Part shown: positions 1 to 64,000 of the stretch, piece after piece | Numbering within the stretch: the first letter of the stretch is position 1 | Layout: each line of letters starts with the position of its first letter | DNA from: Erinaceus europaeus | Lineage: Eukaryota > Chordata > Mammalia > Eulipotyphla > Erinaceidae | Reading direction: 5' to 3' | Length of the DNA stretch: 64,000 nucleotides | Assembly (NCBI RefSeq): GCF_950295315.1 | Contig: NC_080164.1 | Location: 110,070,447-110,134,446, forward strand | Translations under genes and position numbers: made by a program | The notes under the pieces: model-generated | What the model was told of the DNA's origin: nothing | The model's input: only the letters and a program-made list of their open reading frames with translations | Databases searched by the model: none

Positions 1-18
1 TAATAGCAATAGCATTTA

Positions 19-317
19 GGGGGCCAGATGGTAGCACACTGGGTTAAGCAGACATAGTGTAAGTGTAAGGATCGCAGTTCGAGGCCTCAGCTCCCCACCC
101 ACAAGGAGGTCACTTCACAAGCAGTAAAGCAGGTCTGCAGGAGTCTTTCTCTACCTCTTTCTGTCTTCCCCTCCCCTCTCAATTTCTCTTTGTCCTATCC
201 AACAATAACAACAATGGACTAAAGATGGCTTCTAGGAGCAGTGGACTCATAGTGCATTTACCAAGCCCCAGTGGTAACCCTGGAGGCAAAAAAAAAATAA
301 TAAAATAAAATAAAAAA
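19..317 (+). mobile_element. SINE-1 with 3' hairpin module
   Basis: Head, CT-rich body and tail are all present. The tail continues into a 3' module ('taggagcagtgg' through 'ccctggaggc') and ends in A-rich sequence. The pol III box B-like segment is 'gcagttcgaggc'. Confidence 0.85.
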
Positions 318-741
318 CTTCAAACTTTTTAATAAGACATGGATATAAATCCATGCAATGATTTAGGGTCAAGGGAAAGATTCTATAGCGATAAATCAAA
401 TTTATTCATAAACAAACAAAACAGTCACAAAAATTTCACTCTTTATTTTCAATACCATTATGCTCAGGTTAATAGTAACTCACCATGATTAATGGCTTTA
501 TGTGAAAGTAGGTGCCATTTGACATAGCTAAATACAAAATTTGTACGAACACTTTACTTAACTTACAGTATCTTGGAATAATTTGGACTGAGAGAACATA
601 CATATTAGAAAACTGTGCCAATAAAGCAATTAAGGTTATTATTTTTGTTGCCACCAAAGTCAAAACTGAGACTTGTTGTTTGCAAAATGAACCCACTACA
701 CTCTTGGCCTTTTTATTCCATATAGATACAGAGAAAAGTTA
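318..741. other. AT-rich DNA, no gene seen
   Basis: Two overlapping frames of about 75 codons on opposite strands have no recognisable family, no codon bias visible by eye and no promoter context. I see no repeat here. Confidence 0.5.
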
Positions 742-905
742 AAATGGAATAGGAAGAGAAAGAGGGAAAGATAAGATGAATCATTCACAGCCCTGCTTCA
801 CCACTCCTGAAGTTAACCTTCTGCAGGTAAGGACTGGGGCCTTGAACCTGGGGCCTTGTGCAATGGAATTGTGTGTTCTTCAAGGCACTCCACTGTCTTG
901 CCCTT
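742..905 (-). mobile_element. SINE-2, reverse orientation
   Basis: The reverse complement carries 'caggttcaaggcccc', 'ctgcagaaggttaac' and a CT-rich body. The head is decayed. Confidence 0.65.
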
Positions 906-1561
906 CCTTTTCTTTCTTTTTTTTTTTTAAATGAATTTCTTCTTTGATATCCACAAGTGTAATTTGTACAGTCAATGCCTGAACTTCTTCTCTGTTAAAA
1001 AAATATACTATTTCTCAAAGCTATTCATCTAGTGACACTAATTAGCCCAATGTCTTCTACTAGCACTGCAGTTGATATTACAGTCTTCACTATGTCTATA
1101 GAAGCTACAAGCAATATTTTCACTTAGAAAGTTCTTTTAGAAATGTCACTGTTTGTGAAGAATTTAGTTCTTAATAATATAAAAAGTTATGCAGTTAGAT
1201 TCTGAAAAAAATTCCTTTAGTCTAAGTATTTCTGCTAGTTGCCTTTTATATTAAGTGACATCCAAGTTTTCATCAAAGTAGAGAATGAACTATGATTTAA
1301 ATCATTACAGGAACAGCACTTTAATGTTCAAACTGGAAGAGAAATGAACTTAAATTTCATCAGATGTGATATTATGCATTTAAGATAAATGGTGGGGAAC
1401 AGAAATATTTAATGACTACAGCAGTCAATTCTAAACTAACCAGATAATTTGATCAGTTAAGATTCTTAAACTGCTTCTATATTTTTAAATGCTAAGTTGA
1501 AGTAACGGCAAAAAAAAACTAAAACCTTTACCTGTTTGAGAAAGTAAGCATAATATTCTTT
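906..1561. other. AT-rich unique DNA
   Basis: It begins with a T-rich tract. No long ORF and no repeat family recognised by eye. Confidence 0.5.
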
Positions 1562-1722
1562 AAAGATTTATTTATTACTTAAGGAGAGAGGAAGGAGGAA
1601 GAGAGAGATGGAGAAGTAGAGCATACTGTGACACATGCAATGATGTGGCTCAAACTGTGGACCTCCTGCTGGAAGGTCCAGAGACTTATTTACTATGCTA
1701 CCTCCCAGGCACAAGCATCCTA
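1562..1722 (-). mobile_element. SINE-5-like fragment
   Basis: Starts with 'tttatttattac' and purine-rich sequence and ends 'ctatgctacctcccagg', the minus-strand layout of degenerate tRNA-type SINEs seen again near 12.9, 45.4 and 60.5 kb. Confidence 0.4.
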
Positions 1723-2069
1723 TTTTACAGGCAGAATAGTGCAATGCCTGTTGTTCTCCTAACTCTAACATATGCAAGAAAAATTGATGAAATTAAGTCA
1801 CAAGGACAGAAAATGGGTAACTAGTAAAGCAGCTAATGGGTATGTGAGTATTTTCTTCATTAACTTCCAAACTTTATTAAATAAAATCTTCATTAAAAAC
1901 TTATTATATTAGTATACTCTAAGGGGTTCTAGACACTAACACAACAATTTTGTTTCAAAACTTCTTTATTTTACATGCAACTAATTCATACCATCTGTTT
2001 CATTAAAGTATAATGGGAGTATGATTTAAAAAAAAATAAAATATATAATTTATTGCTATTATTATTATT
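1723..2069. other. AT-rich unique DNA
   Basis: No repeat or coding signal seen. Confidence 0.45.
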
Positions 2070-2226
2070 TAACAGAGAAAAAGGAAGATAAGGAGAGGGA
2101 GATGAAAAGGGAGAAGGCAAGGGGGGAAGAGAGAGAGACAGAGACAGAGAGAGAGAGAAACTCTTGCAGCATTGGTTCAACACTCATGAAGCTCCCACTC
2201 TGTAGGCTTGAGCCCACTTGGTGTGG
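2070..2226 (-). mobile_element. SINE-2, reverse orientation, truncated
   Basis: Purine-rich body of GA runs followed by 'gcagcattggttcaacactcatgaagc'-type sequence; the head is short and ends near 'ggtgtggcc'. Confidence 0.6.
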
Positions 2227-2555
2227 CCTATTTTTTTTTAATTCTTAAGTCCCTAATTAAAATCACTACAATTTATTATAAAATTATTCTTACTGGTTAT
2301 TGCTATAATCTGACTTCAATTAAACATCAATATTTATCAACGGCTAGTGAGGACAACAATTAATAGGGATATTTTACAACACTATTTCAATGTTTTGTTA
2401 CCATCTGAGGTTGTTCTTTCTATGCTATCAGTAAAATAACAGAAAAACTAAAATCATAACTTGTAATTATTCTGAATATATAGAACCACATCTGCATTAT
2501 AGATATATTGTAAGCAAGATACCCTTGTTCACCTTGGTTACAGATAAAATGCTTG
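2227..2555. other. AT-rich unique DNA
   Basis: Nothing recognised. Confidence 0.45.
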
Positions 2556-3110
2556 TCCCTTCACTGGGCAGATGAACTCACCAATGTGTCCTAGAACCCC
2601 ACCTCTCCAGAACCCTACTACTGGGGAAAGATAGAAACAGGTTGGAGATATGAATCACCCTGCCAATGCTTAAGTCCAGCAAAGTAGCAATTACAGAAAC
2701 CACATCTCCCACCTTCTGCAACCCAAAAACAATTCTGATCCATATTCCCAGTGGGGGAGAAGTGACAGGAGGAAGAGGATAAGAGGGCTCTGAACTCCAG
2801 CTCCATCAGAACCCGGAGAGAAAGAGAGGGGAAAGTGAGGGACATTTGAATGTAGTAATAGGTGACGTGTGGCTTGGAGGGGAAGTAAGGATGGGACCTG
2901 GAAGATAAAAGGAGGCAATTATGTACAAATGTAAATAGATAGTTGTAGAGATGATAGTTATCCCACTTCTACAACCTTAGGAGAACTGTGGTGGTTTGCA
3001 ATGGAGGGATTAGGGATTCAGAACTCTGGTGGTGGGAACAGTATAGAATTATATCCCGTTGACATGTAGTTTTATAAATCAATATTAAATTATTAATAAA
3101 ATAAAAAGAT
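2556..3110 (+). mobile_element. L1-3U repeat (older subfamily)
   Basis: Contains the family signatures 'actcaccaatgtgtcct', 'agcaattacagaa', 'ccatattcccagtggggga' and 'tggtggtgggaacagtat', and ends in an AATAAAATAAAA tail. It aligns by eye along its length with 53293-53830. Assignment to L1 is inferred from copies of this family that have 5' truncation, an A-rich tail and target duplications. Confidence 0.6.
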
Positions 3111-3157
3111 AGTCTTTTATTGTGCTTCATATTTCATAGTTTATGTCACTCATTCTT

Positions 3158-3320
3158 TATAGATAGGAACAAAGGGAGAGAGGGAAGGAGGAAGGAAGGG
3201 AGATGAGAAAGAGAGAAAGAAGAGAAGAGAGAAGAGGAGAAGAGAGGAGAGGAGAGAGGAGAGAAGAGAAGACAAGAGAAGACAAGAGGAGACAAGAGAA
3301 GACAAGAGAAGAGAAGAGGT
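3158..3320 (+). repeat. Purine-only low-complexity tract
   Basis: About 160 nt of almost pure G/A with GAGAA/GACAA units. The chance frames of Leu/Ser-rich protein opposite it are artefacts. Confidence 0.85.
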
Positions 3321-3410
3321 CATAGAGCTCAAGCTTCCTTAACTGCATTAGGGGAGGGTTTGAACCTAAGTAAAGAACAAGGTGAAACAACAATACTGAA
3401 ATTTTCTCTT

Positions 3411-3612
3411 TGGATTAATTAATTAATTATTGTATAGAGACAGAGAGGAATTGATAGGGAAGAGATAGAAAGAGAAAGAGACGGAGAGACACATGCAGCC
3501 CTACTTCACCACTCATGAAGCTTTCCCCCTGCAGGTGGGGACCAGGGGCTTGAACCTGGGTCCTTGCCCACTGCAATGTGTGTGCTTAACTATGTGACAA
3601 GGCATGATCCAG
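3411..3612 (-). mobile_element. SINE-2, reverse orientation
   Basis: Contains 'tttccccctgcaggtgggga', 'ggcttgaacctgggtcctt' and the reversed head 'gtgcttaactatgtgac'. Confidence 0.8.
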
Positions 3613-4107
3613 AGGTTTGCTCTTTAGCTAAGTCCCATTGTCTAGGCTAAGAACTCAACCAACCAGTGTGGTTTCCAGGGCCTCACAGAGCAGGCAGTCT
3701 AACATTAATGCATGAATTAGTACACCAAGTGCTATGTCTACATTATTCAATTTTATAAACAAGTTGCTGGATAAAACATTCAACACATACATTTCTGGGA
3801 ATGCAAAAGTCATACTTTCTCCAGAAGGATCAAAAACAAAAAGCAATCAAACAAACAAATAAAAAAACCTGTTAAGTGAATTTCTTGGCATTTTCCTCTT
3901 GGGAAGGATGAGTAGGAAAACTAAACCACATTATTCACCTGTTCATGAAGACTATGAACTCCAATATTTGTGAGATGAAAGAGAATACAAGCACTCTAAC
4001 TATAACCCACATTTATCAGGTAAAGATGAAATGTGAAACACCTAATATGGATAAACACTTGAATGTTGGAGCTTATAAGTATGAGAATGATTCTTAGAAT
4101 TGTATGT
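3613..4107. other. Unique DNA
   Basis: No repeat or gene recognised; one 63-codon minus-strand frame without recognisable similarity. Confidence 0.45.
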
Positions 4108-4225
4108 GATGGCTGGGGACACAGCATAATGGTTGTGCAAAAAAACTTTCATGCCTGAGGCTCTGAAGTCCCAGGTTTAATGCCCAGCCAGAGCTGAGTA
4201 GTGTTTTGCGCCCCCCCCCCTTGAT
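4108..4225 (+). mobile_element. SINE-3
   Basis: Head 'ggctggggacacagcataat', 'cctgaggctctgaagtccc' and 'cagagctgagtagtg', followed by a run of C. Confidence 0.7.
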
Positions 4226-4239
4226 AAAAGAAAATAAAT

Positions 4240-4498
4240 AAGGGAGTCTGGCAGTAGTGCAGAGGGTTAAGTGCAGGTGGCGCAAAGCGCGAGGACCAGC
4301 ATAAGAATCCCGGTTCAAGCCCCTGGCTCTCCACCTGCAGGGGAGTCGCTTCACAAGTGGTGAAGCAGGTCTGCAGGTGTCACTCTTTCTCTCCCCCTCT
4401 CTCCACTTTTTCTGTCCTATCCAACAACAATGATATCAATACTAATTGCTACAACAATAAAACAAGGGCAACAAAAGGGAGTAAATAAATATAAAATT
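4240..4498 (+). mobile_element. SINE-1
   Basis: Complete head ('gtgcagagggttaagtgcagg'), box B-like 'ggttcaagcccc' and tail 'gggcaacaaaaggg'. It follows the SINE-3 copy directly, so the two form a nested or back-to-back pair. Confidence 0.9.
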
Positions 4499-4968
4499 TT
4501 AAAAATGAAAATAAATAAAATATTTGAAATAATAGTAATCATAAAGAATTGTGTGTGAAGTCAGAAACACTTGGGTTCCAATTATAACCTGTTTGTCAAA
4601 TGATTCAGAATAATGAGACTAGGCCCACAATTTACTGACTAAAGTGTTAGCATATAATAAGTGCTTAAGTATTGGTGATAAGAAACATATTAAGCAATGA
4701 TTTTATCAACCGCTGAAAGAGAGGGGAGTCATGTGATTTAATTATGACTATATGCAGGGATCATGGTAACTATCTGCAAGAAAAGAAGCAGGGAAATAGT
4801 TAGAAACTGTAGCCTGAAGGATTTAGATGAAACAGAGAGTAGACTTTTCTAACAAAGATGAAGCAGAGGTTCTTAATGCATTTAATAAGCTGTCAAAACA
4901 GAGCATGAAATTTGATTTTATATCTGCTTACTAGTGGTGATGTTCTGGATGACTGTGTCCTAAATTAA
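4499..4968. other. Unique DNA
   Basis: No gene or repeat recognised. Confidence 0.45.
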
Positions 4969-5055
4969 ATTCTCTCCTCTCCTCTCCTCTCCTCTCCTCT
5001 CCTCTCCTCTCCTCTCCTCTCCTCTCCTCTCCTCTCCTCTCCTCTCCTCTCCTCT

Positions 5056-5098
<43 letters not shown>
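4969..5098 (+). repeat. (CCTCT)n then (CT)n microsatellite
   Basis: About 18 near-perfect copies of the pentamer are followed by roughly 16 CT dinucleotides. One strand is pure pyrimidine throughout. Arg/Glu-rich frames on the other strand are by-products. Confidence 0.97.
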
Positions 5099-5099
<1 letters not shown>

Positions 5100-5634
5100 C
5101 CAAAGCAAGGTTCCTGCACATTGTGTCCCAATAAGGTCTTTGATAAGGCTAATGACAGTTTGCAAATATAAACCATGATCAACTTTTACAAGGCAAGGGA
5201 AACTTAGTTACAATCAGAAGAAAAAATTAAGTGCAATTACTTCTATAATGTAGCATGTTTGTTTTAGGGAGTCTATAAGTGGTAAGAAATATGGAGAAAT
5301 CTATTTGCATTATTTGATGTGCCTCCTATGTAATTTAAAGTATGTCTAACACAATGTGTTACCATTCCAAAGATAGAACAGATGATTTTCAGTCTGACAA
5401 CAACTTGCTGGTTTTGAAGGTAAATGAAGTTAATTAAAGTAGGCCACTAGCTATAGGTATTTCTTAAACTATCTGTTATGAATGTAGAGAAAGCCTCAAG
5501 TTTACTGTGGAAGTGAATTGCCCACCTTCAAAATGTAACGAATGAACAAAGGTAAGTTTATAATTATGGAGGGAATTATGGAGGGAAAGTATGTACTATT
5601 GAGTATGAAGAGGAGGAATAGAAATTCACACTTG
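5099..5634. other. AT-rich unique DNA
   Basis: No repeat or coding signal seen. Confidence 0.45.
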
Positions 5635-5945
5635 AGGGAGTCAGGCGGTAGCGCAGTGGGTTAAGCGCAGGTGGCGCAAAGCACAAGGACCTGCGTAAGG
5701 ATCCGGGTTCCAGCCCCCGGCTCCCCACCTGCAGGGGAGTCGCTTCACAGGCGGTGAAGCAGGTCTGCAGGTGTCTATCTTTCTCTCCCCCCTCTGTCTT
5801 CCCCTCCTCTCTCCATTTCTTTCTGTCCTATCCAATAACAACCACATCAATAACAACAACAATAACAACTACAACAACAATAAAAAAAGACAACAAGGGC
5901 AACAAAAGGGAAAATAAATAATAAATAAAATTAAAAAAAAAAGAA
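5635..5945 (+). mobile_element. SINE-1, well preserved
   Basis: Starts 'gggagtcaggcggtagcgca' and runs through 'ggttccagcccc', the CT-rich body, the CAA-rich region and 'gggcaacaaaaggg' into an A-rich tail. Close to the apparent family consensus, so probably a young copy. Confidence 0.92.
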
Positions 5946-6170
5946 ATTCACACTTGATTGAGTCTATTGGGGATGAAGCTCTAGTACTTCTATTTATAGT
6001 GGCAAGACTGTGTGACTCCTTTTCACTAATAATACATAAACGACTTTGGTTCTTCTGGTTCCTCTATTCTGAATGTGTGAAATCATATATGGCAATGGCT
6101 GATAAAATTAAGAGAAGCTACTTATCTAGAATATTCATACAGAAATACACCCAGGAAGGAAACATGTTCA

Positions 6171-6370
6171 CTTCACAAGTGGAGAAGCAGGTCTGCAGGT
6201 GTCTCTCCCCTTCCTCTCTCAACTTCTCTCCGTCTTATCCAATAAATGGGGGGGAAATGCTGTCAGGAGCAGTAGTGCTGGCAATGAGGCCAAGAAAAAA
6301 AAAAAGAAGGGAAGAGAAAGTAAGGGAAAGGATAGGAAAAAAAGAAAAGGAAACGAAAAAGAAAAGAAGC
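6171..6370 (+). mobile_element. SINE fragment, 5' truncated
   Basis: Begins within the body at 'cttcacaagtggagaagcagg' and has a worn 3' module ('caggagcagtagtgctggca') before a long A/G-rich tail. The 141-codon plus frame over it is a chance frame. Confidence 0.7.
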
Positions 6371-6577
6371 ATGCTATGAACTAATTTTGTAAGTGGCATC
6401 TTATCAGCTGTTTATAATATATATCCATGGGAACATTGACTTTATCAAAGCATCTGAAAAACAGAGGCATAAGGTGTCACAGGAGAAACAGAAAGAAGCT
6501 AATTTTTTAAAAGAATTAAATAGCAGATATTTGAATGATATACCCATTATTTATGTAGTCATACATAAATAAAGAAT

Positions 6578-6782
6578 GGAAATGGCTGATGTGGTAACTC
6601 AGCTAGTGAGCTGCTTTGCTATGTGCTTGACCCAGGTTCAAAGTTGGCCATTCCCTACTACATTGACTGAAGTTTCAATGTTATGGTCTCCTTCACTTCA
6701 TTTCTACATTTCTGTCTTTATGATAAACAACAAGGGCAACAAAAGTGAAAAATTGGCCTGCAAGAACAGTGGTGGATTCATA
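6578..6782 (+). mobile_element. SINE-4 with a SINE-1-like tail
   Basis: Head 'gtaactcagctagtgagctg', 'gacccaggttcaaagttgg', then 'caacaagggcaacaaaag' and a hairpin-module remnant. This hybrid organisation suggests the tail segment is shared between families. Confidence 0.55.
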
Positions 6783-6866
6783 GGAGTATAATTCCATACA
6801 GTTCCCAGCACCAGAGTTCTATGTCCCATCCTCTCCATTGGAAGCTTCCCTATTTTTTGAGGGGTC
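6783..6866 (-). mobile_element. L1-3U fragment, reverse orientation
   Basis: 'attccatacagttcccagca' and 'cccatcctctccattgga' are the reverse complement of the L1-3U end and match 33620-33680. Confidence 0.5.
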
Positions 6867-7088
6867 ATTCTATAGTGCCTTAAAAAGATGCAAGGGGACT
6901 ATGAAAATATTTATAGAATATTAATTTTAACTTGACTAAGTACTATACATTTCCAGGGCAGTCTTACTTTCTGTGTGCCTCAATAATAATGAAATTGCAT
7001 GTGTAAACTTGAGTCTATTGTTCTTTATCAGACTCTTAGTCATTTTCATATGTTATTGAGCTATTTTATGTACTACATTAGTGCATTA

Positions 7089-7288
7089 ATTTTTTATTTT
7101 TATTTTATTATTGGATAAAAACAGAAATTGGGGGGGGGAGAAAGGGAGGGAGAGAGAAACAGAGATACCTGCAGTCCTGCTTCACCACTTGTGAAACTTC
7201 CCCACTGCAGGTGGGGACCAAGGCTTCCAACCTAGGACCTTGAGCACTGTAATGTGAGCACTTAACCAGGTGCATCACTGACTGGCCC
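7089..7288 (-). mobile_element. SINE-2, reverse orientation
   Basis: T-rich start, G run, 'cctgcttcaccacttgtga', 'gcaggtggggacc' and reversed head. Confidence 0.8.
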
Positions 7289-7305
7289 CAGTGCATTCAA
7301 TTTTT

Positions 7306-7512
7306 TTAAAATCTATTATGTTTTTTTTTTAATAGAAACTGAGAGAACTTGAAAGGGAAGGGGGAGATAGAGAGGAAGAGAGATAGACATCTATAGCACT
7401 GATTCACCACTGATGAAGCTTCCTCCTGCAGGTGGGGACCTGGGGCTTGAACCCAGATCTCTGTGCACTGTAACATGTACACTCAACTACATGTGCCACC
7501 AACGTGGTCCCT
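7306..7512 (-). mobile_element. SINE-2, reverse orientation
   Basis: A second copy in the same orientation 17 nt further on: 'cctcctgcaggtggggacct', 'ggcttgaacccagatct', and a reversed head ending 'gtggtccc'. Confidence 0.8.
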
Positions 7513-8016
7513 ACATTGGTACATAAATACAAAATGGCCGTCTCATAGAGTAATGAGAATGTATTCATTGGAATCTCTACCAAGGTGAAATTGGTGATAG
7601 AATAGTTGGTTATAATGACAAAAAACACTTTCATAAACACATTACTTGGTGAGAGAGAATTGTAGAACAAAAACAAATGCTTATCAAAAAGTGATACATT
7701 CCTGGAATAATTACATTATCTTGAATGATATTATCACTTGAAAATTTTATATTTCGATATTAGTGCTTTAATGCCAAATCCACCTACCTATATATAATAT
7801 AGTCTAGTTATGTCTTAGTTGTATAAGCATCTATGAATATCAGATTACAAATATACATCCGAGGATAGGAATGATGAAATTTAAATCTGAAGAACTTTGT
7901 TTTCTGACGTCAAAATTGGCTAATTAGCCATAGAAGATAAAAAACTCACAGAGAATAGCATTAGATAGAACAACAACATTAGATAGAATAGATAGAAAAT
8001 TAAAGAGAATAGCATT
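7513..8016. other. AT-rich unique DNA
   Basis: It holds a short 'ttagatagaa' internal repeat at 7960-8000; otherwise nothing recognised. Confidence 0.45.
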
Positions 8017-8031
8017 AGAAAATGATATTCT

Positions 8032-8303
8032 GGGGGTGAAGCGGGTTTAGCACACGTGGCGCAAAGTGCAAGGACCAGCATAAGGAACCCGATTTGAGCC
8101 CCTGGCTCCCTACCTGCAGGGGAGTCGCTTCACAGATGGTGAAGCAGGTCTGCAGGTGCTATCTTTCTGTCCCCCTGTCTTCCACTCCTCTCTCCATTTC
8201 TCTCTGTCCTATCTAAGAATGACAACATAAATAACAATAAAAATAATAACTATAACAACAATAAAAAACAATGAGGGGGAAATAAATATAAAAAATTAAA
8301 AAC
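8032..8303 (+). mobile_element. SINE-1 with perfect target-site duplication
   Basis: Flanked by the 15-nt direct repeat AGAAAATGATATTCT at 8017-8031 and 8304-8318. Head, body and CAA-rich tail are present. Confidence 0.93.
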
Positions 8304-8394
8304 AGAAAATGATATTCTTCTTCTATATTTGGATCCTAGTAATAATTTGACCAATGCCTAAATCTGTAATCTGTATTGTATTTTTATTGCTGTC

Positions 8395-8512
8395 AGGGCT
8401 TCATCTCTCTGGCACACATTTTTTCAAACAGAGAGACAGAAATAGAGACAGCAAAAGGGAGAGTGTGAAAGAAACCACAGGATGAAGTGTTCTCCAGTGT
8501 GGTGGGTGTTAG
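8395..8512 (-). mobile_element. SINE-5-like fragment
   Basis: Purine-rich centre between 'gctgtcagggcttcat' and 'gtgtggtgggtgttagg'. Weak case. Confidence 0.3.
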
Positions 8513-8639
8513 GATCATCCTAAGTCAAGTACTTGAAAGGCAGCACCATTCTACAAGTGAATTATTGTGTAAGTCCAACATCAATTCCTACCACCAAAGA
8601 TATGGAAATACAAAGGTAATAATGAAAAGTGAAAGTTAA

Positions 8640-8828
8640 GAGCCATGTGGTGATGCTTGAGGTTCAAGGACCCAGGCTTAACCCCCTGGTTCCCACCTGC
8701 AGGAGAGAAGCTTCCCTTGCAGTGAAGCAGGGTCACAGGTGTTTCTCTTTCTCTCTCCCTATTACTCTTTCCAACTAATTTTCTTTCTATCCCGTCAAAT
8801 TGAATACATGTTCTTTTAAAAAAGAAAA
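8640..8828 (+). mobile_element. SINE-2, short head
   Basis: 'gtggtgatgcttgaggttcaa', 'cccacctgcaggag' and the CT-rich body are visible. A segment between head and body is missing. Confidence 0.65.
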
Positions 8829-8849
8829 ATGAATTCTAGGTAACTGCTT

Positions 8850-8935
8850 TAATGGCTGAAAAGGTAGCTCTGTGTTAGAGTACAGGTCTTGAATATATAA
8901 GTTTACTTGTCCATCCTTAGCACCGCACATAATAA
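8850..8935 (+). mobile_element. SINE-4-like fragment
   Basis: 'ggctgaaaaggtagctctgtg' followed by 'agagtacaggtcttgaa' resembles a SINE-4 head with little body. Confidence 0.4.
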
Positions 8936-9081
8936 CTTTGATGTTATTTCTTGTACTTGCCAATAAGATTCTCATAGGAAAATTAAGGGTCAGTTTTTAG
9001 TTGTTTGTTGGTCAAATAAATGGATTTGATGTGTTACAAAGGCCAAACAGCCATCAAAGATTTTTACAACTATGACTACAG

Positions 9082-9427
9082 TGTTGTATGCTTTACATTG
9101 GGTTCTAGTTCTCCCCTGCCAAGAGAATTAGATCAGTCCAGTTAATTTCGCGGGACCGCTTGGCCCCGCCCCGAGGAAACCCACCAGAGTTCCAGAGTCC
9201 CAGAGTTCGGGGAGTTCGTGAGTTCGAGAGTGGCAGAGTTGGGGAGAGTGCTTGCGCCGCCGCAAAGAGACAGCAGAGTTCTGTTTGGTGATTAGTTTGT
9301 CTTAGTTTATGAATCGTTGTTCCTGAATAAAGAATTACAGCTGCCCTGCCCAGCCGTTGTCTCTGCATCTCTGTTACCCGCCCGTGAAGTTACCCGCCCA
9401 GCAAGAGCCTTACGAATTTTAACAACA
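9082..9427 (+). mobile_element. Solo LTR, class II-like ERV
   Basis: A 346-bp unit starts TGTTGTATG and ends TTTTAACAACA. It is flanked by the perfect 6-nt direct repeat CTACAG (9076-9081 and 9428-9433). AATAAA at 9326-9331 marks the probable end of R. It is the same LTR family as the two LTRs at 13.2-15.6 kb but in the opposite orientation. TG...CA ends and a 6-bp duplication fit betaretrovirus-like (class II) elements. With no internal region attached, recombination between two LTRs is the likely origin. Confidence 0.88.
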
Positions 9428-9447
9428 CTACAGAGCTGTTAAAAAGG

Positions 9448-9448
<1 letters not shown>

Positions 9449-9487
<39 letters not shown>
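9449..9487 (+). repeat. (CA)n microsatellite
   Basis: About 19 CA units, 15 nt beyond the right target duplication of the solo LTR. Confidence 0.97.
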
Positions 9488-9491
<4 letters not shown>

Positions 9492-9938
9492 AAAAAAGTA
9501 GGAATCTATGAAGGGGCCTTGGGGTCCTACTGCATGATGTTGGAAAAGGACGTCAGGTTAATTTTGAGACACTATAAAGGAAATGAGAAAGTGTACCCAT
9601 GTATCAATGACTATACTGTAATCCGTTAACAAACATTCCCATAATATAAAAGAAAACAGCGATCACTACAAGACAATTTATGGATTCTAGATTAAATACT
9701 GATTAAAGATTATAGACAACCTGCTCTACAGATACTATAATCAAATAAATAGTGACTTAGAGTTAACTAAAAAAGATTAAGTCGAATATTCCAGAAAGAT
9801 ACTTGCCAGAAAAACTGAGTCATAGCCACCTGTGAATAAGGACTTAAACAGACAGATAAGAGAAAAAATAATAATAAGGAAGTAAACAGATTTATATTCC
9901 ACATGTAACTTTTTCAATCTAGACTAAGATATGCTTTT
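9488..9938. other. AT-rich unique DNA
   Basis: No gene or repeat recognised. Confidence 0.45.
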
Positions 9939-9955
9939 GAAAATGTTCAATTACA

Positions 9956-10241
9956 GGAGTCGGGCTGTAGCGCAGCGGGTTAAGCGCAGGTGGCGCAAAG
10001 CACAAGGACCGGCATAAGGATCCCGGTTCAAACCCCGGCTCCCCACCTGCAGGGGAGTCGCTTCACAGGCGGTGAAGCAGGTCTGCAGGTGTCTATCTTT
10101 CTCTCCTCCTCTCTGTCTTCCCCTCCTCTCTCCATTTCTCTCTGTCTATCCAACAACGACAACAACAATAATAACTACAACAATAAAAAACAACAAGGGC
10201 AACAAAAGGGAATAAATAAATAAAATAAATAATAAAAAAAA
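9956..10241 (+). mobile_element. SINE-1 with 17-nt target duplication
   Basis: GAAAATGTTCAATTACA occurs at 9939-9955 and 10242-10258. The element is close to consensus ('gggctgtagcgcagcgggtt'), so it is probably recent. Confidence 0.95.
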
Positions 10242-10324
10242 GAAAATGTTCAATTACATCTATTATATTATTACTCTCCTTTTTAAACCACAGTGAACTA
10301 ATGGTTTTGCCTAAGAATATTCCA

Positions 10325-10460
10325 CCTGCAGGGGGAAAGCTTCATGAGTGGTGAAGCAGGGCTGCAGGTGTCTCTCTGACTCTATCTCTCTCTATCCCCC
10401 CATCACCTCTCAAGTTCTCCAAGTATCTGTCCAATAATAAATTAATTAAATTTTATTAAA
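10325..10460 (+). mobile_element. SINE-2 body and tail, 5' truncated
   Basis: Starts abruptly inside the body ('cctgcagggggaaagcttca') and passes into L1-3U sequence. Together with the next feature it lies between AAGAATATTCCA (10313-10324) and AAGAATTCCA (11361-11370). Confidence 0.7.
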
Positions 10461-11360
10461 TTGCAGTCATATAAATCACTATTTAATTAATAGGAGAGGG
10501 GGGAAATTGATTGTATGTCTCGAACTTTTTAAAACACAGACTGAGTCTTTTTAATATATAGGCTGAGTCTTTGATATGTTGCCTTTCTCAAAAGCCTAGA
10601 CCAGGTAGAACAGTAGCAACCAGTGGCACTGCTATATACAAGATGTTGGGTATTATACAGCAAACCCTAACAAAGGGACCTTTCAAAGTTAACCCAATTA
10701 CCAAATAATGTGATGATAACAATAACTATCCATTCTTTTCTTGAACCCTAAGACAGCACGAACTTCACATTTCCACTATAGAGCCTATATTTCTCCCAGT
10801 CCTGGAACCTTAGGCTGGGGCGCACTTTCCTGCATGCTCCTCTCAATTCATATCAAATAATATTGTATCCGCTGATCACAACCTACTCAACACAACAAGT
10901 GCCACTCCAGCATGCTTCACTTCAGACTGTGTCCAGAGACTTCAGGTGTGGAATAACAACCCTTCAGCTTCATTACTGGGCCACCAGGTTCCAGATGCCA
11001 GCATGATGCCGACCAGACTTCCCTGGACAGATGACTCCACCAATGTGTCCTGGAGCTCGGCTTCCCCAGAACCCCACCCTATTAGGGAAAGAGAGAGGCA
11101 GACTGGGAGTATGGATCAACTAGTCAACGCCCATATGCAGAGGGGAAGCAATTACAGAAGCCAGACCTTCCACCTTCTGTAACCCACAATGACCTTGGGT
11201 CCATACTCCCAGAGGGATAGAGAATGGGAAAGCTATAAGGGGAGGGGATGGGATATAGAGATCTGGTGGCGGGAATTGTGTGGAGTTGTAGCTCTCCTAT
11301 CCTAAGGTTTTGTTAATGTCTCCTTAAAAAAAAAATGTTGGACTGGTAAAAAAAAAAAAA
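10461..11360 (+). mobile_element. L1-3U repeat with poly(A)
   Basis: Runs from 'gcagtcatataaatcac' through 'gcatgcttcacttcagactg', 'atgtgtcctggagctcgg', 'gaagcaattacagaag' and 'gtggcgggaattgtgtgg' to an A-tract at 11347-11362. A middle segment present in the 15.8 and 19 kb copies is missing at about 10980 ('attactggg' joins 'ccaccaggtt'). Confidence 0.65.
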
Positions 11361-11370
11361 AAGAATTCCA

Positions 11371-11719
11371 GAGAGGGGGAAGGAAAAAAAAAGAAATTAT
11401 TTAAATTTTAAAAAGGCTGCAATGCTACTTTTTCTACTCTTTTGTGGCCTCAGCCATCTTTGCTTTAGAGTTAGGCATATATAAGACAAAGCACATTTAT
11501 TTACAGGGGCCAGGAGAGTACAGACATTTTAGAGACTCACCATGCTTGATCAAGAACAAAATAATTCAAATGTGAATTTAAAGTCTTATGTTAATTAACA
11601 AAACATAAGAAACCTCATGTTGCAATTCATCAACAAGGAAAGAACTCCTTTTCATTTATAATTTATCCCCATTTCTATATATAGAAAAAGGGGGGGGTCT
11701 CATTTCATATGCAGCATTT
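11371..11719. other. Unique DNA
   Basis: Nothing recognised. Confidence 0.4.
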
Positions 11720-11885
11720 CTCCCTCCTCTCTTGTGTGTTTGTTTTAGAGACGGAAGAAACTGAGAGGCTAAGAGTGAAAGAGATCACAGCAGAAAAGCT
11801 TCCTTCAATACTGTAGGGGCCAGGTGAGAGCCTGGGTCACTACATGGCAGAGCAGCATATTAACCATCCCCTCTATTTCTCCAGC
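11720..11885 (-). mobile_element. SINE-5-like fragment
   Basis: Purine-rich start, 'caatactgtaggggccagg', and an end of the 'catcccctctatttctcc' type. Confidence 0.35.
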
Positions 11886-12044
11886 CCCCCTCCATTCTCT
11901 CTTGATTTAACTGCACAAAATCAAATGAAAGGAAGGGAAAGAGTAGCTTGAATGTGCAACTTTTTGATTGGTCGTTTGTGACAGAGAAAAGGAGAAATGA
12001 GTTTTGCACTAAATAGAGCTTTTTAAATGTATTAGCTTAAGTGT

Positions 12045-12100
<56 letters not shown>
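12045..12100 (+). repeat. (TG)n microsatellite
   Basis: About 26 TG units. Confidence 0.97.
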
Positions 12101-12144
12101 CACTCCAATAATGTTGAACCCAAGACTTTTAAAATAACATTTTA

Positions 12145-12453
12145 GGGAGTCAGGTAGTAGCACAGCTGGTTAAGCACATGTGGCATGAAGTGCAAGAACC
12201 TACATAAGGATCCAGGTTTAAACTCCTCCCACCCCTAGGCTCCCCACCTGTAGGGGAGATATTCACAGGAGTGAAGTAGGTCTGCAAGTGTCTATCTTTC
12301 TCTCCTCTTCTCTGTCTTCCCCTCCTCTCTCCATTTCTTTCTGTCCTATCTAACAACAACAACAACAACATCAATAACAACAATAATAACTACAACAATA
12401 ATAAAAAACAAGGGCAACAAAAGGTAAAATAAATAAATAAATAAATTAATTAA
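12145..12453 (+). mobile_element. SINE-1 with target duplication
   Basis: AAAATAACATTTTA flanks it at 12131-12144 and 12454-12467. The head has several CpG-type changes ('tagcacagctggttaagcac'). Confidence 0.93.
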
Positions 12454-12620
12454 AAAATAACATTTTAACAGGAAAGTTATTTCCAAGTGGTAAAAAACCA
12501 ACTTCTCCAGCCCTCCCTTGAGCAAAAGCAGAGAGAATAAAAGCCTTTATGTTTCCATTTATTATAAATGTCAGTCACACATTCTTACACAAGCTGTCTT
12601 TTTTACTTAAAAGATTCAGT

Positions 12621-12830
12621 TGAGCCTGATGGTGGAGCACCTGGTTGGGTGCATATATTACAATACACAAGGACCTGGGTTCTAGTCCCTGGTCCCCACC
12701 TGCAGCGGGAAAGCATTGTGAATGGTGAAACTGTGTTGCCGGTACCTCTCTGTCTCTCTCCCTCTCTATCACTCTCTTCCCTCTGCATTTCTGACTTTCT
12801 CTATCCAATCAATCAATAAAAATAATTTTA
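12621..12830 (+). mobile_element. SINE-2 with target duplication
   Basis: Near-identical flanks 'aaagattcagt' and 'aaagatccagt' bracket a complete head, body and AATCAATAAA-type tail. Confidence 0.85.
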
Positions 12831-12839
12831 AAAAAGATC

Positions 12840-12996
12840 CAGTCATTTATTTCTTAGAGAACTAGAGAGGGAGATGAACAGAGAATGGGAATATTACACT
12901 GGCATAGACTGGGTTGGGGCCTGAACTCAAGATTGATACTCTCAATGGTTCATGTGCTGTACCATCTCCCAGGTCACCATAAGCTTTTTTTTTTTT
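12840..12996 (-). mobile_element. SINE-5-like fragment
   Basis: 'ttatttcttagagaact' then purine-rich sequence, ending 'tgtaccatctcccaggtca'. Confidence 0.4.
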
Positions 12997-13178
12997 TTTC
13001 TTCTCTTTGGCTCCAGTGCAGACTTAGAACCAGGATTTGTAAAAGTTTCTAAACATGTAATATTATGACAGTATTAGGTCGGACCATAAATATTCACTCA
13101 CAATGAACAAAAGAGAGCATAGATTTTAAACTTACCCTAACCCTAACTCTGATTCCCAAAAAAACATAGAACAATATG

Positions 13179-13547
13179 TGTTGGACAATCCGTTAACACA
13201 GTTCTATGAAGACACTAGCCGGCCAGGCTAGCTTCATGGGCGGGTAACAGAGACACGGAGACAACGGCTGGGCAGGGAAGCTGTATTTCTTTATTCAGGA
13301 ACAATGATTCATAAACTAAACCAAACTAATCACCAAACAGAACTCTGCTGTCTCTTTGTCGCTGCGCAAGCACTCTCCTTACTCTGGAACTCAGGAACCC
13401 CTCTCGCAAGCACTCTAACTCTCGAACTCAGGAACCCTCTCTTGGGGTTCCTTGGGGCGGGGCCAAGCAGGCCCATGAAATTAACTGGACTGATCTAATT
13501 CTCTTGGCGGGGGAGAGCTAGAACAAACCAATGTAAATCATACGACA
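13179..13547 (-). mobile_element. ERV 3' LTR (minus strand)
   Basis: The body from 13215 to 13547 matches the 5' LTR at 15218-15555 with roughly a dozen substitutions and two short indels by eye. The element-sense 5' end is TGTCGTATG read from 13547. A reverse-complement AATAAA lies at 13290-13295. The element-sense terminal part (13179-13214) does not match the other LTR, so the outer boundary is uncertain. Confidence 0.88.
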
Positions 13548-13567
13548 ATTCCCCCTTTTTTTTTTTT
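13548..13567 (-). promoter_or_regulatory. Polypurine tract of the ERV
   Basis: In element sense this is a run of A, then GGGGG, then AAT, abutting the 3' LTR start exactly as plus-strand primer sites do. It fixes the orientation of the element. Confidence 0.88.
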
Positions 13568-14591
13568 AACTAAATGACTATAGTATCAAGGATGTTGGGT
13601 GAACAGAAACATATATCATACAGGCATTTTTATAAAAAGAAACTGGCACAAACATGGAGAAATATGCAAGCAAGTAACAAGAACCAGTGTGCTGATAAGG
13701 GAAGGCCTGAAGGGGGCCATATCTGTCTCTGTGGGATAAACTTTATCAGCTTAAAAAAAAACATTTCTTGTCTCTGGGGGGCTACTTGCCTCGACGGGCA
13801 TTTGTATGGGGGCAGGGAATGGCCTAGAGTACCAAAGGCAGCTGGCTGCAATTTACTTACTATGAAACAAAACTTGTTATTAGCATATTTTAATAGAGAA
13901 GGAATTTGAGACTTTTACATAGCAACAAGGTCTTTTTAACCTTTTGTTACACCCATTCAAGATGGAGTCAGGAAAGGAAACCTCAGGCATGAGAATAATT
14001 AGCATAGCCATTGTGCGATCTACCATTTCTAATAGAGAAGGTAATGGAGAGTTTTACATATCAACAAGTCTATTTAACCTTTTGTTTAGACCAACTTAGT
14101 TAAAATATATTGATTGTTAACTAATTTTTACCTTAGAATTTAAATGTAAGTTAATTTTTATCTTTATGAGAATTACGTTGAAAACCTTTTTCATTTAACT
14201 TTGACTAGTAAGAATTTAGCCTTAAAGTTACTGTTTACCAAACTTTAAACATACACATAAACATGGTCATTAATACACTAGGAGAGAAACCTTTGTTACG
14301 AAGACATGTCATTTTAAACACGAATTTAAATCTGTACTGTCTTAGTTGTTGGGGGGGGGGGGTTCACCATCTGGAGGTGGCTTCCCGTGCAGCTTCACTT
14401 CTAGGAATTGCAGGTTGCGATCTCTGCACAAATCTCTGCGTACTCCAGCTTGTCTGCCTTCAGACCGGATCGGCAGCTGGAGATCTCGTGTGCCCAGTTT
14501 CAGCAGGGAGCCTGGAGGTCCGGAAGGTCCGGGATAGTTCCAGAATTCATAGCAAGAGGGCAGGCAGGCCAGTTTTGTAGAAAGCGTGGGC

Positions 14592-15125
14592 CTAGGTGCC
14601 CAGGGGTGGCGGCCATGATAGGCCGCCACAGCCCTGCCCCATGGCCCTGTCATGTCTGCTGCCCTGCTCACAGTGGCCGAGCAGTGTGGAGGGATCACAC
14701 GTCCAGTGCCCTGCGCCACGCGGTGGAGAGCCGGCTCCTGTGGGTTGGCCTCGGGCTCCTGTGTGTTGGCCTCGGGCTCCTGCGTGTTGGCATCGGGCTC
14801 CAGCGTGTTGGCATCGGGCTCCAATGTGTTGGCATCGGGCTCTTGTGTGGTGGCATCGGGCTCCTGCGGGCTGCGGGACTGCAGGTGCGGTGCACGGGGT
14901 TGTCTGGGTGCAGCCGGCTGGCTGGCTGTTTAACCAGGTGGAAACGGCAGCTCCGTGCCTCGCCTCCCGCCCGCTGGCTATTCCCGCTGGCTGTTCTGAG
15001 TTCGTCCTAGCGAGTGGGAACCACAGAGTGGTCCAGAGATAAATGTTCCAGAAACAGCAAAACAGTCTCGTGAAGAAAGAGCAGAGGCCTTTGGAGATCT
15101 CTTCACAAGCAGAAGAGAAGGCCAT
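14592..15125 (-). CDS. ORF in ERV leader-proximal region, unknown product
   Basis: A 177-codon open frame starts about 50 nt downstream of the primer-binding site in element sense. After a hydrophobic N-terminal third (residues about 15-40, Phe/Leu/Trp-rich) it carries a run of seven-residue repeats of the type GARCQHA. No retroviral protein is recognised. The overlapping 160-codon frame at 14342-14824 reads the same minisatellite as EPEANTQ-type repeats, so the repeat is open in more than one frame and either could be a chance frame. Confidence 0.3.
   Translation of the reverse strand: MAFSSACEEISKGLCSFFTRLFCCFWNIYLWTTLWFPLARTNSEQPAGIASGREARHGAAVSTWLNSQPAGCTQTTPCTAPAVPQPAGARCHHTRARCQHIGARCQHAGARCQHAGARGQHTGARGQPTGAGSPPRGAGHWTCDPSTLLGHCEQGSRHDRAMGQGCGGLSWPPPLGT
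14735..14881 (-). repeat. 21-bp coding minisatellite inside the ERV
   Basis: Seven units at an exact 21-nt period, starting at 14735, 14756, 14777, 14798, 14819, 14840 and 14861. Unit core on the plus strand is 'ctcctgtgtgttggcctcggg'-like with point differences; the last unit is the most divergent. Confidence 0.93.
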
Positions 15126-15176
15126 AGTGCATAGGTAGCCAAATTGTCTTTACTTATCTGAGAGATGCGCAGTTTA

Positions 15177-15193
15177 GGTCCATGTGGGTGCCA
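15177..15193 (-). promoter_or_regulatory. ERV primer-binding site, Lys-type, decayed
   Basis: In element sense TGGCACCCACATGGACC starts two bases after the LTR end. It resembles the tRNA-Lys(1,2) primer site of betaretroviruses with CpG decay and one missing base. The position supports it more strongly than the sequence does. Confidence 0.65.
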
Positions 15194-15195
15194 TT

Positions 15196-15555
15196 TGTTG
15201 TTAAAAATTCGGAAGCTCTAGCCGGCCGGGCTAGCTTCACGGGTGGGTAACAGAGACGCGGAGACAACGGCTGGGCAGGGAAGCTGTATTTCTTTATTCA
15301 GGAACAATGATTCATAAACTAAACCAAACTAATCACCAAACAGAACTCTGCTGTCTCTTTGTCGCTGCGCAAGCACTCTCCCTTACTCTGGAACTCAGGA
15401 ACCCCTCTCGCAAGCACTCTCTCTAACTCTCGAACTCAGGAACCCTCTCTTGGGGTTCCTTGGGGCGGGGCTAAGCGGGCCCGCGAAATTAACTGGACTG
15501 ATCTAATTCTCTTGGCGGGAGAGGGCTAGAACAAACCAATGTAAAGCATACGACA
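15196..15555 (-). mobile_element. ERV 5' LTR (minus strand)
   Basis: A 360-bp LTR reading TGTCGTATG from 15555 and ending TTTTTAACAACA at 15196 in element sense. It contains the promoter-proximal GC-rich 'ggggcggggctaagcgggcc' segment (plus-strand reading) and a polyadenylation signal. It is slightly longer than the solo copy because of the 'gcaagcactctctctaactctcgaactcagg' type duplication in U3. Confidence 0.88.
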
Positions 15556-15771
15556 CATATTGTCAAGTTTGGGTGTGTGGGGGGGAGAACCTAGTCAAAA
15601 TGAACCTAAGTATTCAGTGTGTTAACATAATTATTATTTTTAACATTAAAGGTATAATTCATTATGTTTTCACCATATTGTTAAAAACGTGAACAATTAC
15701 AAAATTAATGTTATTATAGGTATGCCACACTGTGTAGTATGTTGAATAGATACCTTAAAAGTAGAAGTTTC

Positions 15772-16500
15772 CCAACGCAACGATTGCCACCTCAACATGC
15801 TTCACCTCAGACTGTGTCCAGAGACTTCACGTGTGGAATGACAACCCTTCAGCTTCATTACTCGGGTGAGACCTTTCCTTTTATAGTACACTCTAATTTC
15901 ATCTCAGGTAGTTCACTTTCTAACAAAGTCCCATAACCTAGATATACACCAGTTTCTGTGAGAGAGAGCTTATGTTCACACATTTATATAAACTACCGCA
16001 AAATATATACCTGAAAGCAGAAGTTCACTAGAGTTTTCAGTGAGTACCTCCCTAACACTTCCTCTCCACTATTCCAAGCTTGGGATCCATGATTGCTCAA
16101 CAAATTGTTTGGCTTCGTATGTTAACTCTCTTTTCAATCACCAGGTTCCAGATGCCACCAGGATGCTGGCCAGGCTTCCCTGGATTGAAGACCCCCACCA
16201 ATGTGTCCTGGAGCTCAGCTTCCCCAGAGACACACCTTACTAGGGAAAGAGAGAGGCAGACTGGGAGTATGGACCGACCAGTCAACGCCCATGTTCAGCG
16301 GGGAAGCAATTACACAGACCTTCTACCTTCTGCAACCCTCAATGACCCTGGGTCCATGCTCCCAGAGGGCTAGAGAATGGGAAAGCTATCATGGGAGGGG
16401 GTGGGTTATGGAGATTGGGTGGTGGGAATTGTGTGGAGTTGTACCCCTCCTACCTTATGTTTTTGTTCATTAATCCTTTCTTAAATAAAAAATTTTAAAA
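15772..16500 (+). mobile_element. L1-3U insertion, 5' truncated, with TSD and poly(A)
   Basis: Flanked by the perfect 15-nt repeat AAAAGTAGAAGTTTC (15757-15771 and 16501-16515). It begins mid-element at 'gcttcacctcagactgtg' territory and ends in an A-rich tail. These are the features of target-primed reverse transcription and are the best evidence that the L1-3U family is LINE-derived rather than an LTR element. Confidence 0.8.
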
Positions 16501-16515
16501 AAAAGTAGAAGTTTC

Positions 16516-17876
16516 ATTTGACTATGTATTTATGTAAAGCAATCCCTTAATTTTATTTGTCTGTACATTTCCAGCTACATAGAGTTGAACTTTCAGCTTC
16601 CCTGTTAAAGTGACAACGGTGTCCCTTTACATTTGTCAAAGTAGAGTTTTCACAGTTGACAGAAAGAACCTGTTTCTATCCATCATATACCTGGGGAATG
16701 AGAGAACACTTTAAATTAAAACTAGACCTCCTCAAAAAAAATCTTACTCAAGCCAAAATGTATGTGCACGCCCAAGTCTTCCAAGTTTCTATAGCAAGAT
16801 TCCATACATTCCAGTAGTCACTCAAATGCAACTTAAAAAAAAAAAAGATGATGGAAGTTGCAGTGGTAAAGCCATACCTCACTTCTCCACATTTTCCTGC
16901 AATGCTATGGTCATATGCAAATTGCAAGACCTTTCTGAGGACCTGAAAAAGGTACCTGCATTTAGGAGCCTGGGCTAAGCTTAGGGCAGCTCTAAGTCTC
17001 CTGATCAGGTTTCATGATAAACTAACTTCTGCAAACATTTCTCTGGTAAAAATAAATAAATAAAAAGGAACAACAACAAAATCAGCTGACATATTACATT
17101 ATGAAAGTGGAGCTTGGGACTGAAGAGATAATAAAAGATGATACAGACATACCTGAGGCCCCCAGGCATTGCAGGTTGATTTTTTCCATCTCTGTCACCG
17201 CCATCTGCGACAGTTCATCCACACTCTAATTTCTCTACCTCACTATCTCCTCTCAGTCTTGCACATGAAAATAGACCTATTAATCACAACCAAAAGAAAC
17301 ACGGTCTGCAAAGCCATTCTTTTTGAAAGACTACAACAATTTCTCATGTCTCCCATTTCAGCTCTTTGCAGCATCTGCAGAAATCTTCTATTTTTTCAAT
17401 TCCTGCTCTTTTCTTCTAAAATTTCTTCTTGTCCATTCTTCTCAAATTCCTCCCAACATGCTCATCGACAACAGGCTATAATTTCCATAGCTGATGTACA
17501 ACATTTTGATCTGGTGTGACAAATGTGTCATATTGAGTATCTCTCCCTTGTAATCAAATCATTCCCTTTTCACGCTGATCATGTTGATCCCTTCAAGCAC
17601 CTTTACTAACTTCTTTTCCTCCAAACTTCCTGTGACTGTCTTCTGAGTTCAAAGGCTGGCACATAGTTCTTCTGCACATCCTATAAATATCTAGGGCACA
17701 GGGCATTGTTCTGAAACTAACCTAGAATATGTATATAAATTAGGGGGCACTGAAAATCTATGTCTGTGTGACCAATGGCTTCCGAAATTGACCTACTTAA
17801 CATCTCTTTCCTTTTTTCAATATGAAATTTTCAAACATAAAAAGAGAGAGAAGTGGCAGGGGAGATAACATAAAAT
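16516..17876. other. Unique DNA, no gene recognised
   Basis: A 116-codon plus frame at 17169-17519 lies in CT-rich sequence with no recognisable motif. A short A-rich stretch lies at 17050-17085. Nothing else seen. Confidence 0.45.
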
Positions 17877-18004
17877 AGGGCCAGGGAGATAGTATAGTGG
17901 CTATGCAATAAGACTTCCATGTCTGAGGCTCAAAGGCCCCAAGTTCATTCCTGGTACTACCTTGAACCACAACTGTGTAGTCTAATAGAAAAGAAAAAAA
18001 AAAC
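17877..18004 (+). mobile_element. SINE-3
   Basis: 'gggccagggagatagtatagtgg', 'tctgaggctcaaaggcccc' and a poly(A) end. Confidence 0.7.
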
Positions 18005-18124
18005 ATGAGGGATATGAAGAGAAGGGGACACTGGCAATAACAATTACGTATCCTATTACCAAAACTGAGATTCAGAAACTGCTAAAGGTTTCCAATTTCT
18101 TATTATCAAATCCCCTATCAATAT

Positions 18125-18492
18125 TTTATTTTATTTTATTTTTATATTTTATTTATTTATTTATTTATTTTTGCCTCTAGGATTATTGCTGGGGCTTGGT
18201 GCCTGAACCATGAATACACTGCTCATAGAGGCTATTTTTTCCCTTGTTTTATCTTTGTTGTGGTTATTATTATTATTGTTGCCATTGTTGTTGAGTAGGA
18301 TAGAGAGAAACAGAGAGAGGAGGTGAAGACAGAGAGGGGGGGAGAAAGATAAACACCTGCAGACCTGCTTCACCACCTGTGAAGGGACCGCCCTGGTGGT
18401 GGGGAGCCAGGGGCTTGAACAGGGATCCTTATGCCGGTCCTTATGTTACACACCGTGTGCACTTAACCCCCTGCACTACCGCCTGACTCCCT
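18125..18492 (-). mobile_element. SINE-1 with hairpin module, reverse orientation
   Basis: T-rich tail, 'gcctctaggattattgctgg' module, CAA-rich tail in reverse, body, and head ending 'cactaccgcctgactccc'. The flanks share a TATTTTATTTTAT-type repeat that fits a target duplication. Confidence 0.88.
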
Positions 18493-18683
18493 ATTTTATT
18501 TTATCTTATGTAAAAAAATTCAAGCTCATATCTCTCTAATTGCAACTATACCAATATGAATCTCCAGTTGATAAGGATTTTTTATAGATGATATACACAC
18601 TAAAATGAACAGCAAAAAAATAAGTAAGAGTTCAATAACAAATCAATAGCTAAATCTTCTAATATTGCTTCAAAGAATTCTCT

Positions 18684-18874
18684 TAAAAGTTGACCTAAGG
18701 GGTCTGGGTTGACTGCATACCTGGGTTGGTTGCATATAGTATAGGGTACAAGGGGCTGGGTTTAAGTCCCCAGTGCCCAGCTGTGGGGAGAAGCATCAGA
18801 AGTGGCAAAGCAGTACTGCAAGTGTCTCTTCCTCCTCTCTCTCTCTCTCTCACTCCCATCCCTCTCAGATTCCC
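18684..18874 (+). mobile_element. SINE-2 variant, first of a duplicated pair
   Basis: Unusual body 'agcatcagaagtggcaaagcag' instead of the normal 'gcttcacaagtggtgaagcag'. The same variant and the preceding flank 'aaaagttgac' recur at 21182-21350. Confidence 0.75.
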
Positions 18875-18929
18875 TCAGGTTTTGACTGAATTTGGAGTAG
18901 GGCACCAAAGAAAAAAATCTCTGGGTTGA

Positions 18930-19049
18930 GGACAAGGTTGGAAGTTCGGCTTTACTGGGGGGAGAGGGTGGAGGATGGGAAGGGACACAGTCTTTAGGTG
19001 GTGGGAATGGTGTTTATGTACACTCCTATGAATCTGTAGTCGTATAAGT
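18930..19049 (+). mobile_element. L1-3U segment, upstream part
   Basis: 'ttaggtggtgggaatggtgt' and 'acactcctatgaatctgtagt'; continues after the SINE fragment at 19050-19152. Confidence 0.55.
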
Positions 19050-19152
19050 CACTATTTTTTATTTATTTGCTTATTTATTACTGGATACAGAGAAAAAATG
19101 AGAGGGCAGGGAGAGGGAGAGAGAAAGACACTTGCAGACCTGCTTCACCACC
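19050..19152 (-). mobile_element. SINE fragment nested in L1-3U
   Basis: T-rich start, purine-rich body, and a stop at 'cagacctgcttcaccac'. Partial flank repeat 'tataagtcact' and 'tataaatcacc' suggests insertion followed by divergence. Confidence 0.65.
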
Positions 19153-19858
19153 TTATAAATCACCATTTAAATAATATGAAAGGGAAAAATTGATTGAATG
19201 TGTCAAACTTTTTAATTCACAGACCATAGGCTGAGTCTTCCATATGCTGACGCTTTTAAAAGCTTAGACCAGGGAGAACAGAACCAACTGGTGGCACAGC
19301 TATATACAAATAATATCAGATTACATGAATTATGGTGATGTGTATGATATAGCAAATCCTAACAAAGGGTTTTACAAATTTAACCCAATTGCCAAATAAT
19401 ATGATTATAGCAATAACTATCTATTGCCTTCTTAAACCCTAACACAGCAGGAACCTCCCGATTCCTCTATAGAGCCTATATTTCCCCCAGTCCTGAAAAC
19501 TCTAGGGTGGGGCTCACTTTTCTGCATGCTTCTCTCAATTCACAAGTGATATTGCATCCGCCAATCCCAACCTAATCAATGGAAAGTGTATCACCTCAGC
19601 ATGCTTCACCTCAGCATGCTTCACTTCAGACTGTGTCCAGAGACTTCAGGTGTGGAATGTCAACCTTTCAGCTTCATTACTCTGGTGAGACCTTTCCTTT
19701 CATAGGATTCTCTAGTTCCATTCCAGGTGGTTCACTTCCTAACAAAGTCCCAAAACTTAGATATAGATGAGGCCCCATGAGATAGAGCATAGGTTCACAT
19801 GTATCCATAAATTAGGGCAAAATATATACCTGAAAGCAAAAGTACACAATTGCCAGTC
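19153..19858 (+). mobile_element. L1-3U repeat, middle section
   Basis: Matches 10470-10980 and 15780-16020 by eye: 'accataggctgagtctt', 'cccaattgccaaataatatg', 'catgcttcacctcagcatgc', and 'gcaaaatatatacctgaaagc'. Confidence 0.65.
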
Positions 19859-19862
19859 CCTG

Positions 19863-20190
19863 TTGAGGCGCCATTATGCTGGGCTAGCTTCGCGGGTGGG
19901 AGAGAGAGATGACCAAGGACTCATGGCTGAGTGGTAAACAATGTCTACTTAGACTTAGATAGCCTCCTTATCTACTTCCTATTACAGTTCCTTCACTCAC
20001 TCCAAAGCTAACCTTATCAAAGCAAGGACTGCAAAAGCTGAATAAGGGCAAGACTGGCATACCTTAATGATGACTCTTTAGTCACTATCAGGCCACCCTA
20101 TCAGCTGGTGCCCTAGTCAGGGAATCCTGAGATTCCCAAACAGACATGATAGACTTAGACCTGGAATAAATCACTCTCCCCATTGTTACC
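19863..20190 (-). mobile_element. LTR-like fragment related to the ERV LTR
   Basis: 'gggctagcttcgcgggtggg' and the following 'ctcatggctgagtgg' parallel the element-sense 3' end of the 13-15 kb LTRs ('gggctagcttcacgggtggg', 'caacggctgggcaggg'). It begins TGTTGAGGCGCC. The other end is not defined. Confidence 0.4.
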
Positions 20191-21180
20191 AGTGATCTCT
20201 ATTAGGAACAACACAATAGAACCCTTTGTGGGCTCTCATACGACCTTGCCCTCCACTTGGATCAACAACAGTAGAGAATGTTTCATCCTATGAAGGGAGG
20301 TTAGACAACATACTCTGTGCTATGCCTGAGGAAGATGGGTCTTGATATTGGGGCAGCTTGGAATGTTCCTACTCATTACCACTGAATGTGAGCTCAGATC
20401 TACAGGGATACAGAGGTCACATAGGCTCCTAAGCCGAATATGGGTCCCAGAAAAATCAAATCGATGGGGTTTACATTCAACAACATTTGTACACCTTTCC
20501 CATATTTGGGAGCTACTCTCTTCCCTGATCCAGCTTTCTGTTGCTTTTCCAGCCATGACATCATCTCCCCAGACAGGAACTTGGATCCACCTGCATATCA
20601 GATTTCAGGCTCAGGGGAAAAAAAAAAAAAACTAGTATAGCCGCAGGCCCTTTGAAATAGATCTAAAATAGGCCTACTAGCTATCTACAAAAGGGAGACC
20701 CTCTAACTCTTTATCGACAGTATTCCAGCCTTTAGGTTCATGATTAGTCAACAATTTGTTTGGCTTTATATGTTAACTCTTTTTTCAGCCACCAGGTTCC
20801 AGATGCTAGCAAGATGCCAACAAGACTTTCCTGGACAGACAACCTCAACAATGTGTCCTGGAGCTCTGATTCCCCAGACCCCTTCCCCACTAGGGAAAGA
20901 GAGACAGGTTGGAAGTATGAATCGACCTGTCAATGCCCATGTTCAGCAGGGAAGCAATTATAGAAGCCAGACCTTCCATCTTCTGCATCCCACAATGACC
21001 TTGGGTCCATACTCCCAGAAGGATATAAAGAGTAGGAAAGCTCTCAGGGGGAGGGGATGGGATACAGACTTGTGGTGGTCGGAGTTGTGTGGAATTGTAC
21101 CCCTCTTATCCTATGGTTTTGTCACTGTTTCCTTTTTATAAATAAAATACAAATAATAAATAAATAAAGCATTCTTCAAA
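20191..21180 (+). mobile_element. L1-3U repeat, downstream part with A-rich end
   Basis: 'atgattagtcaacaatttg', 'gccaccaggttccagatgc', 'aatgtgtcctggagctc', 'gaagcaattatagaagcc', and the terminal 'ggagttgtgtggaattgtacc' followed by AATAAAATAC. The A-tract near 20620 and the unmatched 20191-20600 part may belong to a separate insertion. Confidence 0.55.
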
Positions 21181-21181
21181 A

Positions 21182-21350
21182 AAAGTTGACTTAAGGGGCC
21201 TGGGTTGATTGTATTGGTTGCATATGTTACAGGGCACAAGGGCCTGCATTCAAGTCCTCAGTGCCCAACTGTGTGGAAAGCATCAGAAGTGGCAAAGCAG
21301 TACTGCACGTGTCTCTTCCTCCTCTCTCTATCACTCTTATCCCTCTGCGA
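21182..21350 (+). mobile_element. SINE-2 variant, second of a duplicated pair
   Basis: Shares with 18684-18874 the flank, head and atypical body 'catcagaagtggcaaagcag'; shorter by a few bases in the head. Confidence 0.75.
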
Positions 21351-21352
21351 TT

Positions 21353-21530
21353 TCAGAGACAGCCATAAATCAAGAGGAAGGGAAATATAATGAGACTGAT
21401 AGAGAGAAACCTGCAACCCTGCTTCACCGTAGTGAAGTCTTCCTCCTGTAGGTGGGGAGTAAGGAATTGAACCTAAGTCATCACACACTGTAAAATGTGC
21501 ATTTAATCAGGTATGCCATCTCTTGCCCCC
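21353..21530 (-). mobile_element. SINE-2, reverse orientation
   Basis: 'cctcctgtaggtggggag', 'gaattgaacctaagtca' and a reversed head. Confidence 0.7.
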
Positions 21531-21668
21531 CTATATAAAATATTTTTAAAGTTAATTTAATATAGGGATCAAATTGCACAAGTGTCAATACAATTTTTGT
21601 CCCTGAAGTTTCTTTTTGATTCCAAACTATAACCTGCAATTCATTTCTCTTTGAAATGTGTTTCTTTT

Positions 21669-21862
21669 AAAATTATCTTTATTTATTGGATAGAGACAAC
21701 TACTAATCAAGAGGGAAGGACAAGAGAGAGAAGGAGAGAGACACTTGTAACACTGCTTCACCATTTGCAAAGCTTTCACCCTGTAGGTGGGGACCAATGG
21801 CTCAAACTTCCTTGTGCATTATAATCAGTGTACTCAACCAGGTGTGTCACCACTTGGCCCTT
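21669..21862 (-). mobile_element. SINE-2, reverse orientation
   Basis: 'tttatttattggatagagac', 'ccctgtaggtggggaccaa', and a reversed head ending 'ccacttggccc'. Confidence 0.8.
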
Positions 21863-22561
21863 CCATTTCTCTTTTTTAAAGATTGCTTTGGTGTGCCTTT
21901 GTGGTAGTAAAGGACTTTTAAAAAAATTAATATAGTTTAAAATTTGGCAATTAGATTTAAATTTCTGACGTATTCTCAGGCTAATTTAATGGAACTATTA
22001 TCTTATAATGCACTACATTTTTCTTTGCATCACAATAAGAAGCATATAATACAGAATGTTAGCACTTTAGTGAAACTGACATTTAGGTCTATGGCAATAA
22101 TGTCAACTTGAGGCCTTTGCTATAGAATTCACTATGGCATCCATCAAAAGTACTGAGTTCATGACGGACCACCACCTGAGTCTATCACTTTACTAGAGAT
22201 TACAAAGGGGTAATTTTTCTAATCCTATATTGCCTCTGTATCTGAGAAATCAACTCTACAAAATAAACTATCTTTTCCCTCAAAACTTTATTTTATAATG
22301 TATAAAATCTAGACATTTCAAAAGTATATAGCCTAAGCAAGACAAATACTTGATTTTTTCCTCTGTAATCATCTATGAAAATTTACATAGACTTCCTACT
22401 CCTACACTGTTATTTAGCTATAGATCCCCAGTCTAAGATTTAAGAGTAAAAATCTACAATTATTCTTCTTCAAAATCGAATTGAAGTTGTAGCGAAGTTT
22501 TAATTAACTCTGAGCATGCTCACTACCAATGAGTTAAGTAGATTCTCCTGCTCAATAAATT
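21863..22561. other. AT-rich unique DNA
   Basis: No repeat or gene recognised. Confidence 0.45.
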
Positions 22562-22764
22562 TTTGTATTATCTTTATTTATTTATTGGATGGAGACAGCC
22601 AGAAATGTAGAGGGATGGGGGGGTGGGGAGAGAGAGGGAGAAAGACAGAGACACATCTGCAGCACTGCTTCACCACTCTCAAAGTTTTCCCCATGCATGT
22701 GGGAACCTAAGTCCTTGTACATTGTAACAACTGCACTGAACCATAGCACTACCACCCAGTCACT
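22562..22764 (-). mobile_element. SINE-2, reverse orientation
   Basis: 'tttatttattggatggagac', G-rich body, 'gcagcactgcttcaccactc', and a reversed head. Confidence 0.75.
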
Positions 22765-23080
22765 CTATTCAATATTGTTTACCAATGACCATCACATGAG
22801 ATTTTAGAACTCTGGCCTCTCTTTACTTACAACTCCACATAGATGCTGAAATATAATGGTCTGAGGTACAGAATCTGATGGCAGCATTACAGTTTAAAAT
22901 GCTTAAATCTTTCAACAGTCACCCAAAGCCTGAAGACAAAATCAGAGCAAAGTTCATCAAGGCCCATCACCAGACACTTGGTCAGTGGCACTGCTTACAA
23001 CCTCTACTGGGTTCCTTAGTTATGTCTGCTAATCTGAATTTAGACACACATGCATACAGGTACAGATATAGATATATGTA
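22765..23080. other. Unique DNA
   Basis: Nothing recognised; short 'acagatatagatata' stretch at the right end. Confidence 0.4.
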
Positions 23081-23277
23081 AGGGGCCAGGCAGTATTGTG
23101 CTTGGTAAAGTTCACATTATAGTGCCAGGTTCAAGCCCCCAGTCCCCACCTGTAGGGGAAAGCTTTGCAAGTAGTGAAGCATTGCTGCAGGTATCTCTCT
23201 CTCCCACTCTATCTCCTCCCTCCTCCAATTTTTCTCTGTCTCTGTCCAATAATAAATAAGTAATATAGTTTAAAAAC
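23081..23277 (+). mobile_element. SINE-2
   Basis: 'ggggccaggcagtattgtgc', 'ggttcaagcccccagtcccc', body and AATAAATAAG tail. Confidence 0.85.
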
Positions 23278-23286
23278 TAGTATTAT

Positions 23287-23580
23287 GGGTGTTAGGTGGT
23301 AGTCCAGTGGGTTACGCACATGTGGGGCAAAGGGCAAGGACCAGCATAAGGATCCCGGTTCGAGCCCACAGCTCTCCACCTCAGGGGAGTCGCTTCACAG
23401 ATGGTAAAGCAGGTCTGCAGGTGTCTATCTTTCTCTCTCATTCTCTGGTTTCCCCTCCTCTATCCATTTCTCTCTGTCCTATCTAACAACAATGACATCA
23501 TCAACAACAACAAAAACTACAGCATCAATAAAACAACAAGGGCAACAAAAGGGAAAATAAATAATAAAAATTTTTAAAAA
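23287..23580 (+). mobile_element. SINE-1
   Basis: Directly behind the previous SINE. Complete head, 'cggttcgagccc', body, and 'caacaagggcaacaaaaggg' tail. Confidence 0.9.
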
Positions 23581-24359
23581 GAAAACAAAACACCTAGATG
23601 TATGTAATCTCTAGGTCAGGAAGCCTCAGTCGCTTTATTTGAGTTTTTCAAATAAATATTCTGTGACCCCAAAGTCACCTGTTTAAAGATGTCTTCTCTC
23701 ATCTTGGATAAAGAGAAGCATTCCGATCTGTGTTTATCCCTAGACAGTCTTTAGGCAGACTCTGTACCTGTTCTGTGGCTGAATGATTTATGTCCCTGTC
23801 TGTCTCTCAGTAGACCTCTTCGGAAGCATGGATGACACCCTTACTGCGCGATGCTTTCGGTGTGTGTATGATCGGGATGAGCCCAACTGGTCCTGTGACA
23901 CACCTTGAGCTGGTGCTTCCTTCATGTCTACTTAGTAAGACCCCCTTAGGCTCAGCAGTGGCTTCTGATTTTCCCTCTCTTTACTCACACCCAACTGAGA
24001 CAAAGAAGGAGAGATAAGCCTCTTGCCTTCCTGCCAGACCCCTTAGGCCTAAGATAAGATTGCTAGTCATCAGACCCCAATGGAAAAAAATCTCTAGAAC
24101 ATCCCTGCAGAAGCCTACAGTCATCATGGGGGGACAGTAAGAATGTCCACCACTACATACTACCTATAACAAACAGGTCCTTCTCTCTCCCCAAACAGTG
24201 ATTCAACGACCCCATCTGAGCATGTCTGAGGTTCCATCCCTGCCAACACATGGGAACAACAAAGATAACTCTGAAGGTGGAGGAGTTGGGCTGTGCTTGC
24301 TTTCTTACTCACCACCACCACCCCATCTCTATTTCACTAAAAAAAAAAATTGGTAGGTA
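23581..24359. other. Unique DNA, moderately GC-rich, possible old LTR
   Basis: Unlike most unique DNA here it keeps several CpGs (for example around 23820-23880). AATAAA at about 23650 and a pyrimidine-rich middle are LTR-like but I cannot define ends. A 61-codon frame inside is unrecognised. Confidence 0.3.
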
Positions 24360-24450
24360 GGGGGGAGTTAGGCTAAATAGTTGGCGCAATGCTAATTCTC
24401 ATGCTCTAGAACATAGGTTCAATATCTGGAACCATACTAAGAACCAACAC
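24360..24450 (+). mobile_element. SINE-4-like fragment
   Basis: 'ggctaaatagttggcgcaat' and 'agaacataggttcaatatctgg'. Confidence 0.45.
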
Positions 24451-24542
24451 AACAAAACTACACAATTAATATACATATGCCAATAACCCAACAAATGAGG
24501 TTTAATTAACCAAGATAATCTCTGTGGTAAATGTATTGTTCT

Positions 24543-24714
24543 CCCTTTTTAAAAAGTTTTTATTTATTTATTTTTCTTTCTTTCTTTCTTTTTTTTTATC
24601 AGAGCACTGCTCAGCTCTGGCTTATGGTGGTGCAGGGGATTGAACCTGGGACTTTGGAGCCTCAGGTGTGAGAGAGTCTCTTTACATAACCATTATGCTA
24701 TCTACCCTCCATCC
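24543..24714 (-). mobile_element. SINE-3, reverse orientation
   Basis: (TTTC)n tail, 'cagagcactgctcagctctgg', 'gagcctcaggtgtgag' and 'ccattatgctatctac'. A clean full-length copy. Confidence 0.8.
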
Positions 24715-24719
24715 CATTT

Positions 24720-24990
24720 TTCCAATTTGTTGCCCTTGTTTTTTATTGTTGTTGTAGTTATTATTGCTGTTGTTAACTGATGTCGTCGTTAGATAGGACA
24801 GAGAGAAATGGCAAGAGGAGGAGAAGACAGAGAGGGGGAGAGAAAGAGAGACACCTGCAGACCTGCTTCACTGCCTGTGAAGCGACTCCCCTGCAGGTGG
24901 GGAGCCTGGGGCTCAAACCTGGATTCTTATGCTGGTCCTTGTGCTTTGTGCTACATGAGGTTAACCTGCTGCTCTAGCACCGGACTCCCT
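24720..24990 (-). mobile_element. SINE-1, reverse orientation
   Basis: 'ttgttgcccttgtt' tail in reverse, 'cccctgcaggtggggagcc', and head ending 'gcaccggactccct'. Confidence 0.9.
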
Positions 24991-25099
24991 GCTCTCCCTT
25001 TTTATAGCCTATTGAAGTCTGGTTTTCTGGGTTTGTTTGTTTTTTTATTGTGTTTTGACATTGATGGGGTTTCATTGCTCCAGTACTACTTTTTGTGAG

Positions 25100-25206
25100 T
25101 GAAAAAGAGAGAGAGAGAGAGAGGAAGGAAGAGAGAGAGGGAGAGGGAGAGGGAGAGGGAGAGGGAGAGGGAGAGGGAGAGGGAGAGGGAGAGGGAGAGG
25201 GAGAGA
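25100..25206 (+). repeat. GA and (GAGGGA)n purine repeat
   Basis: A GA-rich start is followed from about 25136 by a hexamer array of roughly eleven units; pure purine on the plus strand. Confidence 0.95.
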
Positions 25207-25691
25207 GATTGAGACTACAGCACCAAAGGTGAGGTGGGTCATACTCATCACGAGGTGCACATGACTATGGAATCTCCCAATATTGAGATTTTTTCTTTTT
25301 TTTTTTAATTGTCTAAAAGAATTCAGTCCAATCAATCCAAGTTTTCTTTTCAGAGTAGAACCGCTGATTATGTCATTATTCCCTCACCTTTTGTCTCTCT
25401 TGCCAATTAGGCTGAGAGGGCTTATTCAGCCACTTTCACCATATATTTTAATAACAATCAAACTTGTACTCAGATTATAAGGAACATATCTCTTTGTACT
25501 ATCTTTAGTATCATCGATGACATTATTTACAATAAAAGGTACTGTCAAGAGACTAAGACTCAAGTACTATAACCAGGTTCTAGTGCAGAAAAGGCAGACC
25601 AGCTACTATGTTGTCAGCAAGCAAGGGTATTCCCTTCTAAAATGGAGAAAAATATTTTCTGAATAATATGCTTATTTAGTAAAATTAGCAG
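25207..25691. other. AT-rich unique DNA
   Basis: Nothing recognised. Confidence 0.4.
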
Positions 25692-25905
25692 ATTAAGTGG
25701 TCCAGGCAGTGGTGCACTTGGTTGAGTGCACATATTATGGTGCTTGTAAGGTCTCAGGTTCAAGCCCCTGGTCCCACCTTCAGGGGGAAAGGCTTCACAA
25801 GTGATGAAGCAGGTTTGTAGGGGTCTATCTCTCTCACTCTCTATCTCCCCCTCCTCTCTCTGTTTCCCTCTGTCTCTATGCAGTAATAAATAAATAATAT
25901 TTTTA
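25692..25905 (+). mobile_element. SINE-2
   Basis: 'ggtccaggcagtggtgcac', 'ggttcaagcccctggtccc' and AATAAATAAAT tail; flanks 'ttagcagatta' and 'ttagtagattg' look like an aged target duplication. Confidence 0.85.
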
Positions 25906-26705
25906 AAGTTAGTAGATTGATGATATACACAGTGTAAACACAGCTGGAAAGGACTGACCTCACGGAAATGCATCTACTCTGTGGTTACCTATTCAATTCT
26001 GAATTCTTGTGAAATGCTTTAAAACTGCATTCAAACCTAATAAAGATCTTGCAGCTTTGTCATCTACTGCTAACATACCGAATTAGAAAAGTCCAGACAC
26101 TTGATATTTTTTTCTCTTTCACTTCTGTTTTTGGCATAGCAATCCTGATATAGAGTAGGTAGTCATAATGTTCTCCCTTATAAATGAATTTGGAAATATT
26201 CACTCAATACATTGGCTATTTCAGTATCTTGGATGACTCTCTCTCTCCCATTATAATTTCTAATGCTATCTTTTTCTTCTTCCAGCTACCTCATCTGATA
26301 CAAAGTTGAGAAAAAAATAACTATGAATATGTTCAAGCAGTCTTGTTCTTTATACATATATACATGCATGTATAAGTTCACATACACAAGTAATATATAA
26401 TTATGTTAATTCTAGTTTCTGAATCCCCATGTAACAAATCTAACAGTCACGATAACTTCTAATTTTCTATCCACATGACTGAAAATGTTATTTCTTAAAT
26501 TTGTTCCTTGTTCAGTTCACTTTCACTGGTGCAATAATGGGAGCAGAATCATCACTGAACTAATTCTTTATTCACATTCTAAGAGGCCCAGAAAGCTTGC
26601 TTCTCTTTATCACTGCAGTAAGTGCAGAGATTCCTTTCAGAATGACAGACTGGAACCACACCTTCCTCTCTCAGCTTCCTGCCATGCTTCACAAAAAGGT
26701 TGCTT
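25906..26705. other. AT-rich unique DNA
   Basis: No repeat, RNA gene or convincing exon seen. A 129-codon frame at 26485-26874 runs into the following SINE and is not credible. Confidence 0.45.
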
Positions 26706-27008
26706 TTTATTTTTTTTTCTGCCTCCAGGGTTATCACTAGGGCTCAATGCCTGTACTACTAATCCACTGCTCCTGGAGGCATCTTTTTTCTACTGTTTTT
26801 GTTGCTGTTATTGTTGTTGGAAAGGAAGAGTGAAACTGAGAGAGATGGGGAAGGCAGAGAGGAGAGAAAGATAGACACCTGCAGACCTGCTTTACCACTC
26901 AGTGATCCCCCTGAAGGTGGAGGGCTGGGGGGTCGAACTGAGATTCTTACACCAGTCCTTGTGCTTCTCACAGTGTGCATTTAACTGGGTGTGCTACTAC
27001 CTGGTCTG
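26706..27008 (-). mobile_element. SINE-1 with hairpin module, reverse orientation
   Basis: 'gcctccagggttatcacta' and 'tgctcctggaggcat' form the module; body and head follow. Confidence 0.88.
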
Positions 27009-27057
27009 CTCAAAGAAGGTTCTTATGGTTATTGTTAAGCCTTCCCCCCCCCCCCCA

Positions 27058-27927
27058 AGTTAATCACACTCTGATCCCTCCATGTAGACACATACTCACC
27101 TAGAAAAGTCAGGCAGAATGCCACTTTCAGTAGCAAGATCTCTGAAGATTAAAGCATTTCACATTTATCTATAGATGCAGATGAGACCAGTTGGGAAAGT
27201 GCTTAGTTTGGTTTAATGCTCCATTAACCTAACCCTGGGCTTACATTGTGGCTTGTTTTTTTAATTAGTGAATTTGTTTTTCTTCTTCTTCACTTTTTAA
27301 TGCTTTCCTTCAGATATAGGAGAATGACATCAGGAAGGATGTGGAAGACACAAATGAGAATAAAATCAATCACTCTTAATCATAACCATCAGGAATAAGT
27401 TAGTGCTTTTTTTCTTCTTTTTCTCACTTTTCAACACTTCTACCTTCCTTGTTTTCTCTGACTTCCTTCCTTTCACCCACTGTCCTCCCCTTTCCCCTCC
27501 ACCACTTTCTTCCCTTCAACAATATAAGACATTCATTCTCCCTGAGTGTGGCACCTGATTATTAGAAACACTCATGAGCTTTCTGTAATCTTCACACAGA
27601 ACTCCATTACTCAACTTGAACAGCTTCTTCCTATATGGGGGAGGGGGGTGTCTCTGCTTACATCCAGGCTATTACAAATTAATTCTGGTGTTCTTCTGAA
27701 AACACAGAACTTCCCTTCCCCTTGCTTAAAAGTAAATGCCTCAATGCCCTGGAACTTCCCTTGTGTTCCCACTGGTAAGGAAAATAGCTTTCTACTTGTT
27801 CTCTATCTGGGACCAGATCAAACACTGTATATACACTTCTTTATAAAACTATTTCATTGTATCTTCTGGAATGTTGTTCATGGGAGTGCCCCCACATGCA
27901 ACCCTTTATAGCACAACCCCTTCACTG
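27058..27927. other. Unique DNA
   Basis: Follows a short poly(C) run. A pyrimidine-rich block lies at 27410-27530. A 121-codon frame at 27546-27911 has no recognisable motif. Confidence 0.4.
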
Positions 27928-28393
27928 TGGGGCCTTGCATAAGCCAAGGTCAAGTATGGCTAGGCCATCCAGGGGGGATCCCTGGATGCCTGGGAGTTAA
28001 AGGCCTTCTGTCAGTCTCCCCAGGGTTTTTTCACTTCTATGTGTTGAGCAAGAGGGAACCTGCTGAATGTGTCCCAGCCCCCTATGAGGCTCCTTCTTGT
28101 GCAAAGGCCCGCATCCCCTCTGTGCTAGCTGGAGGTTTTCACTTCCCCATTCTCCAAAGTAGCTTGACCACTTACCCAATGGTTACTGACCCTCATCATT
28201 TCTCTATCCCCTGCTGTCTTGACCTTGTAAGGTATCCTTTAACATTTCTGACCATATAAGGCTAGGCCATAGTCACCCTGTTCTCCCCCCTACCCCAACC
28301 TATAAAAACTTTTGCTTGCCATGCAATAAATGCGCTATTCATAGGCCAATAGCGTCCTGGGGTGATCCTTGGTTCCTTTCTTGCTGGGATCCA
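27928..28393 (+). mobile_element. Probable solo LTR or LTR fragment, ERV1-like
   Basis: A pol II promoter-like 'cctataaaaac' at 28300 is followed 20 nt later by AATAAA (28325-28330), the compact TATA-to-poly(A) spacing of retroviral R regions. Downstream 'cctttcttgctgggatccaca' followed by TGG resembles a U5 end and primer site. I did not find a clear target duplication, so the ends are tentative. Confidence 0.4.
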
Positions 28394-28681
28394 CATGGAA
28401 AGAACCCCAGCTCATACTCACCCCTGCTGCCCTTGATTTGACCTTTTCAGCCCCCTCCTCTGGTGCACAACAGAGTGAGTCAGCTGACTCAGTTGGATTG
28501 AGAAGCAGGGTCCTAATGAGGAACCATAAACTTCACTCCTATGGCTCCGTGGCTCAGATAAAAGGTGATAGAGAACTCAGTGCTGTTCAGGAAGAGACTC
28601 GTATTCCTATTCTTCCTACAGCATTCGGTGATGAAATGTTTGTTTATTGCCACCAGGTAATCACTGGGGCTTCCTCGTACT

Positions 28682-28908
28682 TATTTTTTTTTTAGTTTTT
28701 AATTATTATATATATTTATTTACTGGATAGAAATAGTCAGAAATCGATAAGCGAGGGGGAGATAGAGAGGGAGAGAAACACCTGCAACAGTGTTTCACCA
28801 TTCACAAAACTTTCCTCCTGCAGGTGGGGACTGGTGGCTTGAACTTGACTGGTGGTCCTTGCGCATTGTAACAGGTACGCTCAATCAAGCGCACCAACAC
28901 CCCCCATA
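28682..28908 (-). mobile_element. SINE-2, reverse orientation
   Basis: T-rich tail, 'ctttcctcctgcaggtgggg', and a reversed head. Confidence 0.75.
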
Positions 28909-29270
28909 CCCTCTATTTAACACATCATCTTGTCATAACCCCACTCTCACCCAAACTGCAAATCTGAGCTCTGAATTCATGCTAAATGCAACTATCTCCA
29001 CTTCCTCCTCCCCAAATTCTCTATATTTCTATTCAGAGTCTCTAATTATAGCTGGAACCTCCATATCAGCCACTCTGATAAGCAATATATGGTCTCTCTA
29101 ATATGGCTGTCTATCTCACTATTCCAGGAAATTATTATTGTGATTATTGTAGATTATTGTGATTATTGTAGATTATATGGCAAGAAGGAACCAAGGAATT
29201 TAATGGTTGACTTTATGATAGCAATATCCTTTTAAGCACCAAATAAGTCAGGCTTGTTAAAGCAGCACAA
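28909..29270. other. Unique DNA with a short tandem duplication
   Basis: 'attgtgattattgtagatt' occurs twice in tandem near 29138-29172; otherwise nothing recognised. Confidence 0.4.
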
Positions 29271-29280
29271 GGAAACTAAT

Positions 29281-29481
29281 CAAGGGGGCAGTACAGTGGT
29301 GGACCTGGTTAACTGCACATTGTACTAAGCACAAGGACCTATGCAAGGATATGGGTTCAAGCCTCTGACTCCCCACCTGCAGGAAGATGCTTCACAATTG
29401 GTGAAGGAGGTGTCTCTCTCTTTGTCTCTATCTCCCCACCCAATTTTTCTCTGTCTTATCCATTAAAATTAGGGAAAAGGG
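29281..29481 (+). mobile_element. SINE-1/2 type copy with short target duplication
   Basis: GGAAACTAAT flanks both sides (29271-29280 and about 29482-29491). The head has 'ggtggacctggttaactgc' and the body is shortened. Confidence 0.75.
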
Positions 29482-29699
29482 GGAAACTAATGAAGTCACT
29501 AGCCTTTTACTTTTCCTGTTGAATATTTACTTCTATTTTCTTCTGCAAGTATTCTAAGTTTCTGATTGCATACTGCAAAACAAACTCAGTAGTTCATTGA
29601 AAACTGTGTGTTCACAAGAAATACTTTCCCTTCATTCCCTTCTCTCCTCTCTCTCTCAATCTCTCTCTCTCTCTCTTTCTCTCCTGGGATGGTCACTGG

Positions 29700-30180
29700 T
29701 TCTAAGTACATGAAAATCAATCTACCATGCAGGTACAGCATGTTTGCTGTCAGACTCAGGCAAAAACTAGTAAAGTCCTGATGAAACATCAATAAATAAA
29801 TAAATAAATAAAAATAAAACTAGTAAAGTCATGGGCCCCTTGGAATATACCTAAAATAGTCCTACTACCTTTTTCCAAAATGGAGATCCCAAATCTTCAT
29901 CTGCAATATTCTTGCCTTTAGGTTTATGATTAGCCAACAATTTGTTCTGCTATATAGCTTAATGATTTTTCAGGCACCAAGTTGCAGATGCAACCATGAC
30001 ACCAACCTGCAGCCCTGCTTCACAGATCCTGAACCTTCCTCCCTTGTGCTTGGTAACTACTGCATCCTAAAAGGCATTCCATTGCCAGGTCTCAATATCC
30101 TGTCTTTCAATCTAAATATTTATGTGAAGATATGTTCATCTTTATAAAGTTCACAATGAAGATGCACTTCAGGTATACAT
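29700..30180 (+). mobile_element. L1-3U repeat, older subfamily, interrupted
   Basis: 'actagtaaagtcatgggcccc', 'aatagtcctactacc', 'gcctttaggtttatgattagcc' and 'caggcaccaagttgcagatg' match the 20.6 kb copy. It breaks off near 30010, where body-like SINE sequence may be fused. Confidence 0.5.
29778..29815 (+). mobile_element. 38-nt insertion with target duplication inside L1-3U
   Basis: AAAACTAGTAAAGTC occurs at 29763-29777 and 29816-29830. The inserted 38 nt is 'ctgatgaaacatc' plus an AATA-rich tail, so it looks like the extreme 3' end of a retrotransposon transcript. Confidence 0.7.
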
Positions 30181-30904
30181 ACCTAACCCATCTTCTATCA
30201 ACATTGCTCAGTGTTTCTGTTTTCTTTTATTCTCTCCCTTTGAGAATAGGAGAGAGGTGATCCTATTAAGGGGTTATGTGATTCTCCCTTTGCCCCACAG
30301 CCACCAGTGACAATTCTAGCACTTCCTGTAACTTCTGTTCATTTGCTATACCCAGTGATTGTTTTCTTTAAAAGCCTTCATTCGTATTGTTATTGTAGGG
30401 TCACCTAAAATTAGAGGGTAGGGATATTTGCAATATACTCTCTGTAACAACACATCCTTCACCTCATCTATTATCTACTTCATTCACCAACATGGCTCAC
30501 TTATGACTCAGGATGAACCTACCTTGACACATTACAATTGCTCAGGGCCCAGAGCTTCCCTTAAGGTTCGCTCTTTATGGTGACATTCCACTCGTGTGGA
30601 CAAATGGCTAATGAAAATACTCATCATTGTGTCACACAGGCTATTATTACTGCTCTAAATGTCCCTCCTTCCATCCCAATTCATCTGCCCCCTCACATCT
30701 CACTCAAGCAACAACTTAACTCCTTGTTGTCTCCATGGTTTTACTACTTTTAGCATGCCACAGAGTTGTAATCACAGAGCATATAGCTGTTTCACATGGG
30801 CTTCTTTCACTTAGTAATACGTATTTAAGTTTCTTTGTTTAATTTTCTTTGTGTAGTTTGATAGCAAATTTAATGTTTTATTTATTGAACAGTGCCACTT
30901 CCCT
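30181..30904. other. Unique DNA
   Basis: No repeat or gene recognised. Confidence 0.45.
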
Positions 30905-31190
30905 GCCCCCTCCCTTTTTTATTCCTCCGGTGTATGAGTCCACTGCTCCTGGCAGTCGGTTTTTTATTTTCCATTTTACTGGATAAGACAGAGAGCAACT
31001 GAGAGGGGAGTAGGAGAAAGAGAGGGAGAGAGGGAGAGAGAAACAGAGAAAGAGAGACACATGCAGATCTGCCTCAGTGCCTTTGAAGCGTCCCTGATAA
31101 AAGTGGGAATAGGGGCTCAAACTTGCATCTTTGCACAGGTCCTAGCACTTAGTACCACGTGCGCTTAAATGGGTGTGCCAAAGCCCAGAA
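30905..31190 (-). mobile_element. SINE-1 with module remnant, reverse orientation
   Basis: 'gagtccactgctcctggcag', purine-rich body, and head ending 'gtgccaaagcccag'. More decayed than most copies. Confidence 0.7.
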
Positions 31191-31227
31191 CCTAGCCATT
31201 TCTTAAAAATGTTATATTTTATAAGAG

Positions 31228-31228
<1 letters not shown>

Positions 31229-31271
<43 letters not shown>
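31229..31271 (+). repeat. (TG)n microsatellite
   Basis: About 20 TG units. Confidence 0.97.
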
Positions 31272-31608
31272 AGATAATTATCATTCCATCCTTCTTCAAT
31301 GAAGATCTGTTTTTTTGTTCTTTTTTTTCTATTGCTCCCATGTTGTACCATATGGAACCATGGGTATCATACATAAAATAAGAATAATTCATTTTTTAAT
31401 TTCTTTATTGGGGGATTAATGTTTTACATTTGACAGTAAATACAATAGTTTGTATATGCATAACATTTCTCAGTTTTCCTCATAACAATATAACCCTCAC
31501 TAGGTCCTTTGTCAGCCTTTTCCAGGACCTGTACTCCCAACCCCACCCCCCCCACACCCCCAATGCAGTCTTTTACTTTGGTGCAACACACCAATTCCAG
31601 TTCAGGTT

Positions 31609-31893
31609 CTACTTGTGTTTTCTCTTCTGATCTTGTTTTTCAACTCTGCCTGAGAGTGAGATCATCCCAGATTCATCCTTCTGTTTCTGATTTACTTCAC
31701 TTAACATGATTTCTTCAAGCTCCATCCAAGATGGGCTGAAAATGGTGAAGTTACCGTTTTTAATAGCTGAGTAGTATTCTATTGTATATATATACCACAA
31801 CTTGCTCAGCCACTCATCTGTTGTTGGACACCTGTGTTGCTTCCAGGTTTGGGCTATTACAAATTGTGCTGCTAAGAACATAGGTATACACAC
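31609..31893 (-). pseudogene. L1 ORF2 C-terminal fragment
   Basis: An open frame of 94 codons carries the conserved C-terminal signature of L1 ORF2: 'AQTWKQHRCPTTDEW', then 'WYIYTIEYYSAIKNG' and 'WMELEEIMLSE'. The upstream part of this domain continues to about 32050 with frame breaks. It is a remnant without the endonuclease. Confidence 0.9.
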
Positions 31894-32314
31894 ATCTTTT
31901 TGGATGGGTGTGTTGGATTCCTTAGGATATATCCCCAGGAGATGAATTGCAAGATCATAGGGTAGGTCTATTTCTAGCCTTTTGAGAGTTCTCTAGACTG
32001 CTCTCCACAGAGGATGGACCAATTGACACTCCTACCAGCAATGCAGCAGGGTTCCTTTGACCCCACAACCTCGCCAGTATTTGTTGCTGCTACCTTTTCT
32101 GATGTATGACATTCTCACAGGCGTGAAGTGGTAACGCATTGTTATCTTTATTTATATTTCTCTGACAATCAAAGACTTGGAACATTTTTTCATGTGACTC
32201 TCAGCCTTTTGGGTCTCTTCTGTGGTGAATATTCTATGTCCTCTCCCCATTTTTGGATGGGGTTATTTGTTTTCTTGTTGTTGAGTTTGGCAAACTCTTT
32301 ATATATTTTGGTTA

Positions 32315-32503
32315 TTAAACTCTGGTCTGTATCCTAATTTTTTGCTCCTGCCTGGTTGCTATGGCAAGAACTTCCAACACTATGTTGAATAATAATGGTG
32401 ATAGTGGGCAGCCCTGTGTAGTAACTGATCTGAGGGGAAATGCTTCCAGTTTTTCACCATTGAGTATGATGTTGGCTGTAGGTGTGCTATATAGAGACCC
32501 CAC
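32315..32503 (-). pseudogene. L1 ORF2 reverse transcriptase fragment joined to C-terminal region
   Basis: Contains the RT motif '[17 protein letters not shown]' (motif B region). Immediately after 'RQEQKI' the frame runs into sequence from the distal part of ORF2 and stops. The catalytic YADD region that should follow is absent, so no RT function is possible. Confidence 0.9.
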
Positions 32504-32824
32504 TCAGGAAATCTTCAGGAATTTTCTACCTATTCCCATTTATTGTAGCGTTTTGATCATAAAGGTATGTTGGATATTGTCAAAACCTTTCTCTGCATCT
32601 ATTGATATGACCATGTGGTTTTTGGTCTTGCTTTTATTGATGTGGTGGATCACATTGATTGATTTATGTATATTCAGCCAACCTTACATCCGGGGGATAA
32701 ACCCCAGTTGGTCATGATGAACAATCTTTTTAATATAGTGCTGAATCTGGTTGGCTAGAATTTTGTTCAATATTTTAGCATCTATGTTCATCAAAGAACA
32801 ATGCATTTTTATTTAGCACTGAAT

Positions 32825-33589
32825 AATAGCCCTCTGTCTGGTTATAATAGGATCTAATCATTCATTCACCTACTGAAGAATATTTCTGCTTTTTAAAGTT
32901 TTGTCAATCAATATGCTAAGATGGTAAGAAATTCACAGGCAAGTTTTAAAATGAATTTTGCTTTTACTCTGCAGTGTAAATACCAGGCAGCATAGTGGCT
33001 GAGTCATGTAATAATGATCTACTTGGTTTGGCATAAAACTGCCAAATGATTTCACTTTGTGATTATTTTGCATTCCCACCAACAATAAAGGAATGTTCCT
33101 CACCCTCACCGAGAGCTGGCACTGTAATCTTTGGTTAATGCTCACTGCAACAGGGGCACAATGGTATCTCTTTTTTTTTTTTAACTTAGACTCCTCTGAT
33201 AGCATGTGATGGGGAGCATCTGTCCCTTGCTCAACCAACACCTGTGTATCTTCTTTAGGGGACATGTCCATGATGACATTTGATCTGTTGTTTTAAAATT
33301 AGATCCTGGTGAGTTTTAGAGATCTTTGTATATTTTGGGCAATGGTTTCTGAGCAAATGTGACTTTTGCAATTTTTTTCTCCCTACATGCGGCTTATTCT
33401 CTGATTTTCTTTAAGGTCTCTTTCAGAATGGATAGTTATTTTTTTAATCCTAATGAAAATTAGTTCACCAATTATTTTCTCATAGAGTTAGTGGTTTTTA
33501 TTAAATGAAAAAAATCTACCAGTCCCTGGGACATCTATATTTTATATCTTCTAGAACGTCATTTTTTAAAAAAATCCATTAGTGATTTA
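32825..33589 (-). mobile_element. Ancient L1 fragment, reverse orientation
   Basis: Reads like the antisense of an old mammalian L1 ORF2 3' portion: 'gagatctttgtatattttggg', 'gcaaatgtgacttttgcaat' and 'ctctgattttctttaaggtc' in order. Heavily mutated. Confidence 0.65.
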
Positions 33590-33925
33590 ATAATGACTAA
33601 AAATATTGTAAGATAACTGGGGTACAATTCCACATAGTTCCCACCACCAGAGTTCCCTGTCCCCTCCCCTCCACTGGAAGTTTCTCTATTATTTATCCCT
33701 CTGGGAGTATGGACAAAATTTTTTTTATGGGATGTAGAAGGTGAAAGGTCTGACTTCTGTAATTGCTTCTCCACTGGACATGGTGTTGGCAGGCAGATCC
33801 ATACGGCCAACCTGTTTACCTGTTTCTATCTTTCCCTAGTGGGGTTGGGCTCTAGGTAGGGGAAGCTTTCAAGAGTATTTCTCCCAGTCTTGGAATCTCT
33901 GGAACTTAGCTAGTATTTCTTCTAG
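33590..33925 (-). mobile_element. L1-3U repeat, reverse orientation, nested in old L1
   Basis: 'tacaattccacatagttccca', 'ccctctgggagtatgga' and 'tgacttctgtaattgcttc' are the reverse complement of the family. It interrupts the ancient L1, which resumes at about 33926. Confidence 0.65.
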
Positions 33926-34050
33926 AATTTTTATTTTACATTTAGGTCTATTATCAATTCTGAGTTCATTTTTTTTATGAAAAGTGTAGAGAATTATTTA
34001 TTTATTTTGTCAAATGGTATCTGGATGCTCCAGCACCAAGAATCTAGAAA
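33926..34050 (-). mobile_element. Ancient L1 fragment, continuation
   Basis: 'ttttacatttaggtctatta', 'ctgagttcattttttt' and 'atctggatgctccagcacca' continue the order expected for the antisense of the same L1 region. Confidence 0.6.
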
Positions 34051-34074
34051 GACCTTGAGACCATACACCTAGTA

Positions 34075-34280
34075 TGTGAAGTAAATTAAGTCAGATGGAG
34101 GAGGACAAATATGATAAGACTTCATCTGTATATGATAAATAAAGAGATAAAACAACAAATAAAAACAAGAATAAAGAGATCAGTAGACAAGATGAAGGCT
34201 GGGGTTGATCAAATAAGTAAAGGAGGTCAAATGTATTATGATGGTTGGAAACTAGATTTTATGTCACAAGCAAAATATAG
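34075..34280 (+). mobile_element. L1 3' end fragment
   Basis: 'agtcagatggaggaggacaaa' and 'acttcatctgtatatga' resemble the end of L1 ORF2 / start of 3' UTR in sense orientation. Confidence 0.4.
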
Positions 34281-34281
34281 T

Positions 34282-34425
34282 ATAAGGTTAGGGAAATAGC
34301 AAACAGTAAAGCACAGGATTTGCATGCATGAGGACTCAGGTTCAATTCCCAGTACCAATATTTTTCAGAGTTACACAGTGTTCTAATCTCTCTCTCCCTC
34401 TCTCTCTCTTTCTCTAATATAAAAT
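34282..34425 (+). mobile_element. SINE-4
   Basis: 'gttagggaaatagcaaacag', 'gactcaggttcaattcccag' and CT-rich body. Confidence 0.6.
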
Positions 34426-34560
34426 TTGAAAATCTACAAACAGTTGAAATATATACAGATGTTGAATTATAGTGCTGTGAGCCTCACATGCATGTTATGT
34501 TATAAACAGGTTAATCTAAGTAGTCAGATAAAATAAACTAAATATATAAAATAGATAAAA

Positions 34561-35290
34561 ATGTATGCCTGTGAGAATGGCATATATCAAAAAGGACAGC
34601 AGCAACAAATAAAGGAGAGGCTGCACTGCTGGTGGAAATGTAAACTGGTCCAGCCTCTGTGGAGAGCAGTCTGGAGAAATCTCACAAGGCTAGACATGGA
34701 CCTCCCATATGACCTAGTAATTCTTCTCTTAGGGATATATCCCAAGGACTCCAGAACACCCAACAAAAAAGAAATGTGTACACCTATGTTCACAGCAGCA
34801 CACTTCATAATAGCTAAAACCTGGAAGCAGTCCAGGTGCCCAACAACAGAAAAGTGGCTGAGAAAGTTGTGGTATGTATACACAATTGTGGGAGTCTGGC
34901 AGTAGAGCAGTGGGTTAAGCACATGTGGCACATAGCGCAATGATCAGCATAAGGATCCCAGTTCGAGCCCCGGCTCCCCACCTGCAGGGGAGTCGCTTCA
35001 CAAGCTGTGAAGCAGGTCTTCAGGTGTCTAGCTTTCTCTCCCCCTCTCTGTCTTCCCCTCCTCTCTCCATTTCTCTCTCGTCCTATCCAACAATGACAAC
35101 AACAATAATAACTACAACAATAAAACAACAAGGGCAACAAAAGGGAATAAATATTTTTAAAAGAAATTATAATTTGAAATATATATATATACACAATTGT
35201 TTCTCTACCAGAAATATTGATAAAACTTGTGAGTAGTAGGCCAAGTAAAGTAAGTCAGCTGAGAAAGACAAAAAGACAAATACTATACAA
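34561..35290 (+). pseudogene. L1 ORF2 C-terminal fragment interrupted by a SINE
   Basis: The frame 34561-34889 shows 'HCWWKCKLVQPLWRAVW', 'LLLGIYPKDS', 'HFIIAKTWKQSRCPTTEKW' and 'KLWYVYTI', the canonical C-terminal segment of L1 ORF2. A SINE-1 then breaks it. L1-like sequence resumes after the SINE ('agtaagtcagctgagaaagac') to about 35290. The end of the protein is lost. Confidence 0.9.
34890..35187 (+). mobile_element. SINE-1 inserted in L1 ORF2
   Basis: Target duplication TATACACAATTGT at 34877-34889 and 35188-35200. Complete head, body, CAA-rich tail and an AT-rich end. Confidence 0.94.
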
Positions 35291-35389
35291 ATGCCGCAGC
35301 CAGCACTAGCATGTTTGACTGGCCTTACCAGCTCTTGCTCAGGCTCTGTCAGCTGCCTCATTAGCAGTGTTCCTCCATCCACCCCAGCT

Positions 35390-35760
35390 CCTCACATCAA
35401 TTCACATCTCAGCAGTGAAATCACAGCTTTAAAACTTAAGGCAGATCCTTGATCTTATCTCTTCTGCTTAGAAAAAAAAAATGTGGTTTACTCTTTCAGA
35501 GAGTGTAAGTCCTTATTTCATGGCCTTTAAAATTTGACCTGGCCTTACTCTTCTTGTATTTCCACCCCTATCACTTTCTTCTACAGTCACTACCTTGGTA
35601 TCACAACAGTGTCATCTTCCATTTACACCTAGCAGACACAACTCAGCCTTGGAGTATGGGCTCTACTGCTTCCTTCTCTTTAAGATGCTCTCTTTGCAAG
35701 TATCAGCTTGACTATCTGTCTCCTTTTCTTTCTTTCCTTTTCTTTCTCCTTTTCTGCTTA
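35390..35760 (-). mobile_element. Possible L2 fragment, reverse orientation
   Basis: 'aatttgacctggccttactc', 'cacccctatcactttcttcta' and later 'tgctctctttgcaagtatcag' follow the order of the antisense L2 3' end. Weak similarity by eye. Confidence 0.35.
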
Positions 35761-35795
35761 CATAATCTATTCCATGACACCAACTTGTAAGTTTT

Positions 35796-35930
35796 GGATT
35801 ATCTTTGTTTATTTATTGGATAGAGACAGCCAGAAATCGAGACGGAAGGAATAGAGTGGAAGAGAGATGGAAAAACACCTATAGCCCTGCTTCACCACTT
35901 GCAAAGCTGGGTCACCTTTATTTATGCCTT
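35796..35930 (-). mobile_element. SINE-2 fragment, reverse orientation
   Basis: 'tttatttattggatagagac', body, and 'ccctgcttcaccacttgcaaag'; the head is missing. Confidence 0.65.
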
Positions 35931-36004
35931 TATGCTATTTACCCCTCCCTCCCAACACAGAGACACAGTACTGGAAACCTGCTAATATTAAACACATAAG
36001 CTTC

Positions 36005-36122
36005 TCGGTACCGGAGAGGCAGCTCAGTAGATATACAGGACTTGCAGGGCTGAAGTCTAAGTTTGATTCCAGCATCACAAATGCACACAGTAATGTGTAG
36101 TTTTTCTCATTCATCAATAAGT
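36005..36122 (+). mobile_element. SINE-4
   Basis: 'ggagaggcagctcagtagat' and 'tttgattccagcatcacaa'. Confidence 0.6.
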
Positions 36123-36630
36123 TGACACATAAATCTAGTAAGGTTATTTCCAACACCTATAGTATTCTAGAATGCACTGAATTTTTATATTTATGTTTTA
36201 TACAGTCACAACAGATAATCACATATCAAAAGTAATCCACATCTTCCAAAAGCAACGACATTTTCAATAATGAAAGAAAGTAGGATTTACTTATTTACAT
36301 GTGTGCACCTGAATTCATTGCAAATGATATCTAGATTAGTTACCTTAGACCATTAAATTCATTTTTATAATAACTGGAATATGTCACATGACAAACCCTA
36401 AATAAATTAATACTTTGAAATCTTTTTGTTCTAAAAATTAGGCAGTGCTGTGAAAAGAGTAGCTCTATGGGTTTCTTTATTGCCTATCAATACCAATTAG
36501 GGCTCAGAAGTTGTTCATAGATGATGTTTTGTTTTGTTTTTAATTTTAATCAATAAGATCTCCTTATACCAGGGGTGGGGCATTCTAGTGTGTGAGATTT
36601 ATTTGTAATAAAATGTTAAAGATCATACTG
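36123..36630. other. AT-rich unique DNA
   Basis: Nothing recognised. Confidence 0.45.
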
Positions 36631-36870
36631 GGGACCAGGTGGTGGTGTACCTAGTTAAGCACACACATTACAATGCACAAGGACTGGGGTTCAAACCCCT
36701 GGTCCCCACCTCCAGGGGGAAAGCTTCATGAGTGGTGAAGCAGGGCTGTAGGTGTCTCTCTCTCTCTCTCTCTCTCTCTATGTGTGTGTGTGTGTGTGTC
36801 TCTCCCTTTCTATTCTTCTTTCCTCTAAATTTCTCTCTGTCCTATCAAGTCCTATAAAAAAAATCAATCA
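36631..36870 (+). mobile_element. SINE-2 with internal CT and TG runs
   Basis: Complete head and 'ggttcaaacccctggtcccc'. The CT-rich body has expanded into (TC)n followed by (TG)n at 36756-36800. Confidence 0.85.
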
Positions 36871-36877
36871 ATCAATT

Positions 36878-36915
<38 letters not shown>
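36878..36915 (+). repeat. (CTAT)n microsatellite
   Basis: About eight TATC units between a SINE-2 tail and a SINE-3 tail. Confidence 0.93.
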
Positions 36916-37043
36916 TTTATCAGAGTACTGCTCAGCTCTGCTTTATGGCAGTGTAGAGGATTAAACCTGGACTTTGGACCTGGACTTTGGAGCCTCAGGC
37001 ACGAGAATCTCTTTGCACAATCATTATGCAATCTACCCCCACC
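36916..37043 (-). mobile_element. SINE-3, reverse orientation
   Basis: 'cagagtactgctcagctctgc', an internal tandem repeat of 'ctggactttgga', 'gagcctcaggcacgag' and 'cattatgcaatctacc'. Confidence 0.75.
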
Positions 37044-37397
37044 CAATTTCTTAGACACTAATGCTCATAATTTGAGGTTACACCTTATGTGAAATCACAA
37101 TAAATTCTGGCAGTGGACACTGTTGCTCATATACACACATGTACAGGTATAACTCTATATTATAAATTCTAAAGGATTAAAAACAAATCGCATATAATAA
37201 GAATAAAAGAGAAAAAGAAGTGAAGGTTAAAAAAAAGTAGAGAAAAAGAAGCAGAAAAAAAGTGACTATTTATGGTACATAGTGAAATGGAGTTTAGACT
37301 AATCAAGTGAGGAACAAGAACACTGTACCATAGTGAAACCTGCATGACACATGGACCATTAACATGACATCTAATATTCCTGGACCAGAAAAATATA
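37044..37397. other. AT-rich unique DNA
   Basis: A purine-rich stretch near 37195-37265; nothing else. Confidence 0.4.
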
Positions 37398-37530
37398 ACA
37401 GTTCACCCAGATAATGAGACTCTTTGTCCAGCACAGAGCCCAGGTTCCAGTCTGGACTCCACTACACTGGAAGAAGTTTCAGTATCTTTCCCTTTCTTTC
37501 GGTCGTCACTGTGTCTCCTTTTATCTGAAT
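37398..37530 (+). mobile_element. SINE-4-like copy
   Basis: 'cagttcacccagataatgaga', 'gcccaggttccagtctgga' and 'actacactggaagaagtttc'. Confidence 0.55.
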
Positions 37531-37584
37531 TAGTCAAGTTTGGAGTAGTAGAACACCAATGATGTCACTTTATTTTTAAGTTTC

Positions 37585-37872
37585 CTCTTTTTTTTTTTTT
37601 TTGTGCCTACAGGGTTATTGCTGGGGCTGGGTACTTGAACTACGAATCAGCTGCTCCTGGAGGCCATTTTTTCCATTTTGTTGCTGAATAGGACAAAGAG
37701 AAACAGAGAGGAGGGGAAGACAGAGAGGAGGAGAGAAGAATAGAAATCGGCATGTTTCACCACCTGTGAAGCAACCTCCCTGCAGGTGGGGAGCTGGGGG
37801 TCGAACCAGGATCGCCAGTCCTTGGGCTTTATGTCATGTGCGCTTAACCCGTTGCGCTATCGCCTGACCCCT
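37585..37872 (-). mobile_element. SINE-1 with hairpin module, reverse orientation
   Basis: T-tract, 'acagggttattgctggggctgg', 'ctgctcctggaggcc', body, and intact head 'ttgcgctatcgcctgacccc'. Confidence 0.9.
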
Positions 37873-37877
37873 CCTCC

Positions 37878-38045
37878 TCTATTTTTTTTTTATCATTGTA
37901 TTGAGGATTCAATGTACAGCTGTTAACACATGAATATAACAACAGCTTATGTTCCTGGGATAGGTGTCTGCAAAACATTCCCACTCCCCCACTTAGGTCC
38001 CTTTTCCATCATCACTCACCAGGACACCAAGGTCTCCTCCCAAGG
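37878..38045 (-). mobile_element. L1 3' end fragment, reverse orientation
   Basis: T-tract then 'tattgaggattcaatgtaca' and 'ggtctcctcccaa'; parallels the layout of 31391-31560 with strong divergence. Confidence 0.5.
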
Positions 38046-38765
38046 GAAATAAAAACAAAAGACACATAAATGCCTACAGCAGTTTCTAATATAGAAATAA
38101 CATAAAATAATATTTATGATTAAAGATTTTAATATCTCACTCTCAAATTGGCAGATCAATTAAATATTAATTATTCAGTTAGATAATCAAACAGAATAGG
38201 AACCTGACATGAACAGTCAAGATTTTTGTCTTTCAGGTAAGGAATGAGATTGAAAAGTATACAATAAACACAACAGAACATAACTTCTGTGTGACTTTGT
38301 CTACAATATCCAAAGAAGATCATACAAATTACTAACCACCCAGAAAGCACAAAGCTTCACAGCTACTGTTATGTCACAGGAGATGACCTAGGACAACCCT
38401 CAAAATGATGGCAACAGCTGAGTAGGGCTCAGTAAACATAGTTGGTGAAGGTCCCATCCATATATTTCCATCCAGGAATACTACCATAGAACTGGTTCTG
38501 AATTAAGTACACTTCTGATTCTGACACTGAGTGTCAGTCTATAAGTAGACTTGATCCTAGGGGAGAACCTAAACAGAAGATGATATTCCTCTAGACTTCA
38601 CCATATCAGGATTTAATACTAGAGAAAGACTTGGGCACCATATGTTCAATATTAGCCTACCTAACACTGGGATGGGACCTGGAGCTTCAATGGCCTTATC
38701 AAAGTGATCAATTAACCCACTATAAGCCTTGATCTACCCTGATCCTATTAATTCAGCTAAACTAG
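38046..38765. other. Unclassified DNA, possibly old L1 3' UTR
   Basis: No coding frame of note. Order and composition suggest an old transposon but I recognise none. Confidence 0.35.
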
Positions 38766-38948
38766 GGGCCAGGTGGTGGCACACCTGGTTAAGCACACAC
38801 ACATCAAGCCCCTGATCCCCATCTGCAGGGGGAAGGCTTTTCAATAGAGGTGAAGCTTCAATTATTGCTGTCTCTTTCCCTCTCTCTAAACCCCTCCTCT
38901 TTCAATTTCTCTCTTACTCTAGCCAATAATAAATACATATTTTTAAAA
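38766..38948 (+). mobile_element. SINE-2 with head-body deletion
   Basis: 'ggggccaggtggtggcacac' is intact; a short stretch before 'catcaagcccctgatcccc' is missing. Confidence 0.8.
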
Positions 38949-38983
38949 GACTTAAAAATAAAGTTAAAAATTTCTTAACTCAT

Positions 38984-39197
38984 CTCTTTTTTAATTGAAT
39001 AGTAAGAGAAATTGAGAAGGAAAGGGAAGATAGACAGATAGACAGACAAACAGACAGACAGACAGATAGACAGAGACAGATACCTGCAACACTGTTTCAT
39101 CACTCAAGAAGCTTCTCCTGCTGAAGGGTCCTGGGAGGTTGATCCTAGATCCTTGCACATGGAAACATGTGTGCTCAAGCAGGTGCACTCAGTCCAC
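38984..39197 (-). mobile_element. SINE-2, reverse orientation, with (ACAG)n
   Basis: The body contains a tetranucleotide AGAC/GATA expansion at about 39030-39072. 'ctgcaacactgtttcatcactc' and reversed head follow. Confidence 0.8.
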
Positions 39198-39213
39198 ATT
39201 TTATGTTTTCTAG

Positions 39214-39356
39214 TGACTGGGAAAATAGCTCAATGTTGGAGGTCCTAGATTTTGTCCTTAACAGTACATAGGCTGCCATGTTCTGGCCTCCCCCACTCCA
39301 CCCCATCTTTCTCTTTCTCTCCCGAAATAAACAGATCTTAAAAAAAATAATAAAAG
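39214..39356 (+). mobile_element. SINE-4
   Basis: 'gactgggaaaatagctcaat', short CT-rich body and an A-rich tail. Confidence 0.6.
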
Positions 39357-40080
39357 GAATAACCAACTTGACCACAGCTCAGTAACCACTACTTGACCTC
39401 ACAGCAGAATCAGTACTGAAATGCAGCCTATGAAATCCAGCATGGTGCATTACTGACTGTGACAGAATGAGAGAATGAGCCTTTGCTATGTTCTGCTTGC
39501 TCTTTCTGCATATTCCAGGCATTCTGAAGAGAATCAATAATCCCAGCCCCTGCTGAATAAAGATCTGAAGTGGAGGTTGCTGCAAATGCACAGGCAGAAG
39601 GGAGACTTTATGCCCATGCTGAAGCCCAACCTCTGATATCACTGCTTGGAAAGAGAAGCAGACAGACTAGTGCTGAGCAAGCCTGTAAGTGTGGGTGCCT
39701 GTGATCAAAGGAGTCCCTCTGACAGATTCAGTGAACCTCAAAGCCAGCTTTCCAGCAGAGCCGAGTTCATAGATAGCAGCAGAACCCCCTCCTTCCATGG
39801 GGTACAGTGGAGTTTTAACATGTGAATGTCAGGGAGATGGCCAATGGCTTCTCTGTCTTCTTTTGTCATATAGTCTTTGTGGACAGTGATTGCTACGTAA
39901 GTGTCATTTATCATAGGCAAGATCGATGCCCTGAAGATATCCTTTGCACTGGGGTAGCTCAGGAGGTTAGACACCTGGGGTGGTCAGAGTGTGACGGCAA
40001 ACCCACTGAGACCCCAGTGGTTAGAGCAGAGGCCCTTTTCCAAAGCACAGGAAGAAAGCAGATTTTCTCTGTGGTTATAG
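39357..40080. other. Unique DNA containing a candidate coding relic
   Basis: No transposon recognised. Less AT-rich than neighbouring unique DNA; it holds the minus-strand frame described next. Confidence 0.45.
39738..39974 (-). pseudogene. Unidentified ORF, possible exon or gene relic
   Basis: The open frame (about 78 codons, stop TGA at 39738-39740) has a composition unlike repeat-derived frames: balanced charged and hydrophobic residues, for example 'SAKDIFRASILPMINDTY', 'KDYMTKEDREAIGHLPD' and 'CTPWKEGVLLLSMNS'. It follows an in-frame stop and a 'ccaccccag' acceptor-like site, so it could be a terminal exon, part of a processed pseudogene, or chance. There is no ATG at its start and no polyadenylation signal nearby on this strand. 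I do not recognise the family. Confidence 0.3.
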
Positions 40081-40096
40081 AAAATATTTTAAAATT

Positions 40097-40307
40097 GGGG
40101 CAGAGTGGTGCCTCACCTGATTGAGCGCACATGTTTCAATACCTAAGGACCCAGGTTCTAGCCCCTAGCCCCCCTACCTTCAGGAGGAAAACTTCACAAG
40201 TGGTGAAGCAGGTTTGCAGGTGTCTCTCTTCCTCTATGTGTCCCTCCCCTCTCGATTTCTGGCTGTCTATATCCAACAAATAAAGATAATTAAAATTTTT
40301 TAAGAAT
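40097..40307 (+). mobile_element. SINE-2 with 16-nt target duplication
   Basis: AAAATATTTTAAAATT at 40081-40096 and 40308-40323. Head, body and AATAAAG tail present. Confidence 0.93.
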
Positions 40308-40384
40308 AAAATATTTTAAAATTAAGAAATAAATTATCTTGGTCAGTACTATACAATATAAAATATTAGTTCAAATTTTAATAA

Positions 40385-40605
40385 TAAATTTTCAGCTTCC
40401 AGGACTACAGAACAGTTTCACTCATATGAGGAGTATAGAAAACTGAGTATACAGATATGAAAAAGGCAAACATCAACCTATATCTGAGACTGTGGGAGAA
40501 CTAGAATGGTTATCTGTGTGGGTAGGGATGGGGACACAGGCCTTTGGAAATGGAAAGGGTGAAAATAAATAAAAAATTAAATCTTCAACTTCCAATAAAT
40601 AAAAA
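40385..40605 (+). mobile_element. L1 3' end fragment, sense
   Basis: 'gactgtgggagaactagaatgg', 'gggatggggacacaggcct' and an A-rich end match the reverse complement of 54790-54920. Confidence 0.7.
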
Positions 40606-40809
40606 GAATTATCTCATTGATCCAAACTGACCTAGAAGTAAATAGTTTTGTCAAATTACAGTTATAAGTAGAAATTGAACATGAGAGAATTATTAAATTA
40701 TATTTCTATATATGTATCATATTACATACTGCAGTGGACTACATTTATTGAATTGTAACACAAAATTGCTACTACTAAGATAATACTGGCTATGTAAAAT
40801 TTAACCTGC

Positions 40810-40952
40810 TTCAGAGATGGGGAAACAGTACAGTACAGTGGATCTGCAAATGACTCTCATGCTTGAAGCTCTAAGCTCCCAGGTTCAATCCCTAGCACCA
40901 CCATCAGTCAGAGCTGAGGAGAGCTCTGGTTTCAGCCTTTCTCATTAAAAAA
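40810..40952 (+). mobile_element. SINE-3
   Basis: 'agatggggaaacagtacagt', 'caggttcaatccctagcacc' and 'agagctgaggagagctctgg'. Confidence 0.8.
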
Positions 40953-40958
40953 CATTTT

Positions 40959-41178
40959 GTATTGGGGGGTCATGTGGAGATGCACCTGATTAAGCACACA
41001 CATTACAGTGCACAAGGACCCAGTTCAAGCCCCTGATTCCCACCTGCAAGAGGAAAGCATCACAAGTGGTAAAGTAGGGCTACAGGTGTCTCACTATCTC
41101 TCTCTCCCTCTCTACTTCTCCCTCTCCTCTCAATTTCTCTCTCTGTCTATCCAAATAAATAAATAAAATTTTAAAAAT
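40959..41178 (+). mobile_element. SINE-2
   Basis: 'ggggggtcatgtggagatgc', 'cagttcaagcccctgattccc' and AAATAAATAAA tail; adjacent to SINE-3. Confidence 0.85.
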
Positions 41179-42304
41179 TTACTGTAAGTCAAGTATGGAG
41201 TCAGGAAAGTCACAGTGAATTTTTTGCATAGAAAAATAACCCATGACTCTCCTGACAAAGTAATAATACTTATCAGTAAGCCCACATAAGAAACTTGGTA
41301 AGAAACCAGCAGTGGGTCTTTTTTACTTTTTATCCTTTTAAAGAAATGCTTACCAATGAAATGGCATCCTGTATTCTCCAATTTCAAAATTTCTATTCAG
41401 AATGATGAAATGGACACTGTGCTTAATTTCCTGATAGAGCTTTGAAGTTCTTATTGTTTGATTCTTATTCAAATTTTCTGAAGAAACTAAGACTCAATTT
41501 CTTAGTTACACTACATTTCCCTCCTAACCAGAAGCTGGCATAGTACATTAAGTTCACATAAGGCACACATTTTAAACTTTCCCTTCCATATATCTTTCCC
41601 ATTCATCCTTCTTCCCTCTATTCACCTATTGATTCATGAAATGAATTTCTGACAGGTACTATTGAACTAGTGACTGAGCAAGGAAATAAAGTGAAAACAC
41701 TAAGAGAAGGAAAAAAAAAAAGAATCCTGTCCACAAAAAGCTGACAGCTTGATAGGTAAGGTTGATGTTATTCAAACCGATGCAAAAAACAAATTATAAA
41801 AATAAGTGCTAGAAGAAAGGGCTACATTGGGTCTTGACTTTATGTGCCAGTAGGAACTGACTGGGGAGGTAGTCAAGATGTCCTTGTGACATGAGTGATT
41901 GATCTAGAGGCAAAGACTAAGAGTCCCTCCTAATTAGAAGTGTCCCTGCATGCTGAGATTTCTGGAACAAGAGTCTGCAGTGCTCAAGGAACTCAACCTT
42001 TCTCCACTAATGTAGACAGAATCAATAATTAAATGAGTGTGGGAGAAAAGATACAGGAGCCTGAGCAAATTGTTTCCTCCTCTAAACAACCTCCTCTTCC
42101 TGAGAAACTGTTAGATACCCACCTTTTACAATGATTCTGTGCATTCTGTGGATTGAAGAGCTGAAGAGGTGTTATTGGCTAGAAAGGGGCAACAGGTGTT
42201 GAAGAAGAGAGTCAGATATGGAGTGACACATGAATGCAGTGGTTAGCACTTCTATCTGTGTACACACTCATGGCAATCTAAAAGTTTATATTGCTCTAAA
42301 CATA
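41179..42304. other. Unique DNA
   Basis: An A-tract at 41710 and otherwise AT-rich non-coding sequence. No gene or repeat recognised. Confidence 0.45.
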
Positions 42305-42396
42305 ATCTTGCTAGGCCAGTGAAATAGATCACTCGGACAGTGCGCTGTTATGTTAGGTGCCTAACCCATGTTTGAGACTAGTCCTCAGCACATTGA
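42305..42396 (+). mobile_element. SINE-4, left half, split by Vingi
   Basis: 'gccagtgaaatagatcactc', 'acccatgtttgagact' and 'tcctcagcacattga'. The right half resumes at 44759, so one SINE was the insertion target. Confidence 0.7.
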
Positions 42397-44745
42397 GGCC
42401 AAGCCTTTCCCGCTACGAGACAAGTTCTCAAGGTCATCACCGCCCAGCTATCATCCATATTGGTCTCCAGCTCCCACTGATTCTGTGCTCGGAGAAACTA
42501 AGATGGAACTTTCGGAAAGCAAACTGGCGTCTGTTCAGTGATCTTACCAACAAATCTATTCCTGCAATTCCAATTAACTCTATCCCCTCTGAAGATTCCT
42601 ACTGGCGCTTCCGCCAAGCCATCTTCAAAGCAGCTTCACAAGCTATTCCTCGTGGGAGACGTGCTAACTATATGCCTTGTCTTGATGCTGAATGCGAGCA
42701 ACTACTATAGCAGTATGATGAGTCGGGCGACCCAGATGTGGCTGACCATCTCATTGCCTCCCTGGATGCAGCACGCCAAGCCTGCTGGCAACAACTCACG
42801 GAAAGTCTGGACTTCACCCACTCAAGTAGGAAGGCCTGGAAGCTTCTTCATAGTCTGGGTGCCGGTAGCCAACCCTCTCCCGTCTCCCATCCTCCCGTAT
42901 CTCCAAACTCAGTGGCCAGTCACCTAACTCAATGGACATGCTAAGATCGACCCAGTCTGGAAAAGAGAAATTTCCCATGAGTGGTCATCCCACTTCTGTT
43001 TATCTTGTCCATCTCCAAAACTCTCTCCCTTTACACTGTCTGAACTGGAAGACGCTTTGAAGAGGGTTAAACCGGGAACGACTGCTGGCTATGATAACAT
43101 CACCCCAGAACTCATTCTTAACTTGGGCCCCACGGCAAAGAAGTGGCTCACTACATTCCTGTCCCACATCTTGGAATCCAAATCTATGCCCCAAATTTGG
43201 CGTCGTGCCATGATAACAGCAGTTTTGAAACCAAAGAAAGACCCAACACTGGCCGCCAGCTATAGATCAATTTCTCTCCTCTCCGTGTGTTACAAACTCC
43301 TTGAGAGGCTGCTTCTGTCACGTATTTCTCCTCTTACAGAGAAATTCCTATCACCCGCCCAAGCTGGTTAACGCCCAGGAAGATCTACCTGCGAACAAGC
43401 CCTGGCCCTCTCAACTTACATTGAAAATGGATTCCAGAAGAATTTAAAGACGGGTGCTGTCTTTGTTGATCTCACAGCAGCCTATGACACGGTCTGGCAC
43501 TGTGGTCTCCTAGTCAAGATCTCAAGATGCCTGCCTCCATGGGTAGCCAACACTATATCGTTTCTTCTCCAAAACAGAAGATTCCGGGTGCATCTGGGTG
43601 ACAAGTCTAGCAGATGGAGACTTGTCTCAAGTGGCCTCCCCCAGGGCTCTGTTCTGGCTCCTATGCTATTTAATATTTACATCAATGACCTTCCAGAAAC
43701 TTCCTCAAGGAAGTTCATCTACGCCGATGACATCTGCTGTGCAACTCAGGCATCCAAGTTCGACATCCTCGAGGAAACACTCACGAAAGACATGTCTCTG
43801 ATATCTGATTACTGTAAAAAATGGCGACTAATCCCTAGCACTGCAAAAGCGGTATCATCTGTTTTCCATCTACACCATGCCTTGGCCTCGCGTGAGCTTA
43901 ATGTGTAGCTTGACGATACGAGAATCCGGCATGAAGCCCAGCCAGTCTATCTTGGCGTTACTCTCGATCGCACTCTGTCATTTCACGAACTTCTCATAAA
44001 AACTGCAGCAAAGGTGGGCATGAGGAATAACATCATTGCAAGACTGGCCAGCTTCTCATGGGGTGCGAGCACTTCCATACTACGATCATCATCTCTGGTA
44101 TTATGCTATTCCACTGCAGAATACTGTGCCCCAGTATGGTTCCGTAGCCCCCATGTTCACTTGGTCGATTCCAAATTATATTCCTCCATGAGGATAATTT
44201 CTGGAACCATCCATTCCACCCCGGTTCCATGGCTGCCAGTTCTTAGCAACATCGCCCCGCCAGATATTCGTCGGGATGCGGCATCATCTAAGTTCATTTC
44301 CCACGTCTACGCTCGACCAGACCTGCCAATATACGGGGATATCTTCGCCCACCCTATTCAACGCTTGACATCTCGTCATCCAATCTGGTCTCCTACGCCT
44401 ACACTGAACTTCTCTGTTCCAGACTCTTGGAAACAGAGTCGGCAGTCAGCTGAGGTAAAGAACAAACACCTCATCACAGACCCCTGCAAGCGTCAATTCA
44501 GCTTTGACCTAGCACGTTATGATTGGGCCCTCCTCAATCGCTATCGAACAGGCCATGGCCGGTGTGCCACTATGTTCCATCGCTGGGGAGCCAGAGACGA
44601 CCCGAACTGCCCCTGCGGCTACAGACAGACTATGACCCACATAGTCAACGACTGCCACCTCTCCAGATTCAAAGGAGGTCTCGAAACTTTACATCAGGCT
44701 CAACCTGACGCTGTTGACTGGCTACGGAAGAAGGGCAAACGCTAG
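42397..44745 (+). pseudogene. Vingi ORF2-like reverse transcriptase, broken
   Basis: Domains in order: an endonuclease C-terminal remnant ('HHRPAIIHIG'); a linker; RT fingers ('AMITAVLKPKKDP', 'YRSISLLSVCYKLLERLL'); motif A ('FVDLTAAYDTVWH', about 43459-43500); motif B ('GLPQGSVLAPMLFNIYIND', about 43630-43690); the catalytic YADD at 43720-43731; thumb; and a C-terminal zinc knuckle C-x-C-x7-H-x4-C at 44608-44655. Lesions: TAG at 42708-42710, a one-base frameshift near 42930, TAA at 43369-43371, and TAG at 43906-43908. The natural stop is 44743-44745. From 43057 on the frame is otherwise continuous, so the copy is only moderately old. It cannot make an active protein. Confidence 0.88.
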
Positions 44746-44758
44746 AAGAAGAAGAAGA
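44746..44758 (+). repeat. (GAA)n tail of Vingi
   Basis: Four GAA units follow the ORF stop with no 3' UTR; the other Vingi copy ends the same way. This replaces a poly(A) tail. Confidence 0.85.
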
Positions 44759-44815
44759 AGCACATTGATAAGTCTTATATCTCTTCTCCCCCCTGCCTTC
44801 CTGACTCTATTAAAA
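44759..44815 (+). mobile_element. SINE-4, right half
   Basis: 'cacattgataagtcttatatc' continues the SINE body, with a CT-rich stretch and 'ctattaaaaaatta' tail. Confidence 0.65.
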
Positions 44816-44934
44816 AATTACTCTTGCTAAAGTCTGCTATAAGAGTCATTCTATTTGTTTGTTCTTTGTTTGTGCCTTATAATACACTCACAACATAGAT
44901 ACACTTGAGTTTATGGTTTCAATTATTATTATTA

Positions 44935-45200
44935 TTATTTGCCTCTGGGGTTATTGCTGCGGCTCAGTGTCTGCACTACGAATCCACTGCTCCTGGAGGC
45001 CATTTTTCTATTTTATTGGCTAGGACATAGAGAAATTGAGAGAGGAGGAAAAGGTAGAGACAAAGAGACACACAGAGACACCTATAGACCTCCTCCACCA
45101 TTTGTGAAGCCCCTTCCCCAGAGCCCGCAGGTGAAGAGGCAGGGGGTGGAACAGGATCCTTGTGTGGCTCCTTGTGCTTCATATACTAAGTGCACGTCTC
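44935..45200 (-). mobile_element. SINE-1 with hairpin module, reverse orientation
   Basis: (ATT)n tail, 'gcctctggggttattgctgc', 'ctgctcctggaggcc', body and worn head. Confidence 0.8.
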
Positions 45201-45264
45201 CATAGTTCAAATTTTAAGACTAGGCTACATTAGAAATCAGCAGACTTGAGATCATAATTTGTAA

Positions 45265-45540
45265 ATTTTAAAAGATATATTTATTAATGAGAAGAGAGGG
45301 GAGTAGAGAGGGAAGAAGAGAGGTGAGAAGAGAGGACAAGAAGGGGGGAGGAGGAGAAAGGAGGAAGGAAGGGGAAGGGAGGAAAGAGAAAGAGGAAAGG
45401 AGAGAAGAGGAGAGAGGAGGAGGGGAGAGGACAGCAAACCAGAACAACACTCCAACTGATGTGACACTGAGGTTTGAACTCAGGACTTCACACTTGAGAG
45501 TCCAAGGCTTGACCTGTGGCATCACTTCTGAAGCCAGGAG
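45265..45540 (-). mobile_element. SINE-5-like copy with expanded purine body
   Basis: 'atatatttattaatgagaag', about 150 nt of nearly pure purine (45285-45435), then 'gaggtttgaactcaggacttc' and 'ggcatcacttctgaagcc'. Confidence 0.5.
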
Positions 45541-46331
45541 ATGAGTCTTTTTTAAAACACCAAAATCAACTTAAGCACACAATAGGTGTATGGGTCTGAG
45601 GGATCCTATTAAGGTATGCATTATAACAGGTCACATGATAGGCCAAACTTATCACAATCCAATATGCTCTCTAATTTATTTATTTCTATTACATACAACA
45701 CACCCCAATATTCCAGGTTTCCTTACAGTGTCTGTTTTATTCATTTCTGTGAAGTCATTGCCTCAGAGCTTTTAGCAGACACTCCATTATACCTACTGAA
45801 AGAATGCAGGCTGAAAAATTACAGGATTAAGAATCCTGACAATAGTTGTTTATCGATTAAGCTCTAGGGATAAGTATTGAATACATTTTATTAAAAGCCT
45901 ACTTTTGCTAAGTACAGTAACCAAATGCAAAAGAGGAATAAACCTAGGATCTCTCCCTCATTGAATCCATATTCCATTGGAGACACTGACAACTACACTG
46001 TTAAGACTTTCTCCCAAGAGCACCATCATTTATACAGGTACTCAGTCAGACTTTGTATTATTACTCTTGATTTCTTTTATATTTTGAATTTCACATACAC
46101 TTCATCTACAATTCATCTTCAAAATACACTTTAATTAGAAAGTCTTCTCGTTATCCTTCCTGTTATTCCCATGACACAAGGCAGTATTCTTTCAAGTCAG
46201 GCATTTGGTAGCCTTTTAACTATTCTCTCAGATTTCTTAGATGGTAGCTAAACTCCTCAGTGTGAGCCAGGATAACCCTAAAACTACACCATTCCTTCCT
46301 TCATCTGCCCAGTAGAAATTGCCACTATGTG

Positions 46332-46335
<4 letters not shown>
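45541..46335. other. AT-rich unique DNA
   Basis: No gene or repeat recognised. Confidence 0.45.

Positions 46336-46363
<28 letters not shown>
46336..46363 (+). repeat. (GT)n microsatellite
   Basis: About 14 units. Confidence 0.95.
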
Positions 46364-46366
<3 letters not shown>

Positions 46367-46483
46367 AGCACACATAATATACATTCAATGTGTATAGGCA
46401 AAATCTTTCACCAGCCTATGAACTTCTTTTATTAAAAGATAGAGCACAAAAGAGAGACACAACCCAGGTTCAAGACCAACTTC

Positions 46484-46710
46484 AGGAGCTTGGTGGTGAC
46501 TCACCTGATTGAGTTCACATGTTATAATGTGCAAGGACACAGGTTTAAGTTCCTGGTCCCCACCTGCATAAGGAAAGTTTCACAAGTGGTAAAGCAGGGC
46601 TGCAAGTCTCTCTCTCTCTCTCTCCCTTCCCCCCACCTCTCTCCCTCTCCCTCCCTCCCTCTTGATTTTTGGCTATCTCTATTCAATAAATAAAAATAAA
46701 TAAATAAATG
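46484..46710 (+). mobile_element. SINE-2
   Basis: 'gcttggtggtgactcacctg', 'ccccacctgcataaggaaag', expanded CT body and AAATAAATAAAT tail. Confidence 0.85.
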
Positions 46711-46858
46711 CACCAGCTTTAGTGAGGTGGTATCTCTTTCTGTTTTCATCTATCCCTTTATCTCTATCAGAAAAGTACATCTGGAACAGTGAAGCCTAAA
46801 CAAAACAAAACAAAAAAATCCATATATTCACTACATTGTCATATACACACAAATACAT

Positions 46859-47142
46859 TGAGGGTTGGGCAGTGTTACACTGGGTTAAGCTCACCTAGTA
46901 CGAAGCACAAAGATCCACATAAGGACCCTGGTTCAAGCCCCTGGCTCCCCACCTACAGGGGGTCACTTCACAAGTGGTAAAGCAAGTCTCCCTCTCTTTA
47001 TCTCCCCTCTCTTTATCTTCTTAATTTCTCTCTGTATAAAAAGAAAAAAAATGGCCACCAAGAGCAGTGGAATTGGAATATAGGCTCTGAGCCCCAGCAA
47101 TAAACCTGGAGGCAACAACAACAACAACAAAAAAAAACCCAA
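46859..47142 (+). mobile_element. SINE-1 with hairpin module
   Basis: Head 'ttacactgggttaagctcacc'; module from 'aagagcagtggaattgg' to 'aaacctggaggc'; (CAA)n and A-rich end. Confidence 0.82.
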
Positions 47143-47991
47143 ACAAAATACCCATATATATATGAAAGATAGTCCTTATGAATGCCTGTTGACAGGGGAC
47201 AAATGTGTTATTTAACAAAATCAAATACAAGATTATTTTCTTCCCATGCCACTCTCAACAAATAACTGTAGAGCTTCTCTAAGTCCCTTTTCTGACACCC
47301 CACCTGCCCACCCCCGTTACCCCATCACTACCATCACACTCAGCCCTGTTGTCAAACTTCCTGACATTCACAGGCTCCTGACAAGCCACTGCCCCTCCCC
47401 GCCACCAGGTGTTTCTACTTTGTTCCACACTGCCCTGTTCTCTTGCAACAACAATTCACTGCAGTCATTCGGAAGCACAGTTCTATGATTCTTCAGTCTC
47501 TCCAAATGTTATTCACTTATACGGTTATTTTAATTTCAATGAGAAGCTTCATCCATGTGACTTCTCACTCTGAAGCTATATTACTAATACAATTTGCATC
47601 ATCAACATCTACAGTTGAGTATGTTACCAACATTCGACCCATGTCTGCTACTTAACTAGTACACATATCTTTGCTCTATTTCCAAACTTCATCTTTTAGA
47701 CCTCTTCAACTAGACTTCTATCTCCACACTTCATATTCAGAACTCACTGCCAGCCAACCTACAACAGTGACTTTGACAAATACTCATGCTTTCTATCTAG
47801 TACACCTGTTTGAAATGCTCTAGGATTTTATTAGGGACTTGTAGTTTTGAGGGTTTATCTTGCTTTCATAATGTAGGGATTTTGTTTTACTTATTAGCTC
47901 ATTTCTATGTGTTGGGATATAAGCAAAATCAGTACACAACTGAATAGCAAACGACAGACTTATGCAAACCCACAATCTCTCTCTCTCTCTC
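47143..47991. other. Unique DNA
   Basis: A C-rich stretch at 47300-47410; no gene or repeat recognised. Confidence 0.4.
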
Positions 47992-48312
47992 TTTTTTTTT
48001 TTTTGCCTTCAGGGTTATTGCTGGGGCTGGGTGCCTGCACTACGAATCCACTGCTCCTGGAGGCCATTTTTTCCCCCTTTTGTTGCTCTTGTTGTTTATT
48101 GATGTTGTTACTATTATTACTGTCATTGTTGTTGGATAGGACAGAGAAAAATTGAGAGGGGAGGGGAAGACAGAGACGGGGAGAGAAAGATAGACACCTG
48201 CAGATCTGCTTAACCGCCTGGGAAGGAGGCACACCTGTAGGTGGGGATCCTTACGATGATCCTTGCACTTTGCGCCACGTGCTTTAATCCGCTGCACTAC
48301 TGCCTGGCCCCC
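47992..48312 (-). mobile_element. SINE-1 with hairpin module, reverse orientation
   Basis: T-tract, 'cttcagggttattgctggggc', 'ctgctcctggaggcc', 'tgttgctcttgttg', body, and head ending 'cactactgcctggccccc'. Confidence 0.9.
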
Positions 48313-48639
48313 GCTGCCACAGTTTTTATGTACCTAAACAACCTACAGTGTAATAAACCTCCCCTTCATTTTAAATCCCATGAAGTTTTAAAATTTTATT
48401 ACTACAGCTATGAGCTTCATAGGTTAAAACATGATGCTGTGAATGTTCAAAAGACAAGCAAGCAGGCAGCTCTTGGATGGAGATCCAGATAGGTCCCTAG
48501 AAGGGTCAGTGTGCATACAGGTCACTGCAAAGAGCACTGGTTTAGCAGATATAAGTGAAACTGTCTGGGACATAAGCTATGATATCCTGCCCCAATACGT
48601 GAAGAATTATTATTATTAAGCTTCTTTGTAAACATGCTT
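48313..48639. other. Unique DNA
   Basis: Nothing recognised. Confidence 0.4.
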
Positions 48640-48930
48640 ATTGCTGGGGTTCAATGCCTGCATAACTTCACTGCTCCCAGTGGACACATTTTTTTTAGAT
48701 AGAAAGTGAGAAATAGATGGAAAGAGAGAGAGGAGAGAGAAAGAGAGAGAGAGAGAGGGAGAGAGAGGAGGTGAGAGAAGCAGAGAGAGAAAGAGAAATA
48801 TCCTAACAGGATCCACTGTTCATGAACCTTCTGCCACTGCAGGCATTCCCATGCTGTGACTGGCAGCCTGAACCTGTGTCTCTGAGCACAGCAACTTGTA
48901 CATTCTACAAAGTGAGCCACTTCTCAGACC
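48640..48930 (-). mobile_element. Diverged SINE with hairpin module, reverse orientation
   Basis: 'attgctggggttcaatgcctg', 'cactgctcccagtgga', long purine body, and a worn head ending 'cacttctcagacc'. Confidence 0.6.
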
Positions 48931-48951
48931 ACCCATTAATAATCAATTCAG

Positions 48952-49294
48952 GGAGTCAGGCGGTGGCACAGAGGGTTAATCACCCTTGGCACGAAGTGCA
49001 AGGACTGGCATACGATCCCGGTTCGAGCCCCTGGCTCCCCACCTGCAGGGGAGTCACTTCACAGGTGGTGAAGTAGGTCTGCAGGTGTCTTTCCCCATCT
49101 GTCTTCCCCTCCTCTCTTGATTTCTCTCTGTCCTATCCAACGACAGCAGCAACAACAACAACAATAATAATAACCACAACAATGATGGAGCAACAAGGGC
49201 AACAAAAGGGGAAAAATTAGAAAATTGGATTCGTGGTGCAGGCACCGAGCCCAGGCGATAAGCCTGGAGGCAAAAAAAAAAAAAAAAAAAAAAA
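48952..49294 (+). mobile_element. SINE-1 with partial module and poly(A)
   Basis: Head 'gtggcacagagggttaatcac', 'ccggttcgagcccctggc', (CAA/ATA)n, 'caacaagggcaacaaaagggg', the right arm of the module ('gcctggaggc') and a run of A. Confidence 0.9.
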
Positions 49295-49312
49295 ACAATT
49301 TGAAGAACTTTC

Positions 49313-49512
49313 TTGAGGCCAGGTAGTGGAGCATCTGGTCAAGCACATATTTTACCATGGGCAAGCAAGCACCTGATCCCCACCTGCAGGGGGAAAGTTT
49401 CAAGAGCAGTGAAGCAGGGCTACATAGATCTCTCTCTGCCTCTCTGTCTCCGCCTGTCCTATCAATTTCTCTGCCTCTAGCCAATGAATAAGTAAACAAA
49501 ATATTAAGAAAT
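49313..49512 (+). mobile_element. SINE-2
   Basis: 'gaggccaggtagtggagcatc', a shortened middle, 'ccccacctgcagggggaaag', CT body. Confidence 0.8.
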
Positions 49513-49771
49513 TAATTGAACAAAACATTTAATTCAATTTTTCATTTATCAAAAATAAAAAAAGAGAAAAAAGAATTCTCTCAAGTCTCAGAAGAAAAAA
49601 AAATAGTGAAGCAATCAAGGAATTGTCATGGTTCCCACATCTTAATCTAACTGAGAAGATGTGTCTCTTTAGAGTGGGATAGATTACTTTGACATGTGGT
49701 AGAGTTTCCAATGTCACAATGTGACCATTATAACTGTTTCATCACTTTCTTCTGAAAGGACTTCAGTATGG

Positions 49772-49910
49772 ACAGGAGTAGGCTCAGCGGCATAGTGCAG
49801 GACTTACAAGCTTGAGGGCCCAGGTTTGACTGCAAGCTCCATATATGCTGGGCTGATGCCTCTGATTCTGTCTCTCTGTGTTTGCTCTGACTGAAATAGG
49901 AAACAAAATG
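49772..49910 (+). mobile_element. SINE-4
   Basis: 'gagtaggctcagcggcatagt', 'gggcccaggtttgactgc', CT-rich end. Confidence 0.6.
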
Positions 49911-50261
49911 TAGAAATCAAAATAGATGAAAACAAAATGACCTGAGTGAATTTACTGTTCAAGGATTCAGAAAGAACAACTACTCCTTAGATAAATATCA
50001 CAATACTGAAAACACAAGTGGAAATGCTTATTAGAACTGCATACTTGCCAGCAGTAATGAGAATAGGAGGAATTACTACCAGATCATCTCCTTATGGGCC
50101 ACTAGAGAGCATTACATAATTAGTACAAGGCCTCTGGGATTTCTGGGGGACTGCGAGTTTAAATAAAACTACAAGCATGGAAGGCTCCTATCAAGGAAAG
50201 TGTCTGAAAATCATAGGTAAGAAAAAAAATCCCACTCCTTTAGTTTAGCTATTAAAAATAA

Positions 50262-50372
50262 TATGAAGTTAGAGAGATAGCTCAGAAGGTAGAGTGCTTG
50301 CCTTACCAGGCAACTGCTCAGGTTAGAGCCCTGGTACCACATGGACTGTTCTATGGCATCAGGGGAAGCAGT
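50262..50372 (+). mobile_element. SINE-4, left half, split by short Vingi copy
   Basis: 'gttagagagatagctcagaag', 'tagagtgcttgcctt', 'ggttagagccctggtaccac'. The right half resumes at 50564. Confidence 0.75.
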
Positions 50373-50442
50373 GGGATGCATTGGATCGACCTTCTCGTGG
50401 TGCATCCCGTGAGTACCCATTTATTGGGGAAACTGAAGATCC
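50373..50442 (+). ncRNA. Candidate HDV-like self-cleaving ribozyme
   Basis: The first 70 nt fit the nested double-pseudoknot layout. P1 is GGGATGC (50373-50379) with GCATCCC (50402-50408). P2 is GGATC (50383-50387) with GATCC (50438-50442). P3 is ACC (50389-50391) with GGT (50399-50401), closing a 7-nt loop TTCTCGT. P4 is CCCA (50416-50419) with TGGG (50425-50428). C50433, followed by TGAA before P2, is in place for the catalytic cytosine. Cleavage would occur 5' of G50373, exactly the insertion boundary. P1.1 is weak (TC at 50393-50394 with GA at 50411-50412). HDV-like ribozymes at the 5' ends of R2, L1Tc/ingi and RTE elements are established. Confidence 0.7.
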
Positions 50443-50563
50443 TTCCTAGCCAACTGAATCCACATGGATCCCAGTCACTTTCAAAGCCAGCAACAAGCAG
50501 ACATCAGGCTTAACCTGACGCTGTTGACTGGCTACGGAAGAAGGGCAAATGCTAGAAGAAGAA
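50373..50563 (+). mobile_element. Vingi-derived non-autonomous element, 191 nt
   Basis: Lies between perfect copies of GGGGAAGCAGT (50362-50372 and 50564-50574). Its last 63 nt (50501-50563) match the end of the long Vingi copy (44691-44757), including the stop region and (GAA)n tail. Its first part (50373-50500) is not in the long copy, which is 5' truncated, and probably represents the Vingi 5' end. This is the structure expected of an internal-deletion derivative mobilised by the parent's proteins. Confidence 0.85.
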
Positions 50564-50640
50564 GGGGAAGCAGTCAAGCAGTCATGCTGTAGTGTCTCTC
50601 TTCCTACCTCTGAGTTAAAAAAGTGAGCTGGAGTGGAGAA
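50564..50640 (+). mobile_element. SINE-4, right half
   Basis: Starts with the target duplication and continues 'cagtcatgctgtagtgtctc', with a short CT body. Confidence 0.7.
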
Positions 50641-50986
50641 AAGTTCACAGACATGAGGATGGACATACACATCATATCACATCACATCCTGCTATTAGTT
50701 GTAAAATACCATTCTATGTAAAACATTTCCAAGAACTTGGGTGGATTATCCATGCTTTATATGGAGAACTAACCCTATCTATGTGTTCCACAATATCCTC
50801 CTTGCACAACACATCTTTTAATGTACCAAGTAAGTGCTTAGTGCATTGTACTTAGAAATATTCTCTAGAAATATCAGTGTAGACCTATGTGTTGCTTTCT
50901 TATTATATGCACCTATTTGATTTTTAGTGTGGAGACATCTGTTTTCTGCAGCAGATAATAACAGAGAAAAATCTTCAGGAAATTTT
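50641..50986. other. AT-rich unique DNA
   Basis: Contains 'catcacatcacatc' near 50675; nothing else. Confidence 0.4.
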
Positions 50987-51000
50987 CCTTCTTATTTTTT

Positions 51001-51289
51001 TAATATTTATTTATTTATTTCCTTTTTGTTGCCCTTGTTGTTTTATTATTGTAGTTATTATTGATGTTGTCCTTGTTGGATAGGACAGGGAGAAATGGAG
51101 GGAGGGGAAGGGAGAAGGGAGGGGAAGACAGAGGGGGGAGAGAAAGATACACACTGAAGACCTGCTTCACCGCTTGTGAAGCGACTCCCCTGCAGATGGG
51201 GAACTGGGGGCTCGAACCGGGATCTTTCCACCTGTCCTTGCACTTCGCGCTACCTGTGCTTAACCACTGTGTTACCGCCTGACTCCTAT
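51001..51289 (-). mobile_element. SINE-1 with target duplication, reverse orientation
   Basis: CCTTCTTATTTTTT at 50987-51000 and 51290-51303. Tail, body and head ('gttaccgcctgactcc') complete. Confidence 0.94.
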
Positions 51290-51311
51290 CCTTCTTATTT
51301 TTTAAAAACTG

Positions 51312-51573
51312 TGAATGGTGGAGTTTGGGATATAGCCCATGAGAGTTTGCGCAAGGACCCCAGCTGAGATCCAGGTCAATACAAGGGGTGGCCTTGCAAA
51401 GAAGATTCACGAGTAGGGCTGTGGCGTCTCTCTTCTTTTCCTCTTTCCCTGTCTGTGTCTTCTTTTCTATCTGGAAAAGCAATTCTATTAAGAGCAATAG
51501 AGTTTTGCAGGGACTCAATCCCAGAAACCTTTCATAGCAAAAAAAAAAAAAAAAAAAGAAAAAAGAAAAAGAA
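51312..51573 (+). mobile_element. SINE-4-like copy with poly(A)
   Basis: 'gtttgggatatagcccatga', 'gattcacgagtagggctgtgg', CT body and a 30-nt A-rich tail. Confidence 0.55.
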
Positions 51574-51732
51574 AAATGAGAAAGAGAATTGTATATAATA
51601 TTTGCTATTGATTTAATAAATAAAAATTTAAATAAGACTTTTAACCTTTATATAACAAATAACCTAATGTAATCAAACACAGTGATCTTTTATATGACAT
51701 TGAGCTCAGGTAGTAGAAATGAGAATTTTTTT

Positions 51733-51937
51733 CTTTTTAATTATATTTGTTTATTTATTGGATAGAGACAGCCAGAAATCAAGAGAGAAAGGGAGATAGA
51801 GAAAGAGAGAAACAAAGAGACACTTGCAACCCTGGTAAACCACCTTTGAAGCTTTCCCCCTGAAAGTGTGGTCCACAGATTTGAACCTGGATCTTTGCAC
51901 ATTGCAACATATATGCTCAACCATGACCCAGCCCCAA
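51733..51937 (-). mobile_element. SINE-2, reverse orientation
   Basis: 'tttatttattggatagagac', 'ccccctgaaagtgtggtcc' and head ending 'ccatgacccagcccc'. Confidence 0.8.
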
Positions 51938-52185
51938 AATGGAAACTTTACTAGCTATAATAAAAATTCATTTCTAGGATATTTTGTGTTCATTCACTTT
52001 GTGGTAATAGTGGGATAATTTGGTAGAAATTGTTTTGGTTTTTTTTTAATTTTCAATTTGTCCAACAGTTCATTTTCTATGGAATTACAAAAAATGGTAC
52101 ATATATGTGTTTATAATTATTCTGCAATGAACCCACAAACAGAGGGAGAAAAAAAACTAGCCTGATCCCGGAATGACAATCAGTT

Positions 52186-52339
52186 CAATTTTTTTTTTTC
52201 TCATCAGGGTTACTATTGGGGTTTGGTGACTGTGTGACTACACTGAGCCCTACAGTCATTTTCCTTCTTTTTAAATTTTTTATCATTTTGATTATTTATT
52301 TATTGGGTATAGATGGTCATAAATTGAAAGGATGGGACA

Positions 52340-52398
<59 letters not shown>

Positions 52399-52512
52399 AG
52401 CACTACTTCATCACTCCTGAAGCTTTCTGCTCACAGGTGGGGACTGGGGTTTGAACCCAGGTCCTTGTGCATTACAACATGAGCAATCACCAGGTGCACC
52501 ACCACCTAGCTC
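52186..52512 (-). mobile_element. SINE-2 with module-like 3' part, reverse orientation
   Basis: T-tract and 'tcagggttactattggggtt', then 'tttatttattgggtatagat', the microsatellite, and 'ggtggggactggggtttgaac' to head 'caccaggtgcaccaccacc'. Confidence 0.75.
52339..52392 (+). repeat. (AC)n(AG)n compound microsatellite
   Basis: About nine AC units run into about seventeen AG units inside the SINE body. Confidence 0.95.
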
Positions 52513-52519
52513 TCTCCTT

Positions 52520-52735
52520 TTTCTTTTGTTCAACATTGTGAGAGATAAGAGGGATAGAGACACACAGCAAGGAGAAGATAGCAGAATACCCCTCCATCAT
52601 TCATTGAGTTTCCACATCCCCAGCCTCTTCTTGGTGGGGTCTTGGCCCAGAGATGCAGTGAGGATCCTTGCAAATAGCCTAATGTTACACCCCATGGCCT
52701 TGCTCTAGGTGTTCTCCAGGGTTGCACCGCCAGTG
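52520..52735 (-). mobile_element. SINE-5-like fragment
   Basis: Purine-rich start, 'ccatcattcattgagtttcc', 'tgaggatccttgcaaatag'. Weak. Confidence 0.35.
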
Positions 52736-53279
52736 GAATGAGCCCACTGGCACCATTTCCCCCTTTGCTCAAGTTAGTCTTCATTTCCTGCCCCATCAGT
52801 CAGCTACCACTGCGTGGTGTTATTGGTTTGTATTGGAGTCAGGGTAAATTAGTGTCTGATTACTGTCAATTAAAACACACTTCAGAAAATAAAACCTTAG
52901 GGATTCCCAACTGCTTTCCTGCTGTCCTTCACTCCCTAATCTAATTGAGCCCTCCTCCTGAGATAGGAAGTCTCCTAAACTGCAAGCACCAAAGATGCTT
53001 GATGCTGCATTTCTATTGGCTTTCTGGAAAGTAGCATTGGCTTTAGTGAATGCTTGGGGACTAGAGATGTGGAAGGACATGTGAATGAATTGTAATATAG
53101 CAAAGGAGGTTGGGTGGGTGTGAGTAACACTGCAAGGCCTTCATGAATTACAAAGAAAACTCATTCAAGAAATACCACAAGGATCTGGTGTTTATGTGTC
53201 CCCAAAGAGCTGTTAGAACAGGTGCTGGGTATATTGCTTCTCACAGTCCTGAGGGAAGGAGAGTCTAAGTATACAATAG
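52736..53279. other. Unique DNA
   Basis: No gene or repeat recognised. Confidence 0.4.
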
Positions 53280-53292
53280 AAAAGATAAGATG

Positions 53293-53830
53293 ACTTCTCT
53301 GGGCAGATAAACTCACCAGTGTGTTCTGGACCCTTGCATCTCCAGAGCTCTGGTCCACTAGGGAAAGGTAGAAACGGGGTATGTATCTACTTGTCAAAGC
53401 CCATGCTCAGCAGAGAAATAGTTAAAGAGGCTGGATCTCCTATGTTCTGCTCCCCATAAATAATCTTGATCCATACTCCCAGTGGGGGAGAAGTGAAAGG
53501 ATGGAGATAAGAGGACTCTGCACTCCAGCTCCATCTGTACCTAGAGAGAGAGAGAAAAGGAAAGGAGAGGGAAATATAGAGGTAGCTATGATGTTATGAG
53601 TGGCTTAGTGGGGAAGAGAGGATTGAATCAGGAAAAGAAGGGGCAACTATGTATAAATGTGGACAGATAGTTGTAGAGAAGATGGTTGGCCCATGTCTAC
53701 AACTTCAGGGGAACAGTGGTGGATTGCAGTGGGAAGAGTGAAGATTTAGAAGTCTGGTGGTGGGAATGGTGTGGATTTAAACCCTTGTCCACATGTAATT
53801 CTGTAATATAAAAATAAATATATATTTTTT
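53293..53830 (+). mobile_element. L1-3U repeat, older subfamily, with TSD
   Basis: Flanks AAAAGATAAGATG (53280-53292) and AAAAGGATAAGATG (53831-53844) differ by one inserted base. It starts 'acttctctgggcagataaac', parallels 2560-3110, and ends in an AT-rich tail. Confidence 0.75.
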
Positions 53831-53844
53831 AAAAGGATAAGATG

Positions 53845-54669
53845 TTCAACAGCATTTCCCATGGTTCCTGGAAAGGAGAAGATATTCCCTGCTGGCTGCT
53901 TCCTGGGTCAAGTCAGAGACATTTAGCTGCCAAATTCAGAATCATTTCAACAGTTAGAATATGGAGAGATAAAGGCATGCCCTCCAACGAGGAATGCCAA
54001 ATTAACCAAAGATCAACACCAAAGAAGCACAGTGGTCAAAGAAGTCTGAGAAGTTGAAATAAAATAAAAGAAGTAGAATTCAAAGTGATTTAAGTCCAAT
54101 TCAGTAGAAGATTAGCTCAAATTGCAAAATTGTGTTCTCAACATATTCAATGTTAGTAGATGACATGAGAAAAGAAATTCCACTGTCTATCCATCTTAGT
54201 TCTTATCTGAAAATTATTGTGGTGAAGAAATATCCTGGGATGCAGAACAAATCTGAAGTACAGAAACACTGAAAAAAAGAAGACTATCTGAAGTATGTCA
54301 TTGATTTTGAAAACCTTCAACCAGAAAAGAGCCATTAAGTTGCTAGAAAAGGTTCTGTTCATAAACACTAACACATTGTAGCAAAATTCCTAAAACACAC
54401 AAATAGAAAGGTGAATATCTTAGAACTAAACAAAACTGAATCAGTTGCATGTCAGTTCTATTGTCTCCCCCTATCATTTTGCACAATACTTTCAAAGATG
54501 TTGTGCCTCTTAAATTCATAATCAGAAAAGTTTCTGATTTTGAATACATACATATATATATACTTACATGCTTGTCGTTAGCCCTGCTATTAAGGCATTA
54601 ATGATTTTTTAAATCAATTACTGAAATTTCTGTTTTCAAAAGAGCTATTCAGGGACTGATGGTGAAAAG
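53845..54669. other. AT-rich unique DNA
   Basis: Nothing recognised. Confidence 0.45.
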
Positions 54670-54676
54670 CAAACCA

Positions 54677-54681
<5 letters not shown>

Positions 54682-54711
<30 letters not shown>

Positions 54712-55344
54712 GTATTATTTCAAGTGTATCTTTTACTTACTGTTTTTATGTTTAAGAAATCAATGCTAAAACACATAATGAAGAATATTGTGGATACTAT
54801 CACTATATCTCCTTTTATCCTCTCACCACTCCCATCTCCATAGGTCTGTGTCCCCATCCGCATCCCAATAGATAACCACTATAGTTCTCCCACAGTCTTA
54901 GATACAGGTTGACATTTTGTGTTTTCACATTCATGTACTCAATTCTGTATATTTTGCATATGAGTTAAACCATTCTGTGGATGTCCTTCACCTCCTTACT
55001 TGCTTCACTAAGCAACATATTCTCCAGTTCCATCCACTTTATCTCAAAGAACACAATATCATCCCTTTTTATTACTGCATAATACTGTGTTGAGTATATG
55101 TTTCATAGCTTTTTTTTATACAATCATCAGTCAAAGGGCATTTTGGTTGTTCCCAGGTTTTTGTGAGTAAAGCTGCTATGACATGGGATACATGTATCCC
55201 ATCAAATAAGAGTTATTATATCTTGTGGGTAAATACCTAGTAGTGGAATTGCTGCATCATAAGGCATTTCCATTTATATTTGCTCAAGAATTTTTCATAC
55301 TATTATCCATAGTGAATGCACAGATTTTCACTCCCACCAGCAAT
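54682..55344 (-). mobile_element. L1 3' end, reverse orientation, with TSD
   Basis: CAAACCATTTAG at 54670-54681 and 55345-55356. In L1 sense it holds the ORF2 C-terminal remnant (frames broken) and a 3' UTR matching 40385-40605. The tail side carries (TG)n at 54682-54708 instead of a plain T run. Confidence 0.88.
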
Positions 55345-55356
55345 CAAACCATTTAG

Positions 55357-57092
55357 TATTAAGCACCTCATTCCCTTAATCTACATGGGAAATTTCTTGA
55401 GTCTGTAGCAAATTGTTCTCTCTTGCTTAAATAGAACTGGCACATATGAGAACCTCAATGTCAAAAGTTCCTAACTTCTAATAAGGTGGTATTTTCTAAA
55501 TAAGCCCCTGAAACTCACTCTATTTTGCAATCATAAATTGACTTTGGAGTCATTGAACAATGTTTGCTCTGTCTTTTCAAATTCTATTGATCTCCTTATG
55601 TCATCTTATCAAAATGATATACTCATGCAAACGTGGGGTATCATCTACCACATCTTTTCATTAACACTAACCAATGAGTGTGATACACTGTCTTTCTTAT
55701 TTATTGCCTTCTTTTGTCTCCTATTCAATTCATACAAGATAGCTATATTTGTTCAGCCCAGTATTTTATTCTCAGTGACAGCATACCTTGACTCCTTTTT
55801 CCAAATATGCAAGACTATATTAAGCTTTGCACTTTGATTTAAGTAGTGACTTTAAAAGCCTTCAGAATTTTTCATCATTGAAAATTTAAAAAGTGAACAG
55901 AGTAATTCTTGCTCATAAAACAGGATGCATTAAAATTTAGACCCCAATATAAAGGTGACAGCTACTTGAATCTTATAAACAGTGAAACAAAGCCAATAGA
56001 GTGGCTTCAATGTGTATTGGAACAAAAGTCAGAAACAAGGATGGTGTGGGGGAAGCAATCAGAGAAGATGTGCAAGAAAGAAAAAGGTTAAGAGATGTGA
56101 AACACTTTTGACTCTGACTCCTGTAACATGCTTTTAGCATTTCTGTGCTGAGAATATTCTCAGCTCAATTTGAAGATGCCTCATCTTATTTAATTCAAAG
56201 AAACTTTCCTAAATACTGCTCTCAGAGATCACCAAATGCAAAAGGTGGCACCAGAAAATTGCTGGCTGATACATTAATAACCACAATCTTAAGCATTTGT
56301 GCCTTAAATATTAGTGCTTTAAGGTAGTTAAGGACAGTGTTGAACAACATCTAGCTTTCTGTTTCACAGACCTTTTCTGTTTCTCCAACCTGGTTAGACT
56401 AAATAGGATACACACAGATGGTGAAACCTTATGCTATCCTACTCTGGAAAGATTAGCTTCATTAAAATGAAAATTAGCTACCACCTGCTAAATACATTTT
56501 GGCACCTACTAAGTGGCAGTCCCAAGGGAAAAAAATGGCAAAGCCTTTTAAAAATATATTTAAATATGCCTTGAAGTATTTCTGAACCATCAAGACGGAC
56601 AACAAAGTCTCAAGGGAACTGTTCATTTGCCTTTTCCTGGAAAAAAGAAACTTCCCAGTTATCTGGCTGTCTCTCCTATATACTCATGCTTTTCAGTATA
56701 GAAGAAACCTAAAATTCAAGCTGTGACCTAGAATGTATGAAATCATTAGTGAATTTCTTATGTGACTATGGGGAATAAACCATAACAACAGAAAAAGAAT
56801 AAGAACTGTTTGTTTCCTCTTGTGATATGTGAATGAAATGTAAATGTTTCCAATGCTGAAAAATCAAATGTATGTATATTACATATGTGTTTCTGTATAG
56901 AGTGTAGAGAATAAACGAAAAATCACTGACAAAATTATACCTAGGACCTTTTTACTATTTATGTCATCTCTAGGTGAGTGACCATCTGTCTATTCCTGTT
57001 AGTAAGGGCTACTCTTTCATTATATCACCCCAGAATACTTATTAATAGCATCTGTTTCCAGTCCCCCAAATGCCCCAGTTTAAATTAAATCA
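55357..57092. other. Longest repeat-free stretch in the window
   Basis: About 1.7 kb, AT-rich, no SINE. Plus frames at 55538-55837 (99 codons, hydrophobic) and two of 60 codons have no recognisable motifs or start context. Possibly conserved non-coding or simply unique DNA. Confidence 0.5.
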
Positions 57093-57395
57093 TAAGGGGG
57101 CAGGGCGGTGGTGCACTGAGTTAAGTGCACACAGTACCAAGTGTAAGGAACTGCTCAAGGATCCCAGTTCAAGCCCCTGGCTCCCCACCTGCAGGGTACG
57201 GGGGGTGGGGGGGCTGCATCACAAGTTGTGAAGTAAGTCTTCAGGTATCTCTTTGTCTATCCCTCTGTACTCCCCCTTCCCTCTCAATTTCTCTCTGTCC
57301 TATCCAATAAAATGAAAAAAATAACGCCTCCAGGAGCAGTAGATTCATAGTGCTGGCACTGAGCCCTAGCAATAACCCTGGAGGCAAATTAATTA
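57093..57395 (+). mobile_element. SINE-1 with complete hairpin module
   Basis: Head 'gcggtggtgcactgagttaag', a G-rich insertion at 57195-57212, and a module whose ends GCCTCCAGG (57326-57334) and CCTGGAGGC (57377-57385) are exact reverse complements. Confidence 0.88.
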
Positions 57396-57895
57396 ATTAG
57401 TTAATTAAATTATAATACTTCAGTATTATCCCATGCTTAATGGGAGAATTTCTAAAACCTAGCTTCAATAATTTCACTTAACAGAAATCAACATGGTTTA
57501 TGAGATGGAACATGACCAAATAATAATAAGAGTTCTATGAAACCTCTCTACAAATACTAGAAATGATCAATGTAATAAACTCTGTGTTGTATTCTAATTG
57601 AGAGTTTTTATGTCCTTACAATGTTCAAGATCATCATTCAACTTTCACATGAAGGTTGATTCCAGATAGATGTTCAACTTGAGAAAACAGACATTGTCAC
57701 TCAGACTCAACTAATTAAGAACTAAGAAGTTGCACCCTGTTTTTGCAGGTTTCTAGAAATTTGAACCTTCATTGTGCTATCTCCTCTGTCCCAAAATCCT
57801 CATAGCTAGGACGTAACTAAAAGAAGCATCATGCCACACAGTAAGCGGTGGTTTCAGAACTCTAGAAAGAAAGAATGAGAACAAAGAAGCATGGG
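57396..57895. other. AT-rich unique DNA
   Basis: Begins with a (TTAA)-rich tail; nothing else. Confidence 0.4.
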
Positions 57896-57908
57896 ATATA
57901 ACTCACTT

Positions 57909-58102
57909 GGGGCCAGGAGCTGGAGCACCTGATTGAGTCCACACATTACAGTGCACAAAAACCCAGGTTCAAGTCCCTAGTCCTCATCTGCAGGGGGAAA
58001 GCTTCCCGAGTGGTAGAGCAGGGCTGCAGGTATCTCTCTGTCTCTCTCCCTCTTCTCTCAATTTCTCTCTGTATCTATCCAATAACAAATAAAGATAAAA
58101 AA
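57909..58102 (+). mobile_element. SINE-2 inserted in the head of a SINE-4
   Basis: Flanks ATATAACTCACTT (57896-57908) and ATATAGCTCACTT (58103-58115). The duplicated target is the SINE-4 head itself. Confidence 0.9.
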
Positions 58103-58255
58103 ATATAGCTCACTTAGACAGTGTGCTGCTTTGCCATTTATGCAACCCAAGTTCAAGACTGGCCTCCACCACACTGAAGGGAACTTCATAGTCATAATCT
58201 CTCTCTCACTCTCTCTCTCTCTGCTCCTCTGCTCTTTGTCTTTTAAAAAAGAATT
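58103..58255 (+). mobile_element. SINE-4
   Basis: 'tatagctcacttagacagtg', 'aagttcaagactggcctcc', 'cacactgaagggaactt', (CT)n and A-rich tail. Confidence 0.75.
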
Positions 58256-58260
58256 TACAT

Positions 58261-58500
58261 GGGGCCAGGTGGTGCCACAGTTGGTTGAGTACACACACTG
58301 CCAACAACAAGAGCCAGGGTTCAAGCCCCTTACCCCCACCTATAGAAGGGAAACTTCACAAGGAGTGAAGCAGGGCTGCAGGTTTCTCTCTGCCTCTACC
58401 TTCTTTCTCCCCTATCCCTCTAAATTTCTCTCAGTCCTTTCAAGTCAGAGAGGGAAGGAGAGAGAGAGAGAGAGACTGAGATTATAATTATATAAAAAAA
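58261..58500 (+). mobile_element. SINE-2 followed by (GA)n
   Basis: 'ggggccaggtggtgccacag', 'gggttcaagccccttaccccc', body, then a GA run at 58445-58476. Confidence 0.85.
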
Positions 58501-58854
58501 GAGACATGGGCATAAAATTGAAAAGTAAAAGTCACTTTCAAATTAAGATGAAGAACAGTTGTTGGAAAGGAATTAACATGTGGGCTTAGTTTTGTGATGA
58601 TATATTATGAAGTCATTTAATATTAAGGAAAGGAGACAGCACTTATTTGGTAAGTTATAATTATCTTTAAAAAATAAAGAAAAATGTCAAAGATTCAATT
58701 TTATTCTTGATCAAGGGATCTTAAGCAAATATAATGGCATTTCATATAGGTTTCCTACAATCTCTCTTTAACTCATTTAGCTTTAAGGAGAACTAGTATG
58801 TGTGGCCCAGAATAGATAAAGTTCCATGTACCACAGTTGAGGACTGTTGAAAGT
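58501..58854. other. AT-rich unique DNA
   Basis: Nothing recognised. Confidence 0.4.
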
Positions 58855-59131
58855 TTTTTTTAAAAAAAATTTCTATTTATTATCTTCTGTTGCCCTTGTT
58901 GTTTTGTTGTTGTTGTTATTGCTGGATAGGACAGAGAGAAATGAAGAGAGGAGGGGAAGACGGAGAGAGAGAGAGAGAAAGATATACACCTGCAAACTGG
59001 CTTCACCACTTGTGGCTTGTGAAGGGACTCCCCTGCAGGTGGGGAGCCAGAGGCTCGAACCCAGATCCTTTTGCTGGTCCTTGTGCTTTGCACCACGTGC
59101 ACATAACCCTCTGTGCTACCGCCAGACTCTC
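58855..59131 (-). mobile_element. SINE-1, reverse orientation
   Basis: 'ctgttgcccttgttgttt', a short duplication 'acttgtggcttgtgaag', 'ccctgcaggtggggagcc', and head ending 'gctaccgccagactct'. Confidence 0.9.
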
Positions 59132-59269
59132 TGTTTAAAGGTTTTTTTGATCCTTATTACAACTGCATAAAAATATGTGCTTCCAAAGTAGCTTTCTCCA
59201 CACCACCTACATACATACTTGGAAGTGCCTGTGTCAGATAATAAGCATATCACATTCTTAGCATGTGCT

Positions 59270-59454
59270 TTATTTGTTTATTTTAATTTGAAAAGGTGAA
59301 TTTGAGAGGGAAGTGAAGACAAAGGGGGAGAGAAACAGAAACACGTGTGTCATTGCCTCACCACCTGTGAAGCTCCCTCCCTGCAGGTGGGGGCCGGGGC
59401 ACTGAACCTGGGTCCTTGAACCTAATTCATCTGGCTACTCCATCAACCCGCCCT
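59270..59454 (-). mobile_element. SINE-2, reverse orientation
   Basis: 'ctccctccctgcaggtgggg' and 'actgaacctgggtccttga'; head worn. Confidence 0.75.
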
Positions 59455-59635
59455 ATTTTGTGTACATTTTGATTTAAAATTCTCTCAAAATCTACTGGGG
59501 GTAGCATATTTGATAGTATCTTCTTTTTTGATTAGACATAGTAGACAGATGAGAAGCAATCAACAACCACTTTAAATAATTTAAATAACCAGTGGAATCC
59601 CTACCTCTCACCTGGTGACAAGGGGCCCTGATCTC

Positions 59636-59790
59636 TATTTTTTTATTTTATTTATTTTATTATTATTATTTTTTTTTACCAGAGCACAGGCCAGCTCGGG
59701 CTTATGGTGGTACAGGAGGTTGAATCTGGGACTTCAGAGCCTAAGGTATGAGAGACTCTTTACAGAACTATTATGTTATCTACTCCTGCC
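59636..59790 (-). mobile_element. SINE-3, reverse orientation
   Basis: T/A-rich tail, 'ccagagcacaggccagctcgg', 'gagcctaaggtatgagag' and 'ttatgttatctactcc'. Confidence 0.75.
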
Positions 59791-60135
59791 CTCTTCCTTA
59801 CTTCTGCCTACCTTTCAGGCAGGTCTTTTCTATGTAGCTCCCAAGGTTTTTCTGTTGCACCTTATAGAAAGGGTTATGGCAGGCCCTATAAACATCTCAG
59901 TAGCTGTGGAAAATTACAGTCCTCTCTGATCTCTATCCCCCCTGCCACCATTCATATGAAGAGAGAGAGAGAGAGGTTTTCTCCCATCACTTATGTCTAT
60001 GCCAGACATCCCCTGCCATACTGCTGTCATCATTCCCCTGAAGAAGCTCTGTTCCTCTCATGCCCCTTAAGTCTTCTTCCATAGCAACCAACCCTGTGCC
60101 TTCCAAGGGATTTTCTTCCCAGTGACAATGATCAG
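59791..60135. other. Unique DNA
   Basis: A short GA run at 59961-59974; two overlapping frames of about 100 codons have no recognisable motif. Confidence 0.4.
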
Positions 60136-60262
60136 AGACACTGAGTTAAAATGCTGAGTCTTTGATATGTTGACTCTCTTAAAAGCCTAGACCAGGAAGA
60201 ACAGAAGCAACCGGTGGCACGACTATATACAAGATGTTGGGTATTGTTGGGTATTTCTCTGT
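60136..60262 (+). mobile_element. L1-3U fragment
   Basis: 'ctgagtctttgatatgttga', 'aaaagcctagaccaggaag' and 'ctatatacaagatgttggg' match 10565-10660. Confidence 0.6.
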
Positions 60263-60429
60263 GAAACTTTTGTATTTTGAATCCCACCAGGTACACAAAC
60301 AGCAGAGAGACACTTTTGGTTCTGTGACAAGAATGCCTAACAAGTACAAACCAGATGGAACTTAGTTCAATGAGAGAAGAAGAGAGCTTGGATCCTAATT
60401 TATTATTGTTATTATTATTAAACTTCCTT

Positions 60430-60605
60430 CTTTTGAAAAATTATTTATTTACTTATTTCTTAGAAAGGTAGGAGGAGAGAGAGAAGGAACCACACATCAC
60501 TCTAGTACATGTGCTGCCTGGGATTGAATTTAGGACTTCATGCTTGAGAGTCTAATGCTTTATCCATTGCACTTAATGCTTTACCCACTGCGCCACCTCC
60601 CAGAT
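60430..60605 (-). mobile_element. SINE-5 copy
   Basis: 'tatttacttatttcttagaaa', 'gggattgaatttaggacttc', then a partial repeat 'tgctttatccattgcact' / 'tgctttacccactgcgcc', ending 'cacctcccagatca'. The intact terminal A box-like segment supports a tRNA origin. Confidence 0.5.
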
Positions 60606-60687
60606 CACATGGATCCAAATTTTGATCAAAGTCTTTATCTCTATTTCTTAGAATCACATAGTATCTTTTATTTAGTCTATAAATAAA

Positions 60688-60978
60688 AGTGCCAAGGACC
60701 AGCATAAGGACCCTGGTTCAATCCCCAGGCTCCCCACCTGTGTGTGGGGGGGTGTCACTTCACAAGCAGTGAAGCAGGTCTGCAGGTGTCTACCTTTTCT
60801 CTCGGTCTTCCCCTCCTCTCTCCATTTCTTTTTGTCCTATCCAACAACAGCAATAACAACAACAATAATAATAGCAATGGTAAACAAAAAAGACAACAAA
60901 AGGGAAAAAATAGCCTCCAGGAGCAGTAATTTATAGTGCATGCACCGAGCCCCAGAAATAACCCTGGAGGGGAAAAAA
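60688..60978 (+). mobile_element. SINE-1 with hairpin module, 5' truncated
   Basis: Begins at 'gtgccaaggaccagcataagg'; body, CAA-rich tail; module 'gcctccaggagcagtaa' to 'aaccctggagg'. Confidence 0.85.
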
Positions 60979-60984
60979 ATAGCC

Positions 60985-61260
60985 AAATAGTATGGATGGG
61001 GAAATAATCTACTTGGTCGAGAGTAAGACTTGCAGACTTGTGCTTTCTGGTTTACTTCCTGGCATAGTATGTACCAGAGTAGTATTCTAGATGCCCTCTC
61101 TCTCTCTCTTCCTAGCACAGTATCATACTGATATTCTAGATTTCTCTCTCTCTCTCTCTGCCTGTCACAGTATCAGAGTACTATCGTAGTTTCTCTCTCT
61201 CACACACACAAAATTCTCTCCGTTGCATATGAACAGGTACAAAATAAATCTTAAGGAAAA
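60985..61260 (+). mobile_element. SINE-4 with internally triplicated body
   Basis: Head 'tggggaaataatctacttgg' and 'gagagtaagacttgcag'. The body unit from 'cctggcatagtat' to a CT run occurs three times (61058-61110, 61111-61160, 61161-61205). Confidence 0.65.
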
Positions 61261-61289
61261 AGTAGTAGCTACTACCCAATCTAAAGTAG

Positions 61290-61370
61290 GTCAGTGGCCA
61301 AGAAGGTGACTCAGTGCTTATACCAGAAAGGCCCTCTGGCTCTCCCTCTTTCTCCTTAAATAAATAAGTA
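61290..61370 (+). mobile_element. SINE-4 fragment
   Basis: 'ggccaagaaggtgactcagtg', short CT-rich part, AAATAAATAAG tail. Confidence 0.5.
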
Positions 61371-61925
61371 CTTAAACTAGGTCACATCACTCAAAGACCC
61401 AGTAATATCTGAAGGAGCCATGGGAAACAAGCTGGAAGTGAGGCTAGTGGAAATCAAACAGAAACCATGAGTGTCAAGATAAGATGATCACACTTTATCC
61501 CATGGTCAATTAGAGTTGATAAAAGATAAATACTGGCATTTGTATGCATGAGAATGTAGGAAGCATGCTAAGCAGCTGGCCTAAAGTTTGGAGCTGCTGA
61601 CACATTCAGCCCTTAATTAAATGTAAGTCTCACAAGCAGTTCTCTAGGACCAGGAAGATAAACCTTTGGCATTTAGGTTCCCTGAGGGTCAGACACTTCC
61701 CTGCCTGGCTCAAGGTGGTTTCTGGTTGTGCCCTGTCACTAGCGGGCATGTTTGCTGTGTTCAAAATGATCTAGCTCAGGGAAGGCACTTCCTCATAATA
61801 TCTACCTGGTCCTTTGTCCTTACTGTAAAGCAGTAATAATGGTAGGAACTGTCCTACTGCCCCACTCTCTGAAGAGAAACTGGGTCAACCTTCTCTGCCA
61901 CTTTAGGAAGGCTGGTCCTGAAATG
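61371..61925. other. Unique DNA
   Basis: No gene or repeat recognised. Confidence 0.4.
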
Positions 61926-61987
61926 AGTGCAGCCTCTTAATTTTTTCTGCCTCTACCCAATAATAAATTAATTAATTACACAAAAAA

Positions 61988-62130
61988 AGGATTTCATTCC
62001 TGAGGCTCTAAAGTCCCAGAGTCAATCTCTCACAGCATCATAAGCCAGAGCTGAGCAGTGCTCTGGACTCTCCCTGTATCTAGATCTTTAACTCTCTCTC
62101 ATGAAAATTTAGCAAATTAAAACAAAAATA
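61988..62130 (+). mobile_element. SINE-3, 5' truncated
   Basis: 'tcctgaggctctaaagtccc', 'agccagagctgagcagtgc' and an AAAACAAAAAT tail. A SINE-2-like tail end precedes it (61940-61980). Confidence 0.75.
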
Positions 62131-62247
62131 ATAAAGTTCTTTCAATTATTAAAATGTGTCAAGTTTCTGATTCCCAGAATAGTTCTAGAATGCCTTCTTT
62201 AAGGATACAACCCCTTCCTCCATGTTGGAAGACAAATAATAACAGTG

Positions 62248-62378
62248 GGAGTCCAGAAAGGTGGCACAGTTGATAAAGCATTGAACTCTCAAGTCTGAGT
62301 CCAGACAGTGCATGTGTCAGATTGATGTCTTTCTCTCTCCTCCTCTGTCTCATACTAATAAATAATAATAATAATAAC
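62248..62378 (+). mobile_element. SINE-4
   Basis: 'agtccagaaaggtggcacag', 'caagtctgagtccagacagtg', CT body, (AAT)n tail. Confidence 0.6.
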
Positions 62379-62422
62379 AGTGAACCTAAATAATAATAAT
62401 AATAACAGTGAACCTAAATATA
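62358..62422 (+). repeat. Tandem duplication with (AAT)n
   Basis: 'aacagtgaacctaaat' with a preceding (AAT)n run occurs twice in tandem. Confidence 0.85.
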
Positions 62423-62584
62423 GATACTCAAGTTCCCCTGATTCTGGTTGATTCTGTTATCAAAGTTACTTTTGTAATGATTATCACACAACATGCCCTC
62501 CTTTCTATTGTGCTGTAGATATAGCTTGAACACTCTAGTTCCCAAGAGACTTTGATATTCAGGATATAGGTTTAAGAGCATCCA

Positions 62585-62890
62585 TTGGGAGTCGCGGTAG
62601 CGCAGCGGGTTAAGCGCAGGCGGCACAAAGTGCAGGACCAGCATAAAGATCCTGGTTCGAGTCCCCGGCTCCCCACCTGCAGGAGACTCGCTTCACAAGA
62701 AGTGAAACAATTCTGTAGGTGTCTATCTTTCTCTCCCCCTCTGGCTTCCCATCCTCTTTCGATTTCTCTCTGTCCTATCCAACAATGACAACATTAATGA
62801 CAACAACAATAATAATAACTACAACAATAACATAACAAGGGCAACAAAAGGGAATACATAAATCAATAAGCATTTAAAGCATAAAAAAAA
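62585..62890 (+). mobile_element. SINE-1 with target duplication, near consensus
   Basis: AAGAGCATCCA at 62574-62584 and 62891-62901. Intact head 'cggtagcgcagcgggttaagc' and box B-like 'ggttcgagtcccc'. Confidence 0.94.
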
Positions 62891-63063
62891 AAGAGCATCC
62901 ACACATTTCCTAAGCAGAAAAGCACTGGGTTCATCTGTTAGTGTAAGAATGAAACTGGAGAGGAGCATTACTGATATGGAAGTTTGGATCCATTTGCTAA
63001 AGTAACTACTGAAGGGGCAATTACTGAATAACGGTCTACTAAGCTGTGACTGTTTAGAAGCCT

Positions 63064-63245
63064 TGGGGCCAGGTGGTGGCATACCTGGTTGAATGTTACA
63101 ATGTACAAGGACCCATGTTCGAGCCTCCGGTCCCCTCCTGCAAGGGGAAAGCTTCAGCAGTGATGAGGCACTGCTGCAGGTGTCTCTCCATCCCTCTCCC
63201 TATCACCCCCTTCTCTCTATATTTCTGACTGTCTCTCTCCAACAA

Positions 63246-63281
<36 letters not shown>

Positions 63282-63283
63282 CT
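63064..63283 (+). mobile_element. SINE-2 with (AAT)n tail
   Basis: 'ggggccaggtggtggcatac', 'catgttcgagcctccggtcc', body, and a microsatellite tail at 63248-63280. Confidence 0.87.
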
Positions 63284-63324
63284 TCAGACTTGAATGATGG
63301 ATGTTGTCTATTGAGACAGGAGAG

Positions 63325-63440
63325 GTGAATGTGATACAACACAAGTCAGGGAGACTCAAGCTTGATCCCCAGCAGTCTATATACACCAGTAAGTCTCTCT
63401 CTCATCAAATAGAAAAATAAATATTTTAAATCAAAAAGAA
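63325..63440 (+). mobile_element. SINE-4
   Basis: 'acaggagaggtgaatgtgat', 'aagcttgatccccagcagtc', A-rich tail. Confidence 0.55.
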
Positions 63441-63455
63441 AAAAAAAAGATGAGA

Positions 63456-63640
63456 GGTTTCAAGATAGCTCATATGGTGGAGCATGTGCCTTGCTCTGTG
63501 TGAGGCTCTGGGCTGAAGTTCAAGCACCAAGCAGGTGTACTGCAGACTACATGGGAGAGCACCATGCTTAGTGGAATTGCATTGTGTTATCTCCCTTTCT
63601 GTCACTATAAACAACATCAACAACAAAACAAATAATTAAA
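63456..63640 (+). mobile_element. SINE-4, longer variant
   Basis: 'ttcaagatagctcatatggtg', 'gtgccttgctctgtgtgagg', 'gttcaagcaccaagcagg', and a CAA-rich tail. Confidence 0.6.
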
Positions 63641-63737
63641 AAAAATTAGACCCAGCCTCAGAATTATCAGTGCAGGAGATGTTTAGATGGAGTCCATTAC
63701 CCCAGCTCCACATTAAAAAAATAAATAAAATAAAAAG

Positions 63738-63880
63738 GGCTGGGGAGACAGCAGAATGGTTATGCAAATGAACTTTCCAAACCAGAGGCAACAAAGCTTG
63801 GGTGGTGGGTGTGGTGTGGAACTATCAATTGTAATCTTACAATCTTGTAACAAGCTATGAATAACAAATTTAAAAACTAG
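63738..63880 (+). mobile_element. SINE-3 head joined to L1-3U end
   Basis: 'gggctggggagacagcagaat' breaks off near 63795. 'gggtggtgggtgtggtgtgg' to 'ataacaaatttaaaaac' is an L1-3U terminus. Confidence 0.6.
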
Positions 63881-63883
63881 ACT

Positions 63884-64000
63884 TCTGGAGGCGGGGCTAC
63901 AAGGCAGCAGCAGCTGTGTTTCTCTCCTCTCCTCTCCCTGGTCAACTAGGAATACCAAAGGAGATCATCTAGGACTGACAAGACAGGACTAGAACGACTT
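63884..64000 (+). mobile_element. Possible L1 5' UTR start, cut by window edge
   Basis: 'cttctggaggcggggctacaa', 'cagcagcagctgtgtttctc' and 'ggtcaactaggaataccaaa' are relatively GC-rich and unlike neighbouring DNA. They resemble the opening of mammalian L1 5' UTRs. The element would extend to the right of the window. Confidence 0.45.

Follow-up and report, generated by a model that had tools for sequence, protein, structure and literature searches.

A hedgehog family of non-LTR retrotransposons whose 5′ end is a probable HDV-like self-cleaving ribozyme

The window analysed here is a stretch of 64,000 nucleotides from the hedgehog Erinaceus europaeus (assembly GCF_950295315.1, contig NC_080164.1, positions 110,070,447 to 110,134,446), in which a short retrotransposed element is enclosed by a target-site duplication (Table 1). 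The left copy of the duplication, AGGGGAAGCAGT, ends at position 50372 and thereby places the start of the element at G50373, in agreement with the original prediction made for this DNA. The 3′ end is uncertain by 1–3 nt because the GAA tail of the element merges with the duplication. The same window holds a 5′-truncated copy of the same family that bears reverse transcriptase (RT) sequence, together with two L1-like open reading frames (ORFs) for which Pfam gave no match.

Table 1. Positions of the element, of its predicted ribozyme and of related features in the window, and of the fold in the distant relative L101.
Feature	Position	Strand	Basis or remark
Left target-site duplication	50361–50372	+	Sequence
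Short retrotransposed element	50373–50562	+	Sequence, genome copies; 3′ end ± 1–3 nt
Right target-site duplication	about 50563–50574	+	Sequence
Predicted HDV-like ribozyme	50373–50442	+	Rfam match, descriptor; cleavage predicted 5′ of G50373
P1, 5′ strand GGGATGC	50373–50379	+	Sequence, aligned copies
P2, 5′ strand GGATC	50383–50387	+	Sequence, aligned copies
P3 and loop L3 (ACC-TTCTCGT-GGT)	50389–50401	+	Rfam alignment; L101 comparison
P1, 3′ strand GCATCCC (7 bp with 5′ strand)	50402–50408	+	Sequence, aligned copies
P4 hairpin CCCA-TTTAT-TGGG	50416–50428	+	Folding, aligned copies
Predicted catalytic cytosine C61 (C50433)	50433	+	78/78 aligned copies; kept in L101
P2, 3′ strand GATCC (5 bp with 5′ strand)	50438–50442	+	Sequence, aligned copies
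ATG matching start codon of the long form's endonuclease-RT ORF	50464–50466	+	L080 comparison
3′ end common to RT-bearing copy	50501–50562	+	64-nt match, 96.9%
5′-truncated RT-bearing copy of same family, no ribozyme region	about 42397–44758	+	Flanks AGCACATTGA read by eye
HDV-like fold in L101	L101: 172–245		Shortly before ORF; descriptor, pairing

Copies of the element are dispersed in the genome (2.72 Gb, 1172 contigs), and their flanks are varied. In one longer copy (L080), the 5′ part with the ribozyme runs into an ORF whose ATG stands at nt 92, such that the start codon of the ORF-bearing parent lies 21 nt past the ribozyme. The ORF of L080 contains the endonuclease domains PF14529 and PF03372, and a further copy (L057) contains the RT domain PF00078; as read from these separate copies, therefore, the long form encodes both an endonuclease and an RT. 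The RT search of the genome yielded 14,471 first-look candidates, of which 150 were scored. Since the short element has the 5′ part of the ORF-bearing form and the 3′ end of the RT-bearing copy, it is an internally deleted form of the long one. Other deletion junctions also exist, one common to L032, L033 and L036–L040 and another in L035. At two loci, a short element lies in or near the 3′ end of a long copy of the same family (L008, short element at 1501–1693 and long-copy 3′ end at 1954–2017; L022, 1501–1692 and 3041–3104).

The first 70 nt of the element fold with P1, P2, P3 and P4 in nested pseudoknot order and with a cytosine of the catalytic type in J4/2, both of which the HDV-like class requires. 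From the 5′ end, with G50373 as nt 1, the order is P1, J1/2 (ATT), P2, a single G, P3, L3, P3′, P1′, GTGAGTA, P4, GAAA, C61, TGAA and P2′. Within this arrangement, 50389–50391 pair with 50399–50401 to form P3 (ACC/GGT) around the 7-nt loop TTCTCGT, and 50416–50419 pair with 50425–50428 to form P4. The helices thus have the positions and lengths first proposed for them (P1 of 7 bp, P2 of 5 bp, P3 of 3 bp with a 7-nt loop, P4 of 4 bp), the cytosine is separated from P2′ by the four bases TGAA as had been said, and the spacer between P4 and C61, described in the original prediction as a weak point, is indeed 4 nt long (GAAA). In the portions of PMC3774820 that concern R2 ribozymes, J1/4 and P4 are given as variable. 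A65 of the window copy is unable to pair with G16, which C65 or U65 could do, lengthening P2; the 15 fetched matches from the ORF side have C65 in 13 cases, and such pairing gives a P2 of 6 bp with 3 nt after the catalytic cytosine. It may be added that J4/2 of the window copy contains a TGA (50434–50436), and that, according to a passage of PMC3414825, 18 of 19 R2 elements have a stop codon there.

In terms of recognition by search models, a descriptor with an L3 rule (a T.C.CG loop, P3 of 3 bp, P1 of 6–7 bp, P2 of 5–6 bp and a C before P2′) matches once over the two strands of the window, at the 50373 fold; as it was written after the folds at 50373 and in L101 had been seen, this match is not a blind test. 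A looser descriptor lacking the L3 rule was run on a single strand of each of 30 Markov-resampled windows and returned 99 starts, with no TYCYCG loop among them. Applied to the real window, it yielded several starts unrelated to the element and recovered 50373 solely through a different P2 partner. In a search of 141 bases, the Rfam HDV family (RF00094) aligns with P1 from G50373 at 26.8 bits (E = 0.021), which is far below the family's gathering score of 50, and the whole window searched at the gathering score gave no match. The alignment shows L3 and J4/2 of the element to match the HDV consensus. At E values up to 10, 20 of the 40 short-element loci were compared with Rfam, and HDV appeared at the element in 6 of these 20, with 26.8–27.4 bits; most of the other rows at these loci were of microRNA type, lay outside the element and were set aside. 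The Rfam CPEB3 family had no match in the genome, but the control was silent as well, making this result uninformative. Taken alone, the folding energy is ordinary (z = −0.66, 49 of 200 shuffles folding at least as well), and the minimum-energy fold contains an alternative pairing that uses C61.

The predicted ribozyme stands at the 5′ end of the element, as in ribozyme-bearing non-LTR retrotransposons of the R2 and L1Tc type, and this end is common to a large share of the copies. Alignment begins at nt 1 in 35 of 40 short-element matches (412 candidates, 40 of them scored, with the window copy among these). Of the 39 matches besides the query from the ORF side (40 scored of 729), 31 have nt 1 as their exact start, 7 extend upstream of it in the alignment and 1 begins at nt 2. 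Among the 78 aligned copies, 63 begin at nt 1. All three samples are weighted towards full-length copies. A less biased one was chosen by a pattern at about nt 116–129 rather than by the 5′ end; of the 30 loci listed, 20 were the element, with starts at nt 1 in 9, nt 2 in 2, nt 4–5 in 3 (in one of these, L074, the true start is nt 1 and nt 3 is altered) and nt 25–63 in 6. Full-length copies, for which a start at this GGG had been put forward as a point on which the proposal could fail, mostly do start there.

A perfect duplication of at least 7 nt is present in 28 of the 40 short copies, and none of 7 nt was found in the other 12. Only 13 of the 28 have a longest duplication that stops immediately before nt 1; in 8 it runs into the element (or the copy is truncated), and in 7 there are 1–6 extra bases. 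One or two extra bases stand between duplication and nt 1 at L006, L017, L035 and L040, and these may be untemplated, added by the RT on reaching the 5′ end of its RNA template.

With regard to conservation, C61 (C50433) is a cytosine in all 78 aligned copies, as would be expected of the catalytic base that it was proposed to be. The pairs of P1 and of the core of P2 are retained in 69–100% of aligned copies, most of them in more than 97%. In P1, no copy with both letters present breaks pair 1, 2, 5 or 6; pair 3 is intact in 66 of 67 copies, pair 4 in 67 of 69 and pair 7 in 69 of 74, the last of these being broken by a change of nt 30 in 5 of 75 copies. In P2, pairs 11–14 are intact in 74 of 75 and pair 15 in 69 of 75. 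Most aligned copies are young and alike, and unvarying pairs therefore say little. Widely shared changes occur at nt 23 in L3 (20/74), nt 50 in L4 (33/77) and nt 65 (36/77); nt 35 in P1′ is changed from C to T in 17 of 75 copies, leaving a G-U pair, and changes at CpG steps affect nt 16 (6/75), 24 (5/75), 25 (10/75), 37 (9/76) and 66 (6/78).

P1 also shows a double change, by which A4-U33 becomes G4-C33. Genome-wide, 39 copies have C33 and otherwise match a 35-base pattern; G4 is present in 25 of these and A4 in 14. The reciprocal single change, G4 with T33, occurs in 2 of 69 aligned copies. All 25 of the G4-C33 copies also have C23. Contig C95 carries 11 of them in the stretch from 42.5 to 53.4 Mb, which looks like multiplication of this form by a local repeat or a duplicated region. 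From the shared C23 and this clustering, the G4-C33 copies may represent a single compensated lineage that has spread.

Further variation comes from a distant relative, L101, a contig of 3.3 kb assigned to a proteobacterial metagenome-assembled genome (MAG) and presumably a stray eukaryotic element. It encodes a relative of protein P0003 (41% over the best segment, which spans residues 22–990 of 996), and P0003 in turn shares 58% identity with the L057 RT ORF; in a tree, L101 has a long branch and an unsure placement. Its fold consists of P1 GGGGTGT/ACACCCT, P2 GTAGAC/GTCTAC, P3 ACC/GGT and L3 TTCACGC, with AAAC TAACA preceding P2′. In comparison with the hedgehog family, L101 keeps P3, most of L3, J4/2 and C61, whereas both strands have changed at two pairs of P1 and at four of P2, and one further P1 pair has gone from G-C to G-U; the P2 register was chosen by the author, and four changes result from either end. 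Absence of compensatory change in P1 and P2 was the other point on which the original prediction had staked itself, and such change is found both within the genome (G4-C33 in 25 of 39 copies) and in L101, there in two P1 and four P2 pairs. Just upstream of the fold (62–180), L101 has long inverted repeats which share a loop-like stretch, GGTCATTGATGTAA.

Several controls bear on how much weight L101 can carry. Rfam did not list HDV for L101 positions 1–420, and the case for its fold therefore rests on the descriptor, the pairing and a covariance model, R1, built without P2 from 18 copies of the hedgehog genome only. Outside the hedgehog family, 643,214 strand-bases were searched with the descriptor, which matched at four places, namely L101, L106 and a single TG repeat that was matched on each strand. 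Markov resamplings of the first 290 nt of L101 gave a descriptor match in 47 of 20,000. Model R1 placed L101 top in 165,907 bases (15.7 bits, E 0.22; the next at 12.5 bits, E 1.2), and gave E 0.0043 on L101 alone. In a model-fitted alignment of 23 sequences, 21 of them distinct, both-side changes occur in two P1 pairs, both through L101; this was equalled in 12 of 500 shuffles, and of six slid controls five had none and one had one. L101 is one of six loci in genome contigs examined for relatives (L101–L106), and has the fold before its ORF; L102–L105 had no descriptor match, and the match in L106, at 4453, has no ORF start near it, is far from the RT match of that locus (1170–2561) and was taken as chance. 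Among viral contigs, 24 stretches with the pattern included no relative. As a control, 13 viral contigs were picked for their P3-L3 core, and in every one of them P1 is unable to form.

Taken as a reading of sequence, the fold, the common 5′ end, the conservation and the covariation indicate that the opening 70 nt of the non-LTR element, long and short forms alike, are very probably an HDV-like self-cleaving ribozyme. Points that speak against this are the weak P1.1, the low Rfam score, the unremarkable folding energy, the competing pairing of C61, the loss of P1 pair 7 in some copies, the possible descent of the G4-C33 copies from one lineage, the small share of duplications that stop right before nt 1, and the order in which folds and descriptor came about. 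By analogy with R2 and L1Tc, the RNA most likely cuts itself before nt 1 and sets its own 5′ end in doing so, which would explain why many copies start at the same base. In such a mechanism, a copy would be transcribed from somewhere upstream, outside the element, and the nascent RNA would fold and cut 5′ of G1 (G50373), with C61 acting as the catalytic base. The element RNA would then start exactly at nt 1 whatever lies upstream, freed from any host transcript. The endonuclease-RT protein of the long form would insert this RNA by target-primed reverse transcription, and the short forms, having kept the ribozyme and the 3′ end, would move in trans.

A different fate for the same structure is that the ribozyme was active in an ancestor and is now inactive or slow, nt 1 being merely the transcription start. 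The weak P1.1 noted in the original prediction, which as read from the sequence consists of one possible C-G pair beside a U-U mismatch, speaks for such decay, as does the failure to reach the gathering score of RF00094. Set against this, the same one-pair P1.1 is found in L101, P1.1 of one or two pairs is spoken of in a passage of PMC4908430, C61 is unchanged in 78 of 78 copies and a compensated P1 form has spread, all of which make decay improbable. It is very improbable that the region is a mere hairpin, for instance a promoter, a binding site or an RNA-structure element for the RT, with a coincidental HDV-like order: the P1–P3 hairpin does dominate the predicted fold without any pseudoknot, but the P2 pseudoknot covaries too (four pairs, with L101), L3 and J4/2 agree with the HDV consensus and are retained by L101, and the fold begins exactly at the first base of the element. 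Least credible is an ordinary SINE transcribed by RNA polymerase III from its own promoter at nt 1, which would account for short, numerous copies with duplications but not for a 5′ part shared with the ORF-bearing form and a 3′ end shared with the RT-bearing copy, HDV moreover being the sole Rfam match in the 141 bases over the 5′ part and the one tRNA-like match, in L001 (1405–1463), lying outside the element.

A self-cleaving ribozyme as the origin of the 5′ end has precedents among non-LTR elements, as had been pointed out: those of R2 and L1Tc/ingi cleave at or near the element 5′ end, according to the sections of PMC3774820 and PMC4035085 that deal with them. R2 likewise has an HDV-like ribozyme at its 5′ end (PMC3774820, in part), and the short R2 derivatives (SIDEs) of Drosophila are described in a portion of PMC3414825 as the ribozyme joined to the 3′ end. 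In contrast to the dispersed hedgehog element, R2 targets 28S rDNA, with whose transcript it is carried along, and it belongs to a different clade. In the L1Tc/ingi elements of trypanosomatids, the Pr77 ribozyme occupies the first ~77 nt and is common to long and short forms, as stated in part of PMC4035085, and the TbRIME 5′ end is said in PMC3414825, in a passage on it, to resemble the L1Tc ribozyme; Pr77 doubles as a promoter. These elements are the nearest relatives by name if the Vingi label is right. The label comes from the original prediction and from a remark in PMC5753468, where the relevant lines mention Vingi in hedgehogs and reptiles. The mammalian CPEB3 ribozyme is also HDV-like, according to the passages found, but is single-copy, intronic and not mobile; for mammals those passages name only CPEB3 and delta-like agents. 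Ribozyme-started retrotransposons are thus already known from insects and trypanosomes, and for this family of jumping genes no report was found: an HDV-like ribozyme in Vingi or Erinaceus, which the original prediction also did not know of, is absent from the open literature as searched, and earlier notice is possible.

If active, the ribozyme would constitute an HDV-like family underlying a retrotransposon that was amplified recently in a mammalian genome of ~2.7 Gb, and would explain both the one exact 5′ end at many insertion places and the persistence of the 190-nt derivatives. Activity would also make testable a shared origin of the ribozymes of this clade and of L1Tc/ingi. The genome itself offers natural variants, a compensated P1 among them, and possibly self-cleaving sites within host transcripts. 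More tentatively, and with the balance somewhat against it, the ribozyme may be old in a broad endonuclease-RT clade that includes the hedgehog family, L101 and perhaps ingi, so that the genome would hold hundreds or more of young self-cleaving HDV-like ribozymes across its transcription units, with promoterless elements riding host transcripts and cutting the host RNAs in which they lie in sense orientation.

As a separate observation, many of the proteins P0002–P0052, relatives at ~52–61% identity, come from contigs of ~2–3.5 kb in public read assemblies, each about the length of one whole element.
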